This document shows positions 1-64,000 of a DNA stretch of 64,000 bases, one piece after another; the first letter of the stretch is position 1, and each line of letters begins with the position of its first letter. The DNA lies in assembly GCF_003148385.1 (NCBI RefSeq), contig NZ_CP029463.1, positions 930,001 through 994,000 on the forward strand. Direction: 5' to 3'. Below the pieces are notes generated by a model. That model made no database searches. It was not told the origin of the DNA and saw only the letters and a list, made by a program, of their open reading frames with translations. This DNA comes from Flavobacterium sediminis. GTDB taxonomy: Bacteria; Bacteroidota; Bacteroidia; Flavobacteriales; Flavobacteriaceae. Both the position numbers and the translations under genes were made by a program.

Positions 1-3000
1 CAGGTTAAAGAATATTTTTTGGATGTTACCAATCCGCTATACAAATCCAAAGTTATATTAATCCACTCTCGGTTTTCAACCAACACATTCCCGAAATGGC
101 ATTTGGCTCAACCCTTCCGCTTTTTAGCACATAATGGAGAGATCAATACTATTCAAGGAAATGTAAACTGGATGCAATCGTTCCAAAACCATATCGAGTC
201 TTCTCATTTTTCGCCAAAAGACATTGCCACTTTAAATCCGGTAGTAAATCATAAAAATTCAGATTCTGCTAATCTGGACAACATGTTGGAATTACTGTAT
301 CAGGCCGGAAGAAGTATGCCGTATAGCATGATGATGTTAATTCCGGAAGCATGGCAGGAAGATAAGAATATGGACGAAGGCAAACGCAATTTTTACCAAT
401 ATCACGCTTCATTGATTGAACCATGGGATGGTCCGGCTTCCTTGTGTTTTACCAATGGTGATTTTGTAGGTGCCACTTTAGACCGAAACGGTTTACGTCC
501 GTCGCGATTTTGCTTTACCAAAGACGGACGAATTATTTTATCATCGGAAGCCGGTGCTTTACCTATTGAAGAAGAAAACATTGAACGCAAAGGTCGTTTA
601 GAGCCCGGAAAAATATTCTTAATTGACTTAAACAAAGAGCGTTTTATTGAAGATGACGAAGTAAAAGCGGAAATTGTTAACCAAAAACCCTATAAAACCT
701 GGATTTCTAATAATGAAATTAGTGTTGAACAACTTCCGAAACGAAATACGACATATACAATTGAAAAGCCAGAAGACTTATTTATAAAACAAAAAATGTT
801 TGGTTTTAGCGAAGAAGATATTGATCGCCATTTAGTGGAAACAATCACTTCCGGTAAAGAACCTATTGGTTCTATGGGATTCGATTCGCCTTTGGCTATT
901 CTTTCCGGCAAGCCACAACATTTAAGCAATTATTTCAAACAACATTTTGCGCAAGTCAGCAATCCGCCTATCGATCCGCTTCGCGAACGCATCATGATGT
1001 CTCTGAATACAAGTATTGGTCGTTCGTTCAATATTTTATCGACAACTCCGGCACATTGTAAACAAATTACTTTTGAACATCCGGTGGCAACCAATGACCA
1101 ACTAGAAGCTGTTCGCCAAATAGATCATACTAATTTCAGAAGCAAACAAATCAATGCTGTTTTTGAAGCCGATGGAAAACCGGGAAGATTGCGTGAAGCG
1201 CTTCGAAAAATTTGCAAAGAAGCAGACAAAGCCTTGTTAGATGAAGGAATTAATATTTTAATTATTTCCGATAGAAATTCAAATGACAAATGGGCTCCTA
1301 TTCCATCCTTATTAGCTGTAGGAACCATTCATCATCATTTAACCCGTAAAAAATTACGTGTAAGAACCGGTATTGCTGTTGAAGCGGGTGATGTTTTAAA
1401 TTCACATCACTTTGCCACTTTAATTGGTTACGGAGCCAATGTAGTGAATCCGTATATGGCTTTTGCTTCGATAGATGCGTATTGCGAAAAATATCAAAAA
1501 GAAGACAAAAAAGCCCATTACTATAAAAATTTCACCAAATCAATCAATGACGGATTATTAAAGATTTTCTCTAAAATGGGAATTTCAACGCTACAATCCT
1601 ATCATGGTGCTCAAATATTTGAAGCTGTCGGCATTCATAATGAAGTCATTCAATATGCTTTTACAGGAACTGTTTCTCGTATTGAAGGTTTAAACTTTGA
1701 TGATATTGCTAAAGAAATTTTACAAAAACATTACTATGCTTACGACTACACCGAACATTATTTAACGACAGGCGGTTTCTTCCAATGGAACAAAGAAGGT
1801 GAAAAACATTTACTTTCACCGGAAGTTATTCATCTATTACAACAATCAGCTTGGAAAAATGATTACCAGCAATATAAAAAGTTTGCAGAATTAGTCAATT
1901 CAAGTGAAAAGATCTCACTTCGCAATCTATTAAAATTCAGAAAACGAATTAGTATCCCTTTAGAAGAAGTCGAACCGGTAACTTCTATTTTAAAACGATT
2001 TTCTACCGGAGCGATGTCCTTTGGTTCGCTATCCTGGGAAGCTCATACTTCCTTAGCCATTGCCATGAATAGAATTGGCGGAAAATCCAATTCAGGTGAA
2101 GGAGGTGAAGATCCCATTCGCTACGAAAAAACCGAAATGCGTTCGGCAGTTAAACAAGTAGCTTCCGGAAGATTCGGTGTTACAATTGAATATTTAACTG
2201 AAGCCAATGAGATACAAATTAAAGTTGCTCAAGGCGCAAAACCCGGTGAAGGAGGACAACTTCCGGGCTATAAAGTAGACGAATGGATCGGACGGGTTCG
2301 TCATGCTACACCCGGAGTAAGTCTGATTTCACCACCGCCTCATCATGACATCTATTCTATTGAAGATCTGGCCCAACTAATCTATGATTTGAAATCCGCT
2401 AATCCTTCTGCCCGAATCAATGTAAAATTAGTTTCTAAAGCCGGAGTAGGAACTATTGCTGCCGGAGTAGTGAAAGCTAAAGCTGAAGCCATTATGATTT
2501 CAGGCTACGATGGCGGAACCGGAGCTTCTCCTATCAGCTCCATTCAACATGCGGGCTTACCTTGGGAATTAGGTCTGGCAGAGGCCAATCAAACTTTAGT
2601 TATGAATGGCTTGCGCGATCGGGTAGTTCTGCAAACCGACGGACAATTACGTACAGCAAAAGATATTGCTATTGCTACTTTATTAGGAGCAGAAGAATGG
2701 AGTATTTCTACAGCTGCATTAATCACACAAGGTTGTATCATGATGCGCAAATGCCATACAAATACTTGTCCTGTTGGTGTCGCCACTCAAAACAAAACAT
2801 TACGCGAATTATTCAAAGGAAAACCGGAATACGTAATTAATTATTTTACTCATATTGCTATCGAACTTCGTGAAATCATGGCTTCACTGGGCTTTAGAAC
2901 CATTAATGAAATGGTAGGTCAAGTAGATGTTTTAAAAGCAGATACCACTAACAACTCTATATGGAAAACCAGAACTCTCAATTTAGATTCTCTTTTATAC

Positions 3001-3867
3001 AAAGCTTATAATACCTATAACATACCTAACCATGTTTTCAGTTGCCAGGCTTTTAATTTAGAGGGAAGTTTAAATCAACGAATTGTTGATGATATTTATC
3101 CTCGCTTTAAAGGAGAAAACTTTATCGAGAAAAATTATACTATTTTCAATTTAGACAGAAGTGTCGGAACTACTTTATCACATTACATGGTAAAATATGA
3201 AAAGGAAAATCTTGAAAAGTTACCCTTCATTAAATTAAACTTTATCGGATCGGCCGGGCAAAGTTTTGGTGCTTTTGCACATTCTAACCTGTTTTTGAAT
3301 TTAATTGGACAAGCCAATGATTATTTTGGAAAAGGCCTTTCAGGAGGGCAGTTAGTTGCTAAAAAAGCAAAAGAAGCAACTTTCTCCTCGAGAGAGAATT
3401 CTATCGTTGGTAACGTAGCCCTTTATGGAGCTACTTCAGGAAATGTTTTCATTAACGGAAGAGCAGGAGAACGTTTTGCCGTTAGGAATTCAGGTGCTGA
3501 TGTTGTTGTTGAAGGTGTAGGAGCACATGGCTGCGAATATATGACCGGTGGAAAAGTACTTATATTAGGAACCATTGGAAAAAATTTCGGGGCAGGAATG
3601 AGTGGCGGTATTGCCTATTTGTTCAAAACACAAAAGAATTTAGAAGCTATGATAAACTTCGAAATGCTTGAAATCGACGAAATATCTTCAAATGAATATG
3701 AATTCCTCTTTGATAAAATTCAGGAACACATTAAATTAACTAATAGTACTTTAGGAAAAGAAATTATAACGGACTGGAATGTTTCCAAGCATTATTTCCT
3801 CAAATTGATTCCGGGCGAATACAAAAAAATCATCAAATCAACTGAAGCTAAAGTAGCAGAATACTAA
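1..3867 (+). CDS. gltB: Glutamate synthase large subunit, 5'-truncated by window edge
   Basis: This is the large subunit of glutamate synthase (GOGAT), which makes glutamate from glutamine and 2-oxoglutarate. The reading frame is open from base 1, so the gene starts outside the window. About 1288 residues are visible of a family length near 1500, and the N-terminal amidotransferase cysteine is missing from view. Visible parts in order are the rest of the class II glutaminase domain (with NGDFVGATLDRNGLRPSR), the central domain, the FMN-binding synthase domain (SGEGGEDP, PGEGGQLPG, GYDGGTGASP), and the C-terminal GXGXG beta-helix (GAHGCEYMTGGKVLILG). The [3Fe-4S] motif C-x5-C-x4-C (CIMMRKCHTNTC) lies near visible residue 912. 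gltD follows after 11 bp, so the two subunits are co-transcribed. Confidence 0.97.
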   Translation, partial: QVKEYFLDVTNPLYKSKVILIHSRFSTNTFPKWHLAQPFRFLAHNGEINTIQGNVNWMQSFQNHIESSHFSPKDIATLNPVVNHKNSDSANLDNMLELLYQAGRSMPYSMMMLIPEAWQEDKNMDEGKRNFYQYHASLIEPWDGPASLCFTNGDFVGATLDRNGLRPSRFCFTKDGRIILSSEAGALPIEEENIERKGRLEPGKIFLIDLNKERFIEDDEVKAEIVNQKPYKTWISNNEISVEQLPKRNTTYTIEKPEDLFIKQKMFGFSEEDIDRHLVETITSGKEPIGSMGFDSPLAILSGKPQHLSNYFKQHFAQVSNPPIDPLRERIMMSLNTSIGRSFNILSTTPAHCKQITFEHPVATNDQLEAVRQIDHTNFRSKQINAVFEADGKPGRLREALRKICKEADKALLDEGINILIISDRNSNDKWAPIPSLLAVGTIHHHLTRKKLRVRTGIAVEAGDVLNSHHFATLIGYGANVVNPYMAFASIDAYCEKYQKEDKKAHYYKNFTKSINDGLLKIFSKMGISTLQSYHGAQIFEAVGIHNEVIQYAFTGTVSRIEGLNFDDIAKEILQKHYYAYDYTEHYLTTGGFFQWNKEGEKHLLSPEVIHLLQQSAWKNDYQQYKKFAELVNSSEKISLRNLLKFRKRISIPLEEVEPVTSILKRFSTGAMSFGSLSWEAHTSLAIAMNRIGGKSNSGEGGEDPIRYEKTEMRSAVKQVASGRFGVTIEYLTEANEIQIKVAQGAKPGEGGQLPGYKVDEWIGRVRHATPGVSLISPPPHHDIYSIEDLAQLIYDLKSANPSARINVKLVSKAGVGTIAAGVVKAKAEAIMISGYDGGTGASPISSIQHAGLPWELGLAEANQTLVMNGLRDRVVLQTDGQLRTAKDIAIATLLGAEEWSISTAALITQGCIMMRKCHTNTCPVGVATQNKTLRELFKGKPEYVINYFTHIAIELREIMASLGFRTINEMVGQVDVLKADTTNNSIWKTRTLNLDSLLYKAYNTYNIPNHVFSCQAFNLEGSLNQRIVDDIYPRFKGENFIEKNYTIFNLDRSVGTTLSHYMVKYEKENLEKLPFIKLNFIGSAGQSFGAFAHSNLFLNLIGQANDYFGKGLSGGQLVAKKAKEATFSSRENSIVGNVALYGATSGNVFINGRAGERFAVRNSGADVVVEGVGAHGCEYMTGGKVLILGTIGKNFGAGMSGGIAYLFKTQKNLEAMINFEMLEIDEISSNEYEFLFDKIQEHIKLTNSTLGKEIITDWNVSKHYFLKLIPGEYKKIIKSTEAKVAEY

Positions 3868-3878
3868 TAAAAACTGAA

Positions 3879-5276
3879 ATGGACGGATTTTTAAAATATA
3901 AAAGAGAATTACCTGAAAAACAAAAAGTAGCTGAAAGAATAAAGCATTTTTCAGAATTCACATTGCCTTTTGACACACAAAAAGAACAGGAACAATCTGC
4001 CCGCTGTATGGATTGTGGAGTTCCTTTTTGTCATTACAAATGTCCCTTAGATAATAGCATTTCCGATTTTAACAAAGCTGCTTTTGAAGATCGTTGGAAA
4101 GATGCCTACCAAATCTTATCAAAAACCAATCCTTTTCCTGAGTTTACAGGAAGAATTTGTCCGGCACCTTGTGAGCAAGGTTGTGTTTTGGGAATCAATA
4201 GTGATGCTGTTACTATTGAAGAAATTGAAAAAACGATTATCGAAAAAGCATTTGAAAACAACTGGATTACTATTGAAAAACCTAAAGAACGAAACGGAAT
4301 CAAAATTGCTATCATTGGCTCTGGTCCTGCTGGTTTGGCAGCTGCCTATTATTTAAACTCTTATGGGTATACCGTCTCTGTTTATGAAAAAGACAAAGAG
4401 CCGGGTGGTTTATTACGCTACGGGATTCCCGACTTTAAACTAAATAAATCTGTTATCAAAAGAAGAATTGAACTCTTAAAAGAAGTGGGAATTCAATTTT
4501 ATACTCAAACTGAAATAGGTAAAAATATTTCTTCGGAAGAATTAGAACAAAAATATGATAAAATCATCTTAGCAATTGGATCTCAAAAAGAGCGTCAATA
4601 CGATATCCCTCTTGACACATTTACTAATGCTTATTATGCAATGGATTATCTGACAGAAACTAATAAATTTATCTCAGACGAAATTAGCAAAAAAAAGATC
4701 AATGCTAACGGCAAGCATGTTATAGTAATAGGTGGAGGTGATACAGGTTCTGATTGCATCGGAACAGCTAATCGTGAAGGTGCCTTATCGGTAACTGAAC
4801 TAGATTATCATGAAAAACCTCCTAAAGAGCGCTCTGAAAGCACACCTTGGCCTATGGATGCTCTACAATATAAAGACTCAACCTCTCATGAAGAAGGCAG
4901 TCAGCGTATCTTTAAAAACTACGCTACACAGTTTAATACTGATGAAACCAACACCATCATATCTATCACAATTAGTGAAGTAAAGATTGGAATAGATCAA
5001 AACGGCAACAGAACCAAAGAAATCATTTCCAACACTAGCCGCACACTACCCTGTGATTTACTATTAGTAGCGATAGGTTTTACGGGTTCAGTTGCTATTT
5101 CAGGGAGTTCTGTAACTTGGCATAAACAACGATTCAACAGCCAAAACTACAACACCTCAAATCCTAAATATTTCACTATCGGTGATGCCAGAATCGGTGC
5201 TTCCTTAGTCGTAAATGCTATTGCTGACGGCAGAAACCTCGCCAAATACATTCATACAAACGATTTTAATCAATAA
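3879..5276 (+). CDS. gltD: Glutamate synthase small subunit
   Basis: This is the small, electron-delivering subunit of GOGAT (465 aa), which passes electrons from NAD(P)H through FAD and iron-sulfur clusters to GltB. The N-terminal cysteine clusters CMDCGVPFCHYKC and CPAPCEQGC fit two low-potential [4Fe-4S] centres. A Rossmann FAD motif (GSGPAGLAAAYYL, near residue 147) and a second dinucleotide motif (GGGDTGSDCIG, near residue 286) follow. Length matches the family. It starts 11 bp after gltB. After the stop, 5277-5373 holds a pyrimidine run with repeated CCTTTT and an inverted repeat (TACCCTATTT at 5334, AAATAGGGTA at 5365); the next strong hairpin belongs to the convergent rRNA operon and may stop transcription from both sides. 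Confidence 0.97.
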   Translation: MDGFLKYKRELPEKQKVAERIKHFSEFTLPFDTQKEQEQSARCMDCGVPFCHYKCPLDNSISDFNKAAFEDRWKDAYQILSKTNPFPEFTGRICPAPCEQGCVLGINSDAVTIEEIEKTIIEKAFENNWITIEKPKERNGIKIAIIGSGPAGLAAAYYLNSYGYTVSVYEKDKEPGGLLRYGIPDFKLNKSVIKRRIELLKEVGIQFYTQTEIGKNISSEELEQKYDKIILAIGSQKERQYDIPLDTFTNAYYAMDYLTETNKFISDEISKKKINANGKHVIVIGGGDTGSDCIGTANREGALSVTELDYHEKPPKERSESTPWPMDALQYKDSTSHEEGSQRIFKNYATQFNTDETNTIISITISEVKIGIDQNGNRTKEIISNTSRTLPCDLLLVAIGFTGSVAISGSSVTWHKQRFNSQNYNTSNPKYFTIGDARIGASLVVNAIADGRNLAKYIHTNDFNQ

Positions 5277-5373
5277 AAAGATTAATTAGATTCTCCTTTT
5301 CATTTCCTTTTCCTTTTCCTTTTTTAAAAGAGATACCCTATTTATGTGTAAACTCCATTTCTCAAAAATAGGG

Positions 5374-5410
5374 TAAAAAAAAAGAGGATCATATTTTATA
5401 TGATCCTCTT
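5374..5410 (-). terminator. Intrinsic terminator of the rRNA operon
   Basis: A perfect 13-bp stem (AAGAGGATCATAT at 5382-5394 with its complement at 5398-5410) with a 3-nt loop is followed on the minus strand by a run of about nine T, just after the 5S gene. Confidence 0.88.
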
Positions 5411-5415
5411 AAAGA

Positions 5416-5524
<109 letters not shown>

Positions 5525-5649
5525 GTTTTTAGTCTAAAGTAAAAATACTTTACTTAAGACTGCAACATCGGTTGCAATATTGTAACATACTAAGATAATA
5601 AAAAACCTTAAGAAAGTTCTCCCCCGCCTTGCAGCGGGGAAGAGCGTGT

Positions 5650-8520
<2,871 letters not shown>

Positions 8521-8603
8521 ATACTTTCGTATTCTTTGTGTTTTCTTTCTACTTTGTTTTTTAGTATCTCAATATGTCAATGAACTTTTGATCTCTCGAT
8601 CTC

Positions 8604-8677
8604 GTGGAGAATATCGGAGTCGAACCGATGACCTCCTGCGTGCAAGGCAGGCGCTCTAGCCAGCTGAGCTAATCCCC
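8604..8677 (-). tRNA. tRNA-Ala (TGC anticodon)
   Basis: The minus strand folds as a tRNA: acceptor start GGGGATT, D arm AGCTCAGCTGGCTAGAGC, anticodon stem-loop with TGC (CCTTGCACGC), T arm ATCGGTTCGACTCCGAT, then ATTCTCCA. CCA is not encoded (the sequence continues CGA). It sits in the 16S-23S spacer, where Ala and Ile tRNAs are usual. Confidence 0.95.
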
Positions 8678-8688
8678 GTCTCAGTGAT

Positions 8689-8713
8689 CAGTTAACAGTC
8701 TACAGTTAACAGT
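8689..8713. repeat. Short direct repeat in the 16S-23S spacer
   Basis: The 11-mer CAGTTAACAGT occurs twice, at 8689-8699 and 8703-8713, separated by CTA. Each copy is centred on the palindrome GTTAAC. No function is evident. Confidence 0.6.
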
Positions 8714-8770
8714 AACTTTAAACGGTTAGCCAACACCTAGAATTTCCTCTTTTTTTAAAACTAAAATTAG

Positions 8771-8844
8771 TAGTCCCGGGCAGACTCGAACTGCCGACCC
8801 CTACATTATCAGTGTAGTACTCTAACCAGCTGAGCTACGAGACT
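8771..8844 (-). tRNA. tRNA-Ile (GAT anticodon)
   Basis: The minus strand folds as a tRNA: acceptor AGTCTCG pairing with CGGGACT, D arm AGCTCAGCTGGTTAGAGT, anticodon loop CTGATAA carrying GAT, and T arm GGCAGTTCGAGTCTGCC. CCA is not encoded. It is the first tRNA after 16S in the operon. Confidence 0.96.
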
Positions 8845-8919
8845 CTGTATTTTTAGCTTTAATTTTTGAACTAACAGCGAGAGTAAAACTCATCTCGAAT
8901 AAACCGTATCGATTTCTCT

Positions 8920-10433
<1,514 letters not shown>

Positions 10434-10573
10434 CGTAGTATTTTTAATTTCGTACGATACTTGGTCATTCGTCTAATTAATTCGCCTTACTCTCTTTTTT
10501 GTATGCTGTCAATTCAATATGTCTATGAACGTGTCTTCTTTTTTATTCTCGCTATTCTTTCGTTTAGCGGGTG

Positions 10574-10603
10574 CAAAAGTACAACTTCTTTTTTAACTGG
10601 CAA
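10574..10603 (-). promoter_or_regulatory. rRNA promoter, proximal
   Basis: On the minus strand there is a Bacteroidota-type -7 box TACTTTTG (10581-10574), preceded after a 19-bp spacer by CTTG (consensus TTTG). Transcription would start near 10567, about 130 nt before 16S. Confidence 0.7.
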
Positions 10604-10709
10604 GCTTTTTTTTAATTTTTTTTCAAAAATTTTAAAACTCGTTTTTTCAGTATTTTTTCGTTAAAATTAAAACCTTAACGCTTCCAAAGAACTCTCATCT
10701 TGCGGAGGG

Positions 10710-10742
10710 CAAAGATACTGTGTTTATCCTTTACAATCCAAA
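10710..10742 (-). promoter_or_regulatory. rRNA promoter, middle
   Basis: The minus strand has a -7 box TATCTTTG (10717-10710) with TTTG upstream after a 21-bp spacer. Sequence after the box (CCCTCCGC) resembles that after the other two boxes. Confidence 0.55.
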
Positions 10743-10857
10743 TATTTTTTCAAGTTTTTTTCAAAATATTTTTCCCGTTTTAACACCCTTTCTATGAACC
10801 TCTCAAACCTCCCTAAATCGCTTTATTTAAAAACATATCTCGGCTGATTTGCGGGTG

Positions 10858-10888
10858 CAAAAGTAGTAGCTTTTTCCATTCTCGCAAA
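10858..10888 (-). promoter_or_regulatory. rRNA promoter, distal
   Basis: The minus strand has TTTG, a 19-bp spacer and TACTTTTG (10865-10858): a full match to the Bacteroidota consensus. It is followed by GCACCCGC, the same bases that follow the proximal box. The rest of 10434-11032 is AT-rich and holds no credible gene. Confidence 0.7.
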
Positions 10889-11032
10889 CTTTTTTATGCC
10901 TTTTTTTTAAAGTTTTTTTTACTAACCCTGAAACACAATAACTTACAAGAAAAACTTTTTTTAACCCTTCTAAATATATAACAAAAATGAAGTGCTAAAT
11001 AAGAAATATCTCTAACCAATTAAAATGTGAGC

Positions 11033-12264
11033 TTAATCGAATCTTATAGCTTTTACAGGAGAAATTTTTGTTATTATATAAGAAGGAATCAATAAAACCA
11101 TCAAACAAATGACTATTGTCCCTAAATTTAACAAGCCTATATAAAGAAAATTTATATCAACCGGAGCAACCCGAACATAATAACTTTCGGGATTAAGGCT
11201 AATTATTTTAAAATATTTCTGCAACATTAAAAGTGTTAGGGCTATTGCATTACCCCAAAGCAATCCTTTTATAATAAGATGAGCCGCATTGTATAAAAAT
11301 ATTTTCCGAATACTCCAATTGGTCGCTCCCAATGCTTTTAATATCCCGATCATTTGTGTTCGTTCTAAAATAAGCACTAATAATGCTACCATCATATTAA
11401 TAGTTGCAACCGTAATCATCACAATGAGAATTACTATAGTATTAAAGTCAAAAAGTTTTAGCCACTCAAACATACTATAATATTTTTCAGCTATAGTTTC
11501 ACTATCATAATTTGACGGAATGGCTTTGTATATTTCTTTTCCTTTTTGTTCAATCTGGTCGAAATCATCTATAAAAACTTCGAAAGCTCCTACTTCATCT
11601 GATTTCCATTTATTAATCTTCTGAACGTGTTTTATATCCCCTATAATATAATTGGCATCAAATTCCTGAAACCCTGAATTAAAAATCCCTACAATTTTAA
11701 AACTTCGCAGATTATATCCTTTACCTCCTTCTTTTATAAAATAGGTTCGGCATATATCATTTAATTTTAAATTCAATCTATTGGCCAAATATTGAGAAAT
11801 CACAATATCATCAGTAAACTTAGCTGTTATCTTAGGTAAAGTTCCCTGTACCAGATATTCTTTTACAGCGCTCCAATCATAATCTTCTCCTACACCTTTA
11901 AAGACAATCCCTCAACAGTCTCTTCTGTTCTTATTAAACCGGTTTTATTAGCAACTGCCTGGATATGCTTTATCCCGGAAACTGAATTGAAATGGGGATA
12001 AAAATCCTGTTTCGTAGAAATCGGAACAATATTTGCCTGAGATTGATTATTATCAAAATTAGAAATAATGACATGTCCGTTAAAAGCCGATACTTTTTCC
12101 CGAATCTTTTTTTGCAGGCCTATACTGGTCGCTACTGCAACTATCATCATGATAATGCCTAATGCAATAGCCGCTATCGCAATTTTTATAATTGGAGAAG
12201 AAACGCTACTTTTATATGCTTTATCCTTAACTAAGCGTTTTGCTATAAAATATTCTAAATTCAA
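11033..12264 (-). pseudogene. FtsX/LolE-type ABC transporter permease, one-base frameshift
   Basis: Two ORFs (12264-11890 and about 11803-11033) are halves of one permease of about 410 aa of the FtsX/MacB/LolC-E type, inner-membrane proteins that work with an ATPase on lipoproteins or envelope substrates. The N-terminal half has a membrane segment (IAIAAIALGIIMMIVAVA) and periplasmic sequence. The C-terminal half has periplasmic sequence and three further membrane segments. The first frame reads TVEG then LSLKV and stops. Adding one G in the GGG at 11909-11911 gives VEGIVFKGVGEDYDW and joins the halves without loss. The break may be a sequencing error (see findings). Specific substrate is unknown. 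It is divergent from the NamZ-like gene, with starts 6 bp apart. Confidence 0.85.
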
Positions 12265-12270
12265 CTTGAT

Positions 12271-13497
12271 ATGATTCCGAAATTAATGTTCAAAAATACA
12301 TTTTTATTTTTTGGTTTACTAATTGTTTCTTGTGGTAAGAATAATGCTCAGGTCAACCCGACTATAAATGATACTATAATTGCAACAGAAGCAACTGAGA
12401 TTATTACCGACGGACTTGTTTTAGGTTCTGAAAATTTTTCTTACTTACCTATTATAAAGGGGAAAAAAATAGCAGTTGTAGCTAATGCAACCAGTACTGT
12501 CCCTTTTAGAAGAATGCATTTGGTCGATTATCTGCTTCAACGAAATTTTAACATCAAACGAATATTTGCTCCCGAACATGGTTTCAGAGGTACCGCCGAT
12601 GCCGGAGAAGTTGTAAAAGACGGAAAAGACATAAAAACCGGATTGCCTATTATTTCTTTATATGGGAGTAACAAAAAACCTAAACCGGAGCAACTTGACG
12701 GAATTGAAGTTGTGATCTTTGACATACAGGATGTAGGAGCTCGCTTTTACACTTATATTTCTACATTACATTATGTAATGGAGGCTTGTGCCGAACAAAA
12801 CATTCCTTTACTGGTTCTTGACAGACCCAACCCTAACGGATCTATAGTAGACGGTCCAATATTAGAACCTGAATATACAAGTTTTGTGGGAATGCACAAA
12901 ATTCCGGTTTTGCACGGAATGACCATAGGTGAATACGCTAAAATGATTAACGGTGAAAAGTGGTTGAAAAACGGCATTCACTGTGACTTAACTGTTATCC
13001 CTTGTAAAAATTACAAAAGAACCATGTCTTACAGTTTGCCTGTAAAGCCTTCTCCTAACTTACCCAATGATCAATCTATCAACTTATATGCCAGCTTATG
13101 TTTCTTTGAAGGGACTAATGTGAGTGTTGGTCGTGGTACTGATATCCAGTTTCAAATTTATGGTTCTCCTTATTTACCTAAAACTGATTTTACTTTTACA
13201 CCAAAACCTAATGAAGGCGCAAAAGATCCTTTATATAATGGTAAAGTTTGTTATGGTGAAGATTTAACCGCTGTTGAAAAAGTAACACAATTAGAATTAA
13301 AATGGTTATTAAAAGCATACCATCAAACTACTGATAAGACTAAATTCTTCAATTCCTTTTTTACCAAACTGGCAGGAACCCCTAAATTACAGCAACAAAT
13401 CGAAGCAGGATTAACTGAAAAACAAATCAGAGATTCTTGGCAACCAGGCTTGGAAAACTTTAAGAATATCCGAAAAAAATATTTGATCTATCCATAA
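12271..13497 (+). CDS. DUF1343 / NamZ-like exo-beta-N-acetylmuramidase, lipoprotein
   Basis: This is a 408-aa protein of the DUF1343 family; NamZ, a member, removes terminal N-acetylmuramic acid from peptidoglycan fragments. An N-terminal hydrophobic stretch ending in LIVSCG is a lipobox, so it is probably a surface or periplasmic lipoprotein. Family-like motifs are VVANATS, APEHGFRG, FDIQDVGARFYTYI and LDRPNP. The listed start is the first ATG; an ATG 15 nt further in (12286, giving MFKNTFLFFG) leaves a cleaner signal peptide and more room from the divergent permease gene, and may be the true start. A role in cell-wall recycling is inferred from the family only. Confidence 0.85.
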   Translation: MIPKLMFKNTFLFFGLLIVSCGKNNAQVNPTINDTIIATEATEIITDGLVLGSENFSYLPIIKGKKIAVVANATSTVPFRRMHLVDYLLQRNFNIKRIFAPEHGFRGTADAGEVVKDGKDIKTGLPIISLYGSNKKPKPEQLDGIEVVIFDIQDVGARFYTYISTLHYVMEACAEQNIPLLVLDRPNPNGSIVDGPILEPEYTSFVGMHKIPVLHGMTIGEYAKMINGEKWLKNGIHCDLTVIPCKNYKRTMSYSLPVKPSPNLPNDQSINLYASLCFFEGTNVSVGRGTDIQFQIYGSPYLPKTDFTFTPKPNEGAKDPLYNGKVCYGEDLTAVEKVTQLELKWLLKAYHQTTDKTKFFNSFFTKLAGTPKLQQQIEAGLTEKQIRDSWQPGLENFKNIRKKYLIYP

Positions 13498-13539
13498 AAA
13501 GATAAAACCTGTATTTTTCACCATTAAGACCTTTTAGAA

Positions 13540-14484
13540 ATGAAAAATATTACACGCACATCTCTGGAACAATTTTACAAGGAAGCTGTAGAGTTTACAG
13601 GTAAAGAACTGCATGAGATCCTGCCACAGGATATATCTAAAGAAATCGGTCATTTTAATATTTTCGATATTTTTGAAACGCTTAAAGATGTACAGCAACA
13701 GAAAGTAATGCCTTATAATCGCAGAACTTATTATAAAATAAGTCTGATCAGAGGTAAAAACAAAGCTGAATATGCTGACAAGGTGATCAACATACAAAAA
13801 AATGCTCTTTTATTTGCTACCCCAAAAATCCCTTATCACTGGATTCCTCAAGATGCAGAACAATCAGGTATGTTTTGTGTTTTTACTGAAGAGTTTATGA
13901 TTAAAAATAAAAGCGGAGTCGTTTTAGATGAATTACCGCTTTTTCAGTCAGGAGGGATTCCTGTTTTCGAAATTACAGATGAAATAGCAGATGAAATCGC
14001 TATTATATTTCAAAAGATGAAACAAGAAATAGCTTCTGATTACACCTTTAAATATGATTTACTACGCAATTACCTTCTTGAATTAATTCATTACGGGCAA
14101 AAATTACAACCTACCGGCTCTTTAACTGTTACCCAAAATGCTTCTGAAAGGGTAATTTCGTTATTCATTGAACTTTTAGAACGGCAATTTCCTATTGAAT
14201 CCACAAGTCAGAAATTAACTTTACGAACCGCTAAAGACTTTGCCGAAAGGTTAGCTGTTCATGTTAATCACTTAAATAAGGTGTTAAAAGAAAATATCGG
14301 AAAAACAACTACTGATATTATTAGCGGTCGACTAATTCAAGAAGCAAAAATACTGCTTAAGCAGACGAATTGGAATGTTTCTGAGATTGCTTATTGTCTA
14401 GGCTTTGAGGAAACAGCGCATTTTTCCAATTTCTTCAAAAAACATACTGAAATGACTCCTTTAACTTTTCGGTCACAGACTTAA
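13540..14484 (+). CDS. AraC-family transcriptional regulator
   Basis: This 314-aa protein has an N-terminal ligand-sensing part of unclear type and a C-terminal AraC/XylS DNA-binding domain of about 100 residues with two helix-turn-helix units (FAERLAVHVNHLNKVLKE and WNVSEIAYCLGFEETAHFSN). It is followed in the same direction by an SDR oxidoreductase gene 89 bp on, which is the likely target. The effector is unknown. Confidence 0.9.
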   Translation: MKNITRTSLEQFYKEAVEFTGKELHEILPQDISKEIGHFNIFDIFETLKDVQQQKVMPYNRRTYYKISLIRGKNKAEYADKVINIQKNALLFATPKIPYHWIPQDAEQSGMFCVFTEEFMIKNKSGVVLDELPLFQSGGIPVFEITDEIADEIAIIFQKMKQEIASDYTFKYDLLRNYLLELIHYGQKLQPTGSLTVTQNASERVISLFIELLERQFPIESTSQKLTLRTAKDFAERLAVHVNHLNKVLKENIGKTTTDIISGRLIQEAKILLKQTNWNVSEIAYCLGFEETAHFSNFFKKHTEMTPLTFRSQT

Positions 14485-14505
14485 TATTTGATTTTTGCAA
14501 CAAAC

Positions 14506-14551
14506 TGTTTGAAACACGCAAACCTGTCCTTTCATGGTTATCATAATTTTG
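14506..14551 (+). promoter_or_regulatory. Possible promoter/operator of the SDR gene
   Basis: In the gap between the AraC gene and the SDR gene there is a -7-like box TAATTTTG (14544-14551) with no good TTTG at -33, as expected for an activator-dependent promoter. A near-palindrome TGTTTGAAACA lies at about 14506-14516. AraC binding here is inference. Confidence 0.35.
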
Positions 14552-14573
14552 TATTAACAAAAAAAACAAAAAT

Positions 14574-15335
14574 ATGAAAACACAAAAAATCGCATTAGTT
14601 ACAGGCGGAAACCGTGGTTTAGGTCGTAATATGGCTATTAATCTGGCTAAAAACGGAATTGGTGTTATTATCACCTATAATAGTAACCAAACTGAAGCCG
14701 GGAAAGTTGTTGCAGAAATTCAGGCTATCGGACAAAAAGCCATTGCTTTTCCATTAAATGTGGAAAAAACAGAAATGTTTGATTCCTTCATTCAAAAAAT
14801 AACTCAGCATCTACAAGAAAGTACCGGAAGCCCTAATTTTGATTTTCTTATCAATAATGCCGGAACGGCTCTTTATGCTCCGTTTTCAGAAACTACAGAA
14901 GAACAACTGGATGCAATGTTTAACATTCACTATAAAGGGGTATTCTTTTTAACCCAGAAAGCACTTCCTTATATAAATAAAGGAGGTCGGATCATCACTA
15001 TTTCTTCAGGTCTTGCCAGATTTTCATTTCCCGGATCTTCCGCTTACGGTTCAATGAAAGGTGCTATTGAGGTTTTAACCCGATATCTTGCCAAAGAGTT
15101 AGGACCGAAAGGAATTAGTGCTAATGTTGTGGCACCTGGTGCCATTGCAACTGATTTCGGTGGCGGAAGGATTCGCGATAACAAAGAGATCAATGATCAA
15201 ATTGCAAGTATCACAGCATTGGGACGCGTTGGCCTTCCGGATGATATCGGTGGAATAGTTGCCTTTTTATGCAGTGAAGAAGCGCACTGGATAAACGGAC
15301 AGCGTATTGAAGCATCGGGAGGAATGATGCTTTAA
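14574..15335 (+). CDS. SDR-family oxidoreductase
   Basis: This 253-aa short-chain dehydrogenase/reductase has the cofactor motif TGGNRGLG near the N-terminus, NNAG, a catalytic Ser in ISSG, and the Y-x3-K pair in AYGSMK. The C-terminal GQRIEASGGMML is typical of FabG-like SDRs. The fold and NAD(P)-dependent redox activity are clear; the substrate is not. It follows an AraC regulator, suggesting inducible expression in response to a small molecule. Confidence 0.92.
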   Translation: MKTQKIALVTGGNRGLGRNMAINLAKNGIGVIITYNSNQTEAGKVVAEIQAIGQKAIAFPLNVEKTEMFDSFIQKITQHLQESTGSPNFDFLINNAGTALYAPFSETTEEQLDAMFNIHYKGVFFLTQKALPYINKGGRIITISSGLARFSFPGSSAYGSMKGAIEVLTRYLAKELGPKGISANVVAPGAIATDFGGGRIRDNKEINDQIASITALGRVGLPDDIGGIVAFLCSEEAHWINGQRIEASGGMML

Positions 15336-15337
15336 AA

Positions 15338-15371
15338 ACAAAAACGGCTTGAAAAATCAAGCCGTTTTTGT
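15338..15371. terminator. Bidirectional terminator between SDR and YkgJ-type genes
   Basis: Inverted repeat AAAACGGCTTG / CAAGCCGTTTT with a short A-rich loop, flanked by A and T runs, sits between two convergent genes and can serve both. Confidence 0.85.
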
Positions 15372-15869
15372 TTACATGGGTAATTTCTTTTTCATTTCTT
15401 CCACTATATTATAAGCTGCAGGGCAAATGGCAACATTTTTTAATGTCAGGTTTGCTATCTGATAAAACTTTTTTCTGTCGGTATGCGGAAATTCTCTACA
15501 GGCTTTCGGGCGCACGTCATAAATAAAGCATTTATTATCATGATCTAAAAAAGTACATGGTAATGATTGCAATACATAATCATTATCTTCATCTATCCGA
15601 AGGTACTGTTCAATGAATTGTTGCGGTTTCAATTTCAAGAATTTTGCTATTCGCTCAATATCAGCAGCAGTAAACAAAGGTCCTGTTGTTTTGCAACAAT
15701 TTGCACACTCTAAACAATCCGTCCGTTTGAATTCAGCTTCATGTAGATCTTGCATCACATAATCTAAATTCTTAGGTGGTTTCTTTTTTAGCTTGTCAAA
15801 ATACTTTTTGCTTTCGTTATGCTTATCTTTGGCAAGTTTCGGCAATATATCGATTTGCGGATGTGTCAA
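15372..15869 (-). CDS. YkgJ-family cysteine cluster protein
   Basis: This 165-aa protein belongs to the YkgJ (UPF0153, CxxCxxCC) family. The cysteine cluster CLECANCC is near residue 55, followed by further cysteines in CTFLDHDNKCFIYDVRPKAC and CPAA. These cysteines probably bind zinc or an iron-sulfur cluster. The biochemical role of the family is not established. Confidence 0.85.
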   Translation of the reverse strand: MTHPQIDILPKLAKDKHNESKKYFDKLKKKPPKNLDYVMQDLHEAEFKRTDCLECANCCKTTGPLFTAADIERIAKFLKLKPQQFIEQYLRIDEDNDYVLQSLPCTFLDHDNKCFIYDVRPKACREFPHTDRKKFYQIANLTLKNVAICPAAYNIVEEMKKKLPM

Positions 15870-15939
15870 TTTAGTTTACTTTTTAAGAACACAAAATTAC
15901 TCATTTCGTACTAACAAATAAAAACATTAATTATATACA

Positions 15940-16644
15940 ATGAAAGATCTATTCGGAAAAGCCATTTTGGATTATCAAACTCAGAACGAGCCTGAAGATT
16001 TAATCACAGAAACCTCAATAAGTGAAGCTGACGAAATGAGCGTGGCTTATCTTTTCAGAAATTATGATGAAATGCCCCGAATAGAACAAAAAGCATTGCA
16101 AATGGCAAATGGCAGAATACTCGATGTAGGCTGTGGTGCCGGAAGTCATAGCTTGTATTTACAAAACGAACGAAAACTTGATGTAACATCAATTGACATT
16201 TCTCCCAATGCTATTAAAGCTTGCCAATTGCGCGGATTGAAAAAAGCCAAAGTTCAGGATGTAATGACATTAGAAAACGAAAAATTCGACACCATCCTTT
16301 TACTTATGAATGGTGCGGGAATGTGCGGAAAATTAAAGAACATTTCAAAGTTCCTTCAAAAACTGAAATCGCTTTTGAATAAAGGAGGCCAAATTTTAGT
16401 TGACTCATCAGACATTATCTATATGTTTGACGAAGATGAGGACGGAGGAAAATGGATACCCACTGATGTGGATTATTATGGCGAAGTCATTTTTGACATC
16501 CAATATAAGGGAGAAAAAGAAGACTCTTTTAACTGGATGTATATTGACTATAACACATTACAAAATGCTGTTCACGCAAATGGATCGCAATGCGAACTGG
16601 TTTTAGAAGGCGAACATTATGATTATTTAGCCAAGATACACTAA
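15940..16644 (+). CDS. Class I SAM-dependent methyltransferase
   Basis: This 234-aa protein has the SAM-binding motif I ILDVGCGAGSHSLYL near residue 65 and an acidic residue at the end of the second strand (SIDISPNAI). The later motif FDTILLLMNGAG fits motif II. The substrate is unknown and the neighbours give no clue. Confidence 0.88.
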   Translation: MKDLFGKAILDYQTQNEPEDLITETSISEADEMSVAYLFRNYDEMPRIEQKALQMANGRILDVGCGAGSHSLYLQNERKLDVTSIDISPNAIKACQLRGLKKAKVQDVMTLENEKFDTILLLMNGAGMCGKLKNISKFLQKLKSLLNKGGQILVDSSDIIYMFDEDEDGGKWIPTDVDYYGEVIFDIQYKGEKEDSFNWMYIDYNTLQNAVHANGSQCELVLEGEHYDYLAKIH

Positions 16645-16707
16645 AACAACATTTTAAATTATTTTTTTCATATATTTATAACATTGTCTAATTATAAATC
16701 AAATTTT

Positions 16708-17598
16708 ATGAAAAAAATTCTACTCCTTTCTTTATTATTAACAAGCGGGTTAACCGCTCTTAATGCCCAAACGAATCTAATATCTGAAGGTTTTGACGAT
16801 ATTACCACATTAAGCGGGTGGACACAAACTAATCAGAGTTCAACAACCGGTACGAATCCAAACTGGTTTCAAGGAAACAATATAGGCAATAGCGGTCCTT
16901 TTGATTCTTATTCAGGAGCAGCGGACTCTTATGTTGCCTGTAACTATAACAGTGTTGGCACTGGCGATATCAGTAATTGGCTAATCACGCCTACATTGTC
17001 ATTACAAAATGGCGATATTATTTCTTTTTATACCAGAACAGTGAGTTCTCCTGCTTATCCCGATAGGTTGCAAATACTTTTAAGTACTACCGGAAACAGC
17101 ACAACCATCCCATCCGGGGGACCAACTGATGTAGGAAGTTTTACCACTACTCTTATTGATATCAACCCTTCCTTAACGACAAGTGGTTATCCGAGTACCT
17201 GGACCTTATATACTGCTACTATTAGCGGATTGAGCAGTGCAACTGATTGCAAAATTGCGTTTAGATATTATGTGACTGACGGCGGACCAAGCGGAACTAA
17301 TTCAGATTATATTGGTGTAGATTCTTTTTCTGTAGACCGTCCACTTTCTACTGAAAACTTTTTCACTCAGAATTTTAAAGTCTACCCTAACCCAGCAACA
17401 AATTTCATTCAACTTGAAAGTAGCTCATCTTCAATCGAAAAGTTTGAGCTTATAGATATTAATGGACGAATTGTTTCAAGTCAGAAAACAAATGCTATGG
17501 CTATCCATATCGATATTACCGACTTACAATCCGGTATGTATCTGCTAAATGTATATACCGAATCCGAAAAAAGTCAAACAAAGATTCTCAAATATTAG
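16708..17598 (+). CDS. Type IX secretion (T9SS) secreted protein with choice-of-anchor/adhesin domain
   Basis: This protein of about 296 aa is exported by Sec and then by the type IX system. A clear signal peptide (MKKILLLSLLLTSGLTALNAQ) supports the ATG at 16708 rather than an upstream TTG in the same frame. The middle part (EGFDDITTLSGWTQTN, WLITPTLSLQNGDIISFYTRT) resembles cleaved-adhesin/choice-of-anchor J beta-sandwich domains. The last 75 residues are a type A C-terminal sorting domain (FKVYPNPATNFIQLES, GMYLLNVYTES). It is probably a cell-surface or secreted adhesin or binding protein; the ligand is unknown. Confidence 0.88.
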   Translation: MKKILLLSLLLTSGLTALNAQTNLISEGFDDITTLSGWTQTNQSSTTGTNPNWFQGNNIGNSGPFDSYSGAADSYVACNYNSVGTGDISNWLITPTLSLQNGDIISFYTRTVSSPAYPDRLQILLSTTGNSTTIPSGGPTDVGSFTTTLIDINPSLTTSGYPSTWTLYTATISGLSSATDCKIAFRYYVTDGGPSGTNSDYIGVDSFSVDRPLSTENFFTQNFKVYPNPATNFIQLESSSSSIEKFELIDINGRIVSSQKTNAMAIHIDITDLQSGMYLLNVYTESEKSQTKILKY

Positions 17599-17604
17599 TA
17601 AAAT

Positions 17605-17634
17605 AAAAAAAGCCCCGTACTACGGGGCTTTTAT
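17605..17634. terminator. Bidirectional terminator
   Basis: Stem AGCCCCGTA / TACGGGGCT with AAAA and TTTT flanks lies between the convergent T9SS and DUF2059 genes. Confidence 0.88.
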
Positions 17635-17653
17635 AACTTAAAAAATCAGCAGA

Positions 17654-18055
17654 TTATTGCATATATTTCATCATTAATCCCTGTAATTCCATTCCCCATT
17701 CCTGACCGGCAGCCATATTCTTTTTATATAATTCGCCTGCTTTTTCAGCCATTTTCTTTCCAACAGGAGTTTCATAGAATTTCAACATTGCTTTAATGTC
17801 ATCGTGGGTATATGTTTCCATATATACTTTTGCCATTTTTTCGTATAATGATGGTAAAGTAGCATCAAAATCTTTAGAGAATGCTTCTTTATTAGCTTCA
17901 GGAATACTAGCCATGATTTGCTCTTTTGCGGCAGCCATTGGTCCTGCAGCTCCTGATTTTTCAATTACTTTTAACACATCTGCTTTAAAACCATCTTGAG
18001 CAAATGTCACTGCCCCAGACAATACTAAGAAAGCAACTAAAATAACTTTTTTCAT
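17654..18055 (-). CDS. DUF2059 domain protein, exported
   Basis: This 133-aa protein has a signal peptide (MKKVILVAFLVLSGAVTFAQ) followed by a helical domain of the DUF2059 type, with the characteristic stretch MLKFYETPVGKKMAEKAGEL. It is predicted to be periplasmic. No function is established for the family. It lies 49 bp downstream of queE in the same direction and could be co-transcribed. Confidence 0.85.
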   Translation of the reverse strand: MKKVILVAFLVLSGAVTFAQDGFKADVLKVIEKSGAAGPMAAAKEQIMASIPEANKEAFSKDFDATLPSLYEKMAKVYMETYTHDDIKAMLKFYETPVGKKMAEKAGELYKKNMAAGQEWGMELQGLMMKYMQ

Positions 18056-18104
18056 TTTTTATGATTTATAATTTATACAAATATAGAAAACACGTAGAAT
18101 TTCA

Positions 18105-18737
18105 CTATGGAATATTCAAATATTTATGAGTTTGTAAAGAAATTCTCCATTTCGGATGCTGCATTACGTAATCTATAATAAGCGGAGTCATTTCTTCTTT
18201 TCGGCTCCATTCCGGCTGTAAGAACAAAATAGCATTCGGATTTACTTTTGCGGCTTGTTCTTCAGCAAATTGAAAATCATGTTTATTGTGTACGATCATT
18301 TTTAATTCATGCGCACATTCATAGGCTTGCTGAACGGGTAACTTTGTTTTTTTGGGTGACAAACAAAACCAATCCCATTCTCCCGTAACCGGATAAGCAC
18401 CGGAAGTTTCAATATGTACTCGTAATCCTTCTGCTTTTAACTTTGCTGTTAAAACGGACATATCCCAAGTCAAAGGTTCTCCTCCTGTTACGACTACCGT
18501 TTCCGCAAGTTCTTTAGCATTCTTCACAATATCATCCGTTGTTGTGGGCGGATGCAGATCTGCATTCCAGCTTTCTTTAACATCACACCAATGACAACCT
18601 ACGTCACAGCCACCTATCCTTATGAAATAGGCCGCTCTTCCGGTATGAAATCCTTCTCCCTGAATGGTATAGAACTCTTCCATTAAGGGAAGCATTTCTC
18701 CTTTATCTACTGCTAACTGAATTTCTTTACTGAGCAT
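18105..18737 (-). CDS. queE: 7-carboxy-7-deazaguanine synthase
   Basis: QueE (210 aa) is a radical SAM enzyme that makes 7-carboxy-7-deazaguanine, an early step toward preQ0 and queuosine. The N-terminal EEFYTIQGEGFHTGRAAYFIR and the cluster-binding cysteines in GCDVGCHWCDVKESW (C-x3-C-x2-C, the compact QueE spacing) are diagnostic, as is VVTGGEPL. The gene lies directly after queA, another queuosine enzyme, with a terminator-like hairpin in between. Confidence 0.95.
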   Translation of the reverse strand: MLSKEIQLAVDKGEMLPLMEEFYTIQGEGFHTGRAAYFIRIGGCDVGCHWCDVKESWNADLHPPTTTDDIVKNAKELAETVVVTGGEPLTWDMSVLTAKLKAEGLRVHIETSGAYPVTGEWDWFCLSPKKTKLPVQQAYECAHELKMIVHNKHDFQFAEEQAAKVNPNAILFLQPEWSRKEEMTPLIIDYVMQHPKWRISLQTHKYLNIP

Positions 18738-18761
18738 TTTTATTTTTTTAACTTAAGAGGA

Positions 18762-18790
18762 TAAAAAATCCCAACTTATGTCGGGACTCT
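18762..18790 (-). terminator. Probable terminator after queA
   Basis: On the minus strand AGTCCC pairs with GGGATT over a 9-nt loop and is followed by TTTTT, in the gap between queA and queE. It may give partial termination within the queuosine genes. Confidence 0.6.
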
Positions 18791-18793
18791 TTA

Positions 18794-19842
18794 TTATATG
18801 ATTAGCATTGCATCTCCGTAAGAATAGAAACGGTATTTTTCTTTAATCGCTTCTTCGTATGCTTTTTTCATCAAATCATGTCCGCAAAAAGCTGAGATCA
18901 TCATTAACAAAGTAGATTTCGGTGTATGGAAATTGGTTACCATACAATCTGCTATACTAAAATCGTAAGGAGGATAGATAAATTTATTGGTCCATCCTAC
19001 ATAAGGATTTAATGTTTTCATTGATGAAACAGAGCTTTCCATAGCACGCATAGAAGTTGTTCCGATACAACAAACTTTCTTTTTTGCTGCTTTTGCTGAA
19101 TTTACAACATCACAGGCTGCTTGTGAAATGAACATCTCTTCAGAGTCCATTTTGTGTTTTGACAAGTCTTCCACTTCAACCGGATTAAAAGTTCCTAAGC
19201 CGACATGTAGTGTAATTTCAGCAAAATTAATTCCTTTGATCTCTAAACGTTTCATTAGATGTTTAGAAAAATGCAACCCGGCAGTCGGTGCTGCTACAGC
19301 TCCTTCTTCTTTTGCATAAATTGTCTGGTAACGATCCGCATCTTCCGGAGTAACATCTCTGTTAATATATTTAGGAATCGGGGTTTCTCCCAGATCAATT
19401 AGTTTTTGGCGGAATTCTTCATAAGAACCGTCATATAAAAAACGTAAGGTTCTACCTCTTGACGTTGTATTATCGATAACTTCTGCTACAAGAGAATCGT
19501 CATCCCCGAAATATAATTTATTCCCAATTCTAATTTTACGAGCCGGATCTACTAAAACATCCCACAAACGTTGTTCTGCATTTAGCTCTCTCAACAAAAA
19601 TACTTCTATACGAGCTCCTGTTTTTTCTTTGTTTCCATATAAACGAGCCGGAAATACTTTTGTATTGTTTAAAACCATAACATCACCATCATCAAAATAA
19701 TCAATGATATCTTTGAACATTTTATGTTCAATTTCCCTGTTTTTCTGTGTACAACCATCAAACGGGACTCATCTCTGTTCTCTGACGGGAATTCAGCTAA
19801 TAATTCAGCTGGTAAATTAAAATTAAAATTAGATAATTTCAT
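18794..19842 (-). pseudogene. queA: S-adenosylmethionine:tRNA ribosyltransferase-isomerase, one-base frameshift
   Basis: QueA transfers and isomerises the ribosyl group of SAM onto 7-aminomethyl-7-deazaguanine in tRNA, giving epoxyqueuosine. The long ORF (18794-19720, 308 aa) lacks the N-terminus. The missing part is present upstream in another frame from an ATG at 19842 ([20 protein letters not shown]), ending at HRKTG. One extra base in the GGGAAA at about 19732-19737 joins the frames as [12 protein letters not shown] (extra G) or [12 protein letters not shown] (extra A) and gives 349 aa, the usual length. Motifs ALYG-like [26 protein letters not shown] and [10 protein letters not shown] support the call. 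The break is probably a sequence error. Confidence 0.88.
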
Positions 19843-19905
19843 GCTTAAATTTTAGAAATTAGAAAATTAGAATTCAGCTTATTAGGCTAAAATCCAAAAC
19901 GGTTG

Positions 19906-19937
19906 CAAATATACTACTGCAAAGTAGGGGTTGTCAA
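19906..19937 (-). promoter_or_regulatory. Possible queA promoter
   Basis: The minus strand has TTG, a 21-bp spacer and TATATTTG (19913-19906), matching the Bacteroidota -33/-7 pattern, 64 bp before the queA ATG. Confidence 0.45.
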
Positions 19938-19974
19938 GTAAATTAAGATTTATTTTTGAAAAACAGCTTAATTG

Positions 19975-21216
19975 TTATATTCTATCCATTTGAAACCCTA
20001 CAGCTTTCAAATCGCTCCAAAAGTCGGGATAGGATTTGCTTACCACTTCTGCTTCTTCAATGATAAGCGGAACCTTAAGTGCTAAAGGCGCAAAAGCCAT
20101 AGCCATTCTATGATCCTGATAAGTCTTTATAGCTATATTTTTATTAATCTCCATTGTTGTTTTTAAGTGTAACGATTCATTTGTAACGGATATCTCCGCT
20201 CCTAATTTACTTAGTTCAGCATTTAACGCCTCCAAACGATCCGTTTCTTTAATTTTCAAGGTATGCAATCCATACAAATCACAAGCTACTCCTAAACCGA
20301 AACAAGTAACGGCTATGGTCTGGGCAATGTCCGGACAATTATTAAGTTGATAACTAACCTTTGCTTGTTGATCGTTTTTTACTTTTTCAAGTACGATCGA
20401 GTGATTTTCACTGAAAACAGTTTGCACTCCGAAATCTTCATAGATCTGAGCCAAAGCTGAATCTCCTTGTAAACTGTTCTTCTTGTAACTGGACAAGGTA
20501 ATCCGGGTTCCGATCTCTGACAATGCCACAATAGAATACCAGTAAGAGGCCGAACTCCAATCGGATTCTACGGTTAGTCGGGATGCTTTGACAAGCTCAG
20601 CATGACCAACCGAAATTATATTGTTTTTAAAAGAAGTTTTTACACCGATCTCGTCTAAAAGAGCCAAAGTCATTTTAATATAGGGAATCGAAGTAATCTC
20701 TCCTTCTAAAGTCAGCTCAAGTCCATTTTCTAATTTAGATGCAATAAGTAGCAATGCAGAAATATACTGACTGCTTACATTTGCCGGAAGTGCAACTTGT
20801 GATTCGCTCAATTTTCTTCCTTTTATTTTAATTGGCGGATAGCCTTCCTTTTCTTCGTATGAGATTTCGGCGCCTAATTGTCGTAAAGCTTCGACCAGAA
20901 TTTTAATCGGGCGTTCTTTCATTCGGGAAGAGCCGGTCAATAGTACTTCTTTTCCATCTTGGACTGCAAAAAAAGCTGTTAAAAAACGCATGGCAGTTCC
21001 TGCGTGGTGGACATCAACAGTTCTCTCTTTTTCAGACAATCCTTTTAAAGCTTTTTGCATTACTTCTGAATCATCTGAATTGGAAACATTATCAATAGTC
21101 AAGTGCGGATACAACGCTTGCAGCAATAACAAACGATTCGTTTCGGATTTAGAACCCGTTATTCTGACTTCTGACTTTTGATTATTGACCTTTGCCTTTT
21201 CTAAATGTAAATTCAT
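19975..21216 (-). CDS. aroA: 3-phosphoshikimate 1-carboxyvinyltransferase (EPSP synthase)
   Basis: AroA (413 aa) joins shikimate 3-phosphate and phosphoenolpyruvate to EPSP, the penultimate step to chorismate. Family motifs are visible: GSKSETNRL near the N-terminus, HAGTAMRFLTAFF, GSSRMKERPI, a KETDRLEALNAEL motif, DHRMAMAFAPLAL, and a C-terminal SYPDFWSDL. It lies 54 bp after the MazG-like gene with no terminator in between, so it may be the distal gene of the rsgA-dtd transcript. It feeds chorismate to the aromatic operon at 28.7-32.6 kb. Confidence 0.95.
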   Translation of the reverse strand: MNLHLEKAKVNNQKSEVRITGSKSETNRLLLLQALYPHLTIDNVSNSDDSEVMQKALKGLSEKERTVDVHHAGTAMRFLTAFFAVQDGKEVLLTGSSRMKERPIKILVEALRQLGAEISYEEKEGYPPIKIKGRKLSESQVALPANVSSQYISALLLIASKLENGLELTLEGEITSIPYIKMTLALLDEIGVKTSFKNNIISVGHAELVKASRLTVESDWSSASYWYSIVALSEIGTRITLSSYKKNSLQGDSALAQIYEDFGVQTVFSENHSIVLEKVKNDQQAKVSYQLNNCPDIAQTIAVTCFGLGVACDLYGLHTLKIKETDRLEALNAELSKLGAEISVTNESLHLKTTMEINKNIAIKTYQDHRMAMAFAPLALKVPLIIEEAEVVSKSYPDFWSDLKAVGFQMDRI

Positions 21217-21270
21217 TGTTCTTTTATGAGATTCCTACGGAATAACAAACTAATAGGTTTAAACTGAAAA

Positions 21271-21597
21271 CTATTTCAGTTTTTCGTTATTGTGATGACG
21301 ATCGTGATCGCGTTTGGTTTTTACATCCATTTTTTTATCAAAAGCCGCTTGTAAATCTACTCCGGTTTGATTAGCTAAACACAATACCACAAAAACAACA
21401 TCTGCCAGTTCTTCTCCTAAATCTTTATTTTTATCACTTTCTTTTTCGCTTTGCTCTCCATAACGACGAGCAATGATACGGGCTACTTCTCCTACTTCTT
21501 CTGTTAATTGAGCCATATTGGTCAATTCATTAAAATAGCGTACACCATGTTCTTTGATCCAATTATCAACTTCTTGCTGTGCGTTTTTTATATCCAT
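21271..21597 (-). CDS. MazG-like nucleotide pyrophosphohydrolase
   Basis: This 108-aa all-alpha protein belongs to the MazG-like NTP pyrophosphohydrolase family, which hydrolyses non-standard or excess nucleoside triphosphates. The metal-binding acidic pattern is visible: LTEEVGEVARII and, about 30 residues later, LGEELADVVFVVL. Its ATG overlaps the stop of the restored upstream DUF3857 gene (TAATG), evidence of translational coupling and of the corrected frame of that gene. Confidence 0.9.
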   Translation of the reverse strand: MDIKNAQQEVDNWIKEHGVRYFNELTNMAQLTEEVGEVARIIARRYGEQSEKESDKNKDLGEELADVVFVVLCLANQTGVDLQAAFDKKMDVKTKRDHDRHHNNEKLK

Positions 21598-23515
21598 TAT
21601 ATTTTTTGTTTTAAAACTATTTTCTCATCGGTCTTTTTTAACAATTCATCAAAAAATGTTTTCAAAGACTGGTAATTATGTACCGGAACAATAGAAGACC
21701 TGAATTCTAATGTTGATACCATTTGGATACTATTAGGGGTTGGGTTTGCTATTTGATAGGTAAATAAAATTTCTCCCCTTCAGTCACATAACTTACGGCC
21801 TCCGGCAAATATTCTATTTCAAATCCTTCCGGTAACTTAATCACTATATTATAATTTTCCTTAAATGGGTAATTGACCTCTATCGGAAATTTTCTTTCAC
21901 TATCCTTAAATGGGTTTTCATCCATTTTCAGGAACATCATAGGTGATAAATACATTTTATTTCCTATTTGATCTACGAGGTTTGAACTTTCTAATTCAAA
22001 ATTAACAATTACATTCTTTGGTTTGTCATCATTAACTTCAAATTCAGATATTTCGATATTATCATACTCATTTTCGGTATTTTTCCGAACTACATCTTCA
22101 GCTTTATCCGCAAATCTTTCGGCAAAAACAAATGCTTCATAATTTGTTAATTGTTCTCTGTATTTTCCTTTTATGGTTCCTTCTTCGTCCATCTCTACCA
22201 TGAGAGTACTCGCCTGAATTGACCTCATATTACTTTCTAAAACGATATCTTCCATCGTTCCGTTTGCTCTTATGAGTCTTCCGAACCAGTTAATTGCTTT
22301 GATCGGGATGATGTTTTGTTCCGTGTTTTTATTGGTAGCATCCAGTAGAATCACCTCATCTCCCTTTTGAACTCCTGCAATGACATAGTTAAAAGCAAAT
22401 CTACTGGGAAATAATGCAATTCCGTTACTTCTGGTACTTAAAAGTACCGGATTAGCATCAAATCCTGCATACTGAAGCATGGCTACTAACATTAAATTAA
22501 TATCTGCTACATTTCCTATTTTTTCTTTATATGCTTTTTTGACTCCGTTGTCTACAAGGTATCCGTTCTTTTCATTCCAGTTCATTCTATTTTGAACAAA
22601 CTTAAATATTGCTTCTAATTTTTCATCTTCACTCAAGCCTTTTATTATGGCTTCTAAATCTTCTTCAAAATATCTTTTCTGTTTGATCTCTTTTCCGAAC
22701 CTGATTTCATCGTAAATAGTTTTTACAACAGACTTCCAGGTTGTTGCCACTTCTTTCGGTGCCTGATTCGGGTAACTGATTCTGGCCAACTCAAAACTGA
22801 TCTTTGACGTATAATTATCAATATTTCTAACGAATTTTTCTTCTTTTATTGCCGGAATATTTTTTCCTGTATATGTATGCTTTAGCTTATTAAAATCTGT
22901 CGACCTAACCGTCTTTTCTTCTAATGCAATATTTTCATATCCTGTCATTAACGTTCTGTAACTAAAGAACTCCGGAATGTAGACCATATACTCTACAAAA
23001 TCGACCGGAATATCATATTGAAAATACCAATCATCAAAATTGCTTATATAGGGTGAGGTGATCTTATAACTATATTCTATGATTGAACCTACTTTAACAT
23101 CCGGAAAAGCTAACTTTTTTTTACTCCATCTATCGTTAATCTCTTCTTTAAATTCACTATCTGACCTAACTTTAGTCTTTACAACTTTTCCATCTACTAA
23201 GTTATAAGTGTTAGCTTCCGTGATGTTTATCCTTTCACTGTTATGTCCTGAAAAATAAAGAATTTCCTGATTAGCAAAGTCCAGACCTTCTTTTTTATAA
23301 ATTTTTATCTTAACCTCTACTTTTGTTACTATTTCCCAATTTCCTTCCCGATAAAGGATAAACTCTGTCAATCCTTTTTTAAACATATAAGATGCCGATG
23401 CGGTAGAATCTGTAAGGTGATTTTTCCGGCTTAATTCTTCAACGGTAACTTCTCCTAGCTCGTAATCCTGAGAATAGCCCATTAATCCGATTAGAATGAA
23501 TAGATATTTTATCAT
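21597..23515 (-). pseudogene. DUF3857 transglutaminase-fold exported protein, frameshift near C-terminus
   Basis: An exported DUF3857/transglutaminase-like protein (signal peptide MIKYLFILIGLMGYSQ). The uninterrupted ORF stops at 21749 after 588 aa with EKFYLPIK. Adding one G to the GGGG at 21775-21778 gives VTEGGEILFTYQIANP and continues to a stop at 21597, for 639 aa, close to the 635 aa of its neighbour paralog. The transglutaminase core appears degenerate: where the paralog has GYGDCKAL, this one has IGNVADINLML with no cysteine, and FNYVIAG replaces the histidine motif. It is probably a non-catalytic partner. It overlaps the upstream paralog by 4 bp. Function is unknown. Confidence 0.8.
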
Positions 23516-25419
23516 TTTTTATTAATTAGAATCTTTATGTTGTCTCCTTTTATAATCTTTCCTATAAATTTTTGGTATTCATCAAACCGATCATTTTGAT
23601 ACTTCCCTTTCTTAAGGGTCAGTTTTCTGATATAACTTACTGTATTTTCAGACTTTAACTGAAAACTTAAATCGTATTCTCCGAACTCAGAACGAATACT
23701 GATCTCTGATGGCAATTCACTTACTGTATAGCCTTCAGGTAAAAGAATATCGATACGGTCTTCTTCATAGTAACCTCTTTCTATCTCAAATGGTAATAAG
23801 CGGTCGGGATCCTTTCGGGAGTTTTTCTGCATTCTGTTAAATGCATTATAGTGAAATATCAAATCGTCACCGTATTTTTCGACATAATTCACAGACTCCA
23901 TAGCTATCTCTTCTTTAAAAAGAACGGCCTCCTTATCATTTATCAGATTTAATGATTGAATATTCAGGTTTTTAAGATAGCTATACGTATTTAAGTAATG
24001 GTCTTTTTTATCTCTTTCAGGAGCAGTATAAAGCTCTCTATACACTAAATAATCTAACCCCGAAGATTCTATGGTGATCTTTGAAGTCATAGTTCCGCTT
24101 TCTGTTATTTTATAAGACCCGGTAGTTATCTGCCTGTTTGTTTCGGCTTCGTATGTTTTAGTTCTTACAATCTTTGATTTGTCCTTATCAACAATCAAAA
24201 CTTTTCTGTCATCTGTAAAATTTCCTTGAAAGCCAAACGGAATATCCTGACTTGTACATTCCAGCCATATTATATCCTCTTTGTCTGGTATTCCGAGAAT
24301 CACATGGTTTCCTTGAACAGACACAAAGTCTTCAACTAAATCTCTTTTCGCCCGATCGCCGTAAACAATCGTATAATATGACGGAATATCAAATGCTTTT
24401 AATAAACTTCTGGTATAATTTGTCAATGCTTTACAATCACCATATCCTAATTTATCAACCTCAGCAGCTTTCATCGGTTTCCAGCCTCCTATTCCTAATT
24501 GAATACTTACATAACGAGTATTATTCTGGACATAGTTGTAAATGATCTTCGCTTTCTTTAAATTGTCTTTTTCGTCTTTAATCAGATTTGCAATTTTCTG
24601 AATTGTCTCTTCCGGAATTTCTTCCGTATCTGCCAATAAATAGGTATACATCCAATTCCCGAATTCTTCCCAGCTTTTAGCCGTTCCTTTTATTCCTTCC
24701 AGTTCAAATTCTTCCAAACCAATCATCACTTTGGGAAAAACTTTATACATGCTTGGTGCATATCGCTCTTTCTGAACTGCGTTAACACTATCCAAGCTAA
24801 ATCTCAACAGGTCTTGTTCGTCTTCTACTTTTATTGAATGATCTGTTATTTTGGTTTCAGGATCTAATATTTTGTAGTTCAGATTCAATTCTTTGTTGTA
24901 TTTTATTTCAAACTCAGAATGTATTAAACTCATGTTATAATCACTTATTGGCATCCACGAAGGTAAGAAAGCGGTATTATCGGAAACTATTTCACTTTTA
25001 TAAACTATTGTAAAAGGATATTCCGTGGGTACATAGTCAAAATAAAGCACCCTGTTATCCGTTATTACAGATCCTTGACTCACTGAATTCTCTTCAAAAT
25101 CTTTTTTACGGATTTTTTTTATTTCTTTACCCAAAGCATTAAAAACGGTAATTTCAACATCTCTGACAACTGTTGACTTACTAAAGAACTCATACGTATC
25201 CAAGCAATTTAGTCCTTGTTTATTAAATACTGTAATGACTCTGTACTTATTTAATTTAAACTTATTATAATCTGTAATTTCCAGATTGAGTTTGTAGTCT
25301 TTGATTACTGCATTTGCTTTTTCATATACATCTTTAGGGTAAAATGCTATAAAACTTTCTTGAGAAAATGCTATTGCTGAGTAGCATAAAAAAAGTAGTA
25401 ATCTTAAATATTTTTTCAT
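23512..25419 (-). CDS. DUF3857 transglutaminase-like exported protein
   Basis: This 635-aa protein has a signal peptide (MKKYLRLLLFLCYSAIAFSQ), an N-terminal DUF3857 domain, and a transglutaminase-like core with an apparently intact Cys-His-Asp set: GYGDCKALTNY near residue 326, then GNHVILGIPD and WLECTSQD. The family is common in Bacteroidota and its substrates are unknown; it may act on peptides or as a periplasmic peptidase. It overlaps the next gene by 4 bp (ATGA), so the active and degenerate paralogs are made together. It follows dtd after 8 bp. Confidence 0.85.
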   Translation of the reverse strand: MKKYLRLLLFLCYSAIAFSQESFIAFYPKDVYEKANAVIKDYKLNLEITDYNKFKLNKYRVITVFNKQGLNCLDTYEFFSKSTVVRDVEITVFNALGKEIKKIRKKDFEENSVSQGSVITDNRVLYFDYVPTEYPFTIVYKSEIVSDNTAFLPSWMPISDYNMSLIHSEFEIKYNKELNLNYKILDPETKITDHSIKVEDEQDLLRFSLDSVNAVQKERYAPSMYKVFPKVMIGLEEFELEGIKGTAKSWEEFGNWMYTYLLADTEEIPEETIQKIANLIKDEKDNLKKAKIIYNYVQNNTRYVSIQLGIGGWKPMKAAEVDKLGYGDCKALTNYTRSLLKAFDIPSYYTIVYGDRAKRDLVEDFVSVQGNHVILGIPDKEDIIWLECTSQDIPFGFQGNFTDDRKVLIVDKDKSKIVRTKTYEAETNRQITTGSYKITESGTMTSKITIESSGLDYLVYRELYTAPERDKKDHYLNTYSYLKNLNIQSLNLINDKEAVLFKEEIAMESVNYVEKYGDDLIFHYNAFNRMQKNSRKDPDRLLPFEIERGYYEEDRIDILLPEGYTVSELPSEISIRSEFGEYDLSFQLKSENTVSYIRKLTLKKGKYQNDRFDEYQKFIGKIIKGDNIKILINKK

Positions 25420-25427
25420 GGTTAAAT

Positions 25428-25880
25428 TTACTCTCTGTTTTTACTATCCATTAAAATAGTGACCGGGCCGTCATTCACTAAAGCAACTTTCATATCAGCA
25501 CCGAAACGACCGGTTTGTACTTCCTTGCCCAATTCTTTCTTTACCTTTGCTACAAATTCTTCATACATCGGGATTGCAAAATCCGGTTTGGCTGCTTTAC
25601 TATAACTCGGGCGATTCCCCTTTTTTGTTAATGCATGCAAAGTAAACTGGCTCACAATGATAAGATCACCTTCAGCCTCTTTAACGGAATTATTCATCAC
25701 TCCGTTTTCATCTGCAAATATCCTTAAGTTCACTATTTTTGATGCCAGCCAGTCTATGTCTTCCTTATTATCCGAATCCTCTATTCCTACAAGAACCAGT
25801 AAGCCTTTATTGATCTTGGCTACTTTTTCCCCTTCTATTGTTACAGATGCTTCTAAGGTCCTTTGAATGACTACTCTCAT
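25428..25880 (-). CDS. dtd: D-aminoacyl-tRNA deacylase
   Basis: Dtd (150 aa) removes D-amino acids wrongly attached to tRNA. The start MRVVIQRTLEASVTIEGE, the SQFTL motif and the C-terminal NDGPVTILMDS (Gly-cisPro motif) are characteristic, and the length is standard. It overlaps rsgA by 4 bp, indicating coupled translation. Confidence 0.96.
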   Translation of the reverse strand: MRVVIQRTLEASVTIEGEKVAKINKGLLVLVGIEDSDNKEDIDWLASKIVNLRIFADENGVMNNSVKEAEGDLIIVSQFTLHALTKKGNRPSYSKAAKPDFAIPMYEEFVAKVKKELGKEVQTGRFGADMKVALVNDGPVTILMDSKNRE

Positions 25881-26863
25881 TTTTTATTCAGAACGTTTGC
25901 GTTTGTATTATTATTTTTCATTCCATAAATATCATTGCGATATGTTTCATCATCTCCTTCTAATATTTGTAAATAGCTTTGGTAACGAGACCATGCAATT
26001 TCGTCTTTTTCTAAAGCTTCTTTCACCGCACATTTAGGTTCTTCTTTATGCAGGCAATTGTTGAACTTACAATGTTCTTTTAAGGCAAAGAACTCCGGAA
26101 AATAATCTCCTATTTCTTCCGGTTCCATATCCACCATTCCAAAACCGCGAATTCCGGGTGTATCAATAATTTTAGCTCCGAAACTCAAATCATACATTTC
26201 AGCAAATGTTGTGGTATGCTGCCCTTGTTGGTGTTGTTCTGATATTTCAGCCGTTTTTAAGTTCAACTCAGGTTCTATTGCATTAACTAATGTAGATTTC
26301 CCCACACCTGAGTGTCCTGAAAACATAGACACCCTTCCTTTCATTAATTCCTTTAATTCTGTTATTCCTTTTCCTTCTCTTGCTGAAACTCGCAAACATT
26401 GGTATCCGATATCTGAATAAACAGCCTGCAAATAAAGTTGTTCCTCTAACGCTGTTTCATCCAGCGTATCAATCTTATTAAAAACAAGGACTGTTTCAAT
26501 TCCGTAAGCTTCGGCAGCTACTAGAAAACGATCTATAAAACTGGTTGTAGTTACAGGATTGTTTATGGTAACCAGTAAAAAAGCAATATCAATATTTGAT
26601 GCTATGATATGAGTCTGTTTGGAAAGATTAACCGATTTACGGATAATGTAATTTTTTCGGTCATGGATATGATGAATCACTCCGAAAACTTCATCTGCTG
26701 AAGTATCCGCATCAAAATCTACCCTGTCTCCTACCGCAATAGGATTGGTACTTTTAATACCTTTGATTCTGAATTTCCCTTTTATACGGCAATTATACGT
26801 CTCTCCCTCTTCGGTTTTTACTACATACCAACTGCCAGTAGATTTATACACGGTTCCTGTCAT
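25877..26863 (-). CDS. rsgA: Small ribosomal subunit biogenesis GTPase
   Basis: RsgA (328 aa) is a circularly permuted GTPase that helps mature the 30S subunit. An N-terminal OB-fold is followed by the permuted G motifs in order NKID (G4), GHSGVGKSTL (G1) and DTPGIRGFG (G3), then a C-terminal zinc knuckle (CKFNNCLHKEEPKC). Length is usual. It heads the minus-strand cluster rsgA-dtd-DUF3857-DUF3857-mazG-aroA. Confidence 0.96.
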   Translation of the reverse strand: MTGTVYKSTGSWYVVKTEEGETYNCRIKGKFRIKGIKSTNPIAVGDRVDFDADTSADEVFGVIHHIHDRKNYIIRKSVNLSKQTHIIASNIDIAFLLVTINNPVTTTSFIDRFLVAAEAYGIETVLVFNKIDTLDETALEEQLYLQAVYSDIGYQCLRVSAREGKGITELKELMKGRVSMFSGHSGVGKSTLVNAIEPELNLKTAEISEQHQQGQHTTTFAEMYDLSFGAKIIDTPGIRGFGMVDMEPEEIGDYFPEFFALKEHCKFNNCLHKEEPKCAVKEALEKDEIAWSRYQSYLQILEGDDETYRNDIYGMKNNNTNANVLNKK

Positions 26864-26894
26864 GAAACAAATATACTATTGAATTTTGAATTTA

Positions 26895-26930
26895 TAAAAA
26901 AGGAGAAGTTTATAATTACTTCTCCTTTTT
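26895..26930 (-). terminator. Terminator between the 550-aa gene and rsgA
   Basis: AAAAAGGAGAAGT pairs with ACTTCTCCTTTTT around a 7-8-nt loop with T-rich flanks, just after the stop at 26935. Confidence 0.85.
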
Positions 26931-26934
26931 ACTT

Positions 26935-28587
26935 TTAATCTTCAAGAATCATTCTTCCTAACTTATCTTTTTTCTTTCTGGATGAGTAAACAATGAATTC
27001 TTTAGCTGATTTTCTGTAATACACTCCTGGTCTTAAAACTAATTCGTTTTTAATTACTTCTTCAGGATCTTTACGGGAAATATTTCCGTTGTCATCAAAA
27101 ACAAATAGAGCCGGAACAGCTTTGTTATAATTTCCTAATGATTTAATCTCTTCAATATCTGTAATACCTTTGTTTTTTACATTATCATTGATCAAAACAT
27201 TCAGAACACCATTTTTATAAATAGGAATTGCTCCTAAATATTCCGGACCTTTACCCATTTGTGCAATCGGGATCTGAATAGAGCCCCCAACTGTAAACGA
27301 ACCACTAGAACTACTAACTCCTAATCCTATTGACATTACACTAACAGAAGCTTGTTGTTCTTTCGGTATTACATTACTCCAGTCAAGAGAACCATCCGGC
27401 TTTAAAGAAGTTACGATAATCTCATTTTTAGTATATGTTATAGGAGTAAGTGCTAAAGGTCCTATTCCCGAAGATCTTCCAACCACAACTAACTGGTATT
27501 CAGAAAGGACAATTAAACCACCATCGTTTTTCTCTATTATCGTAGTAATATTGTATAATGGTTTTACATCTTTTCCTTTCTTTGCTCTTCGCTCTCCGAT
27601 CAATTTTACTTTAGTTTCATAATCAAACTCATTAAATTTCACACTTTCTACTTGATTTGTAGCCAGGTTGATCGTTCCGTTATAAACTCCTTTCAACTCT
27701 TTATTTGCCTTTCCGTTATCTCTAACGCTTGAATAAAAACCAACAACTTTTAATGTATTTTTATTGGTAGATAGTAAAGAACAGTTTATAATTTCTTTGT
27801 CTTTAATATCTATTTTCACTACTTCTTTAGCATAGTTATCCTGTGCCTTAAAAGTATGTATTTCAAATTTTTCTATTTGCTCTTTCTTTTTTGAATCTCT
27901 GTAACTCTCATTAATTACTAAAAAGGCATCATTTTGAAAATTCACTTCAAAATCAGAAATAGTAAACTCATAATCTTTTTTAGAGTCATCAAAGTTTACT
28001 TTTTCTACATTAGAGAAAAGCATTTTTAAATTTTCATCAAAAAGCTTAACGTCATATTTTATTGCATCTTCTTTAGGGAATTCGGAAGTGTGCATAATTA
28101 ACAAGGTACTGTCATCCGGAGATAATTTAAAATAAAAATCTCCCCTTTTTGATTTTTTTGCAACTTCTGCATCAAATAAAACAGTTGAATTTTTATCTAA
28201 TATCCCTTTTTCAGAAACTTGTGTCGCTGTTAAATTAAAGATCTTCTCTTTTCTATTGTAAACACTTCCAATAACATATAACTTCCCATTTAACATGAAG
28301 ATCTCTTCAAAATCTACATCTTTATCAGACATTGTAGGAATAACAATCTCATTAGAAGAAAGGATTTTCATCGATGCCGAATCAAAGGTTTTAATAAAGA
28401 ATTGATCTTTTCCTTTAATAGCTAATGCGTAAATTTTATTGGCTGTTTCACCAACAATCTTAACAATTTTTTTCCCGTCATCCGGTAATTCTTCTCCGTA
28501 CGTAAGGTTAATTTTGTCAATTTTATTTTGACCTATCGCAGGAACAGTCAAAATAAGCAGCAGTAAAAACTGGTAGATTTTTCTCAT
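26935..28587 (-). CDS. Exported protein of unknown function
   Basis: I do not recognise this 550-aa protein. It has a signal peptide (MRKIYQFLLLLILTVPAIGQ) and no further membrane segments. The rest is rich in short beta-like stretches with charged and aromatic residues (FDSASMKILSSNEI, LNGKLYVIGSVYNR, DGGLIVLSEYQLVVVGR), suggestive of a beta-propeller-like or repeat fold. It ends FIVYSSRKKKDKLGRMILED. It stands alone, with a terminator after it and 108 bp before it. Confidence 0.7.
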   Translation of the reverse strand: MRKIYQFLLLLILTVPAIGQNKIDKINLTYGEELPDDGKKIVKIVGETANKIYALAIKGKDQFFIKTFDSASMKILSSNEIVIPTMSDKDVDFEEIFMLNGKLYVIGSVYNRKEKIFNLTATQVSEKGILDKNSTVLFDAEVAKKSKRGDFYFKLSPDDSTLLIMHTSEFPKEDAIKYDVKLFDENLKMLFSNVEKVNFDDSKKDYEFTISDFEVNFQNDAFLVINESYRDSKKKEQIEKFEIHTFKAQDNYAKEVVKIDIKDKEIINCSLLSTNKNTLKVVGFYSSVRDNGKANKELKGVYNGTINLATNQVESVKFNEFDYETKVKLIGERRAKKGKDVKPLYNITTIIEKNDGGLIVLSEYQLVVVGRSSGIGPLALTPITYTKNEIIVTSLKPDGSLDWSNVIPKEQQASVSVMSIGLGVSSSSGSFTVGGSIQIPIAQMGKGPEYLGAIPIYKNGVLNVLINDNVKNKGITDIEEIKSLGNYNKAVPALFVFDDNGNISRKDPEEVIKNELVLRPGVYYRKSAKEFIVYSSRKKKDKLGRMILED

Positions 28588-28695
28588 CTTATAAATTTTT
28601 AAGCCGCGATATTACAAAAAAATGGATATATTTAACAAATTATTAAGAGCGTTTTTTTCATCGTTTTTCATTGAAAATCATTTATTACGAAATCT

Positions 28696-29778
28696 TTATT
28701 TTTTATAAACTTTTTCTTGATGATTAATACTTTCCTGATGAATTGCCTTAAATATTCGCAATACGAATTCTTCGCTTAAACCTTTATTTTCTCCATCTAA
28801 GATCATTTTCCCTAAAACTTCATTCCAACGTTTATTTTGCAAAATAGCCACATTCTTTTCCTTTTTCAGTCCACCGATCTGATCTGCAATTTTCATTCGC
28901 CCTCCCAAAATTTCTAATATTTTTTCGTCATACTCGTCGATTTGGGCTCTTAATTTAGCTAATCTTGAATTGTAATCGTCTGCTTCGTCGGTTTCCTTAC
29001 GAACTTTTAAATCTTTAAAAATTTGTTTTAAAGCAGTTGGTGTCACTTGCTGAGCGGCATCACTCCATGCGTTATCGGGATCAATATGTGTTTCAATAAT
29101 CAATCCGTCGAAATTCAGATCTAACGCTTGTTGTGAAACATCCTGAATCATATCTCTTTTTCCTGTAATATGTGAAGGATCACAGATTAACGGCAAATCA
29201 GGAAAACGATTTTGCAATTCAATGGCAATCTGCCATTCCGGATTGTTGCGGTATTTTGTTTTTTCATATGTTGAAAAACCGCGGTGAATTACACCCAACT
29301 TTTTAATATCAGCATTATACAAACGTTCTAATCCACCAATCCATAAGGCTAAATCAGGATTTACCGGATTCTTTACCAATACAATTTTATCGGTTCCGCG
29401 TAAAGCATCTGCAACTTCCTGAACGGCAAATGGGTTTACCGTTGTACGAGCACCAATCCACAACACATCAATATCATGCTCCAGTGCTAACTGAACGTGA
29501 GCCGCCGTTGCTACTTCAGTCGCCATTAAAAGTCCGGTTTCTGCTTTTGCTTTTTGTAACCACTTTAATCCGATAGCCCCAACACCTTCAAATCCACCCG
29601 GACGCGTTCTCGGTTTCCAGATTCCGGCTCTGAAAACAGAAACATCTGAGTCTTTCAATTCATGTGCAATTTTTAACACCTGATCTTCTGTTTCAGCACT
29701 ACATGGTCCGGCGATCACTAACGGATGATCTAATTTGAATTCGTCTAACCATGTTCTCATTTCTTTTTTATTTTCCAT
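28696..29778 (-). CDS. Bifunctional DAHP synthase / chorismate mutase
   Basis: This 360-aa fusion combines the first step of aromatic synthesis (phosphoenolpyruvate plus erythrose 4-phosphate to DAHP) with chorismate mutase (chorismate to prephenate). Residues 1 to about 265 form the AroA-beta/KDO8P-like barrel: GPCSAETEDQ, KPRTRPGGFEG, WIGARTTVNPFAVQE and CDPSHITGKRD. Residues from about 275 are an AroQ-type mutase (LRAQIDEYDEKILEILGGRM). It is the last gene of pheA-aminotransferase-tyrA-aroF and follows tyrA by 5 bp, so one transcript covers both ends of the branch. This fusion is common in Bacteroidota. Confidence 0.95.
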   Translation of the reverse strand: MENKKEMRTWLDEFKLDHPLVIAGPCSAETEDQVLKIAHELKDSDVSVFRAGIWKPRTRPGGFEGVGAIGLKWLQKAKAETGLLMATEVATAAHVQLALEHDIDVLWIGARTTVNPFAVQEVADALRGTDKIVLVKNPVNPDLALWIGGLERLYNADIKKLGVIHRGFSTYEKTKYRNNPEWQIAIELQNRFPDLPLICDPSHITGKRDMIQDVSQQALDLNFDGLIIETHIDPDNAWSDAAQQVTPTALKQIFKDLKVRKETDEADDYNSRLAKLRAQIDEYDEKILEILGGRMKIADQIGGLKKEKNVAILQNKRWNEVLGKMILDGENKGLSEEFVLRIFKAIHQESINHQEKVYKK

Positions 29779-29783
29779 AACTC

Positions 29784-30641
29784 TTATTTTTTAATACTTA
29801 TTCCGTTTAATATTTCTTTTATTCTATTGGTATTTTGCATTTCGTCATAAACTTTCTCAAAAGAATCATCCTCTAACAAAGCTTTGAAATTACTTAAATT
29901 ATCTATGTACTCTTTTAAGGATTCTAAAACAAATTGTTTATTTTGTTTAAAAATAGGCGTCCACATGGCAGGCGAACTTTTCGCTAAACGAACGGTACTT
30001 TCAAATCCACTTCCTGCCAAATCAAAAATATCGCGTTCATTCTGTTCTTTTTCAATTACCGTTTTCCCTAACATAAAGGAACTGATATGCGACAAATGTG
30101 AAACATAAGCGATGTGCTTGTCATGTGCCACCGGATCCATGTATCGGATGCGCATTCCTATTTTATTGAACATGTCCAAAGCTCGTTCTTGCAACTTAAA
30201 TGCTGTTTTTTCAACTTCACAAATGATATTGGTTTTTCCGTCAAACAACCCTTCCAATGCTGCTTCTGGTCCAGAGAACTCTGTTCCGGCAATAGGATGT
30301 GCTGCTAAAAAGTTACGCCTGTTAGAGTGGTTCTTGACTTTTTCACAAATAGTATATTTAGTAGAACCTACATCAAAAACCAAGGTATCTCCTTTAACCA
30401 GATCCAAAACTTGTTCCAATATAACAGCACTTACATCTACCGGAACCGAAACGATCACACAATCAGCATGCACTACGTCTTTTAGTGTTGCTTTTTGATC
30501 TACAACTCCTAATTCCAAAGCTGTATTCAGATGAGCTTCATTCAAATCAACACCAAAAACCGTTACATTATCCAACTGTTTTTTAAAATCTTTGGCTAAC
30601 GATCCTCCAATCAACCCGATTCCTATAACATATATTTTCAT
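29784..30641 (-). CDS. tyrA: Prephenate dehydrogenase
   Basis: TyrA (285 aa) oxidatively decarboxylates prephenate to 4-hydroxyphenylpyruvate for tyrosine. The Rossmann motif GIGLIGGSLA is at the N-terminus, and AAHPIAGTEFSGP is the substrate-site motif. No ACT domain is present, so feedback control must come from elsewhere, for instance the leader upstream of pheA. It lies 3 bp after the aminotransferase gene. Confidence 0.95.
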   Translation of the reverse strand: MKIYVIGIGLIGGSLAKDFKKQLDNVTVFGVDLNEAHLNTALELGVVDQKATLKDVVHADCVIVSVPVDVSAVILEQVLDLVKGDTLVFDVGSTKYTICEKVKNHSNRRNFLAAHPIAGTEFSGPEAALEGLFDGKTNIICEVEKTAFKLQERALDMFNKIGMRIRYMDPVAHDKHIAYVSHLSHISSFMLGKTVIEKEQNERDIFDLAGSGFESTVRLAKSSPAMWTPIFKQNKQFVLESLKEYIDNLSNFKALLEDDSFEKVYDEMQNTNRIKEILNGISIKK

Positions 30642-30644
30642 CTA

Positions 30645-31817
30645 CTATAATGCTATTTTAAGATCTAATGATAATTTTATTCTGTCGATAGCTTCTTCAA
30701 GTTGCTGTTCATTAGAACACAAAGAAAAACGAATGAACCCCGAACCATTGCTTCCGAATATTGTTCCCGGAGTAATAAAAATGTTCTTCTCATGCAATAC
30801 CTTATCTATAAAAACTTCAGAATCCTGCCCTTCCGGCAGTTTTGCCCAAACAAACATTCCTACAGCTTTTTTATCATAGGTACATCCTAATTTATCTGCC
30901 AGCTTGAAAACTAATTTTCGCCGGTTCTCATAAATCTTATTCAATTGTACGAACCATTTATCCGGCAATGCCAATGCGGCAACGGCTCCTTTTTGAATCC
31001 CATAAAACATTCCGCTATCCATATTGCTTTTTACTTTCAGAATGGCTTCAATAAATTTTGCATTACCACAAACCATTCCTATTCGCCAACCGGCCATATT
31101 AAAGGTTTTACTCAACGAATTTAATTCTAATGCCACTTCTTTGGCTCCCGGAACACTTAAAATTGATTGCGGGCTGTCGTTTAACACAAAACTATAAGGG
31201 TTGTCGTTCACCAAAATAATATGATGCTTTCGGGCAAAAGCGACCAATTTCTCAAAAAGTGCTTTACTACCTTTAGCACCCGTTGGCATGTGCGGATAAC
31301 CAATCCACATCAATTTTACTTTTGAAAGATCTGATCTTTCTAAACGTTCAAAATCAGGTTCCCAATTATTCTCTGGTAACAAATCGTAAAAAACAGATTT
31401 TGCTTCCACTAAATGCGTTACCGAAGCATAGGTCGGATATCCCGGATTAGGTACTAAAACCTCATCTCCCGGATTTAAAAAAGCCATAGAAATATGCATA
31501 ATCCCTTCTTTTGAGCCCATTAACGGAAGAATCTCCGTTGACGGATCTAATGCTACTTCATACCATTTCTGATAAAAAGCTTTCATTCCCTGACGTAATT
31601 CCGGCAAGCCTTGATAACTCTGATACTGATGCGCCTTTTCATGTGTCATACTCTCTACTATTGCATCTACGATAGATGCATCAGGAGCCAGATCCGGACT
31701 CCCGATTCCTAAATTGATAACAGGTTTACCTTCCTGTAGCATCTGAGCGACCTCTTTCAGCTTACGGGAAAAGTAGTATTCCTGTACCGTTTGCAATCTA
31801 TTTGCTGTAGTTATCAT
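30645..31817 (-). CDS. PLP-dependent aminotransferase, probably aromatic/prephenate
   Basis: This 390-aa fold type I class I/II aminotransferase has the PLP-lysine motif SLSKTFNMAGWRIG and the NPGYPTYASV and NDNPYSF motifs. Its place between pheA and tyrA implies that it transaminates phenylpyruvate and 4-hydroxyphenylpyruvate, or prephenate, in Phe and Tyr synthesis; that substrate is inferred from context. It overlaps pheA by 4 bp. Confidence 0.9.
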   Translation of the reverse strand: MITTANRLQTVQEYYFSRKLKEVAQMLQEGKPVINLGIGSPDLAPDASIVDAIVESMTHEKAHQYQSYQGLPELRQGMKAFYQKWYEVALDPSTEILPLMGSKEGIMHISMAFLNPGDEVLVPNPGYPTYASVTHLVEAKSVFYDLLPENNWEPDFERLERSDLSKVKLMWIGYPHMPTGAKGSKALFEKLVAFARKHHIILVNDNPYSFVLNDSPQSILSVPGAKEVALELNSLSKTFNMAGWRIGMVCGNAKFIEAILKVKSNMDSGMFYGIQKGAVAALALPDKWFVQLNKIYENRRKLVFKLADKLGCTYDKKAVGMFVWAKLPEGQDSEVFIDKVLHEKNIFITPGTIFGSNGSGFIRFSLCSNEQQLEEAIDRIKLSLDLKIAL

Positions 31818-32641
31818 ATCGGGTTATTTTTATATTCTCCTAAAATTTTAAATTTTTCAGCCATGATCTTAATAATTGATTTGGCCTTTTCATAGTCTTT
31901 ATATACTTCAAAAGTCACATCCACAAAAAAAGAATACTTAAAAGGTGTCTCAATAATAGGCATTGACTGTATTTTTGTTAAATTCAGCTTGCAATCACTC
32001 ATTACGTTCAATATGGCAGCCAGACTTCCTCTTTTATGATCCAGTTCAAATTTCAAAGATGCTTTACTAATATCAGCTTGCGGAATTTCTACTTTCTGTT
32101 TAGACAGGATCACAAAACGCGTCATATTATTTTTTATCGTTTGAATTGAAGGCGCCAGTATTTCCAACTGATACATTTCAGCAGCCACTTCACTTCCTAT
32201 CGCAGCAATTCCGGTTATTTTTTGATTAGATATCCTTTGTGCCGTTTCGGCTGTATCTTTATCTTCTACTAATTTAATATGCGGATATTTCTGTAAAAAA
32301 TCCATACACTGTAATAGCGCCATTGGGTGTGAATGCACCTCTCTTATATCTTCTAAATCTTGCCCGTACAAAGCCAGCAGGTTCTGCTGAATAGGAATAT
32401 GATATTCGCCTATAACCTGAAGATCATACTTATCAATTAAAGCATAATTAGGAATGATCGACCCGGCAATTGAATTTTCAATAGCCATAACTGCCTGCGT
32501 ACTTTTCTCTTTCAGCAAACTCCCAACTAAATCCTCAAAAGATAAACATTCATCAATAGCCAAATCCTGCTTGTAATATTCCAAAACCACCTGATGATGA
32601 AAAGAACCTTTGATTCCCTGTATTGCTATCTTGTTTTCCAT
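31814..32641 (-). CDS. pheA: Prephenate dehydratase
   Basis: PheA (275 aa) converts prephenate to phenylpyruvate for phenylalanine. The catalytic domain shows AIQGIKGSFHHQ, MAIENSIAGSI and the NMTRFVIL motif (catalytic Thr-Arg-Phe). Residues from about 190 are an ACT domain (ASLKFELDHKRGSLAAIL, SMPIIETPFKYSFFVD), implying allosteric inhibition by phenylalanine. Unlike E. coli PheA it has no mutase domain; the mutase is fused to the synthase at the end of this operon. It begins 5-20 nt after an attenuator terminator with an aromatic leader peptide. Confidence 0.96.
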   Translation of the reverse strand: MENKIAIQGIKGSFHHQVVLEYYKQDLAIDECLSFEDLVGSLLKEKSTQAVMAIENSIAGSIIPNYALIDKYDLQVIGEYHIPIQQNLLALYGQDLEDIREVHSHPMALLQCMDFLQKYPHIKLVEDKDTAETAQRISNQKITGIAAIGSEVAAEMYQLEILAPSIQTIKNNMTRFVILSKQKVEIPQADISKASLKFELDHKRGSLAAILNVMSDCKLNLTKIQSMPIIETPFKYSFFVDVTFEVYKDYEKAKSIIKIMAEKFKILGEYKNNPI

Positions 32642-32645
32642 ATAT

Positions 32646-32678
32646 CAAAAAAAATCCCGAAGAAACTCTCCGGGATTG
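32646..32678 (-). terminator. Attenuator terminator before pheA
   Basis: On the minus strand AATCCCG (32677-32671) pairs with CGGGATT (32659-32653), extended inside by GAGA/TCTT, and is followed by eight T. It ends only a few bases before the pheA ATG, so if it acts it decides whether the operon is transcribed. Its 5' arm is part of CAACAATCCC (32681-32672), perfectly complementary to GGGATTGTTG (32741-32732) inside the leader ORF. Confidence 0.88.
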
Positions 32679-32710
32679 TTGTATATTTTTTTATGTTTTT
32701 ACTAACCTGT

Positions 32711-32803
32711 TCATTTTTTTACATAACATAACAACAATCCCTTTTCTCTCCAGAAAAAGAAATAATAAAAGCTGTTAAAATATGTAAAGAAATTATTCAA
32801 CAT
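32711..32803 (-). CDS. pheL: Aromatic leader peptide of the pheA operon (30 aa)
   Basis: This 30-codon ORF starts at ATG 32803 and contains the run FFTYFNSFYYFFFW at residues 5-18: seven Phe, three Tyr and one Trp in 14 residues. It then reads REKGLLLCYVKK and stops at 32711. A ribosome stalled in the aromatic run for lack of charged tRNA would leave the later GGGATTGTTG free to pair with the terminator 5' arm. A ribosome that reaches the end would cover it and allow termination. This is the layout of classical Phe attenuators; that it works this way here is inference. Confidence 0.87.
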   Translation of the reverse strand: MLNNFFTYFNSFYYFFFWREKGLLLCYVKK

Positions 32804-32822
32804 TTTGTCTTGTTTGATGCAG

Positions 32823-32852
32823 CTAATTTAATGAAAATTGTTAAACACCAAA
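32823..32852 (-). promoter_or_regulatory. Promoter of the pheA leader/operon
   Basis: TTTG, an 18-bp spacer and TAAATTAG (32830-32823) lie on the minus strand about 20 bp before the leader ATG. The last two bases of the -7 box differ from consensus. Confidence 0.5.
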
Positions 32853-33006
32853 CATTTTTTAATATTTTTTTACGAAATCGTTTTAGTTTTAAATTTTGTT
32901 CAATACAAATTCATTGTATAATGTGATTCGTTCCGGTTTGGGTTTTTGTTTATCTTTACGACAAAATTTTAAATATCTTTACAGTTTAAAACAAGAAAGA
33001 TCACGT

Positions 33007-33912
33007 ATGTCAATAGTAGTTGAGAATATTTCTAAAACTTATGGTGAACAAAAAGCCCTTGATGCAATAAGTTTTTCAGTCAAAAAAGGAGAGATCGTTG
33101 GTTTTTTAGGACCGAATGGAGCCGGAAAATCAACTTTGATGAAAATTTTAACTACTTATTTAACGGCAGATAGCGGTAAAGCCGAAGTAAATGGCTTTGA
33201 CGTGATTACTCAGGCTAAAGATGTTCAGAAATCAGTAGGTTATTTACCGGAACACAATCCGTTGTATCTGGATTTATATATCAGGGAATATTTGGCTTTT
33301 AATGCTGACGTTTACAAGGTAAACAAATCACGAATTGACGAGGTAATTGCCTTAACCGGACTAACTCCTGAAAGTCATAAAAAAATTGGCCAACTTTCCA
33401 AAGGATATCGCCAGCGTGTAGGTTTAGCCTGTGCTTTATTACACGATCCGGAAGTTTTGATTTTAGACGAACCTACTACAGGTTTGGATCCGAATCAATT
33501 AGTTGAGATTCGCGAATTGATTAAAAACATCGGAAAAGATAAAACGGTTTTTCTTTCTACACACATCATGCAAGAGGTTGAAGCTATTTGCGACCGTATC
33601 ATTATCATCAATAAAGGAAATTTAGTTGAAGACAAAACCTTGAATTCTTTAGTAAAAGAACAAACACAGCAACAAGTTATAGAAGTAGAGTTTGATCTGG
33701 CTATTTCTGCTGAACAATTGGTTTTTGATTTTTTAATCCGCAAAAAACCTTTATCGGATACTGTTTGGGAGTTAACTTTTGAAGCGACTAGCGATATGCG
33801 TGGTAACGTATTTGATTTTGCTCAGCAAAACGGTTTTAAGATCTTACAATTGTCTCTTAAGAATAAAAATCTGGAACAAATTTTCAGAGAAAAAACATCC
33901 GGAAAAAAATAA
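33007..33912 (+). CDS. gldA: Gliding motility-associated ABC transporter ATPase GldA
   Basis: This ABC ATPase (301 aa from ATG 33007) matches GldA of gliding flavobacteria. Walker A is GPNGAGKST, the signature is LSKGYRQRVGLA, Walker B is VLILDEPTTGLDPNQL, and the H-loop is STHIMQEV. An in-frame ATG 111 nt upstream would add 37 residues with no family counterpart, so the later ATG (MSIVVENISKTYGEQKAL) is chosen. The permease partners GldF/GldG are not adjacent. Two -7-like boxes (TATCTTTA at 32951 and 32974) lie upstream but neither has a good -33 box. Function in gliding is inferred from family. Confidence 0.88.
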   Translation: MSIVVENISKTYGEQKALDAISFSVKKGEIVGFLGPNGAGKSTLMKILTTYLTADSGKAEVNGFDVITQAKDVQKSVGYLPEHNPLYLDLYIREYLAFNADVYKVNKSRIDEVIALTGLTPESHKKIGQLSKGYRQRVGLACALLHDPEVLILDEPTTGLDPNQLVEIRELIKNIGKDKTVFLSTHIMQEVEAICDRIIIINKGNLVEDKTLNSLVKEQTQQQVIEVEFDLAISAEQLVFDFLIRKKPLSDTVWELTFEATSDMRGNVFDFAQQNGFKILQLSLKNKNLEQIFREKTSGKK

Positions 33913-33927
33913 ATTAAATTCCGGATG
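33890..33927 (-). terminator. Terminator of the TPR gene, overlapping the end of gldA
   Basis: CATCCGG (33896-33902) and CCGGATG (33921-33927) form a 7-bp inverted repeat; on the minus strand the stem is followed by six T. The left arm and T run lie inside the gldA coding sequence. Confidence 0.65.
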
Positions 33928-33955
33928 CCTCTTCAACCTAAAAAACAACATTGAT

Positions 33956-34345
33956 TTAGTTATTTGCTGCAATATACTCTTGCTGCAACTTATCTAAATC
34001 ATCGTATACCTTAGCTAAAGCGTATTTAGAAAATTCCGGATCAATAAGATCACTGTAAATAAATACATCTTCTGTTAATCCATATTTAGCAATAGCAGTT
34101 TTCAGGCATTTTATTGCTTTTTTTGTATCGTCTAATTTATAATAACAATTAGCCATTTCCAGATAAATATCTTTTTTATCTGAGAAATCAGCGTCTTTAC
34201 TATAGCTTTTATACAATTCTAAAGCTTTTTCGTAATTTCCGTTTTTGTAATAATCTCTTGCTTGTTTTAAAACTGCATCATTAAGATTTGCAAAACTAAA
34301 TTGTAAAGAAAATACAACGAATAGAAGTAAGATAATCTTTTTCAT
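33956..34345 (-). CDS. Small exported TPR-repeat protein
   Basis: This protein of about 129 aa has a signal peptide (MKKIILLLFVVFSLQFSFA) and tetratricopeptide-like helices: ARDYYKNGNYEKALELYKSY, then IYLEMANCYYKLDDTKKAIKCL. An in-frame ATG 12 nt upstream (34357) is possible but MKK gives a standard signal peptide. It is probably a periplasmic scaffold; no partner is evident. It is convergent with gldA. Confidence 0.78.
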   Translation of the reverse strand: MKKIILLLFVVFSLQFSFANLNDAVLKQARDYYKNGNYEKALELYKSYSKDADFSDKKDIYLEMANCYYKLDDTKKAIKCLKTAIAKYGLTEDVFIYSDLIDPEFSKYALAKVYDDLDKLQQEYIAANN

Positions 34346-34420
34346 AGGTAGGATCATTTAGAATTATCCCTTTAAAGGTACGAAAAAAATTATCTAACTT
34401 CAATAAAAAAACAGTAAATT

Positions 34421-35377
34421 TTAGAAGACTGCTGAAGCTATTCTTTTAATATTTTCGGCTTTCCCCATAGAATAATAATGTAAAACCGGTGTTCCTGCTG
34501 CAATCAATTGTTTGCTTTGTTCAATACTCCACTCTATTCCTATTTGTTTTACGCCCTCATCATCTTTAGCCTTTACTACTTCCATAATCAAACAATCGGG
34601 CAGATCCACCTTAAAACGATGCGGAATAAGGTTCAATTGCTTTTTGGTAGCAATAGGCTTTAATCCCGGAATAATAGGTACTGTTATGCCTTCGGCTCTG
34701 CATTTACTTACAAAGTCAAAAAACTTCTGGTTGTCAAAAAACATTTGGGTAATGATATAATCAGCTCCGTTTTTGATCTTTTGTTTCAGGAAATGAATAT
34801 CACTATCCATACTTGGTGCTTCCATATGTTTTTCCGGATAACCGGCAACACCTATACAAAAATCAGTTGCAGTGGTATTCTTCAGATCTTCATCTAAATA
34901 AACTGACTTATTTAAGTTAGCTATTTGTTCCACTAGTTCAGAAGCATACCGATGTCCTTCTTTTTCAGGCTTAAAATAGATCTCGCTTTTTACAGCATCT
35001 CCGCGAAGTGCCACTACATTGTCAATTCCTAAGAAATCTAAATCGATCAGGAAGTTTTCAGTATCTTCTTTAGTAAATCCACCGCATAAAATATGCGGAA
35101 TAGCATCTACCTGATACTTATTCTGGATAGCAGCACAAATGCCAACGGTTCCCGGTCGCTTTTTTACAATTTTTTTCTGCAACAATCCATTCGGAAGTTC
35201 TTTATATTCATATTCCTCCCGATGATAGGTAACATCAATAAAAGGAGGATTGAACTCCATTAACGGATCGATACCGTCAAATATCGACTGGATATTTTGC
35301 CCTTTTAAAGGCGGTAAAATTTCGAAAGAGAACAACGTCTTTCCGTTTGCGTTTTTTATATGTTCAGTTACTTTCAT
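34421..35377 (-). CDS. metF: Methylenetetrahydrofolate reductase
   Basis: MetF (318 aa) reduces 5,10-methylene-THF to 5-methyl-THF, the methyl donor for MetH. Matching motifs are FSFEILPP at the N-terminus, VDVTYH, DNVVALRGD, GVAGYPEKH, and GADYIITQMFFD. It is the third gene after metH-N and metH-C, 63 bp behind, and so probably lies under the same SAM riboswitch. Confidence 0.96.
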   Translation of the reverse strand: MKVTEHIKNANGKTLFSFEILPPLKGQNIQSIFDGIDPLMEFNPPFIDVTYHREEYEYKELPNGLLQKKIVKKRPGTVGICAAIQNKYQVDAIPHILCGGFTKEDTENFLIDLDFLGIDNVVALRGDAVKSEIYFKPEKEGHRYASELVEQIANLNKSVYLDEDLKNTTATDFCIGVAGYPEKHMEAPSMDSDIHFLKQKIKNGADYIITQMFFDNQKFFDFVSKCRAEGITVPIIPGLKPIATKKQLNLIPHRFKVDLPDCLIMEVVKAKDDEGVKQIGIEWSIEQSKQLIAAGTPVLHYYSMGKAENIKRIASAVF

Positions 35378-35440
35378 GAGCTTCCCCGTTCCCTCCCAAA
35401 GAGGGGTGACTGAAGTGGGTAATCAGTTTTTAATTATTTT

Positions 35441-38170
35441 TTAGTTATCACTTATATTTGGTGCTAACCATTTTTGAGCTTCTTCAATGGTAATATTTCT
35501 TCTTTTGGCGTAATCTTCCACTTGGTCCTTTTTAATTTTTCCTAAACCAAAATATTTACTTTCCGGATTGGCAAAATAATAGCCCGAAACTGAAGCTGCC
35601 GGCCACATCGCCATGCTTTCGGTTAGTGTAACTCCTATTTGATTTTCAACATCTAACAATTTCCAAATCGTTGGTTTTTCCAAATGATCAGGACAAGCCG
35701 GATAACCGGGAGCCGGACGAATTCCAACATAACTTTCTTTAATTAATTCGTTATTACTGAAATTTTCTTCTTGAGCATAACCCCAAAATTCTTTTCGAAC
35801 TTTTAAATGCAAATATTCTGCGAAAGCTTCCGCCAAACGATCGGCTAAGGCTTTCACCAAAATGGAATTGTAATCGTCTAAATTCTTCTCAAATTCTGCT
35901 GCTTTTTCGTCTACACCAAAACCTGTAGTCACACAAAATGTTCCAATGTAATCTTGTTTTCCACTTTCTTTTGGTGCAATAAAATCTGCCAAAGCAATAT
36001 TCGGCGCACCAACTGTTTTTTGTGATTGTTGACGAAGCGTTAAAAATTTCTCGCTTCTCGACTCCGCTGGAAGTGACAAATCTGAAGTCAGAACTTCTAT
36101 ATCATCGTCATTCACTGTATTGGCTGGAAAAATTCCGAAAACCGCTTTGGCAACAAACCATTTTTCGTCAATAATTTGCTGTAACATTTTTTGAGCATCG
36201 GCAAATAAAGAAGTGGCTTGTTCGCCAACAACTTCGTCTGTTAAAATTGCCGGATATTTTCCGTACAATTCCCAAGATTGAAAAAATGGTGTCCAATCGA
36301 TAAAATCAACCAATTCAGAAAGAGCAACTTCTAACGTTTGTGTTCCAATCTTATTTGGTTTTACCGGTTGGTACGTTTCCCAATCCACCTTGAATTTATT
36401 TTTACGCGCTTCTTCAATGGACAAGTAATTTTTCTCGCGACCACGATTCAAATAACCTTCTCTCAACTTATCGTATTCTTCACGAATGTTTTTGGCGTAA
36501 TTTCCTTTGGTTTCGGTTTGCAACAAATTAGAAGCTACAGTTACCGCTCGCGATGCATCGTTTACGTGAACCACCGTATCTTTATATTCAGGTGCAATTT
36601 TTACAGCTGTATGCGCTCGGGAAGTCGTTGCGCCACCAATCATCATTGGAATATTGATATTTAGTTTATCCAATTCTTTGGCTAAATACACCATTTCGTC
36701 TAACGAAGGCGTAATTAATCCGCTTAACCCGATGATGTCCACTTTTTCTTTTATTGCTGTTTCGATAATTTTTTCGGGTGGAACCATAACTCCCAAATCG
36801 ATAATTTCAAAATTATTACAAGCCAAAACTACCGAAACAATATTTTTACCGATATCGTGAACATCGCCTTTTACAGTTGCCATCAACACTTTTCCGGCAC
36901 TCGATGACGTTGAACCATCTTTTGAAGCTTCAATAAACGGTAGCAAATAGGCCACTGCTTTTTTCATCACTCGAGCTGATTTTACTACCTGAGGCAAAAA
37001 CATTTTTCCGGAACCAAACAAATCACCCACTACATTCATTCCGTTCATTAAGTGATTTTCGATAACTTCAATAGGCTTGGTAACCGAAAGTCGAGCTTCT
37101 TCTACATCTTGCTCAATGAATTCGTCAACACCTTTTACTAACGAATGCGTCAATCGTTCCTGAATCGTACCGCTTCTCCATTGCTGACGCCTGTTCGCTT
37201 CGCTCGAGCCTTGAATTGCTTTTTCCGAAACTTTGGTATCGCCTTTAATTTTTTCGGCATACTCCAATAAACGTTCGGTTGCATCGTCTTTTCTGTCCAA
37301 CAATACATCTTCAACATATTCCAGAAGTTCTTTGTCAATTTCATCGTAGATTTCCAACATTTCAGGATTCACGATTCCCATGGTCATTCCGTGCTGAATG
37401 GCGTGAAATAGAAATACCGAATGCATGGCTTCGCGAACTTTATCGTTTCCACGAAAAGAAAACGAAACGTTACTTACACCGCCCGAAACATGAGCACATG
37501 GCAAGTTTTCACGAATCCATTTTGTTGCTTTGAAAAAATCAATTGCATTTTTACGATGTTCTTCCATTCCGGTTGCTACCGGGAAAATATTGGGATCAAA
37601 AATGATATCTTCTGCAGGAAAACCTACTTTTTGGACCAAGATATCATAAGAGCGTTTACAAATTTCAATTCGTCTTTCATAGGTATCGGCTTGACCTACT
37701 TCGTCAAAAGCCATAACAATTACAGCCGCACCATAACGATGAATTAATTTGGCATGATGAATAAATTTTTCTTCTCCTTCTTTTAAGGAAATTGAATTTA
37801 CAACACCTTTACCTTGAACTACTTTTAAACCGGCTTCGATGATTTCCCATTTCGAACTATCAATCATCACCGGAACACGAGCAATATCGGGTTCGGCAGC
37901 AATTAAATTCAGGAATTTTGTCATAGCGTAAACGCCATCTAACATTCCTTCATCCATATTGATATCGATGATTTGGGCACCACCTTCTACTTGAGCTCTA
38001 GCAATATCCAATGCTTCATCGTATTTTTCTTCTTTAATTAATCGAAGAAATTTTCGTGAACCCGTAACGTTTGTTCGTTCCCCAACATTAATAAAATTAG
38101 ATTCCGAAGTAACAATTAGCGGTTCTAATCCTGAAAGTTTTAAATATTTTGTACAGTCTGACTCTGCCAT
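35441..38170 (-). CDS. metH: Methionine synthase, folate/cobalamin/activation part
   Basis: This 909-aa protein is the C-terminal part of B12-dependent methionine synthase: a pterin-binding domain ([32 protein letters not shown]), a cobalamin cap and binding domain with the lower-ligand motif [13 protein letters not shown] (DxHxxG) and [13 protein letters not shown], and the SAM-binding reactivation domain ([15 protein letters not shown]). The homocysteine-binding domain is the separate upstream gene; its stop and this ATG overlap as TAATG. The split arrangement is usual in flavobacteria and not a frameshift. Confidence 0.96.
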
Positions 38171-39159
38171 TATGCTTCAACTTGAGTAGTTCTTGGTTTA
38201 AATTCTTTTGCCACCTCAGCAATTAATTTAATGTGCTCGGGTGTCGTTCCGCAGCATCCGCCAACGATATTTACTAAATTTTCTTGTAAATAATCGCGAA
38301 TCAATTGCTGCATTTCTTCCGGTGTTTGGTCATATTGTCCAAAGGCATTCGGTAAACCTGCATTAGGATGTGCCGAAATATTAAGACTGGTATTTTGACC
38401 TAATCTTTTTAAATACGGTTTCAACTGATCGGCTCCTAAAGCACAATTGAAGCCAACACTTAACAAAGGAATATGTTGAATAGAAATCAAGAATGCTTCT
38501 ACTGTTTGCCCGGAAAGTGTTCGTCCGGAAGCATCTGTAATTGTTCCCGAAACCATAACAGGAACATCAATTTTTCGTTCTTCTTTTACTTCTTCAATAG
38601 CGAACAACGCCGCTTTGGCATTCAACGTATCAAAAATAGTTTCCACCAAAAGTAAATCGGCACCACCATCTAACAACGCTTCTACTTGTTGTCGATAAGC
38701 AATCTTTAAATCATCAAAAGTCACCGCACGAAATCCCGGATCATTCACATCGGGTGACATCGAAGCCGTACAGTTTGTTGGCCCAATAGAACCTGCAACA
38801 AAACGAGGTTTATCTGTAAATTCATCTGCCACTTCACGAGCAATTTTAGCCGATTGAAAATTGAGTTCGTAAACCAAATCTTCCATGTGATAATCAGCCA
38901 TACCAATGGTTGTCCCCGAAAAGGTATTGGTTTCCACAATATCAGCACCCGCTTCAAAATACGCACGATGTACCGATTTTACCGCTTCGGGTTGTGTTAT
39001 AGAAAGTAAATCGTTATTTCCTTTTAAAGGATGCGGAAAATCTTTAAAGCGTTCGCCTCTAAAATCTTCTTCTTCAAATTTAAAGCGCTGCAACATGGTT
39101 CCCATGGCGCCGTCTAGCACTAAAATTCTATTTTGTAATTCTTCTTGTATGGTTGGCAT
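38170..39159 (-). CDS. metH: Methionine synthase, homocysteine-binding part
   Basis: This 329-aa homocysteine S-methyltransferase domain is the N-terminal part of MetH as a stand-alone protein. [24 protein letters not shown] and the zinc-cysteine motif [14 protein letters not shown] are diagnostic, along with the upstream zinc ligand in SVGFNCALG. It is the first gene of metH-N, metH-C, metF, preceded by a SAM-I riboswitch. Confidence 0.95.
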
Positions 39160-39162
39160 AAC

Positions 39163-39204
39163 CTGATAACTTTATTCTTATTTCTTTTTGGTGTTTGTTA
39201 TCAG
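39163..39204 (-). promoter_or_regulatory. Expression platform hairpin at the metH start
   Basis: On the minus strand CTGATAAC (39204-39197) and GTTATCAG (39170-39163) are perfectly complementary. The second arm ends 3 bases before the metH ATG, so this hairpin would hide the initiation region. The first arm is a second copy of the 3' strand of riboswitch helix P1 (GATAAC). Confidence 0.65.
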
Positions 39205-39221
39205 TAGTTAGGAAAAACTAA

Positions 39222-39328
39222 ACGTTATCTGTTTCCGATTTGCATCAGAATAGAATGTAGCACCTTCTACAAGAGTAGGGTTGCTAAGCGTTCGTTGGGT
39301 CTATTCCCTCCCGCTTTCGTGATAACAA
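39222..39328 (-). promoter_or_regulatory. SAM-I (S-box) riboswitch upstream of metH
   Basis: The minus strand reads as a SAM-I aptamer. Helix P1 is GTTATC/GATAAC. Between lie the S-box landmarks: CGAAAGCGGGAGGGA, GACCCAACGAACGC then AGCAACC (the P2 and pseudoknot region), GAAGGTGCTA (P3 region) and TGATGCAAATCGGAAACAGATAAC (P4 region, written in part). SAM binding would turn off methionine synthase and MetF. No terminator follows, so control is probably at translation. Confidence 0.88.
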
Positions 39329-39351
39329 AAACACTATTTTTATGAACAGTG

Positions 39352-39382
39352 CAAAAGTAATACTATTATTTTATTTTCGAAA
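39352..39382 (-). promoter_or_regulatory. Promoter of the metH riboswitch transcript
   Basis: TTTC, a 19-bp spacer and TACTTTTG (39359-39352) on the minus strand place the start about 20 bp before the aptamer. Upstream, 39384-39425 holds an inverted repeat (ATATTCTAA / TTAGAATAT) of unknown use. Confidence 0.6.
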
Positions 39383-39473
39383 CATATTCTAAAAAAACAA
39401 ATACAAACTCATTTTCTTAGAATATATTTCTGTTTCAATTTAAAAAATCAAACTTTTTTACAACCAAAAGACA

Positions 39474-40655
39474 CTAAGCCTGATTTAAAGCCTGATCCAA
39501 ATCAGCAATCACATCGCTAACTGTTTCTAATCCAACGGAAATTCGGACTAAACCGTCAGTAATACTAACCGCTAAACGCTCTTCTACAGATAGTTTGCTA
39601 TGTGTTGTTGAAGCTGGATGCGTCACAATTGTTCGGGTGTCTCCCAAATTGGCTGACAAAGAACATAACTTGATACTGTCTAAAAATCTTCTTCCGGCTT
39701 CTACTCCACCTTCAATTTCGATTGCGACAATAGTTCCTCCTAATTTCATTTGTTTTTTAGCTACTTCATATTGTGGATGTGATGGTAAAAATGGATATTT
39801 TACCGATTTTACATTCGGATGTTTTTCTAAAAACTGAGCAACTTCTAACGCATTTTCCGATTGTTTGGTCACACGAAGTGGTAATGTTTCTAAACTTTTT
39901 GACAAAACCCAAGCATTGAATGGCGACAAAGCCGGACCAGTATTTCTTGAAAATAAATAAATTTCTCTTATCAAATCAGCTCTACCAACAGCAATTCCTC
40001 CTAAAACACGACCTTGACCGTCGATTAATTTGGTAGCCGAATGAATGACAACATCCGCACCAAATTGTATTGGATTTTGCAAATAAGGCGTTGCAAAACA
40101 GTTGTCGACTACAAAAATCAAGTTGTTTTTTTTAGCAATTTTGCCTAAATATTCTAAATCCAAAATATCCACCGCCGGATTAGTTGGCGATTCTACATAA
40201 AGAATTTTAGTGTTTTCTTGAATTTTAGACGCTACTTCTTCCGGATGATTTACATCGAAATATGTCGTTTGAATATTCCATTTCGGGAAATATTTGGTAA
40301 ATAACGTGTGTGTAGAACCAAATACACTTCCTGCAGAAACAATGTGATCGCCCGCATTTAACAACGTCGCCAACGTTCCGTAAACTGCTGCCATTCCAGT
40401 TGCAAAAGCAAAACCATCTTCTGCTCCTTCCATGATACAGATTTTCTCTACAAATTCAGATGTATTCGGATTTGAAAAGCGACTGTATAAATTTCGTTCC
40501 TTCTCTTCAGCGAATGAAGCACGCATATCTTCTGCGTCTTCAAATATAAAACTTGACGTTAAGTATAACGGAACGGAATGCTCTTGAAATTCTGTTCGTT
40601 CTACCTGCGTGCGAATAATTTGTGTTTCTAATCCTAGTTTGTTTTGTGTGTTCAT
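39474..40655 (-). CDS. metZ: Cys/Met metabolism PLP enzyme, probable O-succinylhomoserine sulfhydrylase type
   Basis: This 393-aa enzyme belongs to the Cys/Met PLP family. The PLP lysine is in SATKLIDGQGRVLGGIAVG, and the IDGQGRVLGG form is typical of MetZ rather than MetB or MetY. It would make homocysteine by direct sulfhydrylation or take part in transsulfuration; since the cluster carries metX (acetyl transfer), the actual substrate may be O-acetylhomoserine. It lies 5 bp after thrA at the end of metY-metX-thrA-metZ. Confidence 0.85.
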   Translation of the reverse strand: MNTQNKLGLETQIIRTQVERTEFQEHSVPLYLTSSFIFEDAEDMRASFAEEKERNLYSRFSNPNTSEFVEKICIMEGAEDGFAFATGMAAVYGTLATLLNAGDHIVSAGSVFGSTHTLFTKYFPKWNIQTTYFDVNHPEEVASKIQENTKILYVESPTNPAVDILDLEYLGKIAKKNNLIFVVDNCFATPYLQNPIQFGADVVIHSATKLIDGQGRVLGGIAVGRADLIREIYLFSRNTGPALSPFNAWVLSKSLETLPLRVTKQSENALEVAQFLEKHPNVKSVKYPFLPSHPQYEVAKKQMKLGGTIVAIEIEGGVEAGRRFLDSIKLCSLSANLGDTRTIVTHPASTTHSKLSVEERLAVSITDGLVRISVGLETVSDVIADLDQALNQA

Positions 40656-40660
40656 TTGTT

Positions 40661-43072
40661 TTATTTTTTTTCGGAAAGTCTTAAAATATCACCGAAAACG
40701 CCTCTTGCTGTTACCGAAGCTCCGGCTCCGGCTCCTTGAATGACGATAGGTTGCTCTCCGTAAGATTCAGTATAAATTTCGAAAATAGAATCGGAACCTT
40801 TAAGTGAACCTAAAGCCGAACTTACCGGAACGGAAACTAATTTCACTTCTAAATTTCCTTTTTCTTGTTGTAAATCGCCCGATAATTCACCGATGTAACG
40901 CAAGACATGATTCGATTCTTGTTGTTCTTTTACTTCTTGGTACACCGGATTCAGTTCGTTTAAACGTTGTAAAAAGTCTTGAGCTGAACCTTCACGTAAA
41001 AATTCCGGAATTAAATTTTGAATTTTGATTTCGTCGAACTCATTTTGTAATTCCAGTTCGCGTGCTAAAATCAATAATTTTCGACCTACGTCATTTCCGC
41101 ATAAATCTTCACGCGGATCAGGTTCGGTAAAACCTTTATCAATCGCTTCTTGCAATACTTCTGAAAAGTTACGATCTTCTGCTGAAAAATGATTGAATAA
41201 ATAGCTTAAAGTTCCTGAAAAAACACCTCTAATTTTAGTAATATTTTCACCCGAAAGATGCAATAATTTTATGGTATCAATTAATGGTAATCCGGCACCA
41301 ACATTGGTCTCATACAAATATTCTTTTTGGTTTTTAGCCAAAACCGATCTCAAGTTTTGATAGAATTCGTAACTAATGGTATTTGCAATTTTATTGGACG
41401 AAATTAAATCGAAACCATTTTCGACTAACGGAATGTAGTTTTCTACAAAAGTTCCGTTTGCCGTGTTATCAATCGCGATTAAGTTTTCCAAATGATGGTC
41501 TTTTGCATATTCAATAACATCCGAAATGGCATAAGAAACACCTTTTTCGTTTACTTTTTCTCTCCAATTTTTAGTCGCTCCTTTTTTAGTTAACAACACT
41601 TTTTTAGAGTTGGCAATTGCGAAAACATTCAGCTTAATTCCTTTTTTCTCTTCAATCGTGTCGGCTGATTGCAAAATTTGATCTAGCAATGTTCCACCAA
41701 CAGTTCCGTGACCGAAAACCGCGATATTTATTTTTTTGGCCACTCCGAAAATTTGTCCGTGAATTACGTTTAGCGCTTTTTTAACCTCATCTCGTTTGAT
41801 GACTAAACTCACATTTTTTCCGGTAATTGTATTGTTGAATAAAATTGGAACAATATTATTGTTAATCAACGCTGTATACGATTTGTGAAACGTACTCAGA
41901 TCTTGCCCAATGATTGAAATCACCGAAACATTATCTACAATTGAAATTCGGTTTACGTCTTTGGTATAAAAGTCATTTTCAAACTCTTTTTCCAAACCAA
42001 TAACCGCTTTGGTAGCATTACTCGCCGCGACCACAATTCCGATTCCGCGTTCTGAAGAACCTTGCGAAATAATACTCACGCTGATATCATTATCGGCCAT
42101 TACTTTGAAAATTCGGGCATCAACTCCGGTTTTTCCTAACAAACCTCGACCTTCAAAATTGATTAAAGAAACATCTGGCAATACCGAAAGCGATTTAATT
42201 CCTTCTAAAGTCAAGGCTGCACTAATTAAAGTTCCTTCGTTGTCATCATTAAACGTATTGACGATACGTAACGGAATATCTTTTTCTACTAAAGGCAAAA
42301 TGGTTTTAGCATGCAGAATATTGGCTCCGAAATTGGCCAATTCATTCGCTTCATTAAACGTTAGGTGATCGATTTTTTTAGCATCAGCAACCCAATCCGG
42401 ATTGGCAGTAAAAATTCCGTCTACGTGTGTATAATTTTGCAATTCTTTAGCTTCTAAAAAATTAGCTAATAAAGCTGCGGTATAATTACTTCCGTTTCTA
42501 CCTAAAGTTGTGGTTTCGCCTGAAGCTGTTGCCGCGATGAATCCGGTTACCACGTTAACAACACCTTGATTTTCTTTGAAATACTGTTGGACTTTTTTCT
42601 TAGAAACCGCTTCAATAGGTTGCGCATTTCCAAAATTAGCATCGGTTACCAATACATTTCGGGCATCGACAAAATTGGCTTTTATTCCGTTTTCATTTAA
42701 TAAATTGGTCAAATATTTAGCTGAAATAACTTCGCCTAAAGCCACCAATTGATCTTTCACTTTTTCACTATAATCTCCTAAAAGATTAACCCCTTCCAAG
42801 ATTTTTTCGATCAACGAAAATTCTTTTTCTAAATTTAAAGTTGACGCATTATAGCTTTGGTATTCTTTAAAAAGTTCAAAATCGTCACTATATGGAACGT
42901 TGCCATGTGCTTTTTCTAACAACAATAACAATTCGTCAGTTGCATTCCCGCGAGCCGAAACTACAACGGTTACTTCTTCATTATTCGTTTGTTTTTTAGA
43001 TATAATTTGGAGTACATTTTGAATTCCTTGTCCGTTTGCTAAAGACTTTCCTCCGAATTTTAATATTTTCAT
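40661..43072 (-). CDS. thrA: Bifunctional aspartokinase / homoserine dehydrogenase
   Basis: This 803-aa fusion carries out the first and third steps from aspartate to homoserine. Residues 1 to about 290 are the kinase (MKILKFGGKSLANG, TTLGRNGSNYTAALLA), about 300-450 a pair of ACT-like regulatory segments (GVDARIFKVMADNDISVSI, VSVISIIGQDL), and about 465-803 homoserine dehydrogenase (FGHGTVGGTLLDQI, GLPLIDTIKLLHLSG, REDLCGNDVGRKLLI). Its ATG overlaps the metX stop by 4 bp. Its place in a methionine operon suggests its homoserine goes mainly to methionine here. Confidence 0.96.
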   Translation of the reverse strand: MKILKFGGKSLANGQGIQNVLQIISKKQTNNEEVTVVVSARGNATDELLLLLEKAHGNVPYSDDFELFKEYQSYNASTLNLEKEFSLIEKILEGVNLLGDYSEKVKDQLVALGEVISAKYLTNLLNENGIKANFVDARNVLVTDANFGNAQPIEAVSKKKVQQYFKENQGVVNVVTGFIAATASGETTTLGRNGSNYTAALLANFLEAKELQNYTHVDGIFTANPDWVADAKKIDHLTFNEANELANFGANILHAKTILPLVEKDIPLRIVNTFNDDNEGTLISAALTLEGIKSLSVLPDVSLINFEGRGLLGKTGVDARIFKVMADNDISVSIISQGSSERGIGIVVAASNATKAVIGLEKEFENDFYTKDVNRISIVDNVSVISIIGQDLSTFHKSYTALINNNIVPILFNNTITGKNVSLVIKRDEVKKALNVIHGQIFGVAKKINIAVFGHGTVGGTLLDQILQSADTIEEKKGIKLNVFAIANSKKVLLTKKGATKNWREKVNEKGVSYAISDVIEYAKDHHLENLIAIDNTANGTFVENYIPLVENGFDLISSNKIANTISYEFYQNLRSVLAKNQKEYLYETNVGAGLPLIDTIKLLHLSGENITKIRGVFSGTLSYLFNHFSAEDRNFSEVLQEAIDKGFTEPDPREDLCGNDVGRKLLILARELELQNEFDEIKIQNLIPEFLREGSAQDFLQRLNELNPVYQEVKEQQESNHVLRYIGELSGDLQQEKGNLEVKLVSVPVSSALGSLKGSDSIFEIYTESYGEQPIVIQGAGAGASVTARGVFGDILRLSEKK

Positions 43073-44034
43073 TTGTTAAATATGTCTTTTAAAATAGTGT
43101 TGAGTTGTTCAAATTCGATTAAAAAGGCGTCGTGTCCGTGAATGGATTCAATTTGATGCCAGTTTACTTTTTTTCCTAGTTTTTTTAGGTTTTCATAAGT
43201 TTTTAGGTTCTCATCAGCTGTGAAAAAATAATCGGTATCGACCGCTACAATGTGAATTTCTGACGTTACTTTTTCAACGGTTTTTTCGAAATTTCCGTTG
43301 CCATTTGTAATATCAATAGTTCGCAACAAGTGATTCATCAATTTATAAGCCGATAATTGAAACCGTTTTTGCAGTTTATCGCCGTGATGTAACAACCAGC
43401 TTTCAATTTGAAACAAATCGGAATCAGGTTGTTTTTCTCTGTTGAATTTAAACTGAAGTGATTGTGGCGTTCGGTACAACAACATGGCATGCATTCGCGC
43501 ATCGGCAATTGGATTTTTAGAATTATTCAAAATCGAATCTTGAACCAAAACATTCGCCATTAACCAATCTGTCGATTTCCAATCGGTTGCCACCGGAATC
43601 AAATGCGAAATTTTTTCAGGTTCTTGAATTGCCATTTGCCAAGCAATTGCTCCGCCTAAACTTCCTCCTATGGCAGCATATAATTTTTCAATTTGTAAGC
43701 TTTCAACTCCTTTCCAAAAAGCAGCAGCGATATCAGCTACGGTAAAATCTTTATAATTCTCAATGCTGTTCTCTTGATCCTGATAGGTATTTCCCGGCAC
43801 ATTGAACGCTAAAATCGTATACTGATCGGTATCGATAGTTTTGCCTTCGCCAATAAGGCTATTCCACCAGCCGCTTTCGCCTATAACCTGAGAATTTCCG
43901 GTTAACGCATGATTGACCAAAACGACCGGTGCTTTTCCTAATTTTTGGCCAAATAATTGGTAGGACAAAATTATTTTGTCTTGAACTTTTTGATTTTGGA
44001 GTGTAAACTGATGAAAAACTAATTTCTGTATCAC
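43069..44034 (-). CDS. metX: Homoserine O-acetyltransferase
   Basis: This 321-aa alpha/beta-hydrolase activates homoserine for sulfhydrylation. The catalytic triad motifs are visible: nucleophile Ser in IGGSLGGAIAWQ, the Asp region VAVDTDYFF, and His in IHGHDAFLIE; NHALTG is the oxyanion region. It is shorter than many MetX proteins. It lies 66 bp after metY, with a terminator-like hairpin between, and overlaps thrA. Confidence 0.92.
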   Translation of the reverse strand: MIQKLVFHQFTLQNQKVQDKIILSYQLFGQKLGKAPVVLVNHALTGNSQVIGESGWWNSLIGEGKTIDTDQYTILAFNVPGNTYQDQENSIENYKDFTVADIAAAFWKGVESLQIEKLYAAIGGSLGGAIAWQMAIQEPEKISHLIPVATDWKSTDWLMANVLVQDSILNNSKNPIADARMHAMLLYRTPQSLQFKFNREKQPDSDLFQIESWLLHHGDKLQKRFQLSAYKLMNHLLRTIDITNGNGNFEKTVEKVTSEIHIVAVDTDYFFTADENLKTYENLKKLGKKVNWHQIESIHGHDAFLIEFEQLNTILKDIFNK

Positions 44035-44047
44035 CTTAATAATTCTT

Positions 44048-44084
44048 TAAAAAAATGACTGCCGAAACTAAATCCCGACAGTCA
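44048..44084 (-). terminator. Internal terminator between metY and metX
   Basis: On the minus strand GACTGTCG (44083-44076) pairs with CGGCAGTC (44064-44057), one G-T wobble, loop 11 nt, followed by ATTTTTTT. It lies inside the metY-metX gap, so it may lower expression of metX-thrA-metZ relative to metY. Confidence 0.7.
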
Positions 44085-44100
44085 AAAACAAACTAAAACA

Positions 44101-45393
44101 CTAAATTGTTGTATTCACGGCAAGCTTTTCAAAAACCGCTTGTAAATCGGATTTCAAATCTTCTATATCTTCCAAACCTACTGACAAACGAATTAAATCT
44201 TGAGTCACGCCAGTGGTTTTTTGTTGTTCTTCTGTTAGTTGTTGGTGCGTTGTACTTGCCGGACGAATAATTAATGATTTCGTATCCCCGATATTCGCCA
44301 ATAATGAGAATAATTCAGTTTCATTCACTAGCTGTTTAGCAGCATCGTATCCACCTTTTAAACCGAACGTCACAATCCCGCTTTGTCCTTTTGGCAAATA
44401 CTTTTGAGCCAATGTGTAATATTCCGAAGTTTTTAGCCCTGGATAGTTTACCCAAGCTACTTCATCTTGTTCTTGCAACCATTGGGCTAAAGCCAAGGCA
44501 TTTTCGCTATGCTTTTTGATTCGGATTTCCAAAGTTTCTAAGCTTTGTAAAATTTGGAACGCATTAAACGGACTCAAAGCAGCACCTAAATCACGTAATC
44601 CTTCAATTCTTGCTTTTGCAATAAACGAAGCTGCTCCTAATGCTTCATAATATTTTAATCCGTGGTAACCCGGTGATGGTTCTGTAAATTCAGGAAATTT
44701 TCCACTACTCCAGTCAAAATTTCCGGCATCGATGATTACACCACCTAATGAAGTTCCATTTCCGCCAATATATTTGGTTAACGAATGAATCACAATATCG
44801 GCTCCAAACTGAATCGGATTTAACAGATAAGGAGAAGGTACGGTATTATCTACGATAAATGGAACTTTGAATGCTTTTGCTTCTTTAGCAATAGCTTCTA
44901 AATCGAGTATATCTAATTTTGGATTTCCTAGCGTTTCAGCAAAAAAAGCTCTGGTATTTTCTTGCGCTGCATCGATAAAGTTTTTGGCATCTGAAGGATC
45001 TACAAAAGTGGTCGTTATTCCTAATCTTGGCAAGGTAACATTCAGTAAATTATAGGTTCCGCCGTATAAACTATTGGAAGCCACAATATGATCACCCGCT
45101 TTTAGTAAAGTTAGCAAAGTTGTTGAAATGGCTGCTGCTCCCGATGCGGTTACTACAGCTCCAATTCCGCCTTCTAATGCTGCTAAACGTTGTTCTAAAA
45201 CATCATTTGTAGGATTGTTCAATCTTGTATAAATATAACCGGGTTCTGCTAAACCGAATAAATTAGCCGCATGATCGGCATCGTTAAAAACGTATGATGT
45301 TGTTTGGTAAATCGGAATAGCTCTTGTTCCTCTATTTTGTTTCACGTCATATCCTGCGTGAAGGGCGTTTGTTGCAAATTTTTGTGTGCTCAT
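44101..45393 (-). CDS. metY: O-acetylhomoserine sulfhydrylase
   Basis: MetY (430 aa) makes homocysteine from O-acetylhomoserine and sulfide. Family traits are the N-terminal FATNALHAGYD, AIPIYQTTSYVF, the PLP lysine in HSLTKYIGGNGTSLGG, and the long family-specific insert RIEGLRDLGAALSPFNAFQ. It is the first structural gene of metY-metX-thrA-metZ. Its leader holds two short ORFs and a terminator, described separately. Confidence 0.95.
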   Translation of the reverse strand: MSTQKFATNALHAGYDVKQNRGTRAIPIYQTTSYVFNDADHAANLFGLAEPGYIYTRLNNPTNDVLEQRLAALEGGIGAVVTASGAAAISTTLLTLLKAGDHIVASNSLYGGTYNLLNVTLPRLGITTTFVDPSDAKNFIDAAQENTRAFFAETLGNPKLDILDLEAIAKEAKAFKVPFIVDNTVPSPYLLNPIQFGADIVIHSLTKYIGGNGTSLGGVIIDAGNFDWSSGKFPEFTEPSPGYHGLKYYEALGAASFIAKARIEGLRDLGAALSPFNAFQILQSLETLEIRIKKHSENALALAQWLQEQDEVAWVNYPGLKTSEYYTLAQKYLPKGQSGIVTFGLKGGYDAAKQLVNETELFSLLANIGDTKSLIIRPASTTHQQLTEEQQKTTGVTQDLIRLSVGLEDIEDLKSDLQAVFEKLAVNTTI

Positions 45394-45409
45394 AATTTTT
45401 ATTTTTTAT

Positions 45410-45461
45410 GAATGTGTTATTAATTTTTTAAGTTCTAAAGTTTAGCCTAAGCAACACATTC
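45410..45461 (-). promoter_or_regulatory. Inverted repeat linking leader ORF 2 to the metY start region
   Basis: GAATGTGTT (45461-45453), inside the second leader ORF, is perfectly complementary to AACACATTC (45418-45410), which ends 16 bases before the metY ATG. The loop is 34 nt. A ribosome on the Cys codons of the ORF would block this pairing, so the pair could act as a translational switch. Confidence 0.6.
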
Positions 45462-45492
45462 GACAACATCGTCTCGGTAAATACATTTTCAT
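45442..45492 (-). CDS. Second leader peptide before metY, Cys-rich (16 aa)
   Basis: ATG 45492 to TAA 45442 encodes MKMYLPRRCCRMCCLG: four Cys and three Met in 16 residues. It sits between the attenuator terminator and the metY start. The start is preceded by A-rich sequence, as for most genes here. Translation is not proven; its composition, position and the inverted repeat argue that it is a regulatory leader. A small metal-binding peptide is an alternative. Confidence 0.65.
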   Translation of the reverse strand: MKMYLPRRCCRMCCLG

Positions 45493-45512
45493 TTTTTATG
45501 AGTTTTAGTTAT

Positions 45513-45540
45513 AAAAAAACCTCTGCTTTTGCAGAGGTTT
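45513..45540 (-). terminator. Attenuator terminator before metY
   Basis: On the minus strand CCTCTGC (45537-45531) pairs with GCAGAGG (45526-45520) around AAAA, extended by AAA/TTT and followed by a T run. The 5' arm is also complementary to GCAGAGG within leader ORF 1. Confidence 0.9.
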
Positions 45541-45573
45541 AATATGGTTTATAGTTTAAGAAAAATAGTTACT

Positions 45574-45642
45574 TTATGCCATAGTGTTCCTCTGCGGGTT
45601 ATCCCACATCATCATACACATATTGCACATAGTTACTCTCAT
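45574..45642 (-). CDS. Met/Cys leader peptide of the metY operon (22 aa)
   Basis: ATG 45642 to TAA 45574 encodes 22 residues beginning MRVTMCNMCMMMW: six Met and two Cys in the first 13. The end (codons CCG CAG AGG AAC) contains GCAGAGG, complementary to the terminator 5' arm, and TATGG further on is complementary to CCATA before that arm. Stalling at Met or Cys codons would favour this antiterminator; full translation would favour the terminator. That Met and/or Cys supply is sensed is inferred from codon content. Confidence 0.82.
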   Translation of the reverse strand: MRVTMCNMCMMMWDNPQRNTMA

Positions 45643-45664
45643 TGGTTTATTCATTTTGACGAAG

Positions 45665-45695
45665 CAAATTTAGAACTATTTTCTACAAATACAAA
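45665..45695 (-). promoter_or_regulatory. Promoter of the metY leader/operon
   Basis: TTTG, a 19-bp spacer and TAAATTTG (45672-45665) on the minus strand fully match the Bacteroidota consensus, 23 bp before the leader ATG. Confidence 0.72.
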
Positions 45696-45806
45696 TTACG
45701 TAGTTAATTTTTCTAAATTTTACTTATTTTAAACATAAAACTAGTTTTTTAAACCATAAAAACTTAGTTTAAATAAATTATTATTCTATTAAAAGAGAAC
45801 TTCCCT

Positions 45807-46717
45807 TTAAAACAAACCTTCAACTGAAAGATAACGCTCTCCTGTATCATAGTTAAAGGTCAACACAACTGCATCATCCGGAAGCTGTTTTATCTTTTTA
45901 GACACTGCAGCTAAAGATGCTCCGGTAGAGATTCCAACTAAAATGCCTTCTTCTTTAGCTATGTTTTTTACAAAATCAAATGCTTCGTCTTTACCTACGG
46001 TAATTATTTCATCAATTAAATCTGTTCGGTACACTTCAGGAATAAATCCGGCTCCGATTCCCTGTAATGGGTGAGGCCCCGGCTCTCCTCCACTTAAAAC
46101 CGGTGAAGCTTCGGGCTCAACAGCGATCACCTTCAGGTTCGGAAATTTTTCTTTCAAAACAGAAGCCACTCCGGTAATGTGCCCTCCGGTTCCTACACCG
46201 GTAATCAAATAATCAATCCCTCCGGAAAATCGGCTAAAATTTCCTGAGCAGTCGTTTTTTGATGCACTTCTACATTGGCAGGGTTACTAAACTGTGACGG
46301 CGACCAAGCATTCGGAATCTCCTCAACTAATTCTGCTGCGCGTTCAATAGCCCCTTTCATTCCTTTTTCACGAGGTGTTAAATCAAATTCAGCACCATAG
46401 ATCTCCATTAATTTTCTACGCTCAACGCTCATTGATTCCGGCATTACCAAAATTACTTTATAGCCTTTAACTGCAGCAACTAAAGCCAAACCGATTCCTG
46501 TATTTCCTGAAGTCGGTTCAACAATAACACTCCCCGGTTTTAAAATACCTTTTTTTTCTGCATCTTCAATCATGGCTAACGCAATCCTATCTTTAATACT
46601 ATTTCCCGGATTAGTTCGCTCTAACTTGATGAATACATTTTTAGCTGCACCAAATAATTTATTAATTTTCACCACCGGAGTATTCCCGATGGTCTCTAAA
46701 ATGTTATTTGCTTTCAT
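45807..46717 (-). pseudogene. cysM: Cysteine synthase (O-acetylserine sulfhydrylase), one-base frameshift
   Basis: Two overlapping ORFs (46717-46205 and 46208-45807) are halves of one cysteine synthase of about 303 aa, which makes cysteine from O-acetylserine and sulfide. The PLP lysine region is [11 protein letters not shown], the substrate loop [12 protein letters not shown], and the second half begins at [12 protein letters not shown] with [11 protein letters not shown] later. The first frame ends DFPEGLII. One extra G in the GGG at 46218-46220 gives [16 protein letters not shown] and a complete protein. It follows cysE by 29 bp in the same operon. The break is probably a sequence error. 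CysK and CysM cannot be told apart reliably by eye. Confidence 0.88.
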
Positions 46718-46746
46718 ATTTATTGGTTTTTATAGTTTTACAATAT

Positions 46747-47565
46747 TTATATACTAAAGTCTATTATTTTACTTACATCAATTTTATCTTTCACGATTAC
46801 TTCGCTTTTATGAAATACCAAAGTTTGTGATGGTACACTTTCTGTCAACCAAACATTCCCTCCGATTACCGAACCTCTGCCAACAATAGTTTTACCTCCC
46901 AAAATGGTTGCATTCGCATAAATAATCACACCGTCTTCTATGGTAGGATGCCTTTTTTGTTCGGCTTTATCTTTACTTACGCTTAATGCCCCTAATGTTA
47001 CACCTTGATAAATTTTTACGTCATTCCCTATTTCGGCAGTTTCACCGATCACTACACCAGTTCCGTGATCTATAAAGAAGCGTTCTCCGATCTGTGCTGC
47101 CGGGTGTATATCTATTCCTGTTTTAGAGTGTGCATATTCGGAAAGAACTCTTGGAAAAACAGGGATCTTTTGATTCCAGAAGTAATGTGCAATCCTGTAA
47201 ATCACAATTGTAAAAAAGCCAGGATACGACATCAATACTTCACTATGGGATTTAGCTGCCGGATCAAACTTCATCACTGCATCTAAATCGGAAAGAAGTA
47301 TTTTATGAATTGAGCACAATTCGTTAAAAAAAGAATCTACAATATCCGAAGTCTTTTCAACCAGTAATTGTTTCAAAAAAACAGTTAGTTCATTTTTCAA
47401 CTCAGCTTCTTTTTCTTCAAATAGATCAAAACGACAACTTTCTTCTCCTCCAAGAAATAGCCATTTGAAAAGCTCTTCACTCCAAATCTCGGCTCTGTAT
47501 TTATCAAATAAATAATGTTGCTGGCTTTGCTTAAACTCGAATAACTGTTTTAATCTGTTTTCCAT
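46747..47565 (-). CDS. cysE: Serine O-acetyltransferase
   Basis: This 272-aa enzyme acetylates serine for cysteine synthesis. The C-terminal half is a left-handed hexapeptide-repeat beta-helix with the SAT motifs GIDIHPAAQIGERFFIDHG, TGVVIGETAEIG and GVTLGALS. The N-terminal half is the helical SAT domain. It is the first gene after a Cys-rich leader peptide and terminator, and cysM follows, so the two cysteine-making steps are co-expressed. Confidence 0.94.
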   Translation of the reverse strand: MENRLKQLFEFKQSQQHYLFDKYRAEIWSEELFKWLFLGGEESCRFDLFEEKEAELKNELTVFLKQLLVEKTSDIVDSFFNELCSIHKILLSDLDAVMKFDPAAKSHSEVLMSYPGFFTIVIYRIAHYFWNQKIPVFPRVLSEYAHSKTGIDIHPAAQIGERFFIDHGTGVVIGETAEIGNDVKIYQGVTLGALSVSKDKAEQKRHPTIEDGVIIYANATILGGKTIVGRGSVIGGNVWLTESVPSQTLVFHKSEVIVKDKIDVSKIIDFSI

Positions 47566-47591
47566 ATTTCTCTGTAATAAATGTTAAAAAC

Positions 47592-47624
47592 AAAAAAGCC
47601 TCTGTGTATTACACAGAGGCTTTT
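47592..47624 (-). terminator. Attenuator terminator before cysE
   Basis: On the minus strand GCCTCTGTGT (47620-47611) pairs with ACACAGAGGC (47607-47598), a perfect 10-bp stem flanked by AAAA/TTTT and a T run. It ends 26 bases before the cysE ATG. Confidence 0.92.
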
Positions 47625-47646
47625 AATAGTATAGTTCTTTGATTAA

Positions 47647-47718
47647 CTATATGTAATAGCGTTCCTCTGCGGATAATCTCCCCATGCAAGTACACACGCT
47701 ACAACACGTAAATCTCAT
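47647..47718 (-). CDS. Cys leader peptide of the cysE-cysM operon (23 aa)
   Basis: ATG 47718 to TAG 47647 encodes a 23-residue peptide starting MRFTCCSVCTCM, with four Cys in seven residues. The later codons hold CGCAGAGG, which can pair with CCTCTGTG of the terminator 5' arm (8 bp, one wobble). TAGCGT over the Cys codons can pair with ACGCTA just after that segment, a possible anti-antiterminator. Together this is a classical attenuator layout sensing charged tRNA-Cys. Function is inferred. Confidence 0.85.
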   Translation of the reverse strand: MRFTCCSVCTCMGRLSAEERYYI

Positions 47719-47738
47719 TTTCTTTGAATTTTATACCG

Positions 47739-47769
47739 TAAAGTTAGTTTTAATCCTTTAAAACCCAAA
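47739..47769 (-). promoter_or_regulatory. Promoter of the cysE leader/operon
   Basis: TTTG, a 19-bp spacer and TAACTTTA (47746-47739) lie on the minus strand, 20 bp before the leader ATG. Confidence 0.65.
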
Positions 47770-47923
47770 ACTTATAACAAAATTTTCACAATTAAACCAT
47801 AGCTTACGCAATTAATAGAATTTTTAAAAGTTATTGAAACAACTTTTAGAAAATGAATCTAAATTGTATTCCTCTTTAAAGCCCCTATGACGAACATAAA
47901 TCATAATTTTTTTCAAAAAACTA

Positions 47924-47953
47924 TTTGGATTTCATTTCCATTTCATAACTTTG
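47924..47953 (+). promoter_or_regulatory. metK promoter
   Basis: TTTG (47924-47927), an 18-bp spacer and TAACTTTG (47946-47953) match the consensus and place the start at the beginning of the SAM-II aptamer. Confidence 0.7.
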
Positions 47954-47962
47954 CAGCCGAAT

Positions 47963-48016
47963 TCGAGGAAAAATTTGAACTGATTGCAACCTCATAAAAA
48001 AATGCTAAAGCAGTGT
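47963..48016 (+). promoter_or_regulatory. SAM-II riboswitch upstream of metK
   Basis: The sequence has the SAM-II landmarks in order: P1 5' strand GAGG, ATTTGA, ATTGCAA, P1 3' strand CCTC, an A-rich linker and GCTAAA. The pseudoknot can form between ACTG (47979-47982) and CAGT (48011-48014). It begins a few bases after the predicted transcription start and lies about 65 nt before the metK ATG. SAM made by MetK would bind it, giving end-product control. Confidence 0.85.
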
Positions 48017-48080
48017 TTTACTTCTTTTAGCTTTTCCCTGCAACAAATTTTCCTCACTCATCTTTAAAAATAAAATTATT

Positions 48081-49331
48081 ATGGCTTATTTATTTACGTC
48101 AGAATCGGTTAGTGAAGGACATCCGGATAAAATTGCGGATCAAATTTCAGATGCATTAATCGATAACTTTTTAGCATTTGACCCCGATTCTAAAGTAGCT
48201 TGTGAGACATTAGTTACTACCGGGCAAGTTATTTTAGCCGGTGAAGTAAAATCGAAAACCTATTTAGATGTTCAGCAAATTGCCAGGGATGTCATCAAAA
48301 GAATCGGATACACCAAAAGCGAATATATGTTTGAAGCTAACTCTTGTGGTGTGCTTTCTGCTATTCACGAACAATCTCAGGACATTAATCAAGGGGTGGA
48401 CAGAGCTAGCAAAGAAGATCAAGGTGCAGGAGACCAAGGAATGATGTTTGGTTATGCGACCAATGAAACAGAAGAATTCATGCCTCTTGCTTTAAAATTA
48501 TCGCACCAACTTTTACAGGAATTAGCTGCTTTAAGAAGAGAAAATACCGAAATCACTTATTTAAGACCTGACGCCAAAGCTCAGGTTACTTTAGAATATT
48601 CTGACGACAACAAACCTGTTCGTATTGATGCTATTGTTGTTTCTACACAACATGATGAATTTGCTGACGAACCAACGATGTTGGCTAAAATTAAAAAAGA
48701 TATTATTAATATCTTGATTCCAAGAGTTATTGCTAAAAATGAGCAATATGCTCATTTATTCAATGATAACATCAAATACCATATCAATCCAACCGGAAAA
48801 TTTGTAATTGGCGGTCCTCATGGTGATACCGGATTAACTGGAAGAAAAATTATTGTGGACACTTATGGAGGAAAAGGCGCACATGGTGGTGGTGCTTTCT
48901 CCGGTAAAGACCCAAGTAAAGTAGACCGTTCAGCGGCTTATGCTACCCGTCATATCGCTAAAAATTTAGTTGCTGCAGGAGTTGCTGATGAAATTCTGGT
49001 TCAGGTTTCCTATGCCATCGGTGTAGCTCAACCAACTAATATTTATGTCAACACATATGGCACAGCCAAAGTCAATTTAACCGATGGTGAGATTGCTAAA
49101 AAAGTAAGTGAAATCTTTGACATGCGCCCTTATTTTATTGAACAAAGGTTAAAACTTCGCAATCCTATTTATAGTGAAACTGCTGCTTACGGTCATATGG
49201 GAAGAACTCCTGAGGTAATAACCAAAACGTTTATTTCTCCAAACGGCGAAACAGTAACAACGGAGGTTGAACTGTTCACTTGGGAAAAATTAGATCATGT
49301 TGAAAAAATCAAAGATGCTTTTAAAATTTAG
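48081..49331 (+). CDS. metK: S-adenosylmethionine synthase
   Basis: MetK (416 aa) makes SAM from methionine and ATP. All signatures are present: [29 protein letters not shown], a [20 protein letters not shown] loop and [16 protein letters not shown]. Length is slightly longer than E. coli MetK, as usual in Bacteroidota. It is divergent from the cysE operon and is preceded by its own promoter and a SAM-II riboswitch. Confidence 0.98.
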
Positions 49332-49349
49332 TTTTTTTTCAAAATATTA

Positions 49350-49378
49350 AAAATCAGCCTATAGGCTGATTTTTTTTA
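49350..49378 (+). terminator. metK terminator
   Basis: A palindromic stem AAATCAGCCTATAGGCTGATTT is followed by a T run directly after metK. Confidence 0.88.
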
Positions 49379-49412
49379 TACCTTTGCGCCTTTAATCCAA
49401 CTACCAACCATA

Positions 49413-51593
49413 ATGAAAGAAAAACTACTCTTTGTATTTTTATCTTTAGCCTTTATATTCCCTAAACTGATATTCGGTCAAGTAGGCGTCAATACGACCA
49501 ACCCTAAAGCAGTATTAGATATCAAAGCGTCCAACGCTGCTACTCCAAACAACCAAGACGGAATTCTTATCCCAAGAGTTGCTGCTTTCCCTAGTGTCAA
49601 TCCTACGACTGACCAAAACGGAATGTTGGTATTTTTAACGACCATCAACGGTACATACCAACCCGGATTATATTATTGGGATCATCCGACACATCAATGG
49701 ATCGCATTAGCCTCTTCCAAAAACGTTTGGTTCACAACCGGGAATAGTAATATAGACAGTAATACTAATTTCATAGGAACTACAGACGATAACGATTTTC
49801 TGATCAGAAGAAACAACACCGAATCAGGATTAATAGGTATCGAGAATACCTCTTATGGTTATAACTCCCTTAAAACTAATTCCTCCGGCACACACAACAC
49901 CGGATTCGGAAGTAATTCCCTGAGTTCTAATTCATCCGGGAGTTACAATACAGCTATAGGATACGGTACTTTAAATACGAACAATTCCGGTTATGAAAAT
50001 ACAGCCGAAGGTTATAATGCTTTACACCTGAACAATTCAGGCTACTACAATACCGCTGTAGGCAGTAACAGTATGGTTAAAAACACTTCCGGAAATAACA
50101 ATACAGCTATCGGTACTTATTCATTAACCGAAAATACTATCGGTATTAACAACACAAGTGTTGGTGTCAATTCTTTGCGAAACAATACTTCCGGAAATGA
50201 AAACACTTCCATAGGAGTCTATAGTATGTTCAATAATAGTAGCGGCAGGAACAATACCGCCGTAGGCTCTTATACTATGCTGAGCAATACCACCGGAAAA
50301 TACAATACGGCTATAGGAAGTGCCGCATTAAACGCTAACCAAACCGGAGAGAACAACAATGCTTTCGGATTGGGAGCTTTGCGTTCTAACTCAACCGGAA
50401 ACAGTAACACTGCTATCGGTGTAAATGCTATGTACTCCAACACTACCGGAAACAAAAACATTGCTATAGGTGAAAACACGTTGTACACCAATACTTCCGG
50501 AGATGAAAATATTGCGATCGGTTTTAATGCCTTAAATAAAAACACTATAGGAACTCAAAATATTGCTTTAGGAAGTAATTCTTTAGAAAGCAATGCTTCA
50601 GGAATTAAAAATAATGCCATCGGTTTTAATGCTTTAAACAAGAACACTACTGGTAGTGAAAACATTGCTTTTGGATCCAATACTTTAGAAAACAATACGA
50701 CAGGAAGTCAGAACACTGCTATCGGGACTTATTCACTACAAAGTAATATCAGCGGAATTAAGAATACGGCTATCGGTGAAAATAGTTTATTAGTTAATTC
50801 CGGAGGAAATTCTAATACTTCAGTAGGAGTAGGAAGTCTTGAGAATAATTCCAACGGAAATGAAAATACTGCCTTAGGAACAGAATCCCTTTACTACAAT
50901 ATTAACGGTAGTTTCAACTTAGCTTTAGGAAAAGGTTCCTTAAGAGCCAACCAAAACGGCAATTACAATACGGCTTCCGGAGCATTAGCACTAAGCAGTA
51001 ACGTTAACGGGAATAACAATACCGCCATCGGTTACCGTGCTTTTTACAATGGTAATTACAGCAATTCTACTGCCATCGGATACAATACCGTTATTAATGG
51101 AAATAATCAGATTCGCTTAGGAAATTATTATGTAACCAGTATCGGAGGTTTTGTGAACTGGTCTAATCTTTCGGACAAGCGTTTTAAGAAAAACGTGCAA
51201 GAAGATGTGATCGGTTTAGACTTTATCTTACGATTAAAGCCTGTTACTTATAATCTGGATCTTACCCGATTACAGCAATTTTTAGGAAATAACGATTTGG
51301 ATAATGATCTAAACAAAAATGAAAACGTTCGTTTTTCCGGTTTTTTAGCGCAAGATGTTGAAGCATCAGCTAATGCTGTGGGTTATGATTTCAGTGGTAT
51401 TGACAAACCTCAGAATGAAAACGGCCACTACAGTCTGCGATATGCAGAATTTGTAGTTCCGTTAGTAAAAGCGACGCAAGAACAACAAGCGGAAATACAA
51501 ACACTGAAAAAAGAATTAGATAAAGAGCGTAAGAAGAATGAAGAATTAGAAAGTCGTTTAGAGCGTCTGGAAAAATTACTTTTAAAGGAATAA
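49413..51593 (+). CDS. Exported 17-residue-repeat protein with peptidase S74-type chaperone domain
   Basis: This 726-aa protein has a signal peptide (ending FPKLIFGQ), an N-terminal part common in Bacteroidota exported proteins (VGVNTTNPKAVLDIKAS, NQDGILIPRV), then 23 full and one partial 17-residue repeats of the form NTAIGxxSLxxNxxGxx (residues 145-552), like the head repeats of trimeric adhesins. From about residue 586, SDKRFKKNVQ starts an intramolecular chaperone domain of the endosialidase (peptidase S74) type, which normally cuts itself off after trimer assembly. The last 50 residues form a charged coiled coil. It is probably a trimeric surface fibre. No phage genes are near. Confidence 0.85.
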   Translation: MKEKLLFVFLSLAFIFPKLIFGQVGVNTTNPKAVLDIKASNAATPNNQDGILIPRVAAFPSVNPTTDQNGMLVFLTTINGTYQPGLYYWDHPTHQWIALASSKNVWFTTGNSNIDSNTNFIGTTDDNDFLIRRNNTESGLIGIENTSYGYNSLKTNSSGTHNTGFGSNSLSSNSSGSYNTAIGYGTLNTNNSGYENTAEGYNALHLNNSGYYNTAVGSNSMVKNTSGNNNTAIGTYSLTENTIGINNTSVGVNSLRNNTSGNENTSIGVYSMFNNSSGRNNTAVGSYTMLSNTTGKYNTAIGSAALNANQTGENNNAFGLGALRSNSTGNSNTAIGVNAMYSNTTGNKNIAIGENTLYTNTSGDENIAIGFNALNKNTIGTQNIALGSNSLESNASGIKNNAIGFNALNKNTTGSENIAFGSNTLENNTTGSQNTAIGTYSLQSNISGIKNTAIGENSLLVNSGGNSNTSVGVGSLENNSNGNENTALGTESLYYNINGSFNLALGKGSLRANQNGNYNTASGALALSSNVNGNNNTAIGYRAFYNGNYSNSTAIGYNTVINGNNQIRLGNYYVTSIGGFVNWSNLSDKRFKKNVQEDVIGLDFILRLKPVTYNLDLTRLQQFLGNNDLDNDLNKNENVRFSGFLAQDVEASANAVGYDFSGIDKPQNENGHYSLRYAEFVVPLVKATQEQQAEIQTLKKELDKERKKNEELESRLERLEKLLLKE
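49845..51068 (+). repeat. 51-bp tandem coding repeats (about 24 units)
   Basis: Units of 51 bp encode the 17-residue repeats. Twenty-three full units run from 49845 to 51017 in constant phase, followed by a degenerate one. Units differ in sequence; the AAT-ACN-GCN-ATN-GGN start is best conserved. Units 14 and 16 (FNALNKNT) are nearly identical, a sign of recent duplication or conversion. Confidence 0.9.
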
Positions 51594-51596
51594 AAA

Positions 51597-51631
51597 AAGA
51601 GCCCCGAATATACATACGGGGCTCTTTTTTA
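51597..51631. terminator. Bidirectional terminator
   Basis: AAGAGCCCCG and CGGGGCTCTT with A and T runs on either side lie between the convergent repeat-protein and receptor genes. Confidence 0.9.
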
Positions 51632-54325
51632 TAAACTATACTTCAAACTTAAAATAATATACCTCGGCTGAACTACATAACTTGAAAAACTGCTGGTTCC
51701 TCCCAACTGATTAAAACTATTGGAATTCAATCCTTTTGTTTCCAACAAATTAGTTCCGGACAATTTCCATTCCCATTTACTGTCTTTCTTTTGATACATT
51801 AAACTGGCTGACAAGAAATCATATTCAGAATCGATCGTTTTTCCTTTATTTCTATTGTGGTAATAACTATACTCTGAAACAAAAGAGAAAGCATCCCAAA
51901 AATAATATTCTAACTCAATCGACGGATTGTCTGTATAGAAAATATCACTGGAGTTATCGTTTATTGTGTAGGCGTATTCCAAGCTTAAATTAGGCAATTC
52001 TTTATAATTGGTCGAAAATCTGACATAGTAATTTTGTGCAAAGGATTCCGTAGCCTGAATCTGATCTCCTGTTGTATATACACGTATATTGTTGAATTTA
52101 CTCCAATTTAAACTCAACCCTCCTGAAGCTTTGTAATATTTCAAAAAACTTCTTCCATAATTTCCGGAAGCAATAAAAGTCTCATCTGCAAAGTTAGAAT
52201 CCATATTAACAGCAGTAGAAACCTGATTGATACTACTTAAAAAAGCTCTGTTCTTAACAGCGTCTACTTGTCGGGTATATGTAATGTTTGCAAAGATATT
52301 TTCAAAATTGAACATATTGTATTTAAAATATCTCAGACTATGTACTTGTGACAATGAATTTTCCAGATAGCGATTCCCTTGAAACAAACTGTTATAATTT
52401 GAAAATACATAGCCTTCGGCTAATTTTACTATATCTGTAAAATTATTGGTCAACGAGAAGTTATAGGTTAAAGTCTCTGATTTTTTGATTTGCCATAAAG
52501 CGTAGAAATCAGGTAAAAAACGGTTAAAATTTCTTGTAAACTCATCCCCTAACTGCGAATCTTTCATACTATAATAATGAGCGGTAACTCCCGGATTAAA
52601 GGTAAATTCACCTAAAATAAATTTATAATGCAATCCTAAAAACACATCATTAAACGAATAATCAACATTATTTGTATTCTCTGCATCATCTAAGTCATTT
52701 TGCGTTCCGTTATCCAAAATCTGAAAAATACCGGAATCAAAATTCTGATACGAGTATGTATTCCCTAAAGTAACATTGATATTACTTTTTGGTGTAACCA
52801 TATAGTAATAATCAAATTTAGCATCTAATTTATTTGTTTTTACAAAGCGTTTCTGAGTAATATCGTCTCTTGTTTGCGTATTATCATACCCCACAAGGGT
52901 AAAAGGAAGCATTTCAAGATTTGCATTATAGAACGGATCTTCTTCCTGATATAAATGTTGTGTTTCAAATGCAAACACATTTTTATCATTTAGTGTATAA
53001 TAATAATTCAGATTCTGATTAATACTAAACGGTTTTTGCTCTTTATTGGTAAAAATTGTCCCTGCTTCTGACGATACGACACTCTGGTTTTCATCTTGCT
53101 TGGAATATTTTAAGAAAGCATCATAATCAAAATGTACTTTATCAGACGGCACATAACTTGAGCTTAACTTAAACATTCCCAAATCACTCTTTTGTTCCGT
53201 AATCTGACTTCGGGTTTCCTGAGAATTAGCTGAACTTCCTACCGGCAGGTCATTTACTGAATTTGTAATAATATTGGTCTTATTCCCTAAATAAATACCG
53301 AAACCACTGATTGTCCAAGCTTTAGAAGGGTTATAACTAAAGTTAGCCGCCCCGAACTTCGTGTCAATATTGGCTGCCTGATTATTTCGCAACCCTAAGA
53401 TCCCTAAATCATTTGAAGTAACATTAAAGGAAGAGCCTCCTTTTTTCATCATATTTCTAAATCCGCCGGTGAATTTAAAATAATCACTCATGGTCAACGG
53501 TAGTTCTCCTATATTATTAATATTCCCAATGACATTAATACTGTATTTCGGGCTGTAATAAAACAACTTGGGATTTACAATATGCCTGTCCTCTTCATGA
53601 CCAACACCTATACCTGCTGTAATATCGCCAAACCAGAAGTTCTTTTTCCCCTCTTTCAGTTTAATATTCAGAGCTATACTTTCTTCATTGTTTTCCAATC
53701 CTTTTAAATTAGAGACCTCATTATAATTACGAAGCACCTGAATTTTATCCAAAGCATCTGCCGGAATGTTCTTGGTCGCAATTTTAGTATCTCCGTCAAA
53801 AAAATCTTTTCCTTCAACCATTACTTTTTGAACGGTTTTCCCTTCCACCTGAATTTCTCCGTCTTTATTGACTTCCACACCCGGAAGCTTTTTCAATACA
53901 TCTTCAAGCTTACGTTCTGTTCCGTTAGTAAACGAATCGGAATTATACACAATGGTATCACCGGAAATCGTAACCGGCATTTCATACACGACCTCAACAT
54001 CTTTTAACTGAACTCCCTGACTCATCTCGATATCAAAGGTCATATTTTGTGCTGAAGTTCTCAATGTCTTTTCATATGACTGAAAACCAATGTAACTGGC
54101 TTTTAACGTATAGGAAGCATTGGCTTTCAAATTCAATACGTATTTTCCTTTATCATTGGTAATAGCATAGGAATCCATCGCTTTAGTATCATTGTTGACT
54201 GCCATAACATTAGCCATCTCAAGCCCCACACCTGTACTATCTTTTACAACGCCTTCAAAACGTATATTTTGAGCAACAGCACTTATTGAAAGTGCCATTG
54301 TAAGAACAAATAATATTTTCTTCAT
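51629..54325 (-). CDS. TonB-dependent receptor-like outer membrane protein
   Basis: This 898-aa outer membrane beta-barrel protein has a signal peptide (MKKILFVLTMALSISAVAQ), a carboxypeptidase-regulatory-like domain (residues about 22-100, FEGVVKDSTGVGLEMANV), a plug-like domain (LEDVLKKLPGVEVNKDGEI, VMVEGKDFFDGD), and a long barrel ending in LSLKYSL. No TonB box is obvious. It starts 6 bp after the GLPGLI gene, a pairing common in Bacteroidota. The substrate is unknown; peptides or metal complexes are possible. Confidence 0.88.
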   Translation of the reverse strand: MKKILFVLTMALSISAVAQNIRFEGVVKDSTGVGLEMANVMAVNNDTKAMDSYAITNDKGKYVLNLKANASYTLKASYIGFQSYEKTLRTSAQNMTFDIEMSQGVQLKDVEVVYEMPVTISGDTIVYNSDSFTNGTERKLEDVLKKLPGVEVNKDGEIQVEGKTVQKVMVEGKDFFDGDTKIATKNIPADALDKIQVLRNYNEVSNLKGLENNEESIALNIKLKEGKKNFWFGDITAGIGVGHEEDRHIVNPKLFYYSPKYSINVIGNINNIGELPLTMSDYFKFTGGFRNMMKKGGSSFNVTSNDLGILGLRNNQAANIDTKFGAANFSYNPSKAWTISGFGIYLGNKTNIITNSVNDLPVGSSANSQETRSQITEQKSDLGMFKLSSSYVPSDKVHFDYDAFLKYSKQDENQSVVSSEAGTIFTNKEQKPFSINQNLNYYYTLNDKNVFAFETQHLYQEEDPFYNANLEMLPFTLVGYDNTQTRDDITQKRFVKTNKLDAKFDYYYMVTPKSNINVTLGNTYSYQNFDSGIFQILDNGTQNDLDDAENTNNVDYSFNDVFLGLHYKFILGEFTFNPGVTAHYYSMKDSQLGDEFTRNFNRFLPDFYALWQIKKSETLTYNFSLTNNFTDIVKLAEGYVFSNYNSLFQGNRYLENSLSQVHSLRYFKYNMFNFENIFANITYTRQVDAVKNRAFLSSINQVSTAVNMDSNFADETFIASGNYGRSFLKYYKASGGLSLNWSKFNNIRVYTTGDQIQATESFAQNYYVRFSTNYKELPNLSLEYAYTINDNSSDIFYTDNPSIELEYYFWDAFSFVSEYSYYHNRNKGKTIDSEYDFLSASLMYQKKDSKWEWKLSGTNLLETKGLNSNSFNQLGGTSSFSSYVVQPRYIILSLKYSL

Positions 54326-54331
54326 AAAAAA

Positions 54332-55237
54332 TTATCTTGGCCCAAAACCTCCTCTATGTCCTCCGTTTCTGTTGTTACGAAACATCTCCTGCATCTCTTT
54401 CATCTTTTTCATAACAATTTCGTTGTATTCTTTTTGAGTAACTTCTTTTCCTTTAGTCACAGGTTTAATATCTACTTTCTCTTTAGAGTTCAATACTATT
54501 TTAGAGCATAAAATAGTGGTTTGCCCATCATTTACTTCTAAAATTAATCCCGGAAGTCCCCAATAATTTTCCGGTCCTTGATTTACCGGAATTTCCGGTG
54601 AATACCAAGCCGTAATCGTTACTTCCTTAGGGATTTCCAACTGATCCATGAAATTGGTCACTTTAGCAGAGTCGCTAAGTGTATCTTTTTTCTCTTCAGT
54701 TTCTTTAGCCTTTTCGTCCTCATTTCTTCTTCTCATACGAAAATTTCTAAAATCAGACTCGTCAATTGGTTTTATGGCCGTAGCTTTAAAACAGGTATAA
54801 TTTCCTATTTGTTTGGTTTCATTCTCTAATTTCCATTCTAATTTCGGCAATGTATCCTTAATTAAGAATTCTTTCCCCATAAACTCCTTATCTTCAACAT
54901 ATATTTTTTCTTTCACATTTTTATAATGTGTTCCTCCACCGCCCATCATTCGCATCATTCGACCGGCATTTTCTTGTCCGGGCATATCCAGTTTTTCTTC
55001 TTCTTTATAGACAGAAGCCGTTCTGTTAAAATTGAGAATGAATGTTTTTTCAAACATTTTTTTCATTCGTTCTTCCATTGATTTTTGCATCTCCGGGGTG
55101 ATATCCCTGTTCTTAGGCATGTTTTTCATGAATTCTGCTGTACTGGTCTTTGACTCATATACCGCCATTCCTTGAAAATCTTGGGCAAATGATACAAATC
55201 CAGTCATGAAAACTAAAGAAAATAATATTTTTTTCAT
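54332..55237 (-). CDS. GLPGLI family protein
   Basis: This 301-aa exported protein (signal peptide MKKILFSLVFMTGFVSFAQ) carries the motif WGLPGLILEVNDG that names the family. The C-terminus is Met-, Asn- and Gly-rich. It is co-transcribed with the downstream receptor-like protein and probably acts with it in the periplasm or at the outer membrane. No biochemical function is established. Confidence 0.9.
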   Translation of the reverse strand: MKKILFSLVFMTGFVSFAQDFQGMAVYESKTSTAEFMKNMPKNRDITPEMQKSMEERMKKMFEKTFILNFNRTASVYKEEEKLDMPGQENAGRMMRMMGGGGTHYKNVKEKIYVEDKEFMGKEFLIKDTLPKLEWKLENETKQIGNYTCFKATAIKPIDESDFRNFRMRRRNEDEKAKETEEKKDTLSDSAKVTNFMDQLEIPKEVTITAWYSPEIPVNQGPENYWGLPGLILEVNDGQTTILCSKIVLNSKEKVDIKPVTKGKEVTQKEYNEIVMKKMKEMQEMFRNNRNGGHRGGFGPR

Positions 55238-55360
55238 GTGAATATTGTTTATTATTTTAGACTGTTATTTCTTTTATTTGTTACAAATTTTACTTTTTTA
55301 CACAGTTAAAACACTAACTTTAGACAATTATTAACACAAAAAGTTTAATCTGGGATCACG

Positions 55361-56152
55361 ATGAATACAAAATTTTTATTGTTTTTTTTCTTTTTTTGCT
55401 CTTTTGCTATTGCTCAGGAGAAAAAGAGCCCTGTTTATAAAGACAGTTTATCTTTCCCGGAAGCCGACAGATTCATTGGTCGTGATGCTTTTGACAATTA
55501 TTACTATATCAAAGACAACGCATTAATCAAAAGTAATACACAAAATCATAAAGAATATAAGAATCTAGCTTTAGGCAAAATTGAAACAGTCGACATCTTG
55601 AATCCGTTGCAAATCGTTCTCTTCTACAAAGATTTTAACAGTATTGTTTTATTAGACAATCAACTTAACCAAACTACTATTATTAATGGTAATGAACTGA
55701 ATGAACTTATCAGTTTTGAAAACATCGGATTAGCTTCTCAAAACAGAATATGGTTTTTTGACAGTATCACTCAAAAAATAGGGCTGTATCAATTTAAGAC
55801 AAATCAGCTAAAATTAATTTCCACTCCCATAAGTTCTGAAATAAAATTTTTCAAAACCGATTACAATTATGCCTTTTGGGTAGATGAAGAAAATAATGTT
55901 TATGGCATCAATCTTTTTGGAAAAATCTTCCGAATCGGGAACATTCCTGTTACAGAACAGCTCCAATTTATCAACGAAAAGCAATGCCTTTTTGCCACAA
56001 GCAAAGAACTTTTTCTTTATAATTTTGAGAACAAAGAAATTAACACCATCAGTATAAACCAAAAAAGCTTTGTAAATTTCTTCTATAAAGAAGGAATTTT
56101 GTCTATTTTTACCCCTTGGAATTCTATTATTAATTACAAAATTAATTTATAA
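55361..56152 (+). CDS. Exported protein of unknown function
   Basis: I do not recognise a named family in this 263-aa protein. It has a strongly hydrophobic, Phe-rich signal peptide (MNTKFLLFFFFFCSFAIAQ). The mature part has short repeated beta-like segments (DNYYYIKDNALIKSN, QIVLFYKDFNSIVLLDNQLN, YAFWVDEENNVYGINLFGKI), resembling a beta-propeller. Its stop is 1 bp before the kinase ATG, so the two are one operon. A -7-like box TAACTTTA lies at 55315-55322. Confidence 0.72.
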   Translation: MNTKFLLFFFFFCSFAIAQEKKSPVYKDSLSFPEADRFIGRDAFDNYYYIKDNALIKSNTQNHKEYKNLALGKIETVDILNPLQIVLFYKDFNSIVLLDNQLNQTTIINGNELNELISFENIGLASQNRIWFFDSITQKIGLYQFKTNQLKLISTPISSEIKFFKTDYNYAFWVDEENNVYGINLFGKIFRIGNIPVTEQLQFINEKQCLFATSKELFLYNFENKEINTISINQKSFVNFFYKEGILSIFTPWNSIINYKINL

Positions 56153-56153
56153 A

Positions 56154-56768
56154 ATGCATATTGCTGTTGCCGGTAATATAGGTGCTGGAAAAACGACTTT
56201 GACCAAACTTTTGTCAAAACATTTTAAATGGGAGGCTCACTTTGAAGATGTCGTAGATAATCCTTATCTGGATGATTTTTATCATCAAATGGAACGTTGG
56301 AGTTTTAATCTACAGATCTATTTCTTAAATAGCCGTTTCAGACAAGTCTTACAAATAAGAGAGTCCGGAAAAGCCACTATACAAGACAGAACGATTTACG
56401 AAGATGCCCATATCTTCGCTCCTAATCTTCACACTATGGGATTAATGACGAACAGGGATTTTAACAATTATAAATCGTTGTTTGACCTTATGGAAGACTT
56501 GGTAGGCGCTCCTGACCTATTGATCTATTTAAGAAGCTCTATTCCCAATTTGGTGAACCAGATACATAAAAGAGGGAGAGAATATGAAAATTCTATTTCT
56601 ATTGATTACTTAAGTCGACTCAATGAGCGTTATGAAGCTTGGATCCAGACTTACGACAAAGGGAAATTATTAATTATTGATGTAGACAATATCAACTTTG
56701 TAGACAATCCTGAAGACCTAGGAATGATCATTAACAGAATTGATGCTGAAATTAACGGTTTGTTTTAA
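56154..56768 (+). CDS. Deoxynucleoside kinase
   Basis: This 204-aa protein is of the dGK/dCK family and phosphorylates deoxynucleosides for salvage. The P-loop GNIGAGKTTLTKLL is at the N-terminus, the DRTIYED motif (DRS-like) near residue 80, and LRSSIPNLVNQIHKRGREYE is the lid region. Base specificity cannot be read from sequence alone. Confidence 0.92.
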   Translation: MHIAVAGNIGAGKTTLTKLLSKHFKWEAHFEDVVDNPYLDDFYHQMERWSFNLQIYFLNSRFRQVLQIRESGKATIQDRTIYEDAHIFAPNLHTMGLMTNRDFNNYKSLFDLMEDLVGAPDLLIYLRSSIPNLVNQIHKRGREYENSISIDYLSRLNERYEAWIQTYDKGKLLIIDVDNINFVDNPEDLGMIINRIDAEINGLF

Positions 56769-56788
56769 ATCCGTTTTTTTATAGAAAC

Positions 56789-56819
56789 AAAAAACCGATT
56801 GTTAAACAATCGGTTTTTT
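56789..56819. terminator. Bidirectional terminator
   Basis: AAAAAACCGATTGT pairs with ACAATCGGTTTTTT between the convergent kinase and ppa genes. Confidence 0.9.
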
Positions 56820-56830
56820 GTTTTATCTAC

Positions 56831-57358
56831 TTAGATACTGAATAAACCTTCCGGTTTGTTCTCAATAGCATCAAATCTGTTTTTACACGTTGCGAAAGCT
56901 TCTTTCGCTTCGTTAACATCTCCCCATCCGCCTACATCAACTTTCTTGTTTTCAAGATCTTTGTATACTCTAAAGAAATGTTCGATTTCCTGAATCAAAT
57001 GCGGATTGATATCTGACAAGTTGTTCAGTTTATTCGCTACTGGGTCAGAAACCGGAACACAAATAATCTTTTCATCCGGTCCTTTATCATCTGACATATA
57101 GAAAATAGCGATTGGTTTTACCTCAACCACACACCCGGGAACAGAAGGCTCTGTGAACAACACTAAAGCATCTAGTGGGTCGTTATCTAAAGCCTGAGTT
57201 TCAGGAATGAACCCGTAATCTGCCGGATACATCATTGAAGAATATAACATTCTGTCAAAACGGATTTTTTTCAAATCAAAATCGTACTCGTATTTATTTC
57301 TGCTTCCTCTCGGGATTTCTACTAACACGTCGAAAGTAGTAACATTATCTGCTGTCAT
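56831..57358 (-). CDS. ppa: Inorganic pyrophosphatase
   Basis: This family I soluble pyrophosphatase (175 aa) hydrolyses pyrophosphate. It has the signature DNDPLD in TQALDNDPLDALVLF, IPRGSRNKYEYD near the N-terminus, and KPIAIFYMSDDKGPDEKII. Length is standard. Confidence 0.96.
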   Translation of the reverse strand: MTADNVTTFDVLVEIPRGSRNKYEYDFDLKKIRFDRMLYSSMMYPADYGFIPETQALDNDPLDALVLFTEPSVPGCVVEVKPIAIFYMSDDKGPDEKIICVPVSDPVANKLNNLSDINPHLIQEIEHFFRVYKDLENKKVDVGGWGDVNEAKEAFATCKNRFDAIENKPEGLFSI

Positions 57359-57451
57359 GTTTTATTTTTTATTTATATAAGGTCGACAAATTTAGCACTA
57401 TAAAACATTAGATGCAAAAATGTTATGCTAAAAAAATATACTTCTGAAAAT

Positions 57452-59923
57452 TTAGAAATAGAAACCGAATGATGCTTTAACGGCAAACTTTCTTGCATTA
57501 GGCATATCCATATAACTTCCTCTCCAGGCAAAATCGATTCGCAACACTTTAAAAATATTCCCCACACCTGCATGATATTCCCAATATACATTTTCGGGAG
57601 CCACATAATTCAGTCCGGAAGCATTAATCCGTTTATTCTCATCTGAAACACTTCCATAAACCCCTTTAATCCCTACGATCTCCCTTAAATTCAATTTTCT
57701 TAATCCCGGAATTCTGGAAAATAACCTTCCGTTAAAATGATGCTCAAAATGAAGCGACGCATATTCATCAGCTACAAAATCATAATAATCCAAAAGATTA
57801 TAGGTATTCTCTATAATAAACCAAGACTGATTTCCGGGAACTACTCCCATCAATCCTAACGGTACTTCTCCGAAAATCTTTCCGGTTTCAAAAGTTGTAA
57901 ACAAACGCCCGAAACCACCAACCAAAACAGGCTGTCTGTAAAATAGTTGTAGTTTCTGGTAATTAAAATCGCTATTCATAACTCCTTTAAAACCATTGCT
58001 GTAACTCACAAAGAAACGAGCATAATTATTGTCTACTTCCAGTCTCTCCACACCATAACCTACTGTTTTTCTCTTAGGTGTATACTCCACCACAAGATTG
58101 ATCTCAGATTGTTTTACTTCACTTTTAATTTCTGATTGTGTGGCGTCTGTATAATAATCCAGACTAAAGGCATCTGAAGCCGATTTTAAAGTACGATACG
58201 AAAAGTTAGTCTGAAAAACCAAATTCTTCACCGGTTCTATTTCTGCCCCAACTGTCGTGAGGTTCACTGATGTCAGCTTATTATTCGTTCCGCTGGAAAA
58301 TAAAGATGAAGAAGCAAAACTTCGACCTAAGACATCATTTGAAGTCGTTAAACTCACTCCGATCTGTTCTACGTCTCTACGGTTTCCGGCATTTAAAATC
58401 AATCTTTTTTTAGTATTAACCATCCATTTTCCTGAGATTCCGTATTTGAATTTATTATCCTTAAAACCATAAGCAGTATACCCCTGTAGCCTCCAACGAT
58501 CATTTGGCCCGAAATAAGTCCTTCCTCCCATCCTTATACGTTGCCCTTCCACATCGTTATAACCAAAAGTGGAAAATATAGGTCCATAATCAAAATGACC
58601 GAATTGGATATACCCGCTTCCTAAAATAGTAGCCAGATTATAGATACGTTTAAATTTCGGTACTGTTTGCAACGTGTCCAACATTTTATAAATACTGGAC
58701 TCGTTTCTATTCAGTTTTTCAAAACGATTCTCTGACCAGAATTCGTCAGACTTGTCAAAAACTTTATTGTCGTAAAAATTAACTTCTTCTTTATAAAATT
58801 TATCGTCCTTAGGCTGATTGAACACATGGTTCTTAACGATAGTAGTTCGTTTTCCGTAAAGTCCTTTTGACTCTTCTTTTTTAGAAAAACTAAAGTCGGA
58901 CATCATATAATCCCGTTTCAATAAAAACACGGAATCATTTAACACATCAAACTCTTGTTCAATATAGATTTCTTTTACCCAGTTAATATTAGCACTTTTA
59001 CTGGCTTCTAAATTAATCTTTTTGATAGCCCATGTAGAATCGTTCACCCAAAAATCACCTTTAAAGGTCAATTCTCCTTTTCTTCTCGGATAGTACACAA
59101 TATTATAGCACCATTTATTATCAATAAATGCACTATCATTCAACACATAGTTATATACATCGATTCCTGTTCTTGAAAGCGGACTTACAAAAGCTTTGTC
59201 AAAAAATTTGAGATAATTGTTATAGATATCGTAATCGGCATACAGATCTTTAATAAACGTATTAACACCGTCTCCGTTACCCATTGCTTTTTTATTTGCC
59301 GTTAAGATCTCTTTTTTCTTTTTCTTAATATTATCGCCATATACTTCGCTTATACTTTCATTAATAAAAATCGGAAGAAAAGCTTTTCCGGTTATTCTTG
59401 AAGTATCAATATTATCAAATACAAACTCCATCCCTTTAAAAACTTTGCTACTCATGAAAGCACTGTCAATCGTATTGATATCAAATTCTACCTTTTCGTA
59501 TTTATCATATTTATACTGATCGAACATGTAAAGGCCATTCTTTCGCTTGCGTGCCCATATCTTTCGTAAGATATCTAAAGCCGGATTGTTCTTTTTTGAG
59601 GTCTTTCCGGTATACACTACCACCTCTTTCAAAGTTGTTCCCTCTTTTAAAACAATATTCAAATTGGAATTAAGCCCTTTTTTCAAGGGAACATCTAAGG
59701 TTTCAAAACCAACGAAAGAAACTTGTAAGACAGTATAATCATTATCCGATTCAAAATAAAAATAACCATTCTCATCTGTAATAACACCTTCTTTAGAATT
59801 TTTAAAAATAACGTTGGCAAAAGGAATTGGCTCACCAAACTCATCTACAACCTTACCACCAACTTTAGTTTGTGAGAAAGCTACAGTACATATAAAACTA
59901 AAAAAGAAAAGATATTTTAACAT
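57452..59923 (-). CDS. DUF5686 outer membrane protein with carboxypeptidase-regulatory-like domain
   Basis: This 823-aa protein has a short signal peptide (MLKYLFFFSFICTVAFSQ), a carboxypeptidase-regulatory-like domain (KVGGKVVDEFGEPIPFANV) in the first 100 residues, and a long DUF5686-type region predicted to be beta-rich, ending in an aromatic FAVKASFGFYF as in outer membrane barrels. Function is unknown in the family. It is a single-gene unit. Confidence 0.85.
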   Translation of the reverse strand: MLKYLFFFSFICTVAFSQTKVGGKVVDEFGEPIPFANVIFKNSKEGVITDENGYFYFESDNDYTVLQVSFVGFETLDVPLKKGLNSNLNIVLKEGTTLKEVVVYTGKTSKKNNPALDILRKIWARKRKNGLYMFDQYKYDKYEKVEFDINTIDSAFMSSKVFKGMEFVFDNIDTSRITGKAFLPIFINESISEVYGDNIKKKKKEILTANKKAMGNGDGVNTFIKDLYADYDIYNNYLKFFDKAFVSPLSRTGIDVYNYVLNDSAFIDNKWCYNIVYYPRRKGELTFKGDFWVNDSTWAIKKINLEASKSANINWVKEIYIEQEFDVLNDSVFLLKRDYMMSDFSFSKKEESKGLYGKRTTIVKNHVFNQPKDDKFYKEEVNFYDNKVFDKSDEFWSENRFEKLNRNESSIYKMLDTLQTVPKFKRIYNLATILGSGYIQFGHFDYGPIFSTFGYNDVEGQRIRMGGRTYFGPNDRWRLQGYTAYGFKDNKFKYGISGKWMVNTKKRLILNAGNRRDVEQIGVSLTTSNDVLGRSFASSSLFSSGTNNKLTSVNLTTVGAEIEPVKNLVFQTNFSYRTLKSASDAFSLDYYTDATQSEIKSEVKQSEINLVVEYTPKRKTVGYGVERLEVDNNYARFFVSYSNGFKGVMNSDFNYQKLQLFYRQPVLVGGFGRLFTTFETGKIFGEVPLGLMGVVPGNQSWFIIENTYNLLDYYDFVADEYASLHFEHHFNGRLFSRIPGLRKLNLREIVGIKGVYGSVSDENKRINASGLNYVAPENVYWEYHAGVGNIFKVLRIDFAWRGSYMDMPNARKFAVKASFGFYF

Positions 59924-59941
59924 AATAATGGTTTAAAACGA

Positions 59942-59974
59942 AAAAACTTCATCAGAAGTCCTGATGAAGTTTCA
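59942..59974 (-). terminator. Terminator of pdhB
   Basis: AAACTTCATCAG (59944-59955) and CTGATGAAGTTT (59961-59972) form a perfect 12-bp stem with a T run on the minus strand. Confidence 0.9.
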
Positions 59975-59992
59975 AATATAAGAAGTTCTATC

Positions 59993-60970
59993 TTATTTAT
60001 AAGCTACTTTTTTTACGGCTTTTATTACATCGTTTGCATTAGGCAACCATTCCTTTAACAAAGCCGGCGAATAAGGGGCAGGAGTATCAGCCGTAGTTAT
60101 ACGCTGAACAGGAGCATCTAAATAATCAAATGCTTTTTCCTGAACCATATATGTGATCTCAGAAGCAACACTTCCAAAAGGCCAAGCCTCTTCTAATACA
60201 ACTAAACGGTTTGTTTTCTTAACCGAATTAAGAATTGTATCATAATCCATTGGGCGAATCGTTCTCAAATCGATTACTTCAGAAGAAATACCTTCCTTAG
60301 CCAATTCTTCAGCTGCAATTAATGCTTCTTTTAATATTTTACCGAAAGAAACAATGGTTACATCTGTTCCTTCTCTTTTAATGTCGGCAACACCAAGTGG
60401 AATCGTGTATTCTCCCTCAGGCACTTCTCCTTTGTCTCCATACATTTGTTCTGACTCCATAAAAATTACAGGATCATTATCACGAATAGCAGATTTCAAC
60501 AACCCTTTTGCATCATACGGATTAGAAGGCACTACTACCTTTAGACCCGGACAATTAGCATACCAGCTTTCAAAAGCCTGAGAGTGCGTTGCCGCTAACT
60601 GACCTGCTGAAGCTGTCGGACCGCGAAATACAATCGGGATATTAAATTGACCACCTGACATTTGGCGCATCTTAGCAGCATTGTTGATGATCTGATCAAT
60701 CCCTACTAATGAGAAATTAAATGTCATGAATTCTACAATCGGTCTGTTACCGTTCATAGCAGAACCTACAGCTATCCCTGCAAAACCAAGTTCAGCAATC
60801 GGAGCATCAATAACTCTTTTAGCACCGAACTCGTCAAGCATTCCTTTTGATGCTTTATAAGCCCCGTTATATTCTGCTACTTCTTCTCCTATTAGATATA
60901 TAGACTCGTCACGACGCATCTCTTCACTCATTGCTTCGCAAACTGCTTCTCTAAATTGTATCGTTTTCAT
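59993..60970 (-). CDS. pdhB: Pyruvate dehydrogenase E1 component, beta subunit
   Basis: This 325-aa beta subunit belongs to the alpha2beta2 2-oxoacid dehydrogenase E1 family, which decarboxylates the oxoacid with thiamine diphosphate. Motifs are MSEEMRRDESIYLIGEEV, AELGFAGIAVGSAMNG, FRGPTASAGQLAATHSQ and VIDLRTIRPMDYDTI. Pyruvate rather than branched-chain oxoacids is the likely substrate by resemblance. The alpha subunit and E2 genes are not adjacent. A possible -7 box TATTTTTG lies at 61004-60997 on the minus strand. Confidence 0.9.
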   Translation of the reverse strand: MKTIQFREAVCEAMSEEMRRDESIYLIGEEVAEYNGAYKASKGMLDEFGAKRVIDAPIAELGFAGIAVGSAMNGNRPIVEFMTFNFSLVGIDQIINNAAKMRQMSGGQFNIPIVFRGPTASAGQLAATHSQAFESWYANCPGLKVVVPSNPYDAKGLLKSAIRDNDPVIFMESEQMYGDKGEVPEGEYTIPLGVADIKREGTDVTIVSFGKILKEALIAAEELAKEGISSEVIDLRTIRPMDYDTILNSVKKTNRLVVLEEAWPFGSVASEITYMVQEKAFDYLDAPVQRITTADTPAPYSPALLKEWLPNANDVIKAVKKVAYK

Positions 60971-61093
60971 TGTTTCTTATTATAGATGTACAAACGCAAA
61001 AATAACAAAAATTAATTTATCAGTATCTAAATACGCATTAATCCTAAATTTATTTACTAAAACCTTATAGTTAATAAAATATTAAATTTAAAC

Positions 61094-61105
61094 CCGATTA
61101 ATCGG
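61094..61105. promoter_or_regulatory. 12-bp perfect palindrome between pdhB and etfB
   Basis: CCGATTAATCGG is a perfect palindrome in an otherwise AT-rich 267-bp divergent gap. It could be a dimeric regulator site acting on either gene. A weak etfB -7-like box TAACTTCG lies at 61198-61205. Confidence 0.4.
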
Positions 61106-61237
61106 TATTTTTTTGATTAAACCTCAAAAAAACTTAAAAATATTTTAAAAATCAAAATTTATTATGCACGCATAGCTTTTTATATATTTTTTTTTAGTAA
61201 CTTCGTGTCGTAAAAATAAAAATTCAAAAATCAGAAT

Positions 61238-61984
61238 ATGAAAATACTTGTTTGCATCAGTCACGTACCTGATACTACATCAAAAATTAACTTCGCAAAT
61301 GGCGATACTGAGTTTGACACAAACGGTGTTCAATTCGTAATCAATCCAAATGATGAATTTGGTTTAACAAGAGCAATTTGGTTTAAAGAAAAACAAGGTG
61401 CTACAGTGACCGTTGTTAATGTAGGCGGATCAGACACTGAAGCAACTTTAAGAAAGGCATTAGCTATCGGTGCTGACGAAGCCATCCGTATTAACGCAAA
61501 CCCAACTGACGGTTTATTTGTAGCTAAAGAACTAGCTGAAGTTGTTAAAAACGGAGGATATGACTTAGTGATTGCCGGTACTGAATCTATTGACTATAAC
61601 GGAGGAATGGTTCCCGGTATGTTAGCTACTTTATTAGGTTATAATTTCATCAATGCCTGTATAAATATTGAAGTAGACGGAAATAATGCTACAGCGATCA
61701 GAGAGATCGATGGTGGTAAAGAAACCGTAAGCACTACTTTACCTTTGGTAATTGCAGGAAAAAAAGGATTAGTAGAAGAGAAAGATTTAAGAATTCCGAA
61801 CATGAGAGGAATTATGATGGCTCGTTCCAAAGCTTTAGCCGTTAACGAACCTACCAGCTCGGCTTCAGCTACTAAAGCAGTTAAATTTGAAAAACCGGCT
61901 CCGAAATCAGCCGTTAAATTAGTTAGCGCTGACAACTTAGACGAATTGGTAAACTTATTACACAACGAAGCTAAAGTAATCTAA
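61238..61984 (+). CDS. etfB: Electron transfer flavoprotein beta subunit
   Basis: EtfB (248 aa) binds AMP and forms the ETF heterodimer with EtfA, collecting electrons from acyl-CoA and other dehydrogenases. MKILVCISHVPDT, NPNDEFGLTRAI, AGTESIDYNGGMVPGMLA and the C-terminal MARSKAL segment fit. It lies 26 bp before etfA. Confidence 0.95.
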   Translation: MKILVCISHVPDTTSKINFANGDTEFDTNGVQFVINPNDEFGLTRAIWFKEKQGATVTVVNVGGSDTEATLRKALAIGADEAIRINANPTDGLFVAKELAEVVKNGGYDLVIAGTESIDYNGGMVPGMLATLLGYNFINACINIEVDGNNATAIREIDGGKETVSTTLPLVIAGKKGLVEEKDLRIPNMRGIMMARSKALAVNEPTSSASATKAVKFEKPAPKSAVKLVSADNLDELVNLLHNEAKVI

Positions 61985-62010
61985 TCTCTAATCTTAAAAA
62001 ACAGGAAATC

Positions 62011-62979
62011 ATGTCAATTTTAATATACGCTGAATCAGCAGAAGGAAAATTTAAAAAAGTGGCTTTAGAGTTAGCATCTTACGCTAAAAATGTAGCCGAT
62101 GCTATGGGAACTACAGTTACTGCCGTAACTGTAAATGCAACTGACGTTAGTGATTTAGCAAAATACGGTGTTAGTAAAGTTTTAAAAGTATCAAACGACA
62201 AACTAGCTAACTTTAATGCTAAAGCTTATGCCGATGTCATCAAACAAGCGGCTGAAAAAGAAGGAACAAAATTAGTGGTATTATCATCAACGACCGACAG
62301 TTTATATTTAGCTCCTATCGTTGCTGTTAATTTAAATGCCGGTTACGCTTCAAATGTAGTTGCATTACCTGTAAGTACTAGTCCGTTCCAAGTAAAGAGA
62401 AATGCTTTCTCAAACAAAGCGTTCAACATTACTGAAATTTCAACAGATGTTAAAGTTATCGGCTTAGCTAAAAACTCATTCGGTTTAGCAGAAGGAGCCG
62501 TTTCGTTAACAGAAGAAGATTTTGCACCGGCATTAAATGATGCTGATTTTAACATAAAAACGGAAAACGTTGAAAAAGTAACAGGAAAAGTAACTATTGC
62601 TGATGCTGAAATCGTTGTTTCTGCCGGTAGAGGATTAAAAGGCCCTGAAAACTGGGGTATGATCGAAGAACTGGCTTCTGTTTTAGGAGCTGCAACAGCT
62701 TGTTCAAAACCGGTTTCTGACATCGGATGGAGACCTCACAGTGAACACGTAGGACAAACCGGTAAACCGGTAGCAGCTAACTTATATATTGCTGTAGGTA
62801 TTTCAGGTGCTATCCAGCACATTGCCGGGATCAACGCATCAAAAGTAAAAGTAGTAATCAACAACGACCCGGAAGCTCCTTTCTTTAAAGTAGCCGATTA
62901 TGGTGTTGTAGGTGATGCTTTTGAAGTTGTACCGAAACTAATTGAAAAATTAAAAGCGTTCAAAGCAAATAACGCATAA
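62011..62979 (+). CDS. etfA: Electron transfer flavoprotein alpha subunit
   Basis: EtfA (322 aa) binds the FAD of ETF. The C-terminal FAD domain has the motifs [41 protein letters not shown] and the signature [15 protein letters not shown] with [19 protein letters not shown]. It is co-transcribed with etfB and followed by a terminator. Confidence 0.96.
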
Positions 62980-63003
62980 TATTTATTTCTAAAACTTTAA
63001 AAT

Positions 63004-63038
63004 AAGAGTTATCTTTGTTAGGATAGCTCTTTTTTTTA
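63004..63038 (+). terminator. etfA terminator
   Basis: AAGAGTTATC pairs with GATAGCTCTT (one wobble) over an 8-nt loop and is followed by a T run, shortly after etfA. Confidence 0.82.
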
Positions 63039-63090
63039 TTTTTGACGAATTAATTAGAAGCGTGTTATTTATTTTTTACACTACGGAAGT

Positions 63091-63726
63091 ATGAGTTTAG
63101 TTAAATTAACAATAAAAGGAATTTCGTATAGCCAAACCCAGAATGGTGCTTATGCGCTTATCCTAAATGAAGTGGACGGTGAAAGAAATTTACCTATTGT
63201 TATTGGTGCTTTTGAAGCCCAGTCCATTGCTATTGCACTTGAAAAAGAAATAAAACCTCCCAGACCTTTAACGCACGATCTGTTCAAAAATTTTGCAGAA
63301 CGATTTGATATTGTCGTAAAACAGGTTATCATTCACAAATTAGTAGACGGTGTTTTCTTTTCCAGTATTATTTGTGAACGCGATAAGATTGAAGAAATTA
63401 TCGATGCCCGAACATCTGATGCGATAGCATTAGCTATTAGGTTCGGAGCGCCTATATTTACCTACAAGAACATTTTAGACAAAGCCGGTATTTACCTAAA
63501 AACTAATCTTTCTGAAGAATCAAAAGAAAATGCAGAAAACGAAGAAGAGATTCTGACTACTCCGGAAGCTTTTGGCCTAAATGAAGAAGAAAAACCGGAA
63601 GAAACAGAAAGCCTTAGCAAATACACTTTACAAGAACTTTACGACAAACTAGAAGAAGCTGTTCAAAACGAAGATTATGAAAAAGCAGCTAAAATAAGAG
63701 ATGAGATCTCAAAAAAAGAATCCTAA
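63091..63726 (+). CDS. Bifunctional nuclease family protein with UVR motif
   Basis: This 211-aa protein has an N-terminal bifunctional nuclease (BFN, DUF151) domain (residues 1-135: LPIVIGAFEAQSIAIALE, RPLTHDLFKNFAE, DARTSDAIALAIRFGAPIF), an acidic linker, and a C-terminal UvrB/UvrC-type helical motif (LQELYDKLEEAVQNEDYEKA). The domain pair is common in Bacteroidota. Nuclease activity on RNA and DNA is known for plant BFN; the bacterial role is not settled. Confidence 0.9.
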   Translation: MSLVKLTIKGISYSQTQNGAYALILNEVDGERNLPIVIGAFEAQSIAIALEKEIKPPRPLTHDLFKNFAERFDIVVKQVIIHKLVDGVFFSSIICERDKIEEIIDARTSDAIALAIRFGAPIFTYKNILDKAGIYLKTNLSEESKENAENEEEILTTPEAFGLNEEEKPEETESLSKYTLQELYDKLEEAVQNEDYEKAAKIRDEISKKES

Positions 63727-63744
63727 TTAATTCCAGACCTGAAA

Positions 63745-64000
63745 ATGATTAAGAAATTTTATTTCCTTATATTTTTTTGCCTTTTTACCTTAGGCATCTC
63801 TGCTCAACAGCTTGAAAAAAAATGGCAACTGAGCTCTTCCAAAAATGATTATTTAGAGTTAAAGGAAGGAACCTATCAACTTAAACTTTCTTCTGACAGC
63901 ATTTTTCAAAAAGGGGATTATTGGATACAGGACAATTATCTTTTCTTATTTGAGAACGGAGCTGATTCCCCAACCAAACGTTTCTTAATCGAAACCAAAA
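63745..64000 (+). CDS. Exported protein, 3'-truncated by window edge
   Basis: An ORF opens at ATG 63745, 18 bp after the nuclease gene, and runs off the window after 85 codons. It has a signal peptide (MIKKFYFLIFFCLFTLGISAQ) followed by QLEKKWQLSSSKNDYLELKE, YQLKLSSDSIFQKGDY and YLFLFENG, resembling the start of a lipocalin-like beta-barrel. The family is uncertain from the visible part. Confidence 0.72.
   Translation, partial: MIKKFYFLIFFCLFTLGISAQQLEKKWQLSSSKNDYLELKEGTYQLKLSSDSIFQKGDYWIQDNYLFLFENGADSPTKRFLIETK

Follow-up and report, generated by a model that had tools for sequence, protein, structure and literature searches.

A Met/Cys-codon leader and predicted transcription attenuator before metY in Flavobacterium and its relatives

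Introduction

In Flavobacterium sediminis a short open reading frame (ORF) crowded with methionine and cysteine codons is sited between a promoter and the metY operon and is followed by an intrinsic terminator. We conclude that this element is very probably a ribosome-read transcription attenuator: metY would be turned on when charged Met-tRNA, and probably charged Cys-tRNA, is short. Termination, ribosome stalling and the response to amino acids we infer from sequence comparison. The window, as we call the whole stretch of DNA that was analysed, comprises 64,000 nucleotides (contig NZ_CP029463.1, positions 930,001 to 994,000). An earlier note had read one of its regions as an attenuator sensing the charging of Met and/or Cys tRNA. 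Comparative evidence supports that reading, because the ORF and terminator are conserved, the spacing from stall codon to antiterminator is nearly fixed, the antiterminator covaries, and the same scaffold recurs at cysE with Cys codons and at ilv genes with Ile/Val codons.

Control of methionine genes in bacteria is usually described in terms of SAM riboswitches, T-boxes or repressors. Methionine is also a difficult amino acid to read out through stalled ribosomes, since it begins every ORF.

Results

The leader in the window

All parts of the element lie on the minus strand. The consensus promoter claimed in the earlier note is present at 45694-45665: TTG (45694-45692) and TAAATTTG (45672-45665) are separated by 19 nucleotides, an arrangement, TTG-N19-TAAATTTG, that we take to fit the Bacteroidetes consensus TTG-N19-TAnnTTTG. 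A sigma-70 scan gave no minus-strand site at this promoter. In elements of the window's type (class A, defined by a terminator arm with CCTCTG and a Met/Cys-rich ORF; 62 elements, 55 distinct sequences), a loose form of the -7 box stands 5' of the leader in 47 of 62.

The 22-codon ORF of the same note also exists, running from ATG at 45642 to TAA at 45574 and encoding MRVTMCNMCMMMWDNPQRNTMA. An alternative in-frame ATG at 45654 would give 26 codons; homologous ORFs upstream of metY in relatives, when aligned, agree with the 22-codon start. The codons are ATG AGA GTA ACT ATG TGC AAT ATG TGT ATG ATG ATG TGG GAT AAC CCG CAG AGG AAC ACT ATG GCA TAA, so that six internal Met and two Cys fall within 22 codons. 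Eight consecutive positions, ATG TGC AAT ATG TGT ATG ATG ATG (45607-45630), form the putative sensor; its last ATG (45609-45607) begins 14 nucleotides before segment 2. This segment, GCAGAGG (45595-45589), is the 5' side of the predicted antiterminator and lies within the ORF, as does its extension TATGG (45583-45579). Their partners are segment 3, CCTCTGC (45537-45531), and CCATA (45547-45543), and the extension pairs with CCATA in the minimum free energy fold; in some relatives this pair is TATTG/CAATA. Segment 3 is also one arm of the claimed terminator, found at 45540-45513 by scan, by folding and by a covarying stem: ten pairs (45540-45517) and then seven U, with GCAGAGG (45526-45520) as the other arm, segment 4. 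A short hairpin, GTGGG/CCCGC (45594-45607; fold -8.4 kcal/mol, z -3.8), is a possible segment 1:2 structure. Between terminator and metY lies a second small ORF with Arg and Cys codons, MKMYLPRRCCRMCCLG (45442-45492). Its 21-nucleotide core is identical in five of 81 genus genomes and confined to the window's clade; it could be a clade-specific Cys upstream ORF or an RNA or DNA site.

How easily would such pairings arise by chance? The duplex between ORF and arm reaches -17.3 kcal/mol, and none of 300 shuffles did as well. When the region is folded without the 3' terminator arm, exactly the proposed 7 + 5 base pairs appear, GCAGAGG/CCTCTGC plus TATGG/CCATA (-19.3 kcal/mol, z = -3.8), which bears out the earlier claim of complementarity between the end of the ORF and the terminator arm with the CCATA before it. 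The terminator folded alone gives -15.3 kcal/mol (z = -5.5). Around the element there are three terminator-like sites within 1 kb, one being the same stem on the other strand, compared with 0.4 in shuffles. For the 26-codon version, the Met/Cys content has a probability of about 1e-7 if background frequencies of 2.5% for Met and 1% for Cys are assumed. In the naked RNA of the window, the ORF folds on itself.

Conservation before metY and exchange with SAM-I

We found metY in relatives by its protein sequence. Of 130 loci, 124 were counted; one had too short an upstream region, and in five metY fell below 60% identity. Some species enter the 124 twice, as the named and unnamed collections overlap. 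A Met/Cys-rich ORF with a terminator precedes metY in 104 of these 124 loci. The case that the earlier note named as counting against its reading, a terminator kept where the ORF is gone, has a near example in a single locus among the 124: L018 retains the terminator, and its frame is just nine residues long with one internal Met. With L017, whose frame holds three Met/Cys, it makes up the two loci that keep the scaffold with few Met/Cys codons.

In 15 of the 124 loci, all outside Flavobacterium, Rfam scans place a SAM-I riboswitch directly before metY, and the leader is absent (L107, L109, L255, L257-L260, L262, L263, L265, L266 and L270-L273). One locus, L264, has SAM-II there in an Rfam scan, and in two, L256 and L275, neither leader nor riboswitch was found before metY. 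Cmscan found all 15; a regular expression for SAM-I was too insensitive and caught six of them. None of the 28 leader loci (of 104) that were scanned with Rfam has SAM-I directly upstream; in nine of these 28 it lies downstream of metY, as in the window's cluster.

On a tree of metY built from 47 rows chosen by hand (27 leader, with L017 and L018 so labelled, 15 SAM-I and five in no group), the leader and SAM-I labels need to change four times, at least two of these changes being forced by well-supported branches. The leader locus L274, for example, sits in a supported group with five SAM-I rows. Judged by this tree, leader and SAM-I would need to have been exchanged before metY at least twice.

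Geometry and pairing of the antiterminator

The distance from sensor to antiterminator is close to constant. The last Met or Cys codon starts 14-15 nucleotides before GCAG(A/G)G in 53 of the 55 distinct sequences of class A, and in 47 of the 55 segment 2 ends 15-16 nucleotides before the end of the stop codon. By this geometry, a ribosome stalled on the sensor codons would leave segment 2 free, and one that has reached the stop codon would cover it. The translation of segment 2 is another matter: it is read as ..P-Q-R.. in 38 elements and as ..S-A-E.. or similar in 17. Because segment 2 is read in two frames while the spacing stays, it is the RNA and not the end of the peptide that appears to be held.

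Pairing was compared in 34 class A elements hand-picked from 61; the motif pattern missed six more, and elements with a GCCTCCC arm, which pair in another register, were excluded. Over seven pairs, 92.9% of cells are paired, against 32-60% when one strand is slid. Compensatory changes occur at two pairs, as in GCAGGGG/CCCCTGC and GCAAGGG/CCCTTGC; the seventh pair is kept in 18 of 34. None of 500 shuffles reached the covariation score and 21 of 500 reached the number of two-sided pairs, in controls that ignore shared ancestry. The 1:2 hairpin is predicted in the class A alignment as a short stem, with covariation not above shuffles.

The arms of many elements share CCTCTGC, which blunts a test of cognate against non-cognate pairs by perfect helices, and we used duplex energies instead. 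In 29 hand-picked elements, cognate duplexes average -13.0 kcal/mol and non-cognate ones -9.7 kcal/mol. The shuffle p value was below 0.1 in 20 of 29 (below 0.05 in 14) and 0.1 or more in nine; these nine include both ilvD elements, two of the three GCCTCCC-arm elements at metY and, in a test that left out the class B loop, four of six class B elements. With the loop, the ten pairs of class B are filled in 92.7% of cells, and sliding lowers this to 68% or less; 113 of 500 shuffles reached its two-sided changes and five of 500 its covariation score. These shuffles, too, ignore shared ancestry. The motif is missing from five of 67 distinct class B elements. Duplex energies, covariation and folds together point to an antiterminator that is exclusive with the terminator and has its 5' side in the end of the ORF.

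Two classes in series

Class B is exemplified by the leader MKTIAKRNMMCCEMMQMCIPICCCQK with the terminator CCCTTTTGG... Many Flavobacterium species carry class A and then class B in series before metY, and the same arrangement, judged by position, content and sequence, occurs in other genera (L267-L269, L276, L277). Two qualifying, differently coded leaders within 600 nucleotides are found in 33 of the 104 leader loci. No class B element was found in the window's clade. A B-like element also lies between metY and metX in 27 loci (from a scan of 70 named loci), preceded in the loci that were read by an A-like element with few Met/Cys codons. Met makes up 17.6% and Cys 11.7% of the residues after the start in 41 distinct class A peptides, a set picked partly for Met/Cys; Cys accounts for 17% in the class B set, likewise picked. 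Fold enrichments of 19 and 43 were set aside, because the peptides had been pre-filtered for Met/Cys and the background counts sulphur-poor enzymes.

In one clade the class A copy is found some 3.5 kb upstream, ahead of a gene for a TonB-dependent receptor (L110, 2195-5224, and similar loci); the receptor is perhaps an outer-membrane importer of a sulphur compound. In F. ginsenosidimutans an ORF of 61 amino acids is found between the class B terminator and metY (L042, 5739-5924), and L083 has a similar one.

How specific is the combination of ORF and terminator? We scanned 930 kb, made up of the 70 named loci that are 13 kb or longer, for a Met/Cys-rich ORF 8-75 nucleotides before a terminator and read part of the peptides. 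Of 153 matches, 95 fall within 700 nucleotides before metY. The other 58 comprise 24 class A elements further upstream, 27 class B-like elements before metX, one at cysE and six others, so that 52 of the 58 are related elements. Three of the six are metY- or metX-upstream elements, and three stand before an EamA transporter gene. The same scan of the whole window gave three matches: the metY element, the cysE element and, at 17752, the end of a longer gene. Met/Cys-rich leaders with terminators precede EamA transporter genes in L068 (5238-5073, minus strand), where the gene adjoins an amino acid permease, and in L094 (4671, minus strand), which suggests a transporter of sulphur amino acids.

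The same scaffold before other genes

A search model was built from class A elements. Within the window it matches a second site before cysE, at 47722-47589 on the minus strand (E 3.1e-11). Here the leader ORF (47647-47718), MRFTCCSVCTCMGRLSAEERYYI, has four Cys codons and one internal Met, and its last sensor codon is ATG. Segment 2 (47664-47670) is GCAGAGG, as in the metY copy, by sequence, duplex and fold; the terminator, GCCTCTGTG..CACAGAGGC, occupies 47598-47620. This Cys-type copy, 2 kb upstream of the metY element, had no place in the earlier note. At cysE generally, a Cys-containing ORF with a terminator occurs in six of 24 loci, the window included (30 loci fetched, 24 validly scanned over 700 nucleotides upstream; L178 was excluded for its cut flank).

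Twenty regions were hand-chosen from the model matches, and the gene families of L238, L245 and L248 were identified. In Flavobacterium genomes, leaders with Cys and Met codons precede cysH-cysD-cysN (L238, L239, L243); one with Met codons, MTKTRLNMAMMMMWRNSAEVAIA, precedes metH (L245). Ile/Val codons fill the leader before ilvE-ilvD in the window's own genome (L169, MRNLIVIIAVIIIVIPQLQRMVI) and, again in Flavobacterium, those before ilvD in L248 and L249. As the sequences have it, codon identity follows the pathway on what looks like a single scaffold. Leaders with one to three Met/Cys codons lie before OsmC-metX genes (L230-L233, L081 and others). Because the scaffold is kept there, as in L017 and L018, with few Met/Cys codons, sensing by these elements is doubtful. 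The metE gene, present in 16 of 61 genus genomes, had no leader in the 15 loci scanned.

The class A model matches 103 of 121 genus genomes. At the level of the order it matches 79 of 296 genomes, most matches beyond the genus being weak. At a stricter E of 1e-4, nine of 295 genomes of the class match, six of them in the genus (the window's included) and three others weakly. The clearest matches outside the genus are a metY element in another genus (L162), a metX element (L168) and, in another family, the leader MIQIQKNMCCMCMCRNYTEAYYAL before cysH (L166). A further match outside the genus that was inspected, L167, has no such leader.

The gene cluster of metY

The gene behind the leader belongs to the O-acetylhomoserine/O-acetylserine sulfhydrylase family (44101-45393, minus; TIGR01326, 638.8 bits, cut-off 495.1). 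Next come a metX-like gene of the homoserine O-acetyltransferase family (43069-44034, minus), whose best match, NF001209, is below its cut-off, and a bifunctional aspartate kinase/homoserine dehydrogenase (40661-43072, minus; NF006959, 751.2 bits, cut-off 726). Further down the cluster, before metH, lies a SAM-I riboswitch (39222-39328, minus; RF00162, 74.7 bits), which the earlier note had not recorded. A long-loop SAM-II riboswitch precedes metK on the plus strand (47959-48018; Rfam match). The neighbourhood holds three kinds of sulphur sensor. RF00162 and RF01726 match the window solely at these two sites, and we reject SAM-I or SAM-II at 45513-45695; a T-box at this site is rejected as well, no Rfam T-box matching in the window at gathering score.

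The 430 residues of the window's metY protein include no internal Met and no Cys. Of 80 metY relatives, 79 likewise lack internal Met, and Cys is absent from all 80. Because the 80 include two loci from Aquimarina that are under SAM-I control, this composition is not a mark of the attenuator; it is in keeping with an enzyme made when Met or Cys is short. Depletion of sulphur in enzymes of sulphur assimilation is known. The aspartate kinase/homoserine dehydrogenase, of 803 amino acids, has one internal Met and one Cys.

The cysteine synthase gene that follows cysE is split into overlapping frames of 170 and 133 amino acids (46205-46717 and 45807-46208, minus). In the close relative L031 it is intact, as one frame of 303 amino acids; the split may reflect an error in the sequence or a genuine frameshift. 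On the plus strand, 49413-51593 encodes a protein of 726 amino acids with many N-T-A-I/V-G repeats, which looks like a surface or fibre protein.

Discussion

How might the leader control metY? RNA polymerase and ribosome would start almost together, the 5' end being very short. With Met and Cys plentiful, the ribosome would reach the UAA and cover segment 2, leaving segments 3 and 4 to form the terminator. With Met-tRNA uncharged, it would stop on the run of ATG codons. When the last ATG is in the A-site, the front edge of the ribosome, placed by the known length of its footprint, would lie about at the start of segment 2, 14 nucleotides away, and segment 2 would stay free. Free segment 2 would then pair with segment 3 (7 + 5 pairs), no terminator would form, and metY and the following genes would be transcribed. 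Where two elements stand in series, transcription would have to get past each of them.

An arrest peptide would call for the ORF and the terminator just as much. By this account, as with TnaC and tryptophan, the nascent Met/Cys-rich peptide would itself stall the ribosome on binding Met, Cys, SAM or a thiol stress signal, and the same antiterminator would follow. A motif C-N-M-C-x-M-M-W does recur in many class A peptides. The peptides vary widely, however, while the type of codon and its spacing stay: MMMTMMMW (L019), CCSVCTCM (cysE), MAMMMMW (metH) and IIIVIVII (ilvD). The C-terminal residues shift frame as well (PQR or SAE) while the RNA element is kept, and we hold an arrest peptide to be quite improbable. 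We give hardly any credence to a real small protein, copper-binding or oxidant-sensing for example, whose transcript the terminator merely ends. Clusters of Met and Cys resemble metal-binding motifs, yet these elements precede metY, cysE, cysH and metH, Ile/Val codons occupy the same scaffold before ilv genes, and the terminator arm pairs back into the ORF.

A closer relative of the attenuator reading is one in which Met alone is sensed and the Cys codons are passengers or serve fine-tuning. Leaders before metY with Met and without Cys exist (the first elements of L019 and L020, and L261), and ATG is the last sensor codon both in the window's metY leader and in the cysE copy. Against this, Cys amounts to 12% of the residues in the picked class A set and to 17% in that of class B, the cysE copy sets four Cys codons against one internal Met, and TIGR01326 is named for both homocysteine and cysteine synthesis. 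We regard sensing of Met alone as unlikely, if still a serious candidate, and favour the attenuator that reads Met and probably Cys.

A broader picture is, on balance, the one we lean towards. One family of attenuators, built on a single chassis and set by its codons (Met, Cys, Met+Cys, Ile/Val), would run the sulphur amino-acid economy of Flavobacteriaceae. At metY, often as two elements in series, it would act as a two-stage Met/Cys gate, and this gate would have been exchanged with SAM-I at least twice. SAM-I kept further down the cluster would let the pathway read both tRNA charging and SAM, and its first enzyme would be made without Met or Cys beyond the start.

If leader and SAM-I trade places at the same promoter, when does measuring charged tRNA beat measuring SAM? 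A natural series for testing how stall position sets read-through is offered by the serial pair and by a chassis whose codons can be swapped. Such leaders could also help to assign substrates to the transporters that carry them.

The element resembles the classical trp, his, thr, ilv, leu and phe attenuators in its short ORF of pathway codons, its antiterminator exclusive with an intrinsic terminator and its stall geometry. It differs from them in its Met/Cys codons, its frequent occurrence as two in series, its very short 5' end and its home in Flavobacteriaceae; the 1:2 stem is predicted. In Gram-positive bacteria, Met T-boxes and S-boxes control met genes by termination in response to tRNA charging or SAM; here the proposed sensor is the translating ribosome. 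SAM-I (RF00162), which in Aquimarina and other genera stands before metY where the leader would be, binds SAM and has no ORF.

Mycobacterial cys upstream ORFs share with the present leader a Cys-codon ORF before sulphur genes (PMC1262725, PMC13236596, as excerpted). The excerpted text of PMC1262725 describes, for Actinobacteria, Cys upstream ORFs that lack conserved terminators. It found methionine operons there to be preceded by no conserved RNA structure and points to S-boxes as the methionine elements of other species; here a terminator and a predicted antiterminator are present. In the excerpts of PMC13236596, ilvB1 attenuation is described and cysteine genes of M. smegmatis are cited as being under translation attenuation. 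Within the same genus, a transcriptome study of F. psychrophilum reports strong clues that operons for amino-acid biosynthesis are preceded by leader-peptide attenuators (PMC9723704); "methionine" is absent from its main text as excerpted. Excerpts of PMC7366714, PMC2965389 and PMC4833913 provide further background. In the literature searched, which covered few subscription-journal papers, we recognised no Met leader-peptide attenuator and found no Met/Cys specificity with an intrinsic terminator, no serial pair and no exchange with SAM-I. The class of mechanism is the known, classical one; what seems new is its Met/Cys specificity, a chassis common to several pathways, the pairing in series and the trading of places with SAM-I.
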